Below the pieces are notes generated by a model. That model saw nothing but the letters and a program-made list of their open reading frames with translations, made no database searches and had not been told where the DNA came from. The translations under genes were made by a program, and so were the position numbers. From Sphagnum magellanicum (taxonomy: Eukaryota > Streptophyta > Sphagnopsida > Sphagnales > Sphagnaceae): a stretch of 64,000 nucleotides of DNA. Numbering within the stretch: position 1 is the stretch's first letter; each line of letters begins with the position of its first letter. The stretch spans positions 17,504,051-17,568,050 of the forward strand of contig CM038924.1 of the NCBI GenBank assembly GCA_021904315.1, given 5' to 3'. Of this stretch, positions 1 to 64,000 are shown one piece after another.

Positions 1-2266
1 TTCTATCTGAAAGTGATAGTTATCACCCTCAAAAACACCCATTTGTGATATGATAATTATCAAAATTTTCACATGGCTCACAAACTTATTCCAATCATAT
101 GGAATCACAATGTTTAATAGATACTATAAATTTCATAAAGATTAAAAATCATTTCAATCATTTTTTGAGTATATTTGTAGTTTTTTGTACATAGTGATGT
201 ACATTTTTTTGTCACAAATATATTTTGGAAATACACAACATAAGTTGGAAGAAGGAATTTTTTTTTCAATTGAATTTTTTGTGTTATAATCTACCATATT
301 ATGCAAAAAAATTGGAAAAATATTCTCCAATATTACCATGGTTGAAGTTCAAACTGGACACCCTTGGAAAACAATACACTTTGACAACATTTTTGGCCCT
401 CTTGTAGTGTGCTTTCACCTTATCATTGTGATCATTATGATCAATATTTCATTAATGATTATAATTTTTTCAAAACTTGTATTGTTCGAGCCAAAAAAAA
501 AATCTACAAAAATATCTTGTTCTTCCTATGGAGTTTTAATGAATATGATGTGACTTATTCATGCTTGAAAGATTGTTTTTATTTATTTTGTGAAATATCT
601 CAAGGATCGTCGAATGTGGGTATCAAAGTTGATTGGATATTGAGAAGGGGAAGGGTTGGTGCCTAAAGATAGAATTGATGATCTAAGTGCAGATGCTTGT
701 TCTTTGTTAAGGGCATTGATAAAATGATCATTTGTTGAAGTGGTTGAAGGTGCACTAGAGGAGCTTATTCATTTCCGTGATTTCTTTGGACTTATAAAAA
801 TATTAAAATGTGAGGCATAAGCATGCCTAATCATTAAATGAACAAAATTATGTTGCACCTCATAGTTTATTAACAAAACATTTGTAATTTGTTAAGTGAA
901 TGGTTGTGAAAATAATTTAAAACTAGCTTAATAGTGGAAGGACAATTCGCCAAATTGTGTGGGCAATTTGTCAGAAACTAATGAAAAAGTCAAATCTATG
1001 ATGAACCCTAACTTTTCCCCACTTATGATGATAACTTTCAACATTTGCTGACAACTTCCAAACTGCACACGAATGGCAAACACATCAAGGACCAACTGGG
1101 GATCAAACTGGGGTCCAACTTTAATGATAACTCTAACATGCCAACAAAGTAGGTAGGTATTTTGGTTCCCATTTCTTGTTTGCATTGATTTGAGCTCCTG
1201 GACTACAACTTGAAGGAATACTGAAAGTAATAAAATAGTATTATTACAGTAAGTAATAATTGTGAGGGTTTAGGGTTTAGGGTTATCTCATGTGTAGCAA
1301 GCAAAACAAGGTCCACTGGGGCAGATGACAATAAAGCCCAGAGAGAGGGAGTTCAGATGGGGCTCAATTGGGAGCTGCTAAGCCAGCAGATTCCAACTGG
1401 ACCCTAAATTCTATTATTTGAAGAAATGTTGAAAATTTTCAAGAAATAAAATTTTCAAAGAACAAATTTTTGTGAAACTCCAAGTGCAGTTTTCAACCAG
1501 TGTTGGTCAGTTATTGAGTTTTTTGATAATCGATTAAATTGATAACCTCACTCGGGATTAACTTTTCCAAAATCTAATAACCTACCAAGATGACTCCATT
1601 ATCATCCAGAGATAAGTTATTTAATCTTTTTTTAAAAATTCAAAAACAGAAAAAAAAAAACATTTATTGTTGTATTATTTAAAACTATATAATCGACTAA
1701 TAATTGACAGGATAACAAGTGGTTATCAACCGGTTATTTGATCACTTATCTTTATGCATAACCAATGATTATCACTCTTTCTTAATAACTTAGCAATCAA
1801 TTTTTTAATATTGATATTGATAACCTGTGGAGTCTCCCCCAACCCCAAAAAATACAAAATTTAACCCTACCTGGTGGTTATTAAAAGAAAGCAATAACCG
1901 GCCAAGAACTTGCTGGTTTCAACTCTCTGAAAGTTAGGCAATGGGAGATCAGAATTTGTTTTTTTTTTCCTCAACTTGCACTCTTGAGAATCAATGAACC
2001 CTCAATAGATTCAGCCACCAGATGTAGAACATTGCAGGGTGGATCTGATCCTAATAATCTAACAAATTTTGTTAAAAATTCTAGTTCTAATTCTTGATTC
2101 TAATCAGATCTTTCTTTAAAAAAATTGTTAGATCATGATCAAAACAAGATTAGATCTGATCTAACAAATTCTTAAAAACAGCAAAAGACATGACTAAAAA
2201 TTAGAACAGACCCAAACTTTACTTTACTTTGCACCCTCGGTGACAAATGCTGCAGGACATTCAAGA
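1..2266. other. AT-rich intergenic DNA, no gene seen
   Basis: All six frames are broken by frequent stops and the short open stretches have no recognisable motif. The only ordered element is the telomere-like tract at 1266-1284, listed separately. Poly-A and poly-T runs are common. Confidence 0.6.
1266..1284 (+). repeat. Interstitial telomere-like repeat (TTTAGGG)
   Basis: About two and a half copies of the plant telomere heptamer stand in line on the plus strand. Similar short tracts occur at about 15,245-15,262, 17,281-17,400 (degenerate, opposite orientation) and 31,869-31,885. Such tracts are usually left by break repair or by ancient rearrangement; that origin is inference here. Confidence 0.75.
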
Positions 2267-2446
2267 ACGACGTTGAAGAACCCTATTACAATCGTTGCAA
2301 CTGGCAAATTGACGACGTTGAAGAACCCCATTACAATGGTTGCAACTGGCAAATCAACGACGTTGAAAAACCCCGTTACAATGGTTGCAACTGGCAAATC
2401 AACGACGTTGAAAAACCCCGTTACAATGGTTGCAACTGGCAAATCA
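2267..2446 (+). repeat. 45-bp minisatellite, four tandem copies
   Basis: Four copies of a 45-bp unit begin at 2267, 2312, 2357 and 2402. The first copy has a few base differences; copies 3 and 4 are nearly identical. Because 45 is divisible by 3, the array stays open in a plus frame (repeating 15-residue unit with the core TLKNP..MVATGK) and in a minus frame. The open frames stop soon outside the array and have no domain, so I treat this as non-coding tandem repeat. Confidence 0.9.
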
Positions 2447-5400
2447 ACAAAGCAGACGTTAGAACAAACAACAGATCATAACTTATTCTGTCCCATCCTG
2501 ACAAGGAATGTTCCAGAGTCACAAACTGTTGGCACAGCTCTCTCACTTTGCACTGTTAGATCATGCTACTTATGACACCCACACTATTGCAATTAAATAA
2601 TCTAGGCACATCCGTCCAAAGAGCACCACCAAATAGAAAGAAACAAGATAGATGACCGACAAACTTGGGAATTTGGTGACTACTTATTATAATGAGATGA
2701 TGGCAGGGTTGCAGAACTCCCGCAAAAGAGAAAGATGTACATTTCAAGCTGGCTTCAGCTGAAGACTTAACACTCATTACATATAGTAAAGGACGTCGCG
2801 ATGTGAAGCATCATTTCATCCATTTGTCTCGTCATCCATCCGTCCATCCATCCATCTCGTATACACACACACACACATATATATATATTGGGATGTTGAG
2901 ATAATTGATGTGTAAGACATACCCAAAATAAGATGCCACTTGGATTGAGTTTTCAAACCTCCAAAGTGTCTAAAGTTTCAACATGTGTTTAAGTTATATT
3001 CTAACTTAAACAACATATGTTGAAAAAAAAGTGTAGGTCAAGGCTTGTGGGTTGTTTTTTTTTTTTGCAAAGTCTTTGTTATAACATCCCGCTTCCCAAA
3101 GGTCAAAATGAAAAAAGAAATGGAGCACATCTCAAAATTGATGATTTAAATTTTGAACATATCCATGAATCAAATAGAAAAAGTATGACAAGTTTAAAAA
3201 CTCAAATTCATTTTTATTATCTATCAATGACAATAATCAATGCCTATCAATGTAATTATATTGTCCTTGTAAGGCTAGTTTGGTTACTTTGTCATCATCT
3301 AATTGATTAAAGAGGGTGTTAGGTTGTTTTTACCTGAGATTGGAAGGAGGCCTATTCTTCCCAAGGGTTCACCTTTTGGTTCCACAGACCCTAAGCAAGA
3401 TATGAGTCAAGGTGCACAAGAGCTTGGTGGGTGTGCACAGGAACTAGGGCACACATGAATAATGAAACACATGAATTACAAGGTACATAATACATGCCAT
3501 CATGAATTTGGGGGTATTCTAATTATTTCAGAATTAAAAAACCAAATGCTAAAGTTAGGATTTAAAATTTAATTAGTTATTCAACAATTCGTTGTCGAAT
3601 CCATCGGAGAGTATGGTACTACACTTGTGATGAGAGTTGTGAGGGGCCATTGTTTTCAAAACTAGGTGGGCAATAGTTAGGATGCAAAAAGGGCAAGGGG
3701 GTGCAATTCATACTTTCATAGTCAAACATTTAGGTGTCCTAGGAATTTAAACAATTTCAATGTAACAACCCTTATCATCAATCATAGAATATATTACCCC
3801 AAAAAAAAAAAAGGTGTTTCATTGCAAGGTTTTGAACCATGTGAGTCAATTTAGTTTGAATTTTATGATTAAGTCCTATAACCCATTTGTTGTTTGGTTT
3901 GTGTGAAAATAACTTGTTTGTGAGCTTTACACTAACAACCCCGTCCTAATCCTATCCTAAAGCTCCCACACACCTTTTTAGCCCTCAAATGTATGACATT
4001 AGGGAGCATACCTTAAGTTGCAATCCGTTGCAACTTAAAGAATCACCAAGGTACTTATCTCAATACCATTTGACAAGCTTGAGGCCACATCAATGGGAGC
4101 ATGGCAATTCTACCATGGATCGGAGGATTAAGCTTGAGATCTAAAGTGTATTTCCTTGTTCCCAACAAGGTTCTACTAAAAGACATAAAAACCCCCTAAT
4201 GAGCATTATCCAGGCATGAATGTGACACCTTGTGTAATTTTGTGCAGGGTTTGTGCTATTGTTTTGAAATTAAAGAAATACACTAGAGGATTTTGCTTTT
4301 ATACATGGTAGGAGGTAGGTTAATGGTGGATATTAATTCCTACTTCTTTGAAATCTTGAGTCCAAAAATCCAGTGAGGACCAACAAAACATACCAAAAAA
4401 ATTGTCCATTAACAAGATAAGTGTTGATGTGAAGGACACAAAATTGCACAATGCCCTAAACTATGTAGGGCTCCATAAATATGCTACTACTCATTAAGGG
4501 TATTTAGTGTCTCCCAACTTTACCTTGCATAAGACATGAGTGAGCCCCATATGGTGGGACTTCCATGCATGCATATATGGTAAGTAATTCCATTCGGGGT
4601 TGCTTGCGTGTAAAGCATGCAAGGACCATTGTATAAGGTCCACCTAGTAGTGGGTGCTTCACAAATGGGAATGCCTACCTTCAAGTTCTACAAAGGCCTA
4701 TTGTTGACAAATTGCTTATTTCAACAATTATTTGGCATTAAGATATAATATTGTTGATTTGTGTCTTATAAGGCACCAAATCATAAGGGAGTACTAAGTT
4801 AAAGCTTCAATTTACAAGACCTACTATGACCATTTTGCAAAATCCACATGACCATTTATACAAATCCACATGAAAACTATTTCCTAGTAGAGCATGTTCA
4901 ATGCAAGCCATTATGCCCATTTTGTTGCCCGTTCCAAAATTTGGGCTTGCCCAAATTCCTCATGGGCACCTCACCAGGCACAATGGCCTGTACACAGAGC
5001 ACAGAGCAAGCTATGCCCCCCCCTCCCTCCCCATCATACTGCTCACTAACTCTCTCCCTTTTTTGTTGCCGAGAAAATCAACCATATTTTTCCAAAAAGT
5101 TTTGCAATTTTTGTCAAAGAGCTTTTTTCATACCCTTCTCATTGCAACCATAGAATGCAAAACAATGCATGTATGATGAAGGCCTTTATTATTATTATTA
5201 TTATTTTCTTTTTTGAGCGAATTTTTGCATTTTGGTGGCAAAAAAGTGGAGGTGCAAACAACACAACGAACTTTTTAAGTAATAATAATAATAATAATAA
5301 TAATGGGCCCAAGTCACCACATTATGATAATGTGGAAATGTTTTTTTAAAGTCACCATATTTGGACAATAGGTTCCAATGTTCCAACATGTCACCACAAT

Positions 5401-8131
5401 AGAGGAGGAATCCTAACTTTTTTCTACTTTCCTCTCTAACCAATAGCCAAATTTGGCTAAAGTCCTCTTGTGAATGATCACCAACCCACCAATCTCACAA
5501 AAATTTGGGAAAAGAAAAAACACCAATCATGACTAGCCGAGTTGAAGACTTATTAATGATCAAACTTACTTTTCTATTGCAACTTTTTTCTTGTGATAGA
5601 TATGTTGTACATGGGTGCCTTTTCTTGGTAATAGATTTGATGAGTTTTTATATGTCTTGCCACAACATCAAGTATCACCAATATGTGAATGAAAATGATC
5701 ACCCAACATGCGATTCCATTCATCACATTGTAAGCTTCAAAATTATTGGGAAGATTCACCTTCTTTTTTTTCCTTTTTTTTTTTCCGTCATTGTTCACAT
5801 TCAATATGTGATGCAAACAATGACTTCAAGTAGCTTACCAGTTTGAGTTGGAAACATGCAAATCGACTCCTAAAGGCATATTGGGCATATGGGTACATTT
5901 AGCCAAGCTAGTTACCTAAGGTGTAGTAAATAAGATTTGAAGTGATTGTGTTATTTGGGCACCCATTAGGTAGTTTAGAGCTACCTTGGTCACTTTGCAA
6001 ATGGCAAATATTTCTTGTGCAATTTGTTTTCTAAAGGGCCATATGTGGTGATTAGTCACTTCATCATGCTTCATTAGCAAATTAAGTGTGTAGCATATTT
6101 GGGATAATTTTCTATATGTTGGTTTTGAATGGAAATACTGAATTTCTTCAAATTTTCTACATTTCTCTCCCATATTTCTCCTGTCTATTAAGGGCTTCAT
6201 GTATGTCACATGTATCTATTTTTTATTTCAAAAACAAATTGTCAAGTAATTTTTCTATTTTTTTGGATTTTTTCCCCAAATGTTTGATAACACAAAATTG
6301 ATGGGGAAAAAAAAAAAAAAAACCTGGTTTCAATACATGGTCAGCCCCTTGGTTTACATGGCTTTTCGTACACACCTTGTGACCTTAAATATAAAACTTT
6401 GGAACCTTAAAACCTTGAAAATAGGACTACCATAATACAACTTCAAGAAATGTTTGTCAAATAATTAATTAAGTTTGAAGATTCCATGTCGCAAAATAGA
6501 ATTCCATGTTCCAGCTTAAATAAGATTTTTTTTTGGAACAATTTTCTTTGAATCTCTATTAATCATTGTAATTATTATGAAATGGAACTTAGTGTGGATT
6601 CCAAACTGGGTGTTGATTGGCAAATTCGGAAAAAAATAAATAGGAAAAAGTTGATTTTACAGTGTAAAGATGATCTTTATTTTAAAGCATAATTGTTTTG
6701 GCACAAATTCCAATTTGGAACTATCCAAGTGACAATTTATGAAACCTAGATTTGTCCTACTAATCTAGTTCTCATCAATCATTGTTGGTGAAGTTTTTTT
6801 TTGAAATCAACATATTTTTACAAGAAGTTTGAACATGTTGCCAAAATATAAAAGGATTCTTAAATTTGTCTATTTTTATGTCTAATCAATAGCCAAATTT
6901 GGCTAAATCTTCATGCTAACTTGAAGATAGCATCTCTAATGAAGGTAAAATCTTGATTTGGCTTCAAGATTTCATGCTAACTTGAAGCCAAATCTATTAA
7001 AAAATGACAATATTTATTCCTCAAAATAAGATATCTACAAAAAAATTACTTCTCCTTAACCCTAATTACACATAACTTGTCAACTCATTTTTAAAATTAT
7101 TTTACTCATTTTGTGTGAATGAGATAAATTAAGATTAGTTTATTCTATTAGTCCATTCGTTTAACCACCTTGGTGTGAATCCACCTTTAGATGTATTCTA
7201 ATTTTTTAATGATACTTGCAACACATGTATGTGTTATAAGTGTGAGGTGAAAGTAGGAAGGTTTAAAGGATAGGTTACCAAGATGAAACCTTGGTAGCTC
7301 GGTTGTGGTTCATCCACAACTAAGTCCCGTATCAAGTTTCCATGGTAGGTTGGTTGATGTTGTTGGGTCACGTAATCTTTACTCCAAGGTGGCACCTCAT
7401 CCTTGGCCCCTTATTTTGGGAATATCCTTCATAAAGCATAAATGAACACTATCGTAAACCTCAACATATGCAAATTACAAAAGATAGTAGGAGCAAGAGT
7501 AACCTTACTTGCATATGAGGAGTGGGTCATTCTTCAAATAAGTGCATGCTTGAGGTGAAGCCAAGGGGGCACCTAGCTCCTCAACCATTACCTAGCATAA
7601 AGATTTATAGTAATATAAAGAATTCATTTTTTCCATGTGATATTTTAAGGGTATCATGAGGGGAAAATATATATATATATATAAAAGAGGGCCTGCATTT
7701 CTTTGATTTTTGAAACACCCACCTTTTGCAAATGAAAATTTGCACTCTATAACATTATTTCCAAATACACTAGAAAAATTCTTCACCTACAAGAGGCCTC
7801 TTACACATACTTAAAAGCCTCTTGCAACTACTCAAGGTCTTTTAGGTATTGTAGGCCTAAGGTGCCACTTGTTGTTTAGGAGGCATTATTAAAGAGTATA
7901 AGGTGACCCCGGAATACATTATGAAATTTCTTGGAGTGCTTTACATCTTATATGAATATAGGACATTAGACAAGGCAAGAATTAACACTTACATCATCAT
8001 GTTGCATGAAGAATCAATGGGTAAAGCAATGCTCTTTTTGGGTAGCCTAAGTTATACTCCAACTTAAAGGGGTGCATCATGGCCAAGGTTTTCATGATTT
8101 ACCAAATACAATATGTGATGAGTGGCCCCAA
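2447..8131. other. AT-rich intergenic DNA with simple repeats, no gene seen
   Basis: No reading frame carries a recognisable motif. Visible items are CCAT and CA/TA simple repeats near 2,825-2,890, paired TTA and TAA runs at 5,185-5,304, and a loosely duplicated segment ending in AATAGCCAAATTTGGCTAAA at about 5,440 and again at about 6,885. Confidence 0.55.
5185..5304. repeat. Paired TTA and TAA microsatellites, potential hairpin
   Basis: A (TTA)n run at about 5,185-5,206 is followed by a (TAA)n run at 5,280-5,304, some 75 bases apart. The two runs are complementary, so a single strand could fold on itself. Both read as low-complexity residues when translated; no coding role is proposed. Confidence 0.75.

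Positions 8132-8171
<40 letters not shown>
8132..8171 (+). repeat. Homopolymer of 40 G
   Basis: An uninterrupted run of 40 G on the plus strand in otherwise AT-rich DNA. It is the longest of eight G or C runs of 14 or more in the window. Exact length may be uncertain because such runs are hard to sequence. Confidence 0.85.
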
Positions 8172-8173
<2 letters not shown>

Positions 8174-10859
8174 CATGTAGCTAGCTCATGTTAGGTCATC
8201 TGGCAAAGCATATTTGGTCTCCATGCATTTGGGTACTAACTTATACCCTAAATTAGTGGGTGGGTTGAGGGGGGCCTCCTACTAACACTTATGGCCATCA
8301 TCAACTCCCAATAGGGGTACCCCCAAATACAACTTTATTCCAAACTTATTGGTGCCCAGAAAAAAGAGGTGGGTAAGCCCAAAGAGATGCTAACCAATAA
8401 GTTATTTATTGCTACTAAAGAAGTATGGAATCCTTAAGCCTCTTTCCTTTCTTCCCATGACTAATAGTTCTTGAGATGGGGGCCTTCATAGTAGAGTTTT
8501 CCTTTACGTAGTTTTGGGGCTGAATCTTTAGTTTCATTCTCAATTTTCCATTTCATTTTTCAATTAGTTGGTATTTTTTAAATGAGTAAATTTTGATGAG
8601 AATCAATACAAAATATTGAAACTGAGTACCAAATAGCATTTATTACACATGATTTAAATTTTTTTTTATGAATAGTTAGTAGCAACAATAGTTAATAGTT
8701 GTCTAATAAAATTGAGCACTCAAGTTGAAACTCATAATATCACCAATTTTGGTGGTACTTAGAAGAGAGAGTTTGATTTATATAGTTTAGTTTTGTAACA
8801 AATTTTCAAAGCAAATTTGTCTTTGCATCTTCAGTTTCCACCAAATGGAGGGTTCTTGTCCTTTGTTTGGCTAACTTTGAGAATAACCCTAATAGAATTT
8901 GATAAATACAGGTGAGCTTACATTCAGATTAAGGGAGTGGCAGGTCCGCGGTGACATCCATTGTTCTTCATCATGGGAACAAATTAGGGCCCTTGTTCCC
9001 ATGCCCGACGGAAAATGGAAACCCCTTCATTCCCATGCCCAAGAGAAGGCCCCTTGGTTTCCATGCTTGAGAGAGCAATGGAATCCCCTATGGACCTGGC
9101 CTTTCCCATAATGACCTTCTCAAAAGTTTGGTACTACAAAACATGTTTTAGTTCTATTCCACAAAGGAACATGTTGGGATGGGTAGGGTGAAACATTGCT
9201 CCATTAGGTAGTATTAGGAAAATTGATAAAACGCACAATTAAGATATATGTAAAGTGCTCATAAGGCGTGGGGCAAGAACTTTGTGTTTGGGCAAAACAT
9301 GGGGTGTGACTAGAAAGTTGGGGTGAGGTCAATACAAAGGGAAAAAAAATTGGGGTGAAACTAAAAAATGCATCAATTTCATTGCATTCTTTGAGTTTCA
9401 CCTTGGGTTTTTGTGTTTTGGTGCATGGTGCTAGTTGAAGTGAACAAAGGTATAGACCTTACAAAGTCATGTTGTGTGTTTTCATGCGTGAAACTTGAAA
9501 CAAACTTGTTGTCAAAAAAGGAGCACATAGAGCCAAAGTGGAAGAGAAGGCTTGAAAGATAGGGCTGAAAGGTTTGTTGAGTTTGAAAGTTGAAAGAGAA
9601 GGTTTGAAAGAAGCTCGAGTGTTTTCTTGGATGCATTGAAAAAAAGTTCATTTGGAAGCTTTTGTTTGAAAGAAATAACAAACATGAACTTGAAAAGGTT
9701 CTAGTTGGGTTTGAAAGAAAGTTGAAGGTCTCAAAGTCATTGAAAAAAAGCTCAAAGGTTTCAACAATCTCAAGTTGCAAGGGGGGCCTTTAGGTTTTCA
9801 ACAAGAAAAGCTAGTGCATGAAGGGGGTGGGTGAATTGAAGGCAAGAGCTAGTCGTGACCTATACCAAGCTTTCCAACAATGTAGGCAAAGGGCAACAAG
9901 GGCCAAGAGAATCACATAGAACTTGTTGGAGGGTTTTTGGATTCATTGAGAAAGAAAGAAAGGAATGTGAAGAGTTTTTTAGATTACCTACTTAGTCTCT
10001 ATAGGTGAGAAGTATATATTTTTATAACCATGGTGATTATAACTAGATCTTGTGAAAATGAAAACATATTTTACGATTGTCAAAAAGAATTCGGGAATCT
10101 TTCCTCTTATATGTGTGGTCTTTTTCCAAGCTTTGTTGAAAGCTTTATGAGGTTGTGAAAACCTTAGTTGCAACTTGGTTAGGTCAATCCCTTGAAAAAC
10201 AACATTCGTATCTTTTTATAAAATCAAAATTTTCATCCAATTCTTCTCAACCATACGTATCTAGAACCCTAACCCAAAATTATGGCCAGGCTCGTCCAAG
10301 TGCAACTTGTTGCTTCCTCTTATGGATAACATTGTAGTTGCATATATTTTCTTGCAATTGCCTTTTAACCCCTCAATGTTATGGCATCTTTACCAAATAA
10401 ATAAAGCATGGTTTACTAAATTTGTAAACAAAAGTCTCCTTTGGAATTCATTTAAGTTTGGAAGAATTGACCATAGGTCTTACCTTCAATCCATTGCAAA
10501 CACCAATATCCCAAGGTAGTCTCTTCAAAAACACTTGGAACTTGAGGTTAAATGCTTGAGATGTATTGACAAATAAGTGATATAAACCCCACCTTTTATG
10601 AGTGGGATTTAGATTTTAATGGTTTTAGGGTTTTAAAACCATGGTAGATTTCTGTTGTAAATGACATGATATTGCAATATTTTCATGGGTCACATAGTGT
10701 ACAATTTTTTTACTTGTGTTGCATTTGCATTATGCTTTGAATTGAATTCCTTTCAATTGATTTCATTTGAATTGTTCTTTCTTTGGAATCCTTCTCTTGT
10801 TGGATTGTGATGACCTACAAATCCTACTTTTGATTTTTTCTCTAGAATCCCCTTAACCT
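8172..10859. other. Intergenic DNA, no gene seen
   Basis: The longest open frame (minus, 9,379-9,780) lies in DNA rich in the motif GTTTGAAAG on the plus strand and encodes a Ser/Phe/Thr-rich low-complexity chain, so it is not accepted as a gene. Nothing else is recognisable. Confidence 0.5.
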
Positions 10860-11830
10860 TGTTTTAAACCTCAAACCCTCCCTTTCTAGATTTGATGGTT
10901 TATAAGCTTTAAACTCTTGACTTTTTGTCCTCAAACCTTGTGTCTTTAGATTTAATGACTTATTAGTCCTAAACCTCTTGATTTCTTAACCTTAAACCTT
11001 GCCTCTTTAGATTTGATGACCTACATGCCTTAGACATTTTGATTTCTTAATCACAAACTATTCCTCCCTTGAATTTTTTACTATAGACCTTAATCATTTT
11101 ATTTGTTCACCTCGTAGACCCTAATATGATTGATTTTTTACAATTCTCAAGTTACATCTTCAAATTTGATGACGTATGTGCCTTAAACCTCTTGATTTTT
11201 TGTCCTCAAACCATGCCTCTTCTAAATTCTTAACTACAAACCTTAATCGTTTTATTTATTCATTCAATAAACCTTAATATGATTGATTTCTTAGAATTCC
11301 CAACCTATTTTTCTAAATTTGATGACCTACAAACCTTAAATTTTTTTATTTCTTGACCTTAGACCATGTTTTTCTTGATTTTTTAACTACAAAACCTAAT
11401 CACTTGATTTCTCGACCCAAAAAACCCTTAACCTCTTGATTTCTTCACCTCAACGCCTATCTTTTTAGATTTGATGATCTACATGCTTGAAACATTTTGA
11501 TTTTTTGACCTCAAAACCTTTTTTTGTTTTTATAAAACTACAAAAGCCTAATCATTTGATTTCTTGTCCTCAAAATGACCTATCTCTCTAGATTTGATGA
11601 TCCACAAGCCCTAAAACTTTTGAATTCTTGACCTCATAACTTGCTTTTCTAAATTTGATGAATTACATGCCCTAAACCTCTTGATTTTTTGTCCACGAAC
11701 CTTGTTTCTCTTTATTTTTTAACTACAAAGCCTAATATGATATACATCCAATGACATCAAAACATACCTTTTTGGATTTAATGACGTACATGCTTTATGC
11801 ATCCTAAATTCTTGACTTCAAACCTTACCT
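10860..11830 (+). repeat. Degenerate tandem array built on a GATTTGATGACCTAC motif
   Basis: About one kilobase is made of diverged repeats. The motif (T/A)GATTTGATGAcctac recurs near 10,888, 10,939, 11,008, 11,163, 11,318, 11,465, 11,589, 11,651 and 11,774. Between occurrences come CTTGATTTCTTGACCTCAAACC-like blocks, and sometimes a second block with TTTTTTAACTACAAACCTTAATC. Spacing varies from about 50 to 155 bases, so this is an old, drifted array with two alternating subunits rather than a regular satellite. Confidence 0.75.
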
Positions 11831-13224
11831 AGATTCACACAAAGGTAATAAAAGAAATAAACTAAAAGGATAAACCAACCCTAATTCTATCCATTCACAA
11901 AGGATCTAAATACCCCCAAAGGAAATTCCCAAAGAAATTTTTTGTGAGATATTTTTCTTGCACCCTATAGGTTGAAGGTCCATAAATCTCTCACAACAAG
12001 TTCAACAATGGGCTTAAGGTTGTGATTATTACTTAAGGTTGTTATTAAGGTTGTGGGATTATCACATGTTTGAGTCCCATGGTTGACAATTGTGTGTTAA
12101 TTAAATTTTAACCACTTGTTGTTCCATATTTGTTCGGTGGGAGTTAGTACATGAGTTTTATTTGAAAAATTCACAATCATTTATATAATTTCAAGAAAAA
12201 TAAATTATCATACAATAATGATCAATCATGAAGGAAATAGTTGAAATAAATCAATATGGTAACCATCCTCTTGGAAATTAAACTCAACATTACCTCCTGA
12301 CCATAAGTCCAATGGAGCTCAAACTTTCACTAGTCTTAGCTATTATAGTTTAGTTTATGCTCACAAATTTTTTCCAAGATCCAAAGTTAGATCTTGTAAA
12401 TCTATGTGATCCATCTACACAAGGCCAATTGTACCCAAACTTTGGGTACCAAAGGTAAAGGGGTTGGGAAAGAAGATCTAGCTCTATGGGTGTTTTTAAT
12501 TCTTAAGAAGGCATTAACTTTGCTAAATATTTGCAAAGGCATGAAGACTCCTTAGATACGGTCACTTAACCCAACAACAATGGAAGGCAAGATGCAACGT
12601 AATGGAGAATTCGTTGAAACAAAAAACACATAAGCCTCTTGGTGAAACTTTCGATTTCCAAGTGAAAGAGGTTTTAAGCAAGTGCACCAATAACACTAAA
12701 CCCATTGCTTGCCATTACTATGTTGAAATTGATGGGCAATGTATTGCATGTAATCAAGATGGTACCACCATTGGTTAATGTGACAAACCAAGAACCTCGC
12801 AAACCACCATGGGAAGGAGGCTGAGTTAGGAGTAGCAACCCATGTCATTATTATGTATTGGGTTCCCCCCTAACTACCCATTCTAGGAGTCTTATGTGTC
12901 CAAACTTGAAAATGTGTTGTTAATTCTAGAATGTAATAAAAATGGATGTTCCACTTCAATTTTGGGACATTTTTCATTTGCTAATGCAATGATTATTTTT
13001 TTCATCCAAAGACCCTCTCTGGATGATTTCCGTGCAGTGCATCCAATATGTCCATTTAAAAAGGTTTGGCCAAACCTACCCTTATTGGCAACTGGCTCAA
13101 CACATTCTCCTGGGTACAAAATCATCCAGCATTGTCAGTGAGCAGAATGTTTTCAGTAGTGTAAACTACATCTGACAATATATATATTCGCTGCAGAAGA
13201 TTTGTATATGGCAGCTCTTCAATA

Positions 13225-13229
<5 letters not shown>

Positions 13230-13258
<29 letters not shown>
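13230..13258 (+). repeat. (TG)n microsatellite
   Basis: About 14 perfect TG units followed by a T run. Confidence 0.9.
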
Positions 13259-13261
<3 letters not shown>

Positions 13262-13638
13262 TTTGCTGACAAATTTTGTCGTCTTATAGACAATTTTTTT
13301 TGGAGAATTTTTCTTTCTAGTGTAAAGTGGACTAATTTTTCCAAATTTTTAATATCAAAATATTGAAAATTATAAATTATAAAAAATAATAAAATAATAA
13401 AAAAACCCTTGCTATTCACCAGTCAATTCATATCTGACTTGATTTGTAAGCCTATATAATCACAGTAACTCAGTGTTTTCTTTAGGAATTCTTTTGTGTG
13501 CCAAAGTGGCAATCATCCATAGGAAGATTTAGCCAAATCTGTTCATAAACCAGATATGAAGTGTAAAGTTTCAATCATCCTTCTATATTTTTGGCTACAT
13601 ACTGAAAACTAGATAAATTAAAAATTAAAAAATTTCTT

Positions 13639-13659
13639 CCCCCCCCCCCCCCCCCCCCC
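13639..13659 (+). repeat. Homopolymer of 21 C
   Basis: An uninterrupted C run, equivalent to a G run on the minus strand, flanked by ATTTCTT on the left and TCACCC on the right. Confidence 0.85.
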
Positions 13660-14036
13660 TCACCCATCTACTTCTGGGGACTGAAACCCTAAATAAGAAT
13701 TCCTTTTTAAAAATAGATAATTAATTTATATTTTTGGTGAAAATCCTTTTGGTAAAGAAAATGGCTGCAACTCACTTATACCTGTATATATATGTTCCTG
13801 AAGAGCTCAAACTTCAAATATGCACAAACACATTTATACACTATATTAGCATACAATACAATGGCCTGTATGCAGTACTTTAGATCAAATAGTGTGACTT
13901 ATGTGAGTGAGCACTTTTCAGAATATTGAATGAATTTTGAAATGCCAAAATGACAAACCTCTTCTTTAAACTAAGTGTGAAATCCAATTTCCATTAAAAT
14001 TTGAATTTTTGAATTTTATTGAATTTCCAATGAAAA

Positions 14037-14042
<6 letters not shown>

Positions 14043-14069
<27 letters not shown>
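14043..14069. repeat. (AT)n microsatellite
   Basis: About 13 AT units just after an A run; self-complementary. Confidence 0.9.
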
Positions 14070-14075
<6 letters not shown>

Positions 14076-14419
14076 TCAATATCTCCCACACCTTATGTCT
14101 AAGACTTACAAAATCACATCCATGCAACTCTCTACTCATTATTGAGGGCTTCCCAAGAATATCGAGATTGCACCTACCATGCCCATTTTGATTCTATTGA
14201 ATTTTCAATCGCAAAATTATTCAAAACTCAATAACTCTTGTACTAGGATTGGTCTATACATTGCAAAACCCACCTTGGTGCACCTTCATTGAGAGCTTTC
14301 CAACAACACAAAAGTCAGTGGTGGGGGGATGATTGCCATGGTTTGGGAGATCTCCATGTGACAAAACAAAAATAAACAAACAAACAAACAACCTTCCTCA
14401 ATACATGGATACAAACTCG

Positions 14420-14870
14420 AGATAGTTTGAAATTGAGTTTGAACCTATCATCAATATGCAAAAAAAGTACAAAAAAGGACCAATAAAAGAAAATAATTGC
14501 TTTTGATTGGCCAGCCGTGATATTGACCTAGGCAATTGCATTAGTTTTTTACCAACAAAATTTGTCATTTTTTCAACAATAAAATTTGAATTTTGGGGGG
14601 GTTTCTTTTTTTTTTCTTTTTTTTTTTGGCTACTAGTGTAAATTCAACTAACTTTACTCATTTGCAAAAAGAAATGCCATATTTTGGATATCTCAAAATT
14701 AATTTTAAAAATAAAATAAAATTACTAGGTGATGGCATGTAAATAGTTTCTCACTTAATATTGTCCAATTTTTCATGTTTATGGGTGAGGATAGGGAAAC
14801 AATTAGCTCTTTAGGTTGCATGTGATAAACATTGGAAGAGGCCCAAATAAGGGAGGGGGGATGTGGGTGG
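14420..14870 (+). repeat. Dispersed repeat, copy 1 (possible SINE-like body, interrupted)
   Basis: The stretch TTGAGTTTGAACC, then about 45 bases later AAAAGAAAATAATT.CTTTTGATTGGCC (14,430-14,525), and a second block with ATATTGTCCAA and TGATAAACATTGG (14,750-14,835) match the order found at 15,740-15,960. The GAGTTTGAACC piece resembles a tRNA-type B box, which hints at a SINE, but no clear A box or tail was found. A T-rich insert with CTAGTGTAAA (14,560-14,700) separates the two blocks here. Confidence 0.45.
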
Positions 14871-15164
14871 AGATGCCCTAGTATTAACTCTGACAAACTG
14901 ACACTACTACTTCAAAACATGCATGCATGCATGCATCCACTAGTGTTGGTTAAGTATAATTTGTATGTGTAAAGTAGGTACTCACTACTCACTCACTCAC
15001 TTGTCCAAACTGTTTGACATGTGTGTTTGTGGATTCCTTGATCAGGTTGGTGTTTGGTACTTAACTTGCTTGCAAGCTGACTAACTGACTCACTTGGACA
15101 AAGTGCACTTGGTTCCTTTGAAACCATCACAACCCATATTTCCAACTGACACACACACCTTCCT

Positions 15165-15344
15165 CTTTTGAAAAATTGAACATGATTGATTACTAACAAC
15201 ACAAAGTTTATGTATGGCCTTTTGCAACAAGGCATATTGACTTGCCTAAACCCTAAACCCTAAGAAGTCAAGTCAATATGCCTTGTTGCAAAAGGCCATA
15301 AACTTTGTGTTGTTAGTAATCAATCATGTTCAATTTTTCAAAAG
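15165..15344. repeat. Near-perfect 80/76-bp inverted repeat with telomere-like loop
   Basis: The left arm (15,165-15,244) and right arm (15,269-15,344) are reverse complements over their full length except for a 4-base duplication (TATG) in the left arm. The 24-base loop contains CCTAAACCCTAAACCCTAA, that is, plant telomere repeats. The arms are much better preserved than the surrounding DNA, so the inversion is recent or actively maintained. It has no coding content of its own. Confidence 0.95.
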
Positions 15345-15664
15345 GGAAAGGTTCAATATGCCTTGTACACTCTTCTCCTCTCATCAACTTCTTGTCCTCG
15401 CTACTAATTTACAGATCACAAATCATTAAAATCCAAGAAATCATTGGATTAAAAAGTTCCAAGATTAAAAGATTATCTTGGATGAAAGTATTCTCATGGA
15501 TGAGTTTCAAAGTTCAAGTTGAAATGCTGCTCTCTCCATTGTGGTGGTTTTCACATTATATAAACTAAATTGGGGACCACATCTAATTTCCTTTGATATA
15601 TTTCCATGAATGATTGAGTTTTGCCATGTGCACTTGAGTGATTGTATTGTCATCCCCTATAATG

Positions 15665-15960
15665 GTATAAAAGCATTTCCACCGACGGTAGTATAATGGC
15701 TTGTACATGAGTGCTTTGGATGAAGTAAAGCTTTAAATCAAGAGGAATTGAGTTTGGACCTTTTAAATGTCCACATGATACTATGATCTCCAAAAGGGTT
15801 AGTAAAAGAAAATGATTTCTTTTGATTGGCCCAAGTGAATGGCACTTAAGTGATCTCTCATTTTATATTGTCTAATATTCCATTATTATGCGTGGGTTCG
15901 AGAAATAATTTACACTCTATGTTGGATGTGGTAAACACTGATGTTGGGTGGTTTTCACTT
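15665..15960 (+). repeat. Dispersed repeat, copy 2 (possible SINE-like)
   Basis: Starts near TGGTATAAAAGC and GGTAGTATAATGGCTTG (loosely A-box-like), then TTGAGTTTGGACC (B-box-like), then AAAAGAAAATGATTTCTTTTGATTGGCC, a block with ATATTGTCTAAT and finally GGTAAACACTGATG. It shares module order with 14,420-14,870. Assignment to a tRNA-derived SINE is an inference from these weak promoter-like boxes. Confidence 0.4.
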
Positions 15961-17280
15961 TTTCTTTGAGATCCGTTAGAGTTGATTTTTTGGGTAGGTT
16001 AAGGCAATTGGACTAGTTTTTGAGAATAGTGAAAATCAAAATTTTGACTACCCACTCAATGTATCAGATTTCCCAAACAAAAAATTAATGCCAATCTCAT
16101 ATAACCAATTTTCACATTTTTCATAACAATCAAGTATCTATAAATGGCTTGTAAAGCAAAAATAATTGGTATAATAATAAATTGATTCATTTAAATTCAA
16201 AATAATTTCGGAGAAAATTGCATTGGCCAATTTGTTTTTTTAAATGCACACATTGCATAAATACACCAAAAAATGAATAAGCAATCACATCTCCATTAAA
16301 TCATTCATGTTTCCTTTAAAATGAAAGGAAATAATCAAACATATAATAAACTTCATTTTTGATGTTGAAAGCAAGATATTAAATGTTGAATCATTACATA
16401 TCACATTTTCAACTGAAGGTGTCCAATTGATTTTTTCTGTCAATTTCAAACTCGTTGATATGACAAAATGTAATGCATCACTTGATAACAAGTGACCACA
16501 AGATTGGTTCACAACACAAGTTGATAAAATAACTAAAAGAAAGTCCACGATAATTTGCAATTTTCATGTTATAACATAGAACAATAACCTCCCAAAATTG
16601 TAAAGCCTCTTTAAATATAATGATTATGTTGAAAATTTTGTAATAAATAAATAAATAAATGATAATATCTTTCACATTTGCCTAACAAAAAAAATGTTAT
16701 GAAAGTTCAAAAAGTTTTAGATTTTGGCTAAAACAATATATACCTTATTTTGAATCAAGTGTTAAGGTTTCTTGGGTGTGAACCAAAATCAATATACATA
16801 TTTTTACAAGGGATAGGCAACACAAGGACATAAATGCACATGACATATCATTTCAACCAAATATTCTCCATAAATAAAATAGACAAATATTTTTTTATAA
16901 TTAAAAAAAGATTAAAGTCTTGCAAAAATTACTATTTGTTACACATCATCCTTTTTTGAAAGGTTATACAACATCAAAAATATTTAAAATTTCACTTAGA
17001 AACACATTTGGCATTTTTTTTTAAAAATTGTTGTTCCAATAATATTTGGGACAAGTTATCTATTTCTTATTGCATTAGGAGAACCAAGTAGTGCAAAGGG
17101 AGGCAAAGCAGCTCAAATCACATACTAATCAAAATAAAAGCACACACAACAAAAACCAAAGTGCAAAGCAAAAAATTATAAAAAACAACAATGCAAAGTG
17201 GAGCCCCAGAGGAGAGTGGCTGACTTTTTATGCCGCCCGCCTCTAGACACATGGGTGGTGTTGATCAGCAACTGCCCAAA

Positions 17281-17400
17281 AAACCCTAACCGTAACCTAG
17301 CCACCCTAAACCTTAACCGACTTCAAACTAGCCCTAGAACCTACTTACCCTAAACCCTAAACCATACCTACTTTAAACCCTAGACCCCTAACCCTCACCC
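17281..17400 (-). repeat. Degenerate interstitial telomere-like tract
   Basis: About 120 bases contain many CCCTAAA-like units (AACCCTAACC, ACCCTAAACC, ACCCTAAACCCTAAACC, TAACCCTCACCC) mixed with diverged spacers. It is the longest telomere-like tract in the window and lies about 130 bases upstream of the first short-TIR element. Confidence 0.7.
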
Positions 17401-17528
17401 TTATACCACTAGTGCTTTTACTACTATTCAAAATACGCCCTTGACCCAAGTTGGGTTCTTTGGGCTCCATTGATGCGATCTATTATCGATGAAACAAACC
17501 CAAAAGAAACAAGGGATGTGTCACACTA

Positions 17529-17839
17529 TGGCCTTGCCAATTACATTTAAAAAGTATCTTAAGGCAAAAGAAGAATTACGGAAACTCAAATATTTTACCA
17601 TGCCAAAATATAATCTTCAAAAAAATCCTGTAAAAGAAATTCCAAAAACCTTCAAGATATTATAACTCTAAAACTAATCTCAAGTTTCAACACAAGCCAA
17701 AATATTATCTTCTTTCAAAAATCCTCATATAAAAAAATAGACTTATTATTGTTATTACCTAGGGGCCAAAATCCCTTAAGCTACTATACACTACGATGAA
17801 TATGATCACACAATATCCTTGCCTACCAAGGCAAGGCCA
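17529..17839 (+). mobile_element. Short-TIR non-autonomous element (MITE-like), copy 1
   Basis: A 311-bp segment bounded by TGGCCTTGCC and its exact reverse complement GGCAAGGCCA. The interior AAAAGTATCTTAAGGCAAAAG, AAACTCAAATATTT and AAGCCAAAATATTATCTT recurs in the same order at 18,369 and 20,811. It has no open frame. Target-site duplication was not clear, so the superfamily is unassigned. Confidence 0.75.
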
Positions 17840-17981
17840 AAAGCTGACCTCTTGAGTCTCTAGTCTCTCTACCTTCCTTTCAGTGCTCACTCAAAAGCTG
17901 AAAAATGATTTTTAAAAACTTGTATGCACTTTTATGCTCATGTTGGATATGAATTAATTTCCATTTTTATGAGAGAGAGAG

Positions 17982-18368
17982 TCAATGACCTTTGCATGCA
18001 CATGCAAATCTGCAACATTCGCTTTTGCCTTCAAAATATGCGACATAAACGCATCGTCGTGTGATGTCAGAAGGATTTTCAGATACACGAATGAAATAAG
18101 GCAAGTTTGTGTGTTTTTTGGCCGATGATTTGTGTTTTTTTTGACCTTGACCTTGAGGGGGAGGGGGGCCCTCCCAATGAAGGAATTGTGCAGCCTGTAG
18201 CAAAAAAAAATTTAATATGTTCAGGAAAAAAAAATTACAAAAAGGAAAAGAAAAAAAAAAGTTGCAGTTTCAGTCATACACTTATCATCCATTTCATCAA
18301 ACTGCTGATCATGATGAGGAGAAGAATAAATAAATAAATAATAAATAAACAAGAGGTGTGTCACACTG
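17982..18368. other. Spacer between short-TIR elements, no gene seen
   Basis: Contains a Pro/Lys-rich open frame on the minus strand, caused by a GA/GGGG-rich stretch near 18,155, and an AAAT simple repeat near 18,330. No motif was recognised. Confidence 0.4.
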
Positions 18369-18683
18369 TGGCCTTGCCATTTACATTAAAAAGTATCTTA
18401 AGGCAAAAGAAGAATTACGGAAACTCAAATATAATTTCACCATGCAAAAAATATAAATCTTTCAAAAAAACTCCTCTAAAAGAAACCAAAATTCTTCAAG
18501 ACATCATAACTCTATAATAACTAATCTCAAGTTTCAACACAAGCCAAAATTTCATCTTTCAAAAATCCTCATATAAAAATAGACCAACTACTACTATCCA
18601 GGTGCCAAAATCCAATAAGCTACTGTGTACTCTATAATGAATCTAAAAAAAACACAATATCCTTGCCTTGGTATGCAAGGCCA
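18369..18683 (+). mobile_element. Short-TIR non-autonomous element (MITE-like), copy 2
   Basis: Collinear with 17,529-17,839, starting TGGCCTTGCC and ending TGCAAGGCCA (one terminal mismatch). Interior identity to copy 1 is high by eye over the whole length, with small indels. The flanking GTGTCACACT before the TIR is shared with copies 1 and 3 in part, so the real boundary may lie a little further left. Confidence 0.75.
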
Positions 18684-19631
18684 TAAGTAGAAGAATCAAT
18701 ACTTAGCAGAACAGAAGAGCATGTGCTATGACTGATGTGCTATGACCAATACCCAGTGGTACACCACCCCACCGCACTCATCACTTCACTTGTATAAGTA
18801 GTAATAATTTGTTTTTCCTGGGAGCGAGCCTAAAGGAGGCCTTTGTCGTGTTGTAGACAAAGAGCATAATCATGTTTCTTGTTGCCTTTTAATCTGCTTT
18901 GGAAATGGATTATGGGTGGGTCCTGCGTACAATTGCTGGGCCCTAGGAATCAATCCATCCATCCATCCATCCTGTCAGCCTGCTGGCTGCTACAGTGAGC
19001 CAATTTTTCTGTTAGGTTGTAATGGGTTTACAGGGGGACGTGTTCCTGTGCATAATACGTTTTCCCCAGTTGTCGATTTACACCTGGAAAGCTTGTTCTT
19101 CTCCATTCCTGTCTTTCACATTGTTCTTCGGTTGTCCTAGTTTGGGGTGCATCAAAGAGATTTTTATTAGAAAGAAAAGGGTTGAGGGAGCGGCCGGGTG
19201 GAGAGGGGGCACCCCCTCTTATTTGCTTTGGCCGTCGGCGCTTGTTAAGGGTTAGTTTGACAGGTTGTGTACATCATATATGCACATATTTGGACTGTAA
19301 CAGACCCCTCGGTGTGCATTGTTAAAGGTAGCCATGTGTGACCGGGATTGGTTTTCCTAATAATTTATTAGATGCCCAGAGTTTAGCCAACTACCAAGGC
19401 AACAAACCAACCAATATTATACCCAAAATTGGGCTTCCATTAGGTACTAGGTACAGCCAAAAAAAGAAAAAAAAAAAACCCCCTTATTGTAGTCCATTAT
19501 TAAATGACACACACATTTATGTTAAATTAAATTGGCATGTTGTGATCATGCTTTTTTAATGTTATTAGTTTGGTTGGTTGGCGCACACAACACACAACAT
19601 TTGTTAAGTTATAGCATCATGATGATGGACG

Positions 19632-19784
19632 GACCCCATTGTGGGTCTTGACCCCCGGTTAGCAAATGCCACCTAGAAGGGAGGACCCACGGTGGGTCTT
19701 CACCCTTGGTTAGCAAATGCCACCTAGAAGGGAGGACCCACGGTGGGTCTTCACCCTTGGTTAGCAAATGCCACCTAGAAAGAC
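19632..19784 (-). repeat. 51-bp minisatellite, three tandem copies
   Basis: Three copies of a 51-bp unit; the shared GGGTCTT lies at 19,643, 19,694 and 19,745. The period is a multiple of 3, so a minus-strand frame stays open and shows a repeated 17-residue unit with the core RWHLLTKGEDP. No start context, domain or neighbouring exon supports a gene. Confidence 0.85.
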
Positions 19785-20302
19785 CCGTAAATGGACATGT
19801 CATATTATGAAATGGCTGATCCTAAGCCCCCTTGTTTTGGAATGCCCGCACCCTCCAGCTTTACCCTACACACTCACATTACAATACCAACAACAACCGT
19901 GTCATAGGTAGCCCACCAAAGTTCAATCAGAACACAAGAGAGGCTGGACGGACAAAAGAGGTTTGCCAAATTCAGAACATTATATCATATCAACCGTAGG
20001 ACATAATTTTGGAACATGATATAAAGGGATAAAGAAGATGAGGTTTGGATGGAGGGTGGCTGGGGGGGAGGGGGTTGTCCCCAAATAATTTGAGCATAAC
20101 TTGTAAACCCACCTACCGTCCCTAAAACAAGAAGCGGTCTCGGAATTGATTATCACAAATTTAGGACCTAATTTAGTCTGATATACTGGCCATTTTTCAA
20201 TCACAACATCAAACTCACAAAAACCCCGGAAGTGGGTGGGTCACCCACCCAACAAAAGAGAGGTTTGAAACAACACTCTTTGTGCATTCAGTGTGAGAGG
20301 TT

Positions 20303-20317
20303 GGGGGGGGGGGGGGG
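20303..20317 (+). repeat. Homopolymer of 15 G
   Basis: Uninterrupted G run within a GT-rich stretch. Confidence 0.8.
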
Positions 20318-20810
20318 TTGCGGAAGTGGGGGTGAGGTGGGGTTGGTTCAACTTGGTGGGTTTGGTTCACAACTTGAATAGCAAAGGAACATGATCAACA
20401 ATGCAACAAATTATATGAGAGTATCTAGGAGCCAAAATTGGGATTGGGTGAAGGAACATTGATGAGTAACAACAATGGAGTAGTCCAAGTTAACTTTTGG
20501 CAAATTCTGTGGGGTCCCCTTTTTTAGTTTTCATTTCAATTGGGCCATTTTGTTGGCATTTTGTGCAAGTCCTTTCTAATTTATTATGGTATTTTCAGTG
20601 TAGGTCAAATTCAACATCTTTGTCATGTTGAAATTGACTAGTAACATCTAGTGTATAGCTAGCTAGTCATAGCACATAAAGCCAAGCATTTAGGCTTTTT
20701 TTCCCCTTCTTCATTTCTTCTCTTATTTTGTGTTGTTGTGTTCTTCTACTAGAAGACCAAAAAAAAACACATAAAAGAAAGAGAGAACACGGAGTGTGTG
20801 TTTCACACTG

Positions 20811-21098
20811 TGGCCTTGCCATTTACATTAAAAAGTATCTTCTGGCAAAAGAAGAATATGGAAACTCAAATATTTCACCATGCAAAAATATGATCTTCAA
20901 AAATTCCTCTAGAAGAAACCAAAATCCTTCAAGATATTATAACTCCATAACTAATCTCCAGTTCAACACAAGCCAAAATATTATCTTTCAAAACTCCTCA
21001 TAGAAAAATAGACCTATTACCTAGGGGCCAAAATCCCTGAAGCTACTACCTATACTCTTTAATGAATCTACACACAATATCCTTGCCTTGTTAGGCCC
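20811..21098 (+). mobile_element. Short-TIR non-autonomous element (MITE-like), copy 3
   Basis: Begins TGGCCTTGCCATTTACATTA as in copy 2 and runs collinear with it to CACAATATCCTTGCCTTGTTAGGCCCA. The right terminus has decayed, so the end is approximate. Slightly shorter than the other two through small deletions. Confidence 0.7.
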
Positions 21099-24000
21099 AA
21101 CAAAATTTTGGGGGCACAAGTTGGGGAAGGGCACTTGGGCCATGGGCTCACATAAGGTTTAGGTAACCCACGTTTTAGATGATACCATATGGCAAAGATC
21201 ATGGGCCATGGATTAGAACAAAGAGAACTTAACATTATTTTTATCTCTTTAGCATTAGGTGGGACCTAGTTTTAGTGTTGAGTTTTTACGCCAATATAAC
21301 CTGACTCTTATGTTGTTCTCCTTTTCCTTTTTTGTAGGACACTTTGGATGAGGATGCTTGTCATGTGGGTGTAGTTTCAGGGTTGGGGACATCTAGATTA
21401 CTTTCAGGATCCTACCTCGGTATTTTGCACAAACCTTCTTGTTTGCTTCATGCATCCCTCTTGAACTTTAGGTGTTAGCTTGCATCCTTCGATTTGACCT
21501 TCATTCATGTTTTCGAAAGGCTTTTAAGCCCATGTTTGTTCAAATGTTCAAAGGTCCTTCTGGTGCATTAGTAGGCTTCATTCCCCATTTTTAGTGACAA
21601 GATAAGCTTCATTTTTACAAAGACCATTGCACTAATAACTTACTTGAGGAGTTGGTTGTTAGTTGCATCCATCATCACTTCTAGATTTTTGTTGGATTCA
21701 CCCCATTCCTATTGGAAACTATTGGGGTGTGTAGTTCGGGTCCACTCCACTTATAGGCACACTTGAGGTTGTTTCAAAGGCTTTTTCCCCAACTACAATA
21801 ATATATTTAACCTTGTTCAAACAACTTGCTGAAAGGGGAGCAGATTGATTTCAAGGGACTATTTCAAAGAGATTGCATGACCATTCCTTTTCTAGCATCA
21901 TTTCTAACATGTTTTCTGACTTGCATCAAATGCGCTTAAGGTCTTATGTAGGGCCTAGTGCAAGAAGTTGGCTATATGTTCACCTTGTCATCCCATGCTT
22001 CTATTTGCCCTCAGATGTTTTCTTTTTTGCATTGTGAACCATGTTAGTCCTCCCCCATCCTTTGATTCTTGCTCTATTCCATTAAACCCCTCGAGGATCC
22101 ACCTCCTCCGATGTGCCCATGGTGGGGAAAGGATTGCATCCCATGATGTTGTTTGAGATGTTTTTGCATCCATTGCAACAAATGTAAGGTTTCACGTCTT
22201 GCGAAAGTAAACCCACATTCTTCCTCCACCTTCTCTTCGATTTTCTCATTGGCAAGTCAACATTGTTCTATCAATGGATAGCATTCGCACATTGTTTGAT
22301 GTCGTCATTGTCAACCTCACTCAAACAAATTTATTATCATGGACGATTCTTTCTCATGGGGTTTTTGCTACAATGGGTTCAAGTGAATGAAGGCCTTTAT
22401 CGCAACCATTACCCAATAGACATGTTTTTTCCTCTTGCCATAGAAGTTTTTGAGTATCTTCACCAATAGTCTTTCAACAACTTTTTTCATTGATGTGCTA
22501 ATAAGGCATGGACAACAAAAGGCACTGAAAGCCCTTTTTTATCAACTTTGCATTCTTTTTATAGATAAAGAATGTCGATGGCTTTACAAAAAAATGCAAA
22601 TCGCCTCCATTTTGAAGCAACATGTTACTATAAAAGAAAGTTTTTCTAAGCTTGGAGTTTTATCAAGTTTACCTCCCTTTCTTTAGTTGATATGCTTCAT
22701 GCGATTGGTGGAGGTTTTGGTATTTAGTGGTTCCTTTTCCTCCATGTGGCTCACCTTCTTGGGGTTTTTTTATCTGCTTGGACTCTAATCCTTACACTTT
22801 GTTGGGCCTTATCCCCATAGGAACAAGGACTATCACATTGGATCCAAGTCTTGGAAGTTTTACCTTATTAAAACCAATTTCACATTTAATGAACTGGTTT
22901 TTTTGGTGATAATGTTTAGGTTGTTTAGATTGGAACAAATTTTTTGAGTGTTCAAAGTGTGGACACAATAGGTAGATGTACAACATTTTATCTATTGGCA
23001 GGGCCAACATGTTTATGATGCCTTGTTTCTTTTTCTCTTCCTTTCTTGGGTGATTTCTTTTTATAAAGTTTGGTAGGGTTTCATCATTTATTCAATATTA
23101 TTGAAGTATGGCTTGTCATAATTGGAAAATGTCCAAATAAAAGTGTTGGCATGCCTTGAACTGAACTTCAACATGTTTGTGAAAATTCATTGAGTTATTT
23201 TTAGGAGAGATAATATATTTCTTAATTTTTGTGGCAAATTTCTTACCACAATTAATATAAAAGGCTTGAGAAATGCATAAATCATGTTTCCGTATAATTT
23301 GTGATTTAATGTTAAAAACTAAACAATTTAAAAATCCAATCCATTATCTAAACATTGATATTGGAATTCAAAGGATTTGTTTTGAAACATCATTTTAAAA
23401 TTGAATAAGGTTCAAAATTGCAAATAGTAGGTTTTTTCAATGTTGAATGGTTCTTTACTTTTATGAATAACCTCTAATTCAAGTTATAATAAATAAATTT
23501 CAATTGTCTCAATTTCAATTTTTTGAATGGAATCAAAATTTTGGTTTTGATTTAACTTTTGAAAATTACACCCAATTTTGGTTTAATTACCACTAATTCA
23601 AATTAAAACCAACATTTAACAACCATTTAACCTCTAATTGCTCTATGGTTTTAGTATTTTTTGCTTCCAAAAATATATGTATTGACGCACACCCAAACTT
23701 GTTAAAAGACTCAAATGTGAATTTCAAAATGAAAACAATGAAAGAAGAAGAAGAAAAAGTTGGAGCATGTTTTTAAACTCACAGCATTTTTGGGGTAAAA
23801 AGGGCTTGCTAGAACTTCAGGATGGGGATTAAGACAAGTGACAAGCATGTCGATTATTCATATCAATATGCACAAACCAAACAACAAGTTGGTAAGTGCA
23901 TAGTTGGAGCACTTTTGGTGCACGAACGAGCCACAAACATACATGGACTTACAAAACTCACCACGGTTGAGGCTTGGGGGAAGCCCTTATAGTATTCTCT

Positions 24001-27000
24001 ATGATTCACCACATGGTTTACACCCAAATGGCATTTTTCTTGGGACTACCAAGTTGGACTCCCAAGACTTTGGATGCCCATAATTTTTTGTCCAGACTTG
24101 TGATTAACGTAAGGTCTAAAACAAAGTTGTAGCTCTCATCAAGAGTTTTCTAATGATATGTGGCACATTTCCTACACATGCATAACTCAGGGCGATTATT
24201 GATTTTTAATAGTCGGGAGTCAAAATGACACTTTGACTCCTGGCCTTTCTTTTAGTCATAACTTGTGTTTTAAATGCTCAAATGGATCATGTAAACCCAT
24301 TTTAAACATCTATGTCTTAAGAGATTCCAATGGTATAAAGAAGTTGTCAATCGAATGAGTTTTGACCCTTCAAATTGTTCTTTGAATATTCAAGAATCCA
24401 TTGAAATTCCAACTCCCAAAGTGGGAGTCCACTTCAGGGTGTGTGCGCTCACTCCTTCACATTCTCCCGCACTCCTAAGAATGTGTGTGTAACTCCTAAG
24501 TTGCACTCCCGATTTGCACTTTTTCACGTCCTTGCTTTAATCACAAACCCAAGGCCAGGGTCATGACATGTATTTCAATTCCAATTTCACACATAAATAA
24601 AATAGGAACTTGGTTTTGGATCTAATTTTTTAATAACAAAACCCTAGTTTGGATTCAAGTTTTGAAAACCAAGCCCAATTCTAATTCAATTATTATTAAT
24701 CATAAGTGAAATTGATCATTCTTACCCACCAAAATAAGTACCATCTTCAAGGTCAATGTTTTTTTTTTAAAAAAATATTTCACATTATATTTAAATCACC
24801 TTCATTGTTATTGCATTTTCTTTCTTTTATTTAAAACTTTGATGAATGCTTTAAAACATTTACTGAAGACATGCAATGATGCAACATTTGTTTCGATGCA
24901 ATTGGATCACCCATGCTCATGTTGCAATAGAAAGGTTATTTTATGGTGCAACCCAACAAGGAGATGATGTATAAATATATCAAATTTACACAAGTAAATT
25001 TTACACCATACTTCACCCATATATGTATGTATTCATTTATCCACCTTTGGTATAAATTTGTACTTTAGCAAAAACTATTTTGGAAGCCACATGTATTTGG
25101 TGAAATAAGTCTTGTTTATGAAAAATAAACAAGTATTTTTTGGGATATACCACAAAATGTACAACTAATCCCCCCCAAATGTCTTGTTATGGGAATTGAA
25201 AAAAACATTTATGGATGACCCTTAGCATTAACATAAAAATCTTTTAAAATAATATGGAAATTACCTATAATTATATTATTTTCACAAGACTTGAACTACA
25301 TAAGGGATTATTAGTAGTGAATTTGTTTCTAACAAACTTTGTCATTTTTTTTAGCAAACAAATTGAGGATTTTTTGGATTTTTAAAAAAAGTGCAATTTG
25401 ACTACTTTTGTTTATCGTTTGAAATTTTTTTGCCAAACTTTTGATATCACAAAATTGGGGGGGGGAGGGGACGTTGATTATTACTAATGCCATTATTTAT
25501 TTCTTAATTGTGGATGTTGAGATTACCTACCAATGCATGTTTCAAAATGTAATTCATATTTCATGGTTGATTCATATTAATGAAAATTTTATAGCCGATG
25601 CATTCTAATTTGTACTGTATTTTACTTTTGACCATGTTATTGTCATAAACTCAAATGAATGCATAGTCCTTGTTTGAAAACATGGCCCAATAAACATTGA
25701 CACAAAGATAAAAACCATATTGCTTACCTTGTAGCTTGAAATGCAATCATATATACAATTTTAGTATAATGTAATAATTGTGGTTCTTGCTATTAGTTCA
25801 TAGCTACATTTGTCAAAATCAATGTGCAATATAGTACATATAGTGCATAATGTTTCATTTTGTAACATAATAAACCTAAAACTCTATGGTTTCCATCAAA
25901 TTGGTTGTTTTGGTAAGTGCCTAATTGATAAAAATGATGTAATCCCAAAAAAAATAAAAATAAAGAAATATCCCCCTTGCCATAGAACTAACTTAAATCA
26001 AAATAACATTCATGTTTTGAAACAAACCAAAATCAATAAACGTTTTTTAAAAATGAGAAAAAAAAATGGCAACTTAACATCTTCTCCTTTGGTTAACCTC
26101 CCCAAAAAAAAACATTCCTACTAACTATGTAATGTTTTATACCTTTATACATTGATTGACATGCCCCAAAACCTTGAAATAAGGAATTAAGGTAGACTAT
26201 TTGATATAATGTGTTACAAAATATTTGTAAGCATTGGGTGTGTTCATTAATTTTCTTTAAAACCTCCTTCATATTCACCTTTTGACCACATCCATTGCAC
26301 AAATTTAATAGAGAAGGTGGTCAATGCCATTGAGTTCAATTTTGATTCAAGAATTCACTAGACCTACCCTTTTGAAACATTAAGTTATGTATTGGTGTTG
26401 CATAACACATGTTGATGAAAAGGGATAACACTAGTTTCAACTTACATATTCAAAAGCTATGTATCAAGCATGTTGAGTATCATTGGATCACCACATGGGG
26501 ATTATAATGAAGTATGCAAGTGTTGTGGGTTTCTTGATACCAAAAACAATTCATCAATATACTTGCCCAACATTGGTTAATATTACACGTTTTCATGAAT
26601 ACTATTTTGAGAATTTCCACTTGTGAAAAATGAGTTGCATTTTTTTAATTTGCCAAAAGTCAATGGGTTTGCCATATATTCATCTCAAAAAAATCATGAT
26701 ATAATCTCCATGTGTCAAGCCATGCTCATATAATTTCCATGTGTCAAGCCGTACTCATATAATCTAATTACAATAAGATAAATATGAGTGAATATATTAA
26801 GTTATTTTGGTTATGAACAATCGAAATGACAACAAAGGTTTCAAAAATTGTCATGTTTTAGCAATATCCAAAAGGAACTCATTTAGTTGTTAACCCATTG
26901 CTTTTCAAATGATACCATGAATTTGGGTGCATTAACTTGAGTTTGGGACTTATAGAAAGTAAATGAACACAAGATACACAATAACTTGTAGTTATGACAA

Positions 27001-28614
27001 CTTTTTGAATAGCTTAAAGTCAAATCAAGTGTATTTAATCATATTTATCTTCATAATTCAATTTATTATTGCAATGGAAATTTACCACGACAAGCTTTAC
27101 CTTCCACAATTTTTTATGACAATGTATTTATATATCGTACATTTTGATTAATTTCTCCATTATCTTTTTCGTAATTGATCGTCATTATATGGATTCCAAG
27201 TTTAGTAACATATTTATTCACTGAGGTGAATTCCAAATCTTGATGCCATGAATCATTCTTGTTAATTGCATGTCATAATTTGCCTCTTTAGAAGAATAAG
27301 AAGCATGGTAATTAAATAACACCAACCAATTTATATAACATCCCATTTCAGTTAATTTCAACTATTTGTGTAAACAAACATTGATTAAAAAAGTTTGAAA
27401 ACAAAATTGGTTCATTATTTAATTGAATAATTTATTGGCAATACTTAAGTTTTGTTAGCCTTGGAACATGAAATATAGGTTCATTGCTCAATGTTTTGGG
27501 AAACATTTTTCTTACACAATAACACCATTTTTTAAAATATCAAAATTGGTAGCTCACCGAACAAAACTTTGGGAAATCATAAACTTTTGAAAATATGTTC
27601 ATGTTTCCCTTTTGAACATGGCATGTTGTGAGGTTTTTTAATCAACTTGTTGATAATATTATAAAATGTACACATAAGAAATCCAATTTTCCAACAACTT
27701 TTTGTAATAACTTTAAATTGGTTGAAAGTTTCAAAAATGTAAATCAAAATTCAACTAGTATCATGACAAACAATATTAAAAAATTGGTTGAAATCTTGGT
27801 GAAGTTTATTGATATGGATTTGAATAAATTCCCTTTCTTTTAATTTGTATTATTTTCCCTAAATACATCACATTCAAAATAAAGAAATTAGCAACATATT
27901 TCAATTCAATGTTTGCACACAAATTGTCCTATCTATCCTTTATAGTCCTTGTGCAAGCATCACGATGAAGAAAAAAGATTCAAAATTGAAAGCATCAAAC
28001 CCTATTTAAATGATTTAAAAAAATATATTTATGTCAAAACATGTTCAAAAGTTTCCAAATATATTTCCTTTTCCCACACACATAACTGAAAAAATTAATT
28101 AAAAAATTTAGTTAAATGACTTGAAATGCCAAACATTTTTAAATATCACCTCAAAACAAAAATGTGCCAACCTCCAAAATGTTACATTAAAAAAATCTAG
28201 ATGAAAAAAGACATCTTTAGCACAACAACATATCCTTTGGGGAAAAAAATGGAAGTAAATTAATAATTATGTTTAGGGTTTCATACTAACTTGGTAAAGA
28301 TAATAATTCCCAACAAAAAGATTTAATTATGTGTTCCATTATCAAGAAAATAAATAAGTTATTAAGGTTTGTTATTCATTTGTCCTATAACATGTAAAAG
28401 TTATATATTCATAGACCAATAAAATATTAAATTTCTTGTTGTGATCTATAAATCAAAAATTGGTTTTGCAAAGGTGGTGAAGTTTTTTTTAATAAAAATC
28501 ACAATTGTAAAACCACAAATCCAACATCCTTAAAACTATCAAAGAAAAGGTTGCCATGTAATAAAATAAAACAAAATAAAATAAAAATGAAAACACATGA
28601 GGGTAAGGCATGTT

Positions 28615-28905
28615 TTATGTCTACCTACCATCTTGTAACACCTATAATCGTTTTGTAATAACTATCGTCATGTTGCAACTACCATCTTCTTTAGACTTGA
28701 AAGAAGAGCTAGAACACCTACAAACATCATGTAACTATTATCTATCGTTTATAAACCTTCTATAGATGCTACCTACCATCTGCAACATTTATAGACCCTT
28801 TGTAATTATTAACTACCTTTTATAGTAGCTCCTTTACCCTCTACAAATCTTAAATCTAGTAGCCACTTCCTTGTTGCTACTTTTTAGTGGCAACTACCAT
28901 CCTAT
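28615..28905 (+). repeat. Degenerate short-period repeat (CTACCATC..TGTAAC)
   Basis: Variants of CTACCATCTTGTAACACCTAT recur at uneven spacing through roughly 290 bases. It looks like an old drifted tandem array, similar in style to the one at 10.9-11.8 kb but with a different unit. Confidence 0.5.
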
Positions 28906-31868
28906 AGTAGACTGCATTTCCTATTCCAAAAATAGAACAAAAATAGACAATGTTTTAACTTTATAGAAAAAATGAAGAACTAACACATAAAAGTAACAAA
29001 ATTTTATATAAACTAAAGCTAAACTATTCCCCTTTCTTCCCTAAGTAAAAGAAAAAAACATCAAGAAGAAAATACAATTGAATCTATACAACCTTCAACC
29101 ATTTTCCATTACATAAGGATAATTACAACTTGTTCCCATGTTATTTTCTTCCTTCTCACACAAGAGTGTCTCATACAAGAGTGTCACACATAAGCATTCT
29201 CCCAATGCTGATGACTAATGAAAAAACTACTGAATATAATCATTTAATTGAAATCTTTCACTCTTTCCAAGAAATAGATAAGGAACCCAAACATGATATT
29301 AACGACACAAAAGTTGAGTCCTTATCCTTCTAAATCTTCTTATCCTAATCCCTTTCACACATTTTAATTAAAGGAAATTCATCCATGCCTTATCCACTTG
29401 GACTAATTAACTTAGATGATTTCACCTCTTATTAAATAAAAAGATGGTAAGTAGGATATTTATCACTAGTAACTAATTAATTATTAGGATGTCTTTCTAA
29501 GTAAACTATATTAGGATATTATTTTTAGTAACTAATATTATTTTTATATTATAGTTCCTCTTATAATTATCTTCTGATTATTCTGCCCCATGAAAGTAGT
29601 TCGTTATATTGGTGGTAATACTATGAAAGACCACTTTCATTCTATAATTCACATGTGATTCTTTTGCCATTTGATAATAATTACCATCTAATGATAGTAT
29701 TATTGTCTCCTAACACCCTTGGTGTTTAATCAACATAGGATAATTCTAGCCTTAACAACAATGCAAACCATTTTTAAAGCATTGTACTGTAATGGATTTC
29801 AATGAAAATTAAATATAAAAAAATATTTTGATAAATTTATTGTTAAAATCTAAAAAGTTGAAACTTTAAGCTACATAATGTTGAAAGATTTGGAAACCGA
29901 AAGGTTGTAGGCCTTGGTGATTAGCATGTTTTTATTTTATTTTTTATTGTTGTCATAATTGCACATGTTTCATTTGGCTAATAATATGGCCTCAAACTTT
30001 GATTTAGAATGGGATATGGTGGGTGCAAATGCTCAGTGGATATCATTGTATAAATGTGAAATTTGACACAATATTTTTTTGAAAATACATTTCACCAAAT
30101 ATCATTATTGAAAGTTTTCACCTATTGGCAACAATACAAATCCTTCACACATCTTAATGTAATCAATTGCATTTTGAAGTCTATAGAAATGAATTAAATT
30201 GTGGCAACATGAATTTACAAAAAAATGCAAACATTAATCTTAAAAAAATAGTGTTCAATGTTATGTATGAAAATGGATGAAAAATAATTGACATTCTCAT
30301 TAATGTTGAAAATATTTTGAAATGCGATCCAATTTTTTTGAAAAAATTATACAATATGTCAAAATTGGTGTTTTGGATGCACATGGTTTTTGATATAGCT
30401 TACCATAAGGTCAATTTCATCATTAATTAATCCTTTAAATATTGAAATGAAATTTTATAATCTTATGAAGTTGAGGTGTTTGAAACTATTACAAGAGCTA
30501 CAATATGAATAATTACACTACTTGCATGGCAATCTCATACTAGACAATTGTAGATCATGAAAGAATAATAATTTTGAATTAAAAAAGGTGAAATATATAT
30601 ATAGTCAATGTGGAAGTTGACCCTTGCCTACATTACATGTCAAGTAACTATGAATGTATACCAAGAACATTTATATTTCATCTTGCGTAAAACATGATAC
30701 ATGTAAAGTGTAAATCACAAAAAAAAAAAGAGTACATTTATATGGTTTTACACATCATGTAGAGTTGTAAAAATAATATAAACAAAAAAATGAACACAAT
30801 ACAATGTCATAAACTATTACATTTTCTTTTTTTTCCATTCTTTTTTCAAGGTTCAAGATTATAGCTATGAAAGTAGAGTTGGTTCAACAAAGAAAAAAAA
30901 TGGAAAGAGAAAGGCAAAAAAACAAATGACATAAAGAAAGAAGACATATATGTAGGTATGGGAAAAGAGAAGGTTAAGTATTGAGGAATGATATTTTACA
31001 ACACATATTTAATTGCGGTCTTATGAGTTCCCCTATATTATTCCTCATTGTTTTAAGGATGTTTACAAGTGTAGGTGGTGATGTTATTGTCATCTTACAA
31101 CTTTTTAGATTGTTGAAATCTTCAACAATGATATGTTTGAAGTGAGCTTCTTACTCCTTGGCGGCCACTTTGTCATGTTACACCCCTTATCTTGGTTGTC
31201 TTGTAATGTCTTTCATTTTGATTTTGCAAAAGTAAGGTTTAAAATGATTTCTTTCATGTTGTTCAACTCTATGAATTTTTTTTGCAAGTCTAAATGTTGA
31301 TGTCACAACCATTCAGCAACTCATAACATTGTTACAAGCTTCATCAATGACTTGTTTCAAATGAATTCTTACTTGCCATCTTGCTTTCATCGTGGTCTTG
31401 TCTTATTATTTAAAAGAATCATAACCATCAATGAAAAATGTGAAATGCAATGTTTTCATTTTTTTTCAACCCATAATTTTAAAGAAATAATGGGTAATGC
31501 AGTATCCTCATGAGAATATTGCTTTGTGATTTACATTTACACGATGAAATATTTCAACACAACATCGTGTAAATATATTTAAAAAATATATACACACATC
31601 CAATGCAAATGTGAATCCCAAAAAATATATAAAATGAAATGTAAGTGTAAAAACATTGACATGATGATTTACATTTACATGATTTTATACAACATGGAAA
31701 ATGGTTATTTATATATACAATCACAACACTAGTCAAAGACTTGAGGGTGCCAAATCTCTCCAAGGTACTACCATATTTTATTTACCAAGATTTTGCTTGT
31801 GTGATTTGTACCTCCCTTACCCACATTAGCTAGCTTTTTCCAAGCACCTATATTTAAAGGGTGTTAAT

Positions 31869-31885
31869 AGGGTTTAGGGTTTAGG
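31869..31885 (+). repeat. Interstitial telomere-like repeat (TTTAGGG)
   Basis: GGGTTTAGGGTTTAGG on the plus strand, a little over two units. Confidence 0.7.
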
Positions 31886-33709
31886 TGGGGAATATTAACT
31901 TTGGTGGGGAAAAGGGCAATTAGGAGGGCAAAACCCTAAACAGGTGCCACACTCTTAATTAAACTCCTTTTATTTTGGGGGTTACCCAACTCTCATACAC
32001 ACACTCATAAATGTCAAATTTGAGGCATAATAATAGGCATAAATAATAGGTTCTCTTTTTAATCATGTCAGTGTCTCCTACAAAGTGTGGAACTAATTAT
32101 GACAGAAATGAAAATAAATTGTATGGACAAATATTACATTTAGTGGCTAATGAAATTTGCAATTTAGCCATTACTTTTGTATACATGTTTTGTTTGAGTT
32201 TTAAAGATTATTTGTTTAAATTTCTGTGATTGTTGATTTTGGGATTGTTTGTTTCTGTGAATTTGATAAAGATATGTAAAAGAAGAGCAACAATGGTCCT
32301 CCAATAGAGGAAGGTCCCTTCTACAAAATGGAAGGGGCCAATGATTTTTTTGAGACAAAATTTATCATATTTTGGACCAAAAATTGGAATTTTTTTAGAG
32401 AAATGCTTTTTTTCTAGTGTAAATTTAGTTTCCTAAATTTTTAGAAATGAATTGCCAAGTCTTTGATATCATGCAAGTTTGTCAAGTCTATGAGAAATAA
32501 TGATTTAATTTTGAAATTCTCATTTCAACAACAAGAATACTCCCAAATATTCCAAAAGATGATTAATTTCCTTCACAAAATAAATTCCTGGAGAAAAATA
32601 TTTTAAAAAAATTTCAGCAAGTCTAAAAATATTATAATTTTTGCTGAACCCGGGCATGAACTACGATGTACTAAAATGGTAAGACACAACAATAATTTAG
32701 GTTTCCTTTGGGGCGTTATTGAAGAAGATTGAGCAAGTTGAACTTGTGACTCTATAATCACTTAATAGAGCTTTCAGTAAAGTCAGGAAAACACAGCACC
32801 AGAACCCTGAGTTTGGTGCAAAGCCGGGTGAGATTTAAAAAAAAACCTCCCAAAAAAGTACATTAGCATTCAAGGGGAGAGGAGGGGGGCTGTTGTGAAA
32901 CTCAGAAATGCAACAATTTTTATTTCGGTAAACTGAGTTTCATCCTGTCTTTCCTTTTTCCTGAGCGCCTCCACTGCTGCTACATATATTTTCACTGCTG
33001 CTACATGTAGGACTAGTATAATTACTCTCCAACAATGTCCATTAAATGCTGAGTTTCAGCATTTCATACCAAGATTTAATAAATTTTCCTTGCTTTGGGG
33101 ACCTCACTTTAAGAAGGGATAGAGGATGGAAAAAAGGAGGCCCCAAAGACAGGGTAAAAGACAGGGTGACTTTAAGGAAAACTGGAATGGCCCTCTAGAT
33201 CTCTTATCTTATGCCAAGTTCAAAGTTCAAACCACGGCATTTAAAATATAACAAATAATTATCGGATGAAGTTCCCCCACAAATGAATTAACAAATTTAC
33301 AATACCTAAAAACTACCCAGTGAACATTCCGCAACATGTGGGACCCTACTGAAATCGACTTCGTGCCGGAGACTCTCCCAACAGGCATAGATATCATGGA
33401 ACAAACATGTCAGAAGTTAAGAGGAAAATAGACTATATATAATAATAATAATAATAATACAAAATTTGCCAGCTGCATAAAAACCTTCAGTCCGTCCTCC
33501 TCAGCTCGGCATGTTTTTTTCTTTTCTCACCAAAAAAAAAAACATTAGTTAACGTGTACGAAATGTCACAAGCCCATTCTACAAATCTGGAACCCCCATG
33601 TGTCGAAGGAGTCCCCCACCCCACCCGTTTGAATATTCTATGGAAAACATGGGTTTTTTAAAAATAATTTGTTACATTATGTAGTGGCAAGTGACGGAAG
33701 GGGGTGTGG

Positions 33710-33712
<3 letters not shown>

Positions 33713-33742
<30 letters not shown>
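33713..33742 (+). repeat. Homopolymer of 30 G
   Basis: Uninterrupted G run preceded by GGGGGTGTGGGGA, so the G-rich tract is about 45 bases in all. Confidence 0.85.
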
Positions 33743-33744
<2 letters not shown>

Positions 33745-36043
33745 AGTATTGCAAAAAAGCCGACTACTTTGCATAACACATGTCTCAGAGATTCGGTCCA
33801 CAATCGGTTCGATCATCTCTTACAACCTGGGACAAACAAAGAGAGGTTTCAGGGTTTCGGAGGCGTCGTCACGGGGAACATGCGGGTCCTTTAGTTTGAA
33901 AACCATGAAGCTTAGAATTTTGAGCTTTGTATGTTTGTTTTGTAGTTTGTATTCTATTGGGAACATCATCTTTTTATTATTTAAATAATCGAGAAGTAGT
34001 GCTTTCATGGCAACCGTATATTGGGGTCCGGAGGGGGAGGTGGTGGTGTGGGTATGTGGCCCATCCATTTGCTTGTGTTGTTGTTGCCTGGCCTTCCAAA
34101 TTAAGATTTAAAACAAAAAAATAATAGTGCTGATTTTTTGGTGGGATTGCTTCACGTTTGTTTGTTTGTTCGGGTATTTGTGGATTTGGTCAACAAACAA
34201 CGCCCGAGTGTTAGTGGCACTTTTGTGTCAGCATGATTCGTTCAAGTATCATCGGCCACCCCTCTCGGTGTAATAATTTCAAATAGACATCGAAAAAGAC
34301 AAGAGAGGGTACATTACAATTTAATTTTTTGGGTTACTATGTGCCAACGGAAAAGGGGAGGGGGGGGGGGTCAGTAGGAGGGGGAGGCTTGAGAGTGGGG
34401 TTGTTCGCCTTTCTTTCTTTTTTCCTCTCCTCGCCCACGAAGTTTCGTAGTATTACAAAAGCCTAGCTAGTCAAATATGCATACATCGCATGACAACTAA
34501 AACCATAGCAGGAAACAACAAAATCTTGTTTTAGGAGGTGGACCTCAATCCATTACTTCCCGGGTTGTCCGGTGGCTCTCCCACAACTCTCATCATCATT
34601 CCTTGAAATGCTTCGCACTTATTGTTTTTGGGCTTTTACAACTTTCCCAACCCCACCCACGGATTCTCTCCCCTTGCATTCCAATCAATGTTCATGTGTG
34701 TGTGTGTTGTGTGCAAGAGGAGTTGGGTGGGAGGCTTAGTGACCCCACCCCCCCTTGGGTGGGTGTGTCATCACATCCTCAAGCGATTGGTGAAATATTT
34801 GTGTGTGTGGGTGTGCCCATGGTGGCTTGCCGAGATCGATCACTTTTTTAGGTGGCTTTTTGGTCATAAAACATGGCCAAACTACCTAATAATTTTTATT
34901 TGACTCAAAGGATGATGGCTGGTTTCAATAAGTAGCTCAAAAAAAGACAAATTCAAGAGAACAAAAGCAAAAACCCAAATAACCAAACTAATACCAATCT
35001 AACATTGGCAATAAAATCATGGTGAAAAAAATGAGTTAATACAATTATCGACTTAAAAAAAAATTCCCCTTTCCTTGCAAGTCTTCTTCACTTGCATGGT
35101 GTGCAAGTATTGAAGCATAGAATGATACCTTTCTATGCCTTATCATCCATCGGTGGTGGTGGGAACAAATTTCAATTCGCACAACGCGACAACCCTGATG
35201 CTCCAAACCAACACTCTTTAGAGGTGTTCTTTTGAGGGATAATTAATTGTGGTCATTGTGGTGTGGGGGAGGGTCAGAAAAAAGGTCCGGGAGGGAGGAA
35301 GGGAGGGACGGACGGACGGACGTTGGGTTCAAACTTCAAACTCATTAGCATGTATGTAAAAAGGCCCACCCGGCCCGTCCGAAATGAGTTGGATTGATTG
35401 ATAATACTACATCAATACTATGAGTTGTAGTAGTGCGAGTAGGGGGCCTTATTTTGATTCCAATCCATCTTCTATCTTCATCATTCGTATGGTGCGGCTG
35501 AAACTTTGGGAAATTTTTGTCATTCTAGCTTTTCTTGAGTAATGCAACCCAATACGCAAACTTAAGGATGGCGCAAGGGACGGGCGAGGGCGGGGGACCC
35601 GAAAGCAAAAGTAATCTCAAAAAGAAAAATTAGGATGACTAAGTCAACAGTATGAAATTCCCTTTGAGGAGGAGATTGCATGCCATACATAAGGTGGGGG
35701 TGGGGGTGGGGGTGGGGGAGGGAGGGGGGACACAAGACACCTAAACCTTTAAAATATTAAAAATGATTGTTAACAAGGGGAAGGAAGCTACCGCCCTCCC
35801 CAATCACTTTTTTTTTAATAAAAAAAATTTGGCAAAATTTTCCCCCAAAAATAGAAAAAAAAAGTCTAATTTACACTAGAAAAACCAAAAAACAAAATCC
35901 AAAAACTTCCCAATTTTGGGGGTTGCTTTACCTTTGAGTCTACAAATTACAAATGACAATCCCTTTGAGTCCACAAAGGCCTTCATTTTATACAAAGAAG
36001 TGTTCAAATCCTTCTTCAGCAACCCCCCACCCAACCCCCCGCG

Positions 36044-36075
<32 letters not shown>
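36044..36075 (-). repeat. Homopolymer of 32 C (G on minus strand)
   Basis: Uninterrupted C run followed by AAAAAGAGTTTCACC. It creates Pro-rich open frames that are not genes. Confidence 0.85.
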
Positions 36076-36077
<2 letters not shown>

Positions 36078-36448
36078 AAAGAGTTTCACCTGGTTGATTC
36101 CTTCGCTTGGGGTGCAAACAAGTCACCTAAGTTCCACCTACTACTTACCTAACTATGCATTTTCTCACCTTTATTTTCTCTTTTTTTTCCCCCAAGCTCC
36201 AAAAATATTAAGGTTTTTAGTTTTGACCATATACACCCCCCCCACCCCCCCCTTTCCTCAATTTTGTGATATCAAGAAATACAGGAAAAAATTCAAGAAG
36301 TTGGCAAAAATTAGTCAAATGTACTCTAGAAGAAAAAACCCCCAAAATTGGGCGAGAAATAAAGTAACAAAAATGTTTGGGGGAAAATAATTAAATCTGG
36401 TTCCAAATTCCCATGTAGGTAGGGTGTCCTTTACTGTAACATAAATTT

Positions 36449-36471
36449 GGGGGGGGGGGGGGGGGGGGGGG
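36449..36471 (+). repeat. Homopolymer of 23 G
   Basis: Uninterrupted G run preceded by AAATTT, resembling the ATTGGGGG end of the dispersed repeat family described in the findings. Confidence 0.85.
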
Positions 36472-36639
36472 AACAAATGGAAAAATCCAAATGTGAGTTT
36501 CAAAGTAGTAATTAGTAGCAAAAGAAAAAGAGAAAAAGAAGAAAGAAAAAACTTTGCATTTATTTCATTTACAAAAAAGGGCATTGGTTTATTATACGGT
36601 ACTACTCAAGGCGCTCCGAATGAACAGAAAATTTGGGAA

Positions 36640-37881
36640 ACCCGAGCAAACCCCGGGCGGAAGCTCCGACGCAATACGCCAAACCGGCTACTTCCCCGCG
36701 TGGGACGGTCCGCCCCCTCGGGCCGCGCGGCGCCCCACCCCGCCCTCGCCGCTGCTGGGACCCGCTCGTGCTGGCCGCTCTGTCTGGCGGCCGTTGCCGG
36801 GGCGGCAGGGCGGTAGAGGAGGAGGAGAAGAAGGGAAGAGCTAGGAGAGGAGAGGTGCATGGCAGGCAGCAGCAGACACGCGCGACGTGCAGCAATGGAT
36901 GCAAGCTAGGAAACAAGTAAAGCTTTGTCGCACAGCAGCAATTCGCGCGTCTCTCTGTCTCCCTCTGTGTCTCTTTGTATAAACACGAGTGTGTGCTCTT
37001 CTCCGTCTGCTAATCAAGCATCGGAGATCGAGGAAAGACTGCAAACAAAGATTGGAAATCATCAATCAAGCAATCAAAGAAGAAGAAGAAGATCTGTGAA
37101 GCTTTGAAGTGACTGCCTGCCTTATTCGCTTGTGAAAGCTTCTCTTGGCACCGAGGAGGAGGCGGAGAAGAAGAAGAGAGAGGACGGAAGTCGTGGTCCG
37201 TCCTTTGTCCGCTTGCGCGGATCTACTACTGCTTGTGTCCTTTTGTCCGAGTTGCATTTCTGTGCGTTTTGTTTTGTTTTGCAACTCTGTCTCTGTGTGT
37301 CTCTCTCTCTGTGTGATTCTCTCTGTGGCGGTGTTGCGCACATTATTGCGTTTGTGGCGTGGCGGGAGGTTTCTTTGTTTCTTTCCACTTGTTGGATGTT
37401 CTTGGCGAGGCTTGCCAGTAGTTTCACGCTGTTTTTTCACGGAGAAGAATAGTGTGCTTAGACTTGTCTAATTGTGCGCTGCGCAACGGAAGATTTGGAG
37501 TAGCAGGAAGAGCACAGCACAGATTTTTCTTTTCTATTTTGCTGCAATCGCTGGGCACTTGCAGATCCTTCTTGTCCCGTTTATTCTGATCAGTTTTTGG
37601 AGAGAGACGAGATCCACAATTTGGACGAAGCTGATTCTCTAGCAAGAAGAACTTTTCAGAGAAGGAAGACGAGGAGGACGAGGAGCTTATATTCTTCATG
37701 CAGCTAGCTTCTCAAGTAGCTAACTATTGAGGGAGCTTTCGTCAGACAGACATACGCTTGCAAGCTCTTATCATAGCAAAGAAGGATTGGAAAGGCCTTC
37801 CGGAGAGACCGTAGTAGTAATATCGGAAGCTCGCTCTTGCTTTCAACGGGCAGCTGTGGAGGCGGAAAGAAGAAGAACACA
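36640..37881 (+). promoter_or_regulatory. GC-rich promoter and long 5' leader of the RING E3 gene
   Basis: Base composition changes sharply here: 36,640-36,870 is rich in CG and GGC, followed by CT-rich and GAAGAAG-rich DNA typical of plant 5' leaders. TATAAA stands at 36,978-36,983 inside a CT-rich context and could place the transcript start near 37,010, giving a leader of about 870 bases. In that leader two upstream ORFs are visible: 37,396-37,452 (18 codons) and 37,698-37,730 (MQLASQVANY, stop). Both end before the main ATG and could lower its translation. The transcript start itself is inference. Confidence 0.5.
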
Positions 37882-39936
37882 ATGGCAGTGCAAGCACAAT
37901 ATCCCTCCAACATTCTTCCTGACTACCGCAACAGGTAGGTACTCTCACTTCTTCTTGCTTGGAAAATCCTCACATCATAGGAGGAGGAGACAGATTTCCT
38001 CAGTAGTGAGGGGAAGAAGCAGAGGAATTGGGGACAAACTTCCTATATTTAAAACCCTAAATCTGACAATACCTCTATTCTGAAGGAAGGAAGCAAATAA
38101 CAGAAGAGATAGATTTGCCGCTCACATGCATGCATGCAGCTCACGATCATCACCAAAGAAATGCAGCTCTGGAACTAAGTCTTGACAAAATGGGGTCAAG
38201 GTTTTTGAGTTACAACAGTGTTTTTCTGTCTTGTTGGGTTCTCAAGAATGTGCACAAGATTGCACAATCCTATGCAGCATTTTGTCGTTCTATATAGGAG
38301 CTGCTTTGAGACAGGAATGAATCCCACTCACACAACTGTCTAGGATCCACCTGTCGGACTGAGTGTGTGTGTGTTTTTGTGGGTCCTGGAGCAGCAGGGC
38401 ACGACAGATGTTTGGGGGTGACAATCGCGTGTTTTTGTCATCTCTGACATACAACCAAAACACCCTTCTAAATGATTTTCAGATCCAACCTGTGGCACAG
38501 AATGGCACAGCCAATTCCTTGCGCATGTTCAACCAGCGTAAGCTTCTTGCATTTTTGGCATTTGTGATTTTTTATTTTATTTATTAAAAAAAAAGGGTTA
38601 TGCAGAAGCAGCAGGTTCAAGAAGACAAAGCAGTCAAGAAGATTCTTTACTTGCTGTTTGGAGAAGTATATGGTTTAAGATGAATTTGATTTTGAGACAA
38701 ATGTCTCAATATGTCATCAGTGTTCTTCTATCCACCATCTCAGGAGATGGGTCCTGATGAGGATGTTTTTTTTTTTCCAAGAAACATTTCTGTGGAGGCT
38801 CTCAACAGATAGGTATGATTTTGTTTCTTTTGCAGTTGCAGGCCCAGGCCAAGGATCTCAACATCCCTCATTGAATGCAGCAGCCCTCTTCAATGAGAGT
38901 GAGAATGAAATTGCCTACAACTTACTGGGGTCAAGAAAGAGACCAAGAGAAGGAGATGATACTCTTGTGACCCAGTGGCAGCGACAGCAACATCATATTC
39001 CAAATGTGGCAGAGTATAATCAACAGCAAACTTATGGATCTGGAGCTACTATGGGAGTGCCTCAAACAACAGGGGTATCTACTGGTCTACATCTTGCTTT
39101 TGAGGATGAACGAATCAATTCAACAACATCAGCCTCTACAAGTGAGAGGGCTGATGCTTCCCGATCTGTTTTGTTTGCTGTCGGTGAAGACTTGAACACC
39201 CAATTGCAGCAGCAGAGAGAAGAAATCGAGCAATTCTTCAAAATGCAGGTACAGCATTTTGAACTTCTATTTTCTGAATTTCCTGGAGTATGTTAGCCTC
39301 ATTTTGTTATTGTTTGGAGGAGAACTGGAGCAAAACTTCTAGGCTGTTTGAAGTGGTTTTTTTTCCTGACAAAGCTAGGGTTTCTTTCAGGGTGAGCAAG
39401 CAAGGCAACTATTAGAAGAGAAGAGGCAGCGACATTTGCAGTCACTTATTGCTGCCATCGAGGAAGGAGTGTCACGGCGGCTGCAGGAGAAGGATCTTGA
39501 AGTTGAAAAGATGAAGCGACAAAACTCAGAACTGGCAGAGCATGTCAAGCAGGTGAGCCTAGAAGCACATCACTGGCAGAGCAAGGCTAGGACTTATGAA
39601 GCCATGGCCACAGCACTAAGGACTAATCTTCAGCAAGCACAGCAGGCAGTGGCATTCAGCCGGGAGCAAAGCAAGGAGGGGTGTGGTGATAGTGAGGCTG
39701 ATGATGCAGCATCATCTCATCATGGTGACATGGATGATGCACATGCCAGAACATTCAAAGAGAACCGGGAGCTTCGTGAACAGCGCACCTGCAGGGTTTG
39801 CAGGTGCAATGATGTTTCTATTCTCCTTCTGCCCTGCCGACATCTCTGTCTCTGCAAAGAGTGTGAGTCTCGTCTTGATGCCTGTCCTCTTTGCCGTTCT
39901 CTAAAAAATGCCAGTGTCCAAGTCTACATGTCCTGA
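37882..39936 (+). CDS. BOI/SBP1-type RING-finger E3 ubiquitin ligase
   Basis: Four coding exons fit together: 37,882-37,934, 38,398-38,537, 38,836-39,248 and 39,391-39,936 (53+140+413+546 bases, 383 codons). All introns are GT-AG. The protein begins MAVQAQYPSN, as in the plant BOI/BRG (S-ribonuclease-binding-protein-like) family. Residues about 97-103 (SRKRPRE) could be a nuclear signal. Residues about 203-256 form a Gln/Glu-rich coiled coil. Residues about 257-290 (VSLEAHHWQSKARTYEA) match the WRD region that marks this family. A C3HC4 RING lies at residues 336-370 (CRVC, LLLPCRH, LCLCKEC, CPLC), and the chain ends VYMS. Members ubiquitinate targets in the nucleus and, in Arabidopsis, limit cell death and gibberellin and stress responses. 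That role here is transferred from the family. Every zinc ligand is present and I see no damage. Confidence 0.92.
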
Positions 39937-40899
39937 CACAGCCTTTCACAGGCAGCATGAAAAAAAAGAGTGACGAATTTGCCCCTGTAGTGCAAATTGG
40001 CTGTGTTGGTGGTCTTATGAAGTAGTGAAAGGGTGCAATAGGCTTGAATTTCAAACAGCAGTTTAGACACAGACACACACTGGAGAGCAAAAAAATCTCC
40101 TTAATGGAGAGACAAAAGATACTGTCAGGGGTTATTCAGAGGGACTCATTTACAGATATGATCAAATTCAGATACCATGTCCAGACTTTGCAGTTCACTG
40201 AAATAGACATGAACCCTTGAAACAGCTAGGAAATGTGCACAGTTTTGGTGTCATACTCTGGACACGTGTTATAAAGAACTATAGGGTTAGGGCTTAGGTT
40301 GATGCACATTTTGAGATGAGCATTCCCATCACAGATGCAGAAACTGTAAGACCCAATTGTACATGCAAAAACCATTCATTGTAGTAGGCTCACTACTTTG
40401 TGAACACCTCTCCCTTTTTGTGAAATTTTTTCTTGTATGCATATATTACATATGAATTACATATATATGGAGGCTATCTATCTATCTATGCATATATATA
40501 TAGTGGAGTAAAAGAGACCTTTGAGTTCTGTCTAGGGATGACTTCTTTGTCAGACTGAAAGTGAGCCACTGAGCTGTGAACCTCCCTTGCTTCTCAGGTG
40601 CATGAACTCTTTTGAGTGTGGGTTCTGAGTGTTGATAGGTATTGTCAATTAGCTACTAGGGATTTAAGGCTTTCTGAAGATGAGGCAAAGCTTGACACAG
40701 CTTGGGGATTTAGTGTAAGTACTCCTTGATTTTGTTTGTTGCCTGCAGAATTTTAGTTCAATTCAATTCAATTCAATTTAAGTTGCATGCAATGTCATTC
40801 AATATTTTCATTTGAATGGAATGTAATCACTTAATAATTTTCTCAAAATTGATTCATTTTTTCATCAGTTGATCCTCACTGGTAGTGTACAGCAATAAA
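39937..40899 (+). promoter_or_regulatory. Probable 3' untranslated region of the RING E3 gene
   Basis: The first AATAAA downstream of the stop is at 40,894-40,899, almost 1 kb away and inside the left arm of the inverted-repeat element at 40,756-42,240. If used, a mobile element would supply the poly(A) signal. Plant poly(A) signals are loose, so a nearer site is possible. Confidence 0.35.
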
Positions 40900-42240
40900 A
40901 AAACCCAAGTATATATGTAAAACTATTTGAAGAATTTTTTTTTTCAAATATTGATGATTCATTGTAACTTGATTTTAAGTGCTAAAATTTTGGAAAAAGC
41001 ATTCCAAATTTTTTGACAAGATTGTTGATCTTGATGAAAATTTTAATTTTATGATAGCACAAAAAGGCCAACACAATGAACCACTTAAAGTTGTAGTAAC
41101 TGCAATATCTGTTTGATTGTGAGAACCTTTGCACATTTTGGGTTTGTGTAATTGAAATGTCTTGTAGTACACTTGGACAAATGACTTGCCCTGGATTTCA
41201 AGCCTTAAGTTGTAAACCAACATTTAAGTATTATGCTAACTCTATATATCAAGAAAAGTTGTGTCTTTCTGTCTGTTTCATCCAAACCTACTTCTTCTGA
41301 GCCTGACCACCTCATTCCTTCCTCCTACCCCCTTAGTTACATGGATATGAGAAGGCATACTAACAGCATAACATGTCCCTTTTCATGTACATGTCGTGAT
41401 GTCAAAACAATCCAACAATTTATCGAGCTTTTCATCCTAACTACCTAACCCCTTCCATCTACCCACCAACAAGAAGATGAGGAGGCACAATATAATTTTG
41501 AAATCACAAATGAATAATGATGAACTATTGAGAACCCATATTGGAACATAATGGGAAAGAAAAGAGGGGTTGTGGGGGGGGGGGGGGACGACAGCCAATT
41601 GGGATGTAATTGATAACATGAATAAAACAAGATTTCAAATAAATATATTACATGGATGATACTAAACTTCTTCTAATGAAAGATATATTGGTTCAAGAAC
41701 AAAAATGTGTGATTTGAAAAAAATCATTGTTACCCATGTAATGATGATATTTGATTTAATGTACCGCCATGGAATGAAGGTTGGCAAGCTTTTGGATGAT
41801 TTAATTCAAATGACTTATAATCGGTGGGCTCTTTCTTCTTCTTTTTTTCAACATACTTGCCATTTCGGTGACATAAGCACTTTGTTCAATTACTACACTT
41901 GTGGAAACCATGGGCCTTTCGACCAGTATGCAAAAATAAAAAGTGTTATTGAACACACATAATTTTTGCCTTATTCCTCTCAAATCTTACATTGGAATCA
42001 TAATTCAAACTCATGAAAGGAAACATCTTCCCCTTCATTGACAACCAACTCATTGCCTTGCCTGTCATTATTGTACACTTGGGCTCTGTGCTGTCACACA
42101 CTACCAATGATAAGTAGTTGATGAAAAATATGAATTGATTTTGTCAAAATTAAGTTTCATCCAAGTGAAAATATTGAATGACATTGCATGCAACTCAAAT
42201 TGAATTGAATTTGATTTGAATTGAATTCGAATTTCATTGA
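40756..42240. mobile_element. ~1.5-kb element with long imperfect terminal inverted repeats
   Basis: The left arm (about 40,756-40,896) and right arm (about 42,088-42,240) are imperfect reverse complements over about 140 bases. The best-matching core is AGTTGCATGCAATGTCATTC followed by AATATTTTCA. The outer edge is a run of AATTC units in both arms. The interior, about 1.2 kb, has no transposase-like frame and includes a 14-G run (41,574-41,587). This fits a non-autonomous long-TIR (foldback or Mutator-like) element. Terminal duplications were not found, so family and exact ends are open. Confidence 0.6.
41574..41587 (+). repeat. Homopolymer of 14 G
   Basis: Uninterrupted G run inside the long-TIR element. 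Confidence 0.8.
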
Positions 42241-44771
42241 ATTTAATTCAAGATTTCATTGAATAGAAATTGGATGCAAGTTGGTGTGAAAGGTCTTGAA
42301 AATCTACCCATCCAAATCTGAAAAGATACCTTTCCATTAATTGGCTAAAGAGATTCCAGTTTGGAACTGTCCAAAGAACAGTCCTATCCAAAAGATGACA
42401 TATGGAATCTGAAGTTGTCCTACCTACACCAATTGCAATGAATCATTGTCAATAGAATCATTGATGCAGAATGACAATTTTACACTTCACAATACACAAA
42501 GACACAGCATTGAAACATTTTACAAGTGAAGTTTATGCCCTAGGCCCCACTTTCGTTCCAATTTAAGGTGAAAATGATTAGGGGCTTTTGCCATGATATG
42601 ATGTCATTAAGAAGTTTATGAACATCCCTTTGAATTTTAACTTGTTCGAAAAGAAATTCATATATTTGATAGACTCATTTGGCCACATCAACATCCATTT
42701 GACAAAAAGAAAAAATGTGGGAAACATTTCACATGCCAAGCAAATCTTCACCACCCATCAAACTTTTGATTATGTCTATCACAACACAACCAATACACAC
42801 AATTTCAGGCATAGAGGTATGTAGTGTAAAATGACCTTGAATCATCTGTAGACCAACCCAATAAAGAATTGACTATGAATCAAGAGACACTTTAACTCAC
42901 CCCTCTACAACATCGTAGCCTAAGGCAAAGAGAGGCCTACACATAAGATAGTGGTATAGACATATCCTCTTAGCACAAATACTAGTGACTACTGGGACAT
43001 AAAACATTCATTAAAGCCATTGGATATACAACGTTAAGGAATGCTAACCAATCTGAAATAATAACATCAATCATAAAAAAATTAGTTTTCCTTAAATGAA
43101 AGACATTACACATTTTGTTGAACTATGCATCCCAAGGTTGTGAGAACCTACAGACCTTCCAAACCCTTGTGGAAGAATGGACAACCACAATGCTCATGTT
43201 ACCACCCTGTTAGACAGTGGCCACTTTGCAAAAAGGAGTCAATAGCCTTAAGCATGAAGAGACAGACTCAATCAATTGTGCTCATTTCTTGTTCTTATAA
43301 TATATTCTGGACTTGTTGAAAAGGTTTGGATGATTTCAAATAAGTTTTCAATGAAAGAAAATCTACTCCATTGGATCTTCTGAATCCTGAAAGGAAGCCA
43401 AAGAATTTTTTGTCACATCATAATTGTCAATCACAAACATAAGATAAGTAGGTACTTACTTCTAGATGTCATGCTTACACCTAAAGGGTTGTCATTGTCT
43501 TTAGTAAGTCCAGCAGCAGGACCTTCAATGCCTCAGGAGTTTTGTTTTGAGGGTATTCTCCCAAATTTTGTATCTGCAGGGGCATGTGACAGAGCATATA
43601 GGAAGTGCACACAGAGTTCAACTTGAGTACACAATGAGAGTAGTTCATGCCAACTTCTCCACAGATAACTTCCAGTCCTTGTGTGCACAATCGATGGTTG
43701 CCAAGAGCTGACTCTCTTTACTCTGCCATGCTGCAATGAGGTCCTCAGCATTCAAGACTGTCAAGTAAGAGCAGCACAAGTGGCCTCATCTTCTGGGGAA
43801 TTGATTATAGGCCATACTTGCAAGTTTCATATGCCTCACAGCCTCCTTTCTACAGGCAGAGTGTCCTGAGTGCAACAGATTGTCCCACAGCTGCAGATGA
43901 AGACGACCTTAGACTCCCTGCCAAACCATGCATCATGCACATCTCCGTCAAAGTAAAAGACACCCTCATCTGAAGCATGAGGTTTCACCCATCTAATACA
44001 ACTTGCAAGGTGTAGTGCCTACCTTATTTGAACAAAGGATTATCAGAGAATCCACACACCTATTGAGGGTTGAACTACAACAATAAGCAAGATCAATAAG
44101 CTGATAACTCAGCCTGAAAGGATCTCTGCTGTCAAGTAGCAACCTGAGGTTGAACTAATTGCAGCTCTAGCTGCAGAGCAACAGAAACTCTTTAAGGTAC
44201 TTGAAACCACAACCATGCAATATTTCATTTCCTAAAAGGTCCTGACTGGAAAGACTCCAGTCATCACCAGAATGCAAAAGTCTCTCATCTCCTGGCAAAG
44301 ATTGATATCTCACCCAAAATGACTACACAAAAGAAATTTACATTGGTTAACCACACAGAATAATGAAGCTCTGCAAAGCCCCAAACATCCATAGTTATAC
44401 AAATAGTTGGTGGCCCCCTTCACCCACATCTCCTTGCCACACTTGAATGACATCTATCATACACACTGCCTCTAACTAATGGAAATGATGTTTTCTTTGT
44501 TACACCTCTTTCCTGAATTCACTACAACAAAATTTCACATTTATAAAAATGAGACCTTACACACTTTGTTGGCAGGGAGATGAACACATCCAATCTAGCC
44601 TGCACAATGAACCAGTCTATACTGATGATTTTCTTGTACAGCAATTTCAATTGACACATACATAACCTAGAACTATGTCTTGATGGCCTGCAGCAGGAAG
44701 GTATTGCCAGAATCTTTTTTTCTCCTTTATTGCACCACTTATACTCTTTGTGAGTGTAATGCTCAGAAGAC
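42241..44771. other. Region downstream of the minus-strand gene; no certain gene
   Basis: 42.2-43.0 kb is AT-rich with nothing seen. 43.1-44.5 kb has balanced base composition like the neighbouring gene and may include its 3' untranslated region or an unrecognised transcript. Two exon-like open stretches on the minus strand (about 43,640-43,790 and 43,850-44,035) are described in the findings. Confidence 0.4.
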
Positions 44772-46693
44772 TTAGATCTCCTCATTATTAACACCCTCCT
44801 CAGCATCATTGAGCATTGACATAAGCATGCCGACTTGTGATTGTAGCATTTTATTCTCACGCTCAGCCTGCACCCCAATTCCAGATTTCCAAGATGGCAG
44901 TAATTAGGGCTTGAAATGCTGTCTTGCAGCTGTCTTCTGATGTGTATATAAATGGGATGCACAACTAGAATCCCACAAAACAGCTTCCTTCCCTTATCAA
45001 CCACTTCACTGACTTGTTTCAAATGCCTGTATTACAGACACATAGGTGTACATGTACACAACAGTGCCAGAACCATCCACTCTGAGACCATCAAGCGATA
45101 TATAAATGCCATTGCTTCATAAAACTGTGGTTTATATTCTATAGTACTTCTTGCTCTAAATTGTGAGATATGTACTTGCCTGAATACGCTTGTTTCTCTC
45201 TTGTTGAAGCTGAAGTTGCAAATAACTCATAGTGCGTGAGTCCTCTTCAAGCTGTTCATTCAATCCAATTATTTCTCGGTCCTGCCAAGACACCACCACA
45301 CAAAAGAGTCATAATCTGGTCCACACAAATTCCTACAACTTTTTGCTCACCCAAGCATAGCACACCTCCCAGAAAGAAGCTGCGATTGTTATTTCCACCT
45401 GTTCACAGAAGAATGCCTTCCCACAAATGGAGGTGACAACAGACTATGAAACCTGAAAGGAAAACATGAACATCTGATATGCAAGCATACCTTGTTAGGG
45501 TACAAATGAAACAGTGTTCCCTACTAGATTTAGGTCAACTTGATAGTGTTTTGTTTCGAGCAGAGGTCCACTCCTATGTCATGAAGCAACCCACTACTAG
45601 GTCTGTCCATAGAAACTATGGTCACAAAGTTTGCTGACCCATTTACACAGAATTCCAAACCAACTCACTAGAACACCTAAACCAATAGATCAAACACTTG
45701 TGTGAGATAGCTTCTGACACTTCACATCTTCTCACAAACTGCAACCTTCCTCTAGAGGAAGAAAGCAATGTCTCTTAAATCATGCTAAGACACAAAATTT
45801 ATCAATTAAAACTCAAGTCAAGGCCACCTAGAGCAGAGAGGCCAGCTCCTTGTGAAAAGGGACTCTAGAAATCTAGAAGTCAGCCACAGAAGAGAGATGA
45901 GCTGGTGATCATCCAGACACAAAGAGGCAAACCACACCTTGCGGTTCATCTCCTGCACTGCAATGTGACGCATGCTCTCAACCACATCAACATTAACGAG
46001 CTTCCGCCTCTTTCCAACCACCCACCCACGGGGATAGCTGAAAAAATCAAAATCAGGAGGAGGAAGTGTGCTCTGGGGAGACCCGTCTCGAGGGCCCCAA
46101 AGAGTAGGTCCAAGAGGCTCAAACAAAGCTCGCCTCCGCTCAGACAACTGGAAGTCCTCCATCCCATTCTCTTGAACATTGGCATCATAATCAAGTAATT
46201 CCTTTCTGCTACCATTGGGCTCTTCAACCCCTAGGTCACCCGTAGACCTATCCTTTCTGTGAAAAGATCGTGATAGCTGCTGCCTTCTGCTCCCCTCTTC
46301 ACGATTCTCAAGGGAATATATTGGTCTGTCCTTTCTGCTAGATGCTCTTGGTAGCTGTCTCCTGCTACCACTATCTCCATCAATCTCTGGATTGCACATC
46401 AGCCTATCTTTCCTGTAAGATGATCTTGATGACAAGTGATTCCTGATATCCACCTCATGCATCTGATCAGAATTGTGCAGAGAATCACTATAAGCAAACC
46501 TTTCCTTTCTGCTGTCTGAGTTCAACAGCTGTCTTCTGGTGCCATCTTCTTCTTGCACCTCGTCATATGATACAGAATCATATGCTGGCCTCTCCTTCCT
46601 ACTAACTGAGAGGCGCAGCCTTGCAGGTATTCGTGTGGCATTTGGAGGCGTGACAACCATGATATCATCCATGCCTCTGTGTTGTTCTTCCAT
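44772..46693 (-). CDS. Conserved-looking plant protein with C-terminal coiled coil, function unknown
   Basis: Three minus-strand exons fit: 46,693-45,938 (252 codons), 45,281-45,180 (34 codons) and 44,867-44,772 (31 codons plus stop), giving 317 residues. Intron 1 is GT-AG (656 bases). Intron 2 is GC-AG (312 bases; exon end CAG then GCAAGT). The start ATG at 46,693 is preceded in frame by a stop. Residues 29-149 hold five RK(E/D)R motifs, most of them with a SRRQL-like piece nearby. Residues 219-231 ([13 protein letters not shown]) are a basic, nuclear-signal-like stretch. Residues 232-310 ([49 protein letters not shown]) form a strong coiled coil. No enzyme motif is seen; a scaffold or cytoskeleton- or nucleus-linked role would be a guess. 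The gene converges on the RING gene. Confidence 0.8.
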
Positions 46694-46980
46694 TGACACT
46701 ACTCATTCCCAAATCCATAAGAAACAGAAGTGTAAGAATTTAGGGCAAGAGCAACTCCATAGAAACTGCTGACATTTGACATTTGACATTCGCAATACAA
46801 AAAAGCATACCATCTATAAGTGATCCAGCCACCATTGCTGCTAACACGAAACATGGGAGTTTAAGCTAGCTACAAATGCCAAGATTCGAAGGCTCCGGAG
46901 TTCTGTGTTCTTTTGGGTGTCGAGTGTCAAGGTGGACTTTCTCTTGTAGTAAGTGACATCCAGCAGGTGGATTCTTCGCT

Positions 46981-47097
46981 TGTGCTCCTAAAGAAGAATC
47001 CATGTGCTCTACAGCAACGAGAAATCCGTGTCCTCTACAGCAGCAACGATTTTCTCGTTGCTGCTGTAGAGGACACGGATTCTGGTTTAGGAGTACA
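46981..47097. repeat. Perfect 27-bp hairpin inside a larger imperfect inverted repeat
   Basis: 47,023-47,049 and 47,055-47,081 are exact reverse complements with a 5-base loop (TTTTC). The left arm also has a diverged direct copy just before it (46,996-47,020). An outer pair, TGCTCCTAAAGAAGAATCC (from about 46,983) and GGATTCTGGTTTAGGAGTA (to about 47,095), extends the symmetry. The structure would fold strongly in RNA from either strand. Confidence 0.9.
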
Positions 47098-47262
47098 TAC
47101 ATCAGGGAAGCTTACCGGCGTTAACACGCTTTCTTGGATTCGTGTACGATTCTTCCATACTCGAATGCAAGAGACCCGCATCGGTCTCCATAGCCCCAGC
47201 GATCCAAAGCGTCCTCCCCTGCTCCTGCTCTTTACTCCCGCTTCTGTTAGCTTCTTTTCCAC

Positions 47263-47930
47263 ATGGATGCCAACGAGCCAGGCGAAGACTAGCAGGTGAT
47301 GAATCCGAATCTGAAGACGAGAAGCTTGAATTTGCTGGCAAGAAACTTCAGCTCACAGATTATGTAATTCCTGAGAAAAAGAAGTTCCGGGATCCAAGCA
47401 TGTATGCATCGGCTGGTTTCTCCGACGTTTATCTAAGCGCTGGGGACACCGAGTCCTATCACCAGCAAAACCTGGTGTCAGTCGTAATTTGCACCACGAG
47501 ATGGACCTGGAGAAGCACAGAAGAACAGCCAGGGATCTCGAAAACGATGATAACAAAAATCGAAAGGTGGAACAATTATCTCCTTTCTGTCTCGACGCGC
47601 GCTCCGAGTAGTTAGCAACGAGGATCTCCGATATCACCGCCCCGCTTTGCCCCCGCCTCGTTCTACACAGAGAGCACAAAAGAAAGACTGACAGCGTCGA
47701 TCCGGATACTACCGACTGCACAAACGTAGAACAAGAGCAGGCAGCTTCATCTACAGCGGAGAACCAAATCTCAGTCGATTACAGCCACAAAGAAGTCGAA
47801 CGAACGACGCTCCTCGAAACTCTCTGCAGACGGACAAACAATCCGCATTGCTGGATGCCAGAAGGGAGAAAAAGGCACAAAGAAAACGATTGGAAGAACG
47901 TCAGGGAGGTTGCCTGGCAGCACAGTGCAA
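47263..47930 (+). pseudogene. Possible decayed coding stretch, unrecognised
   Basis: On the plus strand an ATG at 47,263 opens MDANEPGED and meets a stop; the next frame then reads on with GDESESEDEKLEFAGKKLQL (about 47,291 onward). Further charged, protein-like stretches follow in other frames: near 47,495-47,610 (MDLEKHRRTARDLEND), 47,608-47,690, 47,690-47,845 and 47,845-47,910. That pattern fits a gene broken by several indels. The alternative is that purine-rich DNA, the complement of a pyrimidine-rich leader, yields Glu/Lys/Arg-rich frames by chance. I do not recognise a family. Confidence 0.25.
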
Positions 47931-48130
47931 CGCGACACTCGAGCCAGCGCCCTTCTCGGTTACGATATACGAACACGAAACACATACGAGAGAGACGACG
48001 GTTTTGTATACCATATACGTATGTATATCTACGATTCCGTACGAGAGAAAAAACTGTATTGTATACAATCTACGATTCCGAGATCTACTGCTATCTCCTA
48101 TTCGAGTACCTACCTGCCCGCTGCCCATTT

Positions 48131-51100
48131 GAGGCAGTGATTTTTAAATTTTATTTTGTGGTGAATTTTCGTCATTTTGTGAAAACAAATTCTAGAAAAA
48201 GAATATTCTATCACAAATTCACAAATGCCCTGGGGTGGGGGGGGTGCAAAAAGTGGTCAAAAAGTGAAGTTTTATTTTTAAATCGCCAAAATTTGTTGCA
48301 ATTGCTTACAATATGATAGTATGCTTAAGGTATTTCTACTTTCATATTTTGAATATGATCAAATTTGGCTAAATATAGTTATGGATGATCACCACTTGAG
48401 CAACATCACAAAATTCAAAAAATAAAGCAGTTTTAAGATTTAAGGCATTTTTTCTTTCTTTTTTTTTCCCCCTGATGGAGGAGGCAGGGTGGCAAGCATC
48501 CCTAGGTAGATTTTTGACTTAACTAGGGACATTATTTCAAAGAAACTCTTAAAATGGTGGCCAATAGGCATAAATGTGACAACATCCTTCTCAAAAAAAC
48601 AGTTTCTGTCTCTTTTATATGAATTTTCTTTTTTTTTAAAAGATAATTTGTGACAGAATATTCCGTTTAAAAAAAGAAAATTGTGTCACCTTTTGGCAAA
48701 TTTTTTGCCCCAAAAAAAAAAGATTGATTTGAGGGGAAGGGGAAAATGAGAATTGAAAAATAACAAGCATACAAAGTGTGCCACCGCAAAATTTATTGAA
48801 ATTAGTATGTGTAGGGTAAGGACCTGGGCTGTTCTAGGAATGGGGGCCAGTGGAACGTGGGAGTCAAGGACGGGACCTGGATTCCCAGAGCTGCCACCTT
48901 TGAGGTCCTTACCTAGTAGTGTAACGATCCAATAGAATTGGACAGGACAAATGGACGGCTGTGATTGAAATCAAGAGGAGAGGAGGCACTTTAAAGCATG
49001 TGGTTCCTCATAGTGATGAGTGTCCTAAACATGCCTCGTAGAAAAGAAAAGAGGAGAGATCTTATGCTTATAATTTAGGAACAAGAATGGTCCTACGCTT
49101 ATTATAGGTGTAAGTTCTTTCCCACTCTTAAATGGTAGGTGTAAGATCCCTCCCACTCCTATCAATTTTTTATTTACATATAAACATTAGCAGTCTAATC
49201 AGTGCCAATTTACACTGAAAAGCAGCCGATATTATAAGGGCCTGTCTGACATTTAGCAGTTTAAGCTTAATTATAAAATTCACCTCGTGCTTCATGGTGA
49301 GTAAAGCCCACCAATGGGGAAGGGGTGGAGGGGGGCAAGACATTTGCATAACATGGGGTCAGATTGGGCTATGGGCTCATCATATGCCCCTTAGTTTGTG
49401 AAGGTGCAACCCACCCTTCGGCTTTATGACCTATAGAGAACAGATCAATTGTGGGAGCTATGTAATGAGGTCAATATGGATGAGAGGATAAAAAAAGCCT
49501 AATTGTAAACAGCTAGTCGGTGCTCCTAATGTTTTATCCTATGTCCTTGATCTTAAGGTTCCCACCGTCCCCAAAAAAGCAACACCAAAGTGGGGTGGAT
49601 GGTTGGCCAAACACATCCCAAAATCATAAAGCACTTGGAGGAATTTCATAGGTGTATTTGCTTGCGGGCACCTTACATGCCTGAATATTCCTCCTATGAA
49701 CGAGGCAGTGGGATATTATACCCGTGCCTGCGCCCCCTGATCCACTAAATGCTTTAGTTCATGATAACCTTCCATATTACATAAGTACATTCATAATGTT
49801 TTTCAAAGAGCTTGCCCTTATCTGAAGGGTACCTGCCGGGTATCACAAGAAATATATTTAGAGAATCATGGTGATTTTAAGTGGTGTAAAGCTCAAGGGG
49901 GGTGAGCTTTACGGGAATCGGGCCCACACTCTGCTTCACCTTTAGAGGCCCTTTTTCCCGTCAAACCTGCCCCTTGGGCTTTGCCCTACACAGAAATTCT
50001 GAGCCCATCTCCCAATTCATCTCCTTCATCACACACATAGGTACACACAACCTGCATATCAATCTGCACATAAGCATGATGTGTATGTTCTTCAGTTTTC
50101 TAAGCTGGCTTTTGGTGCGAAGTTTGCAAAACACATGTTATAGTTGTTTATTTCTTCACATGCACATCTTGTTTATAAACGACCCAAACTTTTGGATTCT
50201 AATTCCCATACTTTCTTAGGCTTCATGAGAGAGCATGTGGTCTATTGAGAATAAAATTACTTACAAAGTATGCTTAATTGCATTAGCAATGTAATCCACC
50301 AAGTCAAAAGAACATCTCCAGACCTAATTATATATAGGGTTAATCTACATGGTAACTATGTGAACTAAGGCAGTGTAACAAACAATGGAATCGGTGATAG
50401 ACTTGTCAAATTAATCATCACTTAATTTCCTCTAATAATTCAAGTGTGTTTCCCTATTCTCAATGTATCTTCCTACTCCTAGTGTTTGTTCTTACTCTCA
50501 AGGGGTTCAAGAGTGCCTTTTTATTACTTCTAGGGGCTCGTATTATCTCTCTACAAACCCATAGAGCAATAATGCTTCATTCAAAAATATCTCACAAGCA
50601 TGTATTTAGATTACTAAGAGCATTTCCACTGGTGCTCAGTATGTGACTCCAGACGGTAAAATGTATTGTGGAAAAGTCTAAATGTTCTGGTTTAAACCAG
50701 GAAATTGGTTTTTCTGCACCAAATTTATGTAGCTTGCCGTGGCTGGTAAAAGGCGCAACACAGTTGTGCACCTCCAAAAAAAGAGTGTAATAAATTGGAC
50801 CTGACTGTGGCTCAATATTTCTGATTGGTCAATCATAATGATTGGTCCATGTGGTTTGCTCTTAGTAGTTCCCATGTATATGTAGTTCCAGTTACAATTT
50901 TATGGGTGGGGTTGCCCAAAAAAAAAAAAAAAAAAACAACTAAAGTTAGACATTTAATTTTATTATCCAGAATGAGCACAGGTGGAGATGCTTTAACAAC
51001 ATCATATTTAAGATTCTTCATACCTTCAAGAGGTCTTAAGCTCAAACCCATGGATCATCTTTAGCTATGAAACTTGGGTTACTGGAAAACTGGCTGGTCT

Positions 51101-52968
51101 TTTTTTTAAAAGCTAATTCCAAAATCAGGGTACATATCAATTTTTTTTTATAAATTTTTTTCAAGAGCTAGTTCAGTTCTCCTAAGCCCTTGTGAGAACC
51201 AGCCCCAACAATTCTCTTCAAAAGGTGAGAATTGCCCAACACCAATAATGGCCATCCTTCTCAAAACATTATAACAAAACAAACAAGAAATAACATGTGA
51301 CATACCACATTAAGTTCAATGTACACTTGTCCACATGGAGTAGTGGTAGGGTGAAATGCCAAGCTGGGTGATGCATTCATGTAACCAATGCCCACCTATA
51401 TCACTTCGCATGGATCAATATATTACCAAATAGATTTTTTCATTCATAGTGACAACAAATTTAGTTAAAATACTCATATGTAATGATGTTATGTAATCCT
51501 CAAAATATAGGAAGAAAAAATTGGGCATCTCAACTATAGGAATTTTAAAACTAGACTTAATAAAACTAAAAATGTTGTAAAGCCAACTTCAAGCAAACAA
51601 AAATCCTTCACTAGCTTACCACCATCTTTAATCCACATTGCTTGATGTTCAATTATGATAATGTTGTAATACAACTAAACATCATTATGAAAAAAATGGG
51701 TGTTTTGCAATTGGGCTTGCAAATCAGTTTTTGAATTGTAATGATCATTGTAACTCATTATATTTCTACAACCATGAGTGTTATTGGACAAGTTGCTTAA
51801 ATTGCAAAAAATATAATTCATTGTATATACAATCACACTAAAATACAACTCATTGCAACTTAGTTGCAATTCAATTGCAACATCTCCATCTTAACTACTA
51901 TGTAATTCCCTTATAACTATAATCATAATATCATGTTGACATCATTTTTCATTCATTCATAAAAATTTAACACATGGCACTATGAAATTTTTTAAATTTT
52001 TTTTGAAAATATAGATATCCATCATTCATTATGATTATTCATTTTAAATGGTTTTAGATTATGACATGCGGCACAATCAAAAGTTGTCATGTGGCATATT
52101 AATTGAATTTTGGAAACACACACACACACAAACACACACACATATAGTCAAGTATTTAGGCAAGTCAGTACATAACCATAGGTAGGTAAGTTGGTAGTTT
52201 TTATATACCAACCTACTTACTTGCTTACTTAAGTAAGCAAATAGGTAGGAAGGTAGAAGGGTAGGTGAACTAAAAAACAACCACATAAATTTTTAATTTT
52301 GTTTTGTGTTTTGCCTTTATGGTTAAGCTTTAATGAATTCATCCCAACATAGCACATGTATTTTAATGTGAAAATACAAGATAAAATGCTTCTTCTTTTT
52401 TTTTGTGAAATGAGATCTTGAAAACAAAACATATGGGTTCAATCTATTATTTGCACCCTAATTACACTTGAATTGCAACCACAAAAAAAATTCCCACATG
52501 CTTTGTGTTTAATTTTAATCTTCTAATTAATCTGAATTCTATAATTAACCATTTAACATAATTATTTGAACTATATGATAATTAATTATCTAGATTGATT
52601 GTTTGAATTAATTACTATAATTTAGATAACTAGTTAGTTAGTTACTTCAAATAACTAATTATCAAAATCAATATGAAATAATTAATTATCAAATAAGTAT
52701 CAGATAATTAAAAATTGAAATAATATTTAAGTATATTAATTATTAATTATTAATCAATAAATTATTTACAAATAATTCATTATGAAACATTAAATAATAA
52801 ACATGAATTTGAGTAGAAGACATCAAGGTACATAGAGACATATCCATATGTACACCTTTATTCAATGTTTAATAACATGTACACATTGCCTTTAATTCAC
52901 AAATTGTTTAAATTAAATTGATTAATTTAGATTAAAGGATAATTATTTAATTTGGTTTTTAGTTCATA
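48131..52968. other. Intergenic DNA, no gene seen
   Basis: All frames are short. A ~100-bp cassette at 48,815-48,913 is bounded by an inverted GGTAAGGACCT. Some balanced-composition DNA at 49.2-50.1 kb shows no motif. A CA run lies near 52,116-52,142. DNA from 52.4 kb on is extremely AT-rich. Confidence 0.5.
48815..48913. repeat. Short cassette with 11-bp inverted ends
   Basis: GGTAAGGACCT at 48,815-48,825 is matched by AGGTCCTTACC at 48,903-48,913. The interior is GC-richer than its surroundings. This could be a small hairpin element or coincidence. Confidence 0.4.
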
Positions 52969-55141
52969 CACTACACCAAAAAGATGGATATATGACTACA
53001 TCCATGACTGGCTTTGTAGTCATATATGCCATTTATAACATCTTACATGACTACAAAATATAATTTATATATATATTCATATTAACATTTAAATACATTT
53101 TCGGATATTGATTTTATAAAAGAATTATTCCTTTAATTTAATTTTGAATTATTTATATATCGGATATATACGATTTGTATACAAATAATATAAAAACAAA
53201 ACATACCCATATCTATGTTGTACATTCATTATACATAAGATCAATTAACATATCCCAACATTAACCACAATCAACAAGGTCACCATGCTAGGACCAAGTT
53301 TTGGTCCTTGGATCTATTTGAAATGTTGCAAGGCCTTTGCCATCCACCTACCACATTACATGTAAAACAATGAATTCACATATAGCATTTATTATTTTTC
53401 AATGTTTGAATATATAAAAATAGAAAGTTCAAAATATAATTTCTTTTTCAATATTTACTCAAATGAAAATTTGAATATGGATTATTAAACTTTGAAGCAT
53501 GACCTAGATACGTGTACCAACCAAAAATTCAAACAACAAATTTTGAAAGTAGAAAGTCATTTTTGAACTTCAATTTTTAAAAACTATTTGTTAGATTTCA
53601 ATACATTACAAACTTTAATAAATATATGTATAATTTAAATATAAAACCTATAATATTTTAATTTCAATTATATATTTATTGTGAGTATATAATTAATTAA
53701 TTAATTAAATCCATGGTGATTATAATGTAATATTAAAAATATTTAAATAAATTATATCATATCCATTATAATCCAACCGTTAATATAACATTATAAATGT
53801 TTTTTTTATTTCATTCAGTAATTTTTCTATAATTTTATATTAGATTAAGTCTACACATTTAATATCACATACATACATACATACATACATACATACATGT
53901 GAAGTGTTATATGTATATAAATATTTATTGAAATATGTTTAATATTTTTACATAATATAGCAAATATTTTGTAATAAAATTATAATTTTAAATTGTGTAA
54001 ATTATATTTAATCATATTTGTTTAAAATGCCATTTTAAAATTTTAATATGTTGTAAATTTATGAAGCCTAAACCCATGAATAAATATAATAAAACTTTGT
54101 TAAATTTGGCTAAAATAACATAAATTTGCTGAATTATGTTATTTTGGTTTTTTTTAATAATTATTAAATTACAATATTTTGATTAAATTTGGCTTGATTA
54201 AAACTAAAGTTACTTAATTTTAGTTAATTTTGGTTAAATAAATGAGGCTAAAATAGATTATTTCGGTTAAACTAAAATAAATTTTCTTATATTATGATCA
54301 ACTTGGATGAAACCCTTTAAAACTTGGTTTAACGAATATAAATTTAGCTAAACTAAATGATTTTGGCTAAATTTCATTAAACCTAGAATTATTTATGTTA
54401 AAATTATTTATCTATTTGGCTAAATTTGAATAAATTAGGTTAAACTTGAATATTTAAGTTTAAATTTGTTTAAATTTGTGAAATTAAATAACATTTAGCC
54501 ACTTAGGCTATACCTAGTTAAACTTGGCTAAATTTGAATAAATTTGGTGAAATAAAATGTTTGCTAAAGTTGGTACATTTGGCTAATTCAAAATAAAATA
54601 AATTATATATGTTAAAGTATGGTACATTAAACTAGAATAAGATTAATTAGAATAAATAAGGTTATTTGTAATAAACTAGATTGTTTGGGGTAAATTAATT
54701 TTAAGTAGGGTAAATTAGATTGAACTAGGATTGGATTAAATTAAATTAAAGTATTTTTACATTAATTCATATTAAAATATATACCTAAACCTCTTTAAAA
54801 GCTATTTAATAAGAAAAATCTAAATCCACTTAAATTTATATTTAAGGGGTAGTTAAAATTTAATATGTCTATTTAAGCTTACTTAAAGTCTACATAGATT
54901 TTTTAACTTTTTTATTTAGAATATTTATTTAACTTAACTTGCTTAACCTACCCATGTACTTACTTAATTTAGTTATTTTCATAATTACTAGTCATATATT
55001 CATAATATTATAATCATATGAGACAAAAAAATTTATAATCATGATTAAAATCACATATGATTTGGTCATATCACTCCATGATTAAGTTTGAACATCAGTC
55101 ATAATATGTCATAGTCATGGATGGTATGTTTTTTTGTAATG
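52969..55141. mobile_element. Non-autonomous CACTA-type (En/Spm-like) element
   Basis: Begins CACTACACCAAAAAGATGG and ends ATGTTTTTTTGTAATG, whose complement is CATTACAAAAAAACAT: the CACTA-class terminus with one change at the right end. ATA stands immediately on both sides, matching the 3-bp target duplication typical of the class. Subterminal ATGACTACA / TAGTCAT motifs cluster at both ends in both orientations. The 2.17-kb interior is very AT-rich, lacks a transposase, contains a (CATA)n run near 53,870-53,898 and a long degenerate GGCTAAATTTGAATAAA array (about 54,060-54,600). Confidence 0.65.
54060..54600 (+). repeat. Degenerate tandem array of GGCTAAATTTGAATAAA-like units
   Basis: Variants such as TTTGGCTAAAATAA, TTGGCTAAATTTCATTAAACC and TTGGCTAAATTTGAATAAATT recur through some 500 bases inside the CACTA-like element. 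The units are of uneven length and strongly diverged. Confidence 0.55.
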
Positions 55142-55815
55142 ATAATAATTAAGTAAATCAAGTCATAAATTATTATTTAATATTTAATGAATTTATTCTA
55201 AAATATTATATATTAAATATGTTACAAATGCAACCCTTGGGGATGCCAAGAAGCTATCCATAAAAGAATTAATTATTATTAATTTTTCATTTACTTATGT
55301 AATTTAAATAAATTTCAGGTGTATAAGTTTCATTACTTTGATATACTTTCAATATACACATTTTAAATATAGTTGATATAACATTGGGTTTATAAATTCA
55401 CATTTTATATGGATATTGAATTGGTAGTATTTTATTAACGAATTAAGGATAAATTGTATGTTTATGAGAATACTTGAAAAAACCAGCATCACCAAAAAAA
55501 ATTATAATTAAAAAAGGAGGCACAAAATATCAATGATTTGAATTCAACAAAAAATGTTATTGTTCACAATTGGTAAGTTTTTTTTTCCATTATCGTGACG
55601 TGTAGTGTCGTGAAATATGGTGTTGTAAGGGTGTAAATCCATAGTAAGTTCTATTAAACAAAAAGACTAGAAATAAGTCATAGGTAGAAACTAATCAACC
55701 AAAAAGAGATGCATGCACATATATATACAATGCACAAGAGGAAGCTGAGACGAAATTCTCATGTATCCACCCCCAGACTTGAATTGGGGAAAACATGGCA
55801 TGGTCTGAGTAGAAA
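55142..55815. other. Sequence between CACTA element and gypsy polyprotein; possible 3' end of the gypsy element
   Basis: On the minus strand just past the last polyprotein stop there is AAGTCTGGGGGTGGATACATG (about 55,780-55,760), a purine-rich tract that could be the polypurine tract, followed by TGAGAATTTCG that could start the 3' LTR. No matching copy is visible upstream of gag, so this is only a suggestion. The CACTA element ends at 55,141 and may have landed in or near this LTR. Confidence 0.3.
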
Positions 55816-56127
55816 TCAAGCTATTATAGGAGAACATGATGAATAGTACCAATTATCGGCGGGAACTTGAATGAGCTCTAGCTTGAGGCAGAAGAGATGG
55901 TATCCACCATTATAGTTATCATAGAGCAACATATGATCATCATCATCTGTCCTTTGACATACTTGACATGGATAGTCAAGTGGAGGAATCCAAATTGACG
56001 TGATGATGGTAGGATCTAAGTTTGGCAGGTGGTAGGGTGCACAATTTTTGGAGTGATCCCAAATTGTGCGTTCGTTAGTTCCTTGTAACTCCAACACACT
56101 TGAAGGCTTGATCGCCTTAATCCTCAA
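55816..56127 (-). pseudogene. C-terminal pol tail with damaged PHD finger
   Basis: An open segment contains NCAPYHLPNLDP and then a PHD-like finger at 55,968-55,834: CQVC, DDDDHMLL, YDNYNGGYHLFC, then ADNWYYSSC. In a C4HC3 PHD finger the third, fourth and seventh ligands should be Cys; here all three are Tyr. The His and the other four Cys remain, as do the acidic DDDD run, the GGYH core and the Trp before the last ligand pair. PHD fingers commonly read the histone H3 tail. Here it would sit at the end of pol, where chromoviruses carry a chromodomain. The stop follows shortly after the finger. Confidence 0.8.
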
Positions 56128-56229
56128 AATAGTGCAACCGAAAGAAGTGGATAAAGTATCATTAGGTTGTCGTTGGAAATATACAAAATAACCAACATCA
56201 AATTATCTCATCTTAAGTTTGTAACTGCC

Positions 56230-57170
56230 ACTTCATGTGTGTGCATACCGTAAGGTGTCTCGATGTTGTGCAATGGACAAGTTCTCCATGGCCATGGGCA
56301 TAACCTTCTTGAATAAAACAACTCTCTTTGCAATGACCCTAGCCTAAGTGGATGGAGAGTCTAAGTCCACAACTTGGTCCATTTGAACAACAATGGAAGA
56401 AGGTGGAATGGGATGTTTCCCAAAAAGTAAAAAATAAGGAGAAAAATGAAACAAAGAGGCGTGTTTGGACATCCTGTAACCCATGGCGATGTAAGGGAAG
56501 GCCAAGTCTCAATCCTCTTTGTTCCTAGCGAGGCAAATCTTTCGAGGTCCCTTTTTACATGTCTAAACCATCCTCTCTACGAGGCCATCAGCTTGGGGAT
56601 GATCTCTTGAAGTTTGTCGATGGTCAATGAGAGCATGGTCAAGTAGGTCTTAGAATTTTCCCTTGAATTCTGATCCTTGATCAATAAAGCACTCAGCACA
56701 AGCCCCAAACCTATTTAAAACCTATTGTAAGAAAGCCTGGCTAGTGCTGTGTGGTGACTTGTCCGGTAGTGCAACAAGTTCGACCCATTTTGAAAAATGT
56801 TCAATCATAATCATGATGTAGACATTACCCTGGAGGTCTATGGTAACTCTCCAGCTAAATCACATGACCAATGATAGAACATGCCTCGAATAGGGAGCGG
56901 AGAAAGCGTGAGCTATCGAGAGGAAAAGGAAGTTCTCATTCTATCACATTGTTCACACCTAGCAATGACGTCTCAGACTTGAGCATACATACCTCTCTAA
57001 TGGTAATGAGGAGCGAAAAGGTTACAAATACGTTTAACTCCAAAATGTCCAAGCTCCAAGTGTACCTTCTGAATAAGACTACGCCGTTCATGTGGTGGAA
57101 GGACCACTCTGTCGCCTTGTGGTAAGCATCGGACGAGGTGATTGTCCCTTCATGAGTAGCATTTGGACCG
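56230..57170 (-). pseudogene. Integrase (H2C2 zinc domain and DDE core), broken
   Basis: The frame at 57,146 gives the N-terminal zinc domain (VHLELGHFGVKRIC, then a stop, RGMYAQV, a stop, ARCEQC). The core follows: FYHWSCDLAGELP (first catalytic Asp, about 56,861), a frame change near 56,830, CFIDQGSEFKGKF (second Asp, about 56,682) and DHPQADGLVERMV (catalytic Glu). All three acidic residues remain. A further stretch to about 56,230 (YIAMGYRMSKHASLFHFSPY and on) is the usual C-terminal continuation. At least seven stop codons interrupt it. Confidence 0.88.
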
Positions 57171-57409
57171 TTGTTGTATGCAATTTCGTTGACTTGATGT
57201 AACTTGGGAAGGGTATTTCCCATGTTGAAGAAGCCTCAGAGTGTCCAAGTCCTCCCATATATCCACAATGGGATGTTCAACCAGGTTACATTGCAGTAGT
57301 GCAAGATAACTAGATGCATCAGATACATGTATTGTTAAAATTTGGTCAAAGTTTTGCCTGGTTTCTGAGAAATTTTTAGAGGTAGTAAAGGGTCTCTGTG
57401 ACATGGTAT

Positions 57410-57733
57410 CCGTGTTTTGATGTGTAATACCAGGTCAATGAATAACCTTGAATTCATACTCTTGCAGTATAAGCGCCCAACGAGCTAACTTACTAGTAAG
57501 CTTATCGTTGGTCATCAACCATTTCATAGGCTGGTGGTCGGTATACAAAGTGAAATTAGTTCCATAAAAATAAGGAATAAAATGTATGATAGCCCATACA
57601 ATAGCAAGGCACTTTCCCTCATATGAAGAGCAATTACTCTTAGCCTTATTGTTGTTTCGGGATGCATAGGCAATAACATATTCCTTACCTTCCTCATCAA
57701 GTTGGCCAAGAATAATTCCAATACCAAGAGCAC
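57410..57733 (-). pseudogene. RNase H domain of gypsy pol, broken
   Basis: Directly continues the RT frame after LHTN and a stop: SALGIGIILGQLDEEGKEYV, AIVWAIIHF, then YTDHQPMKWLM. The first catalytic Asp of the family is Asn here and the next codon is a stop in place of the usual residue. The Asp of TDHQ is kept. Confidence 0.8.
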
Positions 57734-57734
57734 T

Positions 57735-58830
57735 TCAGTTAGTGTGTAAAATGAGGACCTTGTTAAAATCAGGTCTTCTTAGAATGGGGAACTTTGAAAG
57801 CTTTTCCTTGAGTGTGTTGAAAGCTTCTTGAACCTCATCACTCCATGTCCAAGCAACATCCTTTTTTAACAATGCATGGAGAGGATGAACAATAGTACTA
57901 AAGTCTTGGACATAAATTCCGTAATAATTACATGGTCCGATGAAGCTCCTCAACGTGTGAACATTAGTAGGATTGGGTATCTCCAAAATGGTTACTACTT
58001 TGGCCCAATGAGCCATAATACCATTTGGCAAAATTCTGTGTCCAAGGAAAACTATTGAGGTGACAACAAACTCACACTTTTTAGGATGGATCTTCATACT
58101 GACTTCATGGAGCCTTTTGAATAATTCCTCAAGATGAGCTAAGTGTTGTAAGAGTCCCTTGCTATGCACTGAGACATCATCTATGTAGCACTTCAAGAAA
58201 TCTGCCCCTTCGAAAACCTGGTCCATGATTCATTGAAAGAAGACAAGTGCATTTTTTAATCCAAAAGGCATCACAAGCCATTCCCACAACTTGTTGCTTC
58301 CATGGAATATCGTTTTCTTGCAATCTTTCGCAGTGAACACAATCTGGTTAAAACCTTGCCTCAGATCCACAATTGTGAAGATGCTTGAATCTCCAATGCT
58401 ATTAAACAATTTTTCAGGGATGGGCATGGGGTACCTGTCCTAAGGTGTAACCAGGTTCAAAGGCTTATAATCCCCGCACATCCTTTTCTTGGTCCATAAT
58501 CCAGCTGAATCCTTATTTGTTAGCATTATTGTAGTGGTTGCGCGAAATCAGAACTTGATGGCTAAATGAGACCAGCCTCATGGAGCTCTTAGCATCTTTC
58601 ATCTACTAGTTTCCACTCATGCTTGTTCAACCTATGTTTCCTCCAATAGAGAAATGTCTCATCTGTAAGGTCTATAGAGAACTGCATGGTCTTACACCTA
58701 ACTAAGTTTTTCATTGAGAATGCGAACATATTCTCATATTTAATTAGCAAGTCTATGACCTGGTCTCTTTCCTTCTTGGTGAGCTAGTTCCCCATAACGA
58801 AAGGGTAGTTAGAAACACATGGAATGGAGT
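57735..58830 (-). pseudogene. Reverse transcriptase of Ty3/gypsy, broken
   Basis: Motifs in order: HEWKLVDERC, RMCGDYKPLN (about 58,475), YPMPIPEKLFN, FTIVDLRQGFNQI (58,390-58,350), MPFGLKNA, YIDD active site at 58,187-58,176, and FLGHRILPNGI. The connection region continues to TWSDEVQEAFNTLK. Most of the segment stays in one frame and is stopped in at least four places, for example between FFQ and IMDQVF (about 58,229) and after LVTP (about 58,440). Confidence 0.93.
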
Positions 58831-58869
58831 TGGAAAGTGTGTTTGAAGAACTTGGTGTATTGGGTTCTT

Positions 58870-59130
58870 CACTATACAACTGCCCTTTCGTAGAAGGTTG
58901 TAATTGTTTCTCCAGAAGATGTACCTCTAGGTGTATCAGAAACAATTTGAGTCAAATTACATGGTAATTCCTCCCCCCCAACATTAAGAATGAAATGTAG
59001 AGTGTTGAAGATAGGCAAGTGTATTTGGTTAGGGTGCCATGTGGTCGCATCGCCAAAACTACAAGCTGATTGAATCAATGTTGATGTTGTGCTATTGGGA
59101 AGGAAACAAAGGTGGGCCAAGCACCTCTTG
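58870..59130 (-). pseudogene. Linker between methyltransferase-like domain and RT
   Basis: Open stretches read LIQSACSFGDATTWHPNQIH, FNTLHFILNVGGEELPC and a Ser/Thr-rich tail ending FYERAVV then a stop. No family is recognised. The stretch before it (59,160-59,135, RGAWPTFVSFP) is still methyltransferase-like; conserved C-terminal methyltransferase motifs that should follow are not visible. Confidence 0.5.
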
Positions 59131-59830
59131 GTTTTCTTATTGGGTTCGTAGGAAACCAAGGAGGTTTCTTTTGCCTTATAGTTGGTTGGCAAGAGCTCTG
59201 ATCATCCAATATGTGAGAAACCTGCAAGTTAGGGTCTGTAATGGTGTATTTCAAAGTCAGTTGTAGAACTGAGAGTGGTGCCAAGTTGGTCCACCAGTTG
59301 TGTAGCTGGTGCGCATAGGAACTGTAGTGCCGCATCAAGTAGAGATGACTTTCCAAGGTAATGCTTGACCAACGTGTAATGTTCCTGGACTTTCTCCTTC
59401 TAGTCAAGTTGAGAAGGGGTGTTTTCAAATACATAACCAAGCGTAGGAAAAATGGATTGAGCCTAGGTGATTAATCGTACCATGTCCGTGAAGAGACCGG
59501 ATCTTGTGTCATTCAAGCCTTTTCCAAATCTAGCTATTGAAAATCCTTGACACTCCCAACCTGAAATGATGAAGTCCACAGGGCCAAGTAATTCCATATG
59601 TTTATTCTAAATTAGTTATATGTCAGAGGGCAAAAACATGAAATTGGCTTTCCATGCGGTGGTTGCAAACTATTGTGGAAATCTGGTTGTGAGTTCTTCA
59701 TTCTTGATGCTGCCAATTTGCCTTGCAATAGGATCAATGTCTACGTAGAAATACTTTCAAACCACCATCCCTGACTATAGTAGGGCTGCGAGACTTATAC
59801 CAATACCACCAAAAAGCTATAATAATGTAA
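59131..59830 (-). pseudogene. Cytosine-C5 DNA methyltransferase-like domain inside gypsy pol
   Basis: One frame shows the ordered motifs of C5 methyltransferases. Motif I is LFGGIGISLAALL (from 59,816; AdoMet loop FxGxG), followed by YVDIDPIARQI (acidic residue at 59,741, motif II). Motif IV is VDFIISGWECQGFS with the catalytic Cys at 59,552-59,550; Glu replaces the usual Pro before that Cys. Then come GLNDTRSGLFTDMVR and motif VI LGYVFENTPSQLD (Glu-Asn at 59,426-59,421). After one frame change, YAHQLHNWWTNLAP (59,317) fits motif VIII. RGAWPTFVSFP follows. Motifs IX and X (the GFP-type and C-terminal helices) are not seen, so the 3' part may be deleted. Seven stops lie between motif I and 59,340. 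The domain sits in the frame of the protease upstream and the RT downstream, so it belongs to the element and is not a host exon. Confidence 0.82.
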
Positions 59831-59861
59831 TCCCCTCCTTAGGCGGTGTCCAGGTGATTAG

Positions 59862-60122
59862 CTAATGAAATGTTGGCTTAATCAATTCGCCATGGCTCTT
59901 CATGTTCTCAAAACTAAACAGAGCTTTGACCAAGGGCTCGTGGGTTGCTTTGAACTTATGTAAAACCTTTGGTCTGTGTTGAATGTTAGTAGGAACCACC
60001 TTTAAGCTTTCAATAGCTTGAGTGTAAGTTGTCTCTTCTTCATCTCCCTCTATCCATTTGTGGCTAGCTTGTTGGAAGTAAAAAATAGTGTGTGTTTCCT
60101 TGAACATACAATGGTGAGCCAT
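59862..60122 (-). pseudogene. Linker between protease and methyltransferase-like domain
   Basis: Open 86-codon stretch in the same frame as the protease and the methyltransferase-like domain (MAHHCMFKETHTIFYFQQAS and on). No known domain. It follows the protease after a few stops and leads directly to motif I, which supports a single polyprotein. Confidence 0.55.
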
Positions 60123-60212
60123 ATGAATATGGTTCCCATGTAAATCAAGGGGTATGTATCCTAAGTGGTGGCCATTAGTCTCCTAATCCATTCGATAGTA
60201 CGCATGTTCAAA

Positions 60213-60995
60213 CTAGTTGTCAATTGTGAAACCTGGTGGAAACAGGGCCTCTTGCCCAATGAACACATCGTAATTGGTGGCATTGGTGACTAAACTTCTG
60301 ACTTGCAGGTAAAGCTCTTGATCTATACCTTTATTGAAATTAAGTGCAATCAAATCCGAGCTCTCCCCAAGTACCTCATCTATGCTCCCATTAACGGTGT
60401 GAATTTGCCACATAGATTTCCATAGTTTGGAGTCGAGCATGCCCATCTTCTTGGTGAATTGAACTCCAAGAATCACTGGTTGGGCACGTGTATCAAGAAG
60501 TACCATTATGGGTGTATGTTCTCCCACCTGGATTGTTGACTCAGTATTGTCAACAATGGCAATTCCAGTGGCGATGGAAGTTCTTTCACTAGGAACCACG
60601 TTTAGAAATGAGTGAGAGATTTTGCGGAAAGAATGGTTATCCACAACGCCTTTGTTGAGTAACAAATCCCCAAGTGAGGTGTTTTTAACTCCCTTTTGAT
60701 ATGTGAATGTAGAATTAGAGGTAGGAGAACCCACTAGTTTAGCCATGCTAGAACTAATGATTAAGTTACAAACGCCATTTACAACACGTGAGCTAATCAA
60801 ATGTCTCTTTAGGGTGTTGGATGGGACCCCTGTAATATGTGGATCAAGGATTGGTAAAGGACTTGATGTAGTGTTCATGGTATCTTTTAGTATCATAATC
60901 ATGTCTTTGATGCTTAGCTTCAAATCTTGAAAACTAAACAACGGTGTATTCACAAGCTTTTGAGCCATTTCACGCATTTGAAGTTGGCATTCCAT
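60213..60995 (-). pseudogene. Retropepsin-like aspartic protease region of gypsy pol
   Basis: Open 260-codon segment. The active-site block is MVLLDTRAQPVILG at about 60,506-60,465, where family members have DTGA; the Gly is Arg here, which should inactivate it. A second block, YDVFIGQEALFPPGF, near the end fits the conserved ILG-like region of retropepsins. The N-terminal half is Ser/Thr-rich and unrecognised. Confidence 0.75.
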
Positions 60996-61025
60996 AAGTT
61001 GATTAGTAGAAAATTGTGTGTTTTT

Positions 61026-61535
61026 TTAATGTACATGTACTCTTAGGACACGAAAATTTGATGCCCTAGCAGCTTGTGGTGTAGTAGTCTCCTCCCCCCT
61101 CGCTAACAAGGTGCATTTTCCTTCCATGTTGAGAAGACGAAAAAATTGTGCCATGATTGCTTGAGTTCCTCTAGCCCTAATAATAGGACTTGAACCAGAT
61201 GTGAGTCCATTAGTCTGAATTACTTGCCTAATGGCAGAAATTATGGGTGCAACACTAGCTTTTTGTGTTACAAAGTAGGAAGGGCAAAAGGAAGTGGTAA
61301 ATTCTGGTGTGAGACTAAAATTGTATGCACTGGAAAAAACATATTCCCCAACCATGACATCATGTGGGAGGCCATAAAACAACCTAAGAGGTCTTTCTCG
61401 TGACCCTGAACCCTGTACATGTTGGGCATGATTAGATAGTTGGGAAGATTTGCCTTTTATATTAGCAAGTTGGGCCTTCAATGATTCAAGTTCATTTTGC
61501 AAAGTTTGAACTTGAATGGCATGGGTTTGAAGCAC
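61026..61535 (-). pseudogene. Gag-pol linker region, unrecognised
   Basis: Open 169-codon segment starting with a coiled-coil-like stretch (LQNELESLKAQLANIKG) and continuing with no recognised domain. It shares the frame of the protease region and lies between the gag zinc knuckles and the protease. Confidence 0.5.
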
Positions 61536-61679
61536 CTCCCTCTTGTTAACATTGTGTTCCTTTTTTTTAGCATTCTTATTGGAATTACCCTTGGTGGGGA
61601 AAGCTTAAGTGGAAGGTTGAAGTGCCTTGACTTTTGGTTGAAGGACAGCAAAAAATGTTAGCAGATTTTGTCATGTTAA

Positions 61680-62989
61680 TTAGAGTTGCTTTCGTTTTGG
61701 GAACTTGGCAAAACAAACAACTTCATGATGTCCTTCTTTCCCACAATAATCACAAAAGAGATCCTCGGAAGGAATGTTGCACTCATTAACTTTGTGGGCA
61801 AGATTGCCACAATAATTGTAATAAGGTAAGATGGGTGCAGCTGAATGCACTGCTTTAGCCCTTGAAGTAGAATGTGATGATTTGGTTGGCACAACTGGTG
61901 GAGGTTGAGGCTTTGAACGTGATGGAGGCCTCATAGTACTGGCCTCATAGTGTGCATGAACCAGTTCCAATTTTTCAAAAATGTTGTACACATCCAGCAA
62001 AGAGTACGAATCCCCAAATTTTGCAAAATCTCGTTGTAAAACCTACACATGGAGTGTCGAAGTACCTTCCAATGAACGAAAATATCGATGGGCAATTTCC
62101 AGGTCTCTAATGTTCTGAGTATCTTCTTTAAGCTTAAGAAGCCTCATGTAAAGCATCTTGAGAGTTTCATCCTTCTGCCGAGAGAATGTGGCAAGCTGCA
62201 GAATGTTTTCAGAACTCTTGATTGAAAATTCTAGCTCAAGAACTCGAAAGAATTCCCCCACTAGATTAGTAAAAGCTAATGCATTGATGGTGGGAGGAAT
62301 GTTTGCAGTAGCAACAATGAATTGTTGAGGAGAAAAGTTTACTACAATAGGTACCAGGTCTGGATTATTGGGCATAATCCTATGATGTGCAATAGTACCT
62401 TGTAATGCAACTTGAAAAGCGGTGGCGGTGGCGATGGTTGTGGCATAAGTTGGATTGGGGATTTAAGTAACACCCATAATCCTTAGAGAATGTTGTTCGT
62501 AGACATCCAATGCTTCATAATGCACATAATGGGCCAATTATTTGAATATGAATGCCTTAGTGTAATTAGTGTCATATTTAAGCTCCAATTCACAATTGCC
62601 TTAAATTCTCTCAAAGAAATGATACCTGGCCTTTCGTTAAACTTCTTAATTTTTTTAGAAGAACTCTTGACCTCCATGGTGTATATGGGTGTAAACGTAA
62701 CAACTTACACCGGAATATATGATGATGGTGTGAAAGTAGGTGCACCACTAGTAGGCGTACCCCACTAATTAACCATTCCAAATGGACTTTGATGTACCGT
62801 TGATGTTGTGTAATTTGACCCTGAATTCCTGGTAGGAATTATACTCGATGACGGTGGTGTTATAGATGCTTGATGGTCTCGTCGTGAAAATCGTGAGCTT
62901 AAAAAAATCAATTCAAAGGATTGTGTGTTATTTCGTAACTAATATTTGGGCTTTGGCTGAGCAGTAGTGCTTTCATCATCCGAGGACAT
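61680..62989 (-). pseudogene. Gag of the gypsy element, with CCHC zinc knuckles, broken
   Basis: The likely start is the ATG at 62,989 (MSSDDESTTAQPKPKY then a stop). The same frame continues through two more stops to MEVKSSSKKIKKFNERPG at 62,677, a retrotransposon-gag beginning. A frame change before 62,375 leads to the gag core, stopped at 62,043-62,045. The C-terminal part (62,000-61,680) has two knuckles: the first (61,820-61,779) has Tyr in place of the first Cys, while the second, CDYCGKEGHHEVVC at 61,754-61,713, is intact. Gag packages the RNA and forms the particle. Confidence 0.85.
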
Positions 62990-64000
62990 GGTGTTGTCCC
63001 ATGCCCTAAAATGTTGTGATAATACACAACACAAAAAAATTCTAACACAATGTACAATTTGAAGAATACAGTGCATTGATGGGAATGACCCGTGACACAC
63101 AGAGATTGCATGGAGGTCAAACGAACGTTGGACGAAGGTCGGATGGAAATCAAACAGATGTTGGATGAGAAGGCAGGATGACAAAACAGTACGTAGGACG
63201 GTATGATATAGGACGTAGGACGGTAGGCGCATGACGTAGGACGACATGACAATAGGACAACAGGACGCAGGATCGACGGATGGAAGTCCGTGGACGAAAG
63301 TCCAATAGACGGAAGTCGGATGGAAGTTCGACGAAAATCCGACGGAAGTCGGACGGACGTCCGACGAAAGTTCGATTGACATCGGACGTGCAGAGCTTAG
63401 CCATCGTTGCTGCGATGGCGGGCGGTGGTCCTACACTCCAACTCGTCAACGTAACGTTGTAGCGATGGCAGAGTTACGGTGATGGCCGAGAGCACTATAG
63501 CACGTGACGCTGTTGCGACGATGGTTGGGAGCGCTACAGCTCGCGACGTTGCTACAGTGTTGGCCGGCAGCGTTGCTGCAACTTGCGGCGATGCTACGGC
63601 GCTGGCTGGCAACGCGCTGCAGTTCACAGCGCTACTGTGATGGCCAGCAACATGCTGGACCTCGCAGCGCGCTACAGCCCTAGCCAACGCTGCGTTGCAA
63701 TGTTTCTTTTTTATTTATTTATTTATTTATTTTTACTCGAAAACTATAAGAGAGAAAAAGAATGGGAGAAAGAGAGAAATTTTGAAACCTGCTCTCTAGT
63801 GTCCTGGCTTCATTGGTTGTAAGAAATGTAATAACGCAAGCTCCCTCCAACAACACTAGTAGCAACATTAGTAACGCGCTCCTTCTGGCAGCAACAACAC
63901 GAATAACAACAATTCAAGAATTTCAAAAGCACAAGAAATCTGTTACTTTCAACATTAAACAACAAGGAATAGAGTTTTCTAGAATTGAATTGCAATGAAA
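62990..64000. other. Region upstream of gag; leader or LTR not resolved
   Basis: No primer-binding site complementary to initiator Met-tRNA and no LTR matching the far end of the element could be found. The stretch 63,100-63,690 is unusually GC- and CpG-rich. An ATTT repeat lies at about 63,710-63,735. The last 200 bases show nothing recognisable. Confidence 0.45.
63100..63690 (+). repeat. CpG-rich degenerate repeats upstream of the gypsy gag
   Basis: Two kinds of drifted repeat follow each other: ACGTAGGACGG / GACGGAAGTCGGA-like units (63,100-63,390), then GCGATG.. / CGCTACAGC / GCTGGC.GCAACG-like units (63,400-63,690). The stretch is far more GC-rich than anything within 15 kb. It could be part of the element's leader or LTR. 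Confidence 0.55.

Follow-up and report, generated by a model that had tools for sequence, protein, structure and literature searches.

Plant transposons are silenced by cytosine methylation, and therefore an element with a methyltransferase of its own raises the question of whether the enzyme protects the element's cDNA, disguises the element or restrains it. The question is posed here by a locus in a window of 64,000 nucleotides (the whole stretch of DNA analysed, to which all positions refer), where a segment resembling a C5 cytosine methyltransferase lies on the minus strand amid the remains of a retrotransposon.

A dead gypsy element around the methyltransferase

Read in its coding direction, the element comprises the following features.

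62,043–62,462, minus strand: Gag capsid-like piece in frame 2 (by eye; no Pfam match up to E 1)
61,680–62,042, minus strand: nucleocapsid piece with one C-x2-C-x4-H-x4-C zinc knuckle (by eye; Pfam matches weak, below cut-offs)
60,213–61,025, minus strand: protease region, with LDTR at 60,487–60,497 at the expected place of the active site by eye (position; PF13975, gag-asp_proteas, E 0.032, below cut-off)
59,862–60,182, minus strand: linker of 106 aa, in a frame common to protease and methyltransferase (no Pfam match above cut-off)
59,337–59,861, minus strand: C5 cytosine methyltransferase, motifs I to VI, with 8 in-frame stops (PF00145; TIGR00675, below cut-off; phrog_116; DNMT3A in the PDB, E 9.9e-6)
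59,105–59,335, minus strand: continuation in another frame, a motif VIII-like stretch (by eye) and what comes next (0 stops in 77 codons)
58,870–59,104, minus strand: stretch between methyltransferase and reverse transcriptase, motifs IX and X not recognised (no Pfam match for the ORF 58,872–59,201)
57,735–58,850, minus strand: reverse transcriptase (RT), broken, the first part shifting frame and the later part in frame 2 (RVT_1, E 4.2e-11 on 57,735–58,229)
57,435–57,734, minus strand: RNase H (PF17917, RT_RNaseH, E 2e-30)
56,916–57,149, minus strand: H2C2 zinc-binding domain of the integrase (PF17921, Integrase_H2C2, E 6.8e-13, with X at two stops)
56,203–56,935, minus strand: integrase core region, broken (by eye; a 101-aa piece tested had no Pfam match)
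55,816–56,202, minus strand: C-terminal ORF, with the C-terminal part of the integrase (by eye and position) and then, with the frame still open, a PHD finger at about 55,834–55,968 (PF00628)

The matches to RVT_1, RT_RNaseH and Integrase_H2C2 follow each other on one strand in the order protease, RT, RNase H and integrase, with the protease weakly matched and the integrase core unmatched. A further RVT_1 match (E 8.3e-6, below cut-off) falls on the piece of RT preceding 57,735–58,229, and the protease motif is separated from the DRYPMP stretch of the RT by about 2 kb. The element is a dead copy of a Ty3/gypsy LTR retrotransposon. Its polyprotein can probably be read as Gag, nucleocapsid, protease, C5 cytosine methyltransferase, RT, RNase H, integrase and PHD finger, where gag, zinc knuckle, protease and integrase core were recognised by eye or from weak matches.

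A pair of LTRs was not found in the window, and the 5' end of the element may lie beyond it. When 63,001–64,000 was compared with 53,501–55,830, the local score was 34 and the best of 30 shuffles reached 31, but what aligns is A/T sequence of low complexity; 63,001–64,000 contains no initiator-Met primer site (at least 9 of 12 positions).

The segment encodes a C5 methyltransferase

The initial annotation had seen a C5 methyltransferase in the motifs of the minus strand, and profile searches now detect one there. PF00145, the Pfam family of these enzymes, matched above its curated cut-off both the stop-free 47-residue piece at 59,466–59,606 (minus strand; E 7.7e-8) and the 178-residue segment in which stops were masked as X (E 1.3e-9), in the latter over residues 66–150, that is, motifs IV to VI. 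Two PHROGs families described as DNA methyltransferase also matched the segment, phrog_116 with E 3.4e-13 over residues 7–132, motif I included, and phrog_363 with E 1.1e-11; TIGR00675 gave E 3.8e-10, yet stayed under its cut-off of 100.65 bits. The best matches in the PDB were chains of DNMT3A (aligned over residues 13–135, again with motif I), then M.HhaI (E 6e-4) and then 4onj (E 0.18), which we take to be a DRM. Of 2100 pieces from the six-frame translation of the window, the 47-residue piece is the best match to human DNMT3A, though only at E 0.047, and none of 2000 shuffles reached its score. Because the profile E-values are significant on a piece free of stops, a chance match to the motifs can be ruled out, and on this sequence evidence the methyltransferase segment is almost certainly real. 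AlphaFold2, run on the single sequence of the segment, returned a mean pLDDT of 36.9, too low to tell anything about the fold.

The segment extends roughly from 59,861 to 59,105 on the minus strand. Motif I is read as LFGGIG (59,803–59,813), motif IV as WECQ (59,547–59,558) and motif VI as FEN (59,421–59,432), all on the minus strand, so that Phe-Gly-Gly of motif I, the catalytic Cys (codon 59,550–59,552) and Glu-Asn of motif VI are all retained; the latter two had been read correctly in the initial annotation, which placed the Cys at 59,552. That annotation had also listed motifs I, II, IV, VI and VIII in this order. The unrearranged order I, IV, VI stands and is backed by profiles, whereas motif II is seen by eye only and motif VIII is not significant by itself. 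R-x-R is the usual signature of motif VIII in C5 methyltransferases. The stretch taken for it, which looks DNMT3A-like by eye, lies in another frame than motifs I–VI and has Q-L-H where R-x-R is expected, with both arginines missing. Taken alone, it was not significant against DNMT3A (128 of 2000 shuffles were as good, and 100 of 1000 in a second run) or against HhaI (276 of 1000); it had no Pfam match, and no methyltransferase was among its PDB matches. Neither motif IX nor motif X was found in this decayed copy between the motif VIII-like stretch and the RT.

As to the kind of enzyme, the plant rearranged Dnmt3 (DRM) has motifs VI–X ahead of I–V, and a DRM-type layout is excluded here because the motifs run I, IV, VI. 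Over 178 residues DNMT3A is ahead (29 bits, against 23 for HhaI and 15 for 4onj; z 18.0 against 13.6 for HhaI), whereas over the 47-residue piece HhaI is ahead (22.4 bits against 16.3 for DNMT3A; z 14.6 against 10.5). Since the lead changes in this way with the length compared, and since the motif VIII-like stretch is not significant, the similarity scores point to a C5 methyltransferase that is Dnmt3-like at best, the choice between Dnmt3-like and bacterial-like being unsettled.

The methyltransferase as a probable former part of the polyprotein

The protease region, the linker and motifs I–VI lie in a single minus-strand frame (frame 2), to which the later part of the RT and the RNase H return. 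The methyltransferase thus sits between a protease-like region and the RT, in frame with both, in agreement with the initial annotation. In frame 2, the protease region (60,213–61,600) has 2 stops in 462 codons, the linker (59,863–60,212) 1 in 116, the part with motifs I–VI 8 in 175 and RT-RNase H 4 in 363, and after motif VI frame 0 is free of stops for 77 codons. Homology alone assigns motifs I–VI to frame 2, because this frame, with 8 stops against 7 in frame 0, is no more open there. Since no frame change was seen, the methyltransferase shares the frame of the protease region and the linker, as expected of a polyprotein.

With segment borders and best frames picked by the analyst, stops are denser in motifs I–VI (8/175) than in the remaining 11 segments, each taken in its best frame (34/2121 codons; Fisher p 0.012). 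When the 77 codons after motif VI are added, the figure becomes 8/252 and p rises to 0.079, the comparison set being unchanged and still containing those 77 codons. The denser stops possibly reflect relaxed constraint, or chance.

Such a density would also suit a fragment or retrocopy of a host methyltransferase gene that had landed by chance in this one copy and was never used by the element family. That only one copy is known speaks for such an insertion too, as does the lack of relatives in the collections scanned, which held viral, bacterial and archaeal records and no plant genomes. In viral contigs, 2 stretches fitted the pattern of the methyltransferase segment and 7 that of an RT piece, and none of them was confirmed; of two degenerate patterns, one found nothing and the other a single contig (L001), with the pattern out of frame and phage-like ORFs by eye. 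Contigs of bacterial and archaeal genomes gave 17 pattern matches, none confirmed. A tblastn search of phages returned 152 records that were similar locally; none reached 80% coverage of the query, and identity was below 60% throughout (20 of the 152 were listed). Within the window, 84 minus-strand pieces of the element (at least 25 aa) were compared with 1834 pieces left of 55,500 in search of other copies, with three weak matches only (E 0.010, 0.029 and 0.050).

Against a chance insertion stand the frame, which stays the same across the protease region, the linker and the methyltransferase as far as motif VI, the position of the segment at the border of the protease and RT domains, and a gypsy element of Klebsormidium nitens that also holds a Dnmt3 inside Pol, according to excerpts of PMC5890265. 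We consider a chance insertion improbable, and the methyltransferase was very probably once part of the element's polyprotein, known here from one copy.

A PHD finger behind the integrase

As judged from its profile match, the last domain of the polyprotein is a PHD finger behind the integrase, a new feature that was absent from the initial annotation. PF00628 matched residues 79–123 of the 128-aa C-terminal ORF above cut-off (E 7.2e-6), and in the PDB the finger matched WSTF (E 2.9e-9), Jumonji/ARID protein 1D (E 1.1e-7), KMT2D (E 2.4e-7) and the plant protein ATXR5 (E 2.7e-6). In the present copy 3 of the 8 zinc ligands are Tyr, by eye in comparison with WSTF. No chromodomain match was seen up to E 1 in the 128-aa ORF, where the PHD finger and DUF7685 (below cut-off) were the only matches. 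The ADD domain of DNMT3 resembles a PHD finger, and the pairing of methyltransferase and PHD finger, here in a mobile element, is like that of methyltransferase and PHD-like ADD domain in animal DNMT3.

Possible roles of the two modules

As long as the family was active, its methyltransferase would have been made as part of Pol and packed into the particle with the RT. Its substrate would have been the newly made double-stranded cDNA, with cytosines methylated before integration or in the course of it, such that each copy arrived already marked. By analogy, this job can be suggested for the enzyme tentatively, as a possibility that falls somewhat short of probable; methylation of cDNA has been proposed for DIRS elements, according to excerpts of PMC5890265. 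The putative PHD finger, in the place that the chromodomain has in chromoviruses, may have read the histone H3 tail and steered the choice of landing place, and we hold the chances for and against such PHD-guided integration to be about even. Taken together, a plant gypsy lineage, present in land plants, might have carried a write-and-read chromatin kit in one polyprotein, its methyltransferase marking its own cDNA and its PHD finger reading histone H3 for the landing site; as a whole this proposal is doubtful.

The methyltransferase could instead have served Pol as a structural or nucleic-acid-binding module, catalytically dead throughout the family. Motif IV reads E-C-Q, Glu replacing the Pro of the usual P-C-Q (as in HhaI) before the catalytic Cys, and the denser stops in motifs I–VI point the same way, as does the K. 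nitens enzyme, which gave no methylation in yeast, a result that its authors call inconclusive (excerpts of PMC5890265). Nevertheless, the retained catalytic Cys, Glu-Asn of motif VI and Phe-Gly-Gly of motif I argue against this explanation, which we judge unlikely. Least probable is that the methyltransferase silenced the element's own or rival copies, or viruses, instead of protecting cDNA: a host benefit is raised as a possibility in excerpts of PMC5890265, and anti-viral defence in PMC6338049, but the observed/expected ratio of CpG in the coding part of the element (0.38) is no lower than the run of three other window stretches (0.25, 0.27 and 0.42, with 63,050–64,000 left aside).

Other features of the window

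Upstream of gag, 63,109–63,384 (and 63,050–64,000) contains direct repeats, such as GACGGAAGTCG, that recur every 11 nt, and 63,050–64,000 is rich in CpG, with an observed/expected ratio of 1.27 against that of the element's coding part and 0.25–0.42 in the other stretches measured. The G+C content of the window is about 0.23–0.48 in 2-kb steps, and scans of the window with Rfam and for tRNAs gave no matches. On the plus strand, an ORF at 39,379–39,936 encodes a C-terminal RING finger (PF13920, E 2.7e-11) and is presumably BOI-like; the ORF before it, at 38,679–39,296, may be an upstream exon. Taken with the base composition, the RING-finger ORF points to a streptophyte host, probably a land plant. 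An open frame of 294 aa at 45,818–46,702 (minus strand) contains repeated RKER/RKDR-like motifs by eye and has no Pfam match. Three repeat copies of about 300–350 bp, 82–83% alike, lie at 17,503–17,843, 18,343–18,687 and 20,798–21,096, and a block of overlapping direct repeats, 65–81% alike, occupies 10,850–11,736.

Comparison with known systems

Transposon-borne DNA methylases have been stated to be absent from land plants (PMC6338049), a statement that this locus contradicts, provided that its host belongs to the land plants. Neither the word methyltransferase nor the word PHD is used in the main text of PMC6317226, which surveys 8453 gypsy elements of plants, and among the literature matches listed (mostly open-access papers, with repeat databases outside the scope) none described a gypsy element of a plant in which the two domains occur together. 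Excerpts of PMC9033089, PMC10508981, PMC5408684, PMC3286476 and PMC7602945 hold nothing on plant gypsy elements with a C5 methyltransferase.

The closest parallel is found in the charophyte K. nitens, whose KnitGypsy-Dnmt3 is likewise a gypsy LTR element with an unrearranged, in-frame C5 methyltransferase inside the Pol polyprotein, there under purifying selection (excerpts of PMC5890265). In contrast to the present element, its host is an alga, its membership of Dnmt3 was established by phylogeny (that of the present segment being unsettled), its repeats are DIRS-like according to a figure legend (none were found here), and the word PHD is absent from the main text. The initial annotation was aware of a methyltransferase inside a retroelement of a charophyte alga, but knew no described family with one between protease and RT of a land-plant gypsy element. 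The kind of element is in print with KnitGypsy-Dnmt3; in detail, the view that this is not a described family may hold for the combination of methyltransferase and PHD finger. Retrotransposons with captured DNA methyltransferases are thus already known, and it is that combination which may be new.

SymbioDIRS-Dnmt3 and SymbioLINE-Dnmt of Symbiodinium are also retrotransposons bearing a cytosine methyltransferase, in the DIRS type within Pol, and two SymbioDIRS-Dnmt3 enzymes methylate CG de novo in yeast; they differ in being DIRS and LINE elements, with a tyrosine recombinase or an endonuclease instead of a DDE integrase (excerpts of PMC5890265). Sola1-1_Ec32 of Ectocarpus likewise encodes a DNA methyltransferase, which has been proposed to mark the transposon's own sequence, but this is a brown-algal DNA transposon with a ParB-like domain, and its enzyme, encoded by a separate gene, is predicted to act on N4 of cytosine or N6 of adenine and not on C5 (excerpts of PMC12477816).

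At the C-terminal end, a gypsy-related integrase with a PHD finger occurs in one listed family of Ginger1 DNA transposons, Ginger1-9_HM of Hydra; this is an animal DNA transposon, in which PHD is listed with Ulp1, and RT and methyltransferase are not listed in the excerpts of PMC2836005. Chromoviruses, too, carry a histone-reading module at the C-terminus behind the integrase, which is a chromodomain there and a PHD finger here, and no methyltransferase is described for them in excerpts of PMC3350952. The PHD finger is a targeting module that can be put to the test and that differs from the chromodomain which chromoviruses carry, and its presence alongside a methyltransferase suggests that some mobile elements once bore their own tools for both marking and reading chromatin.
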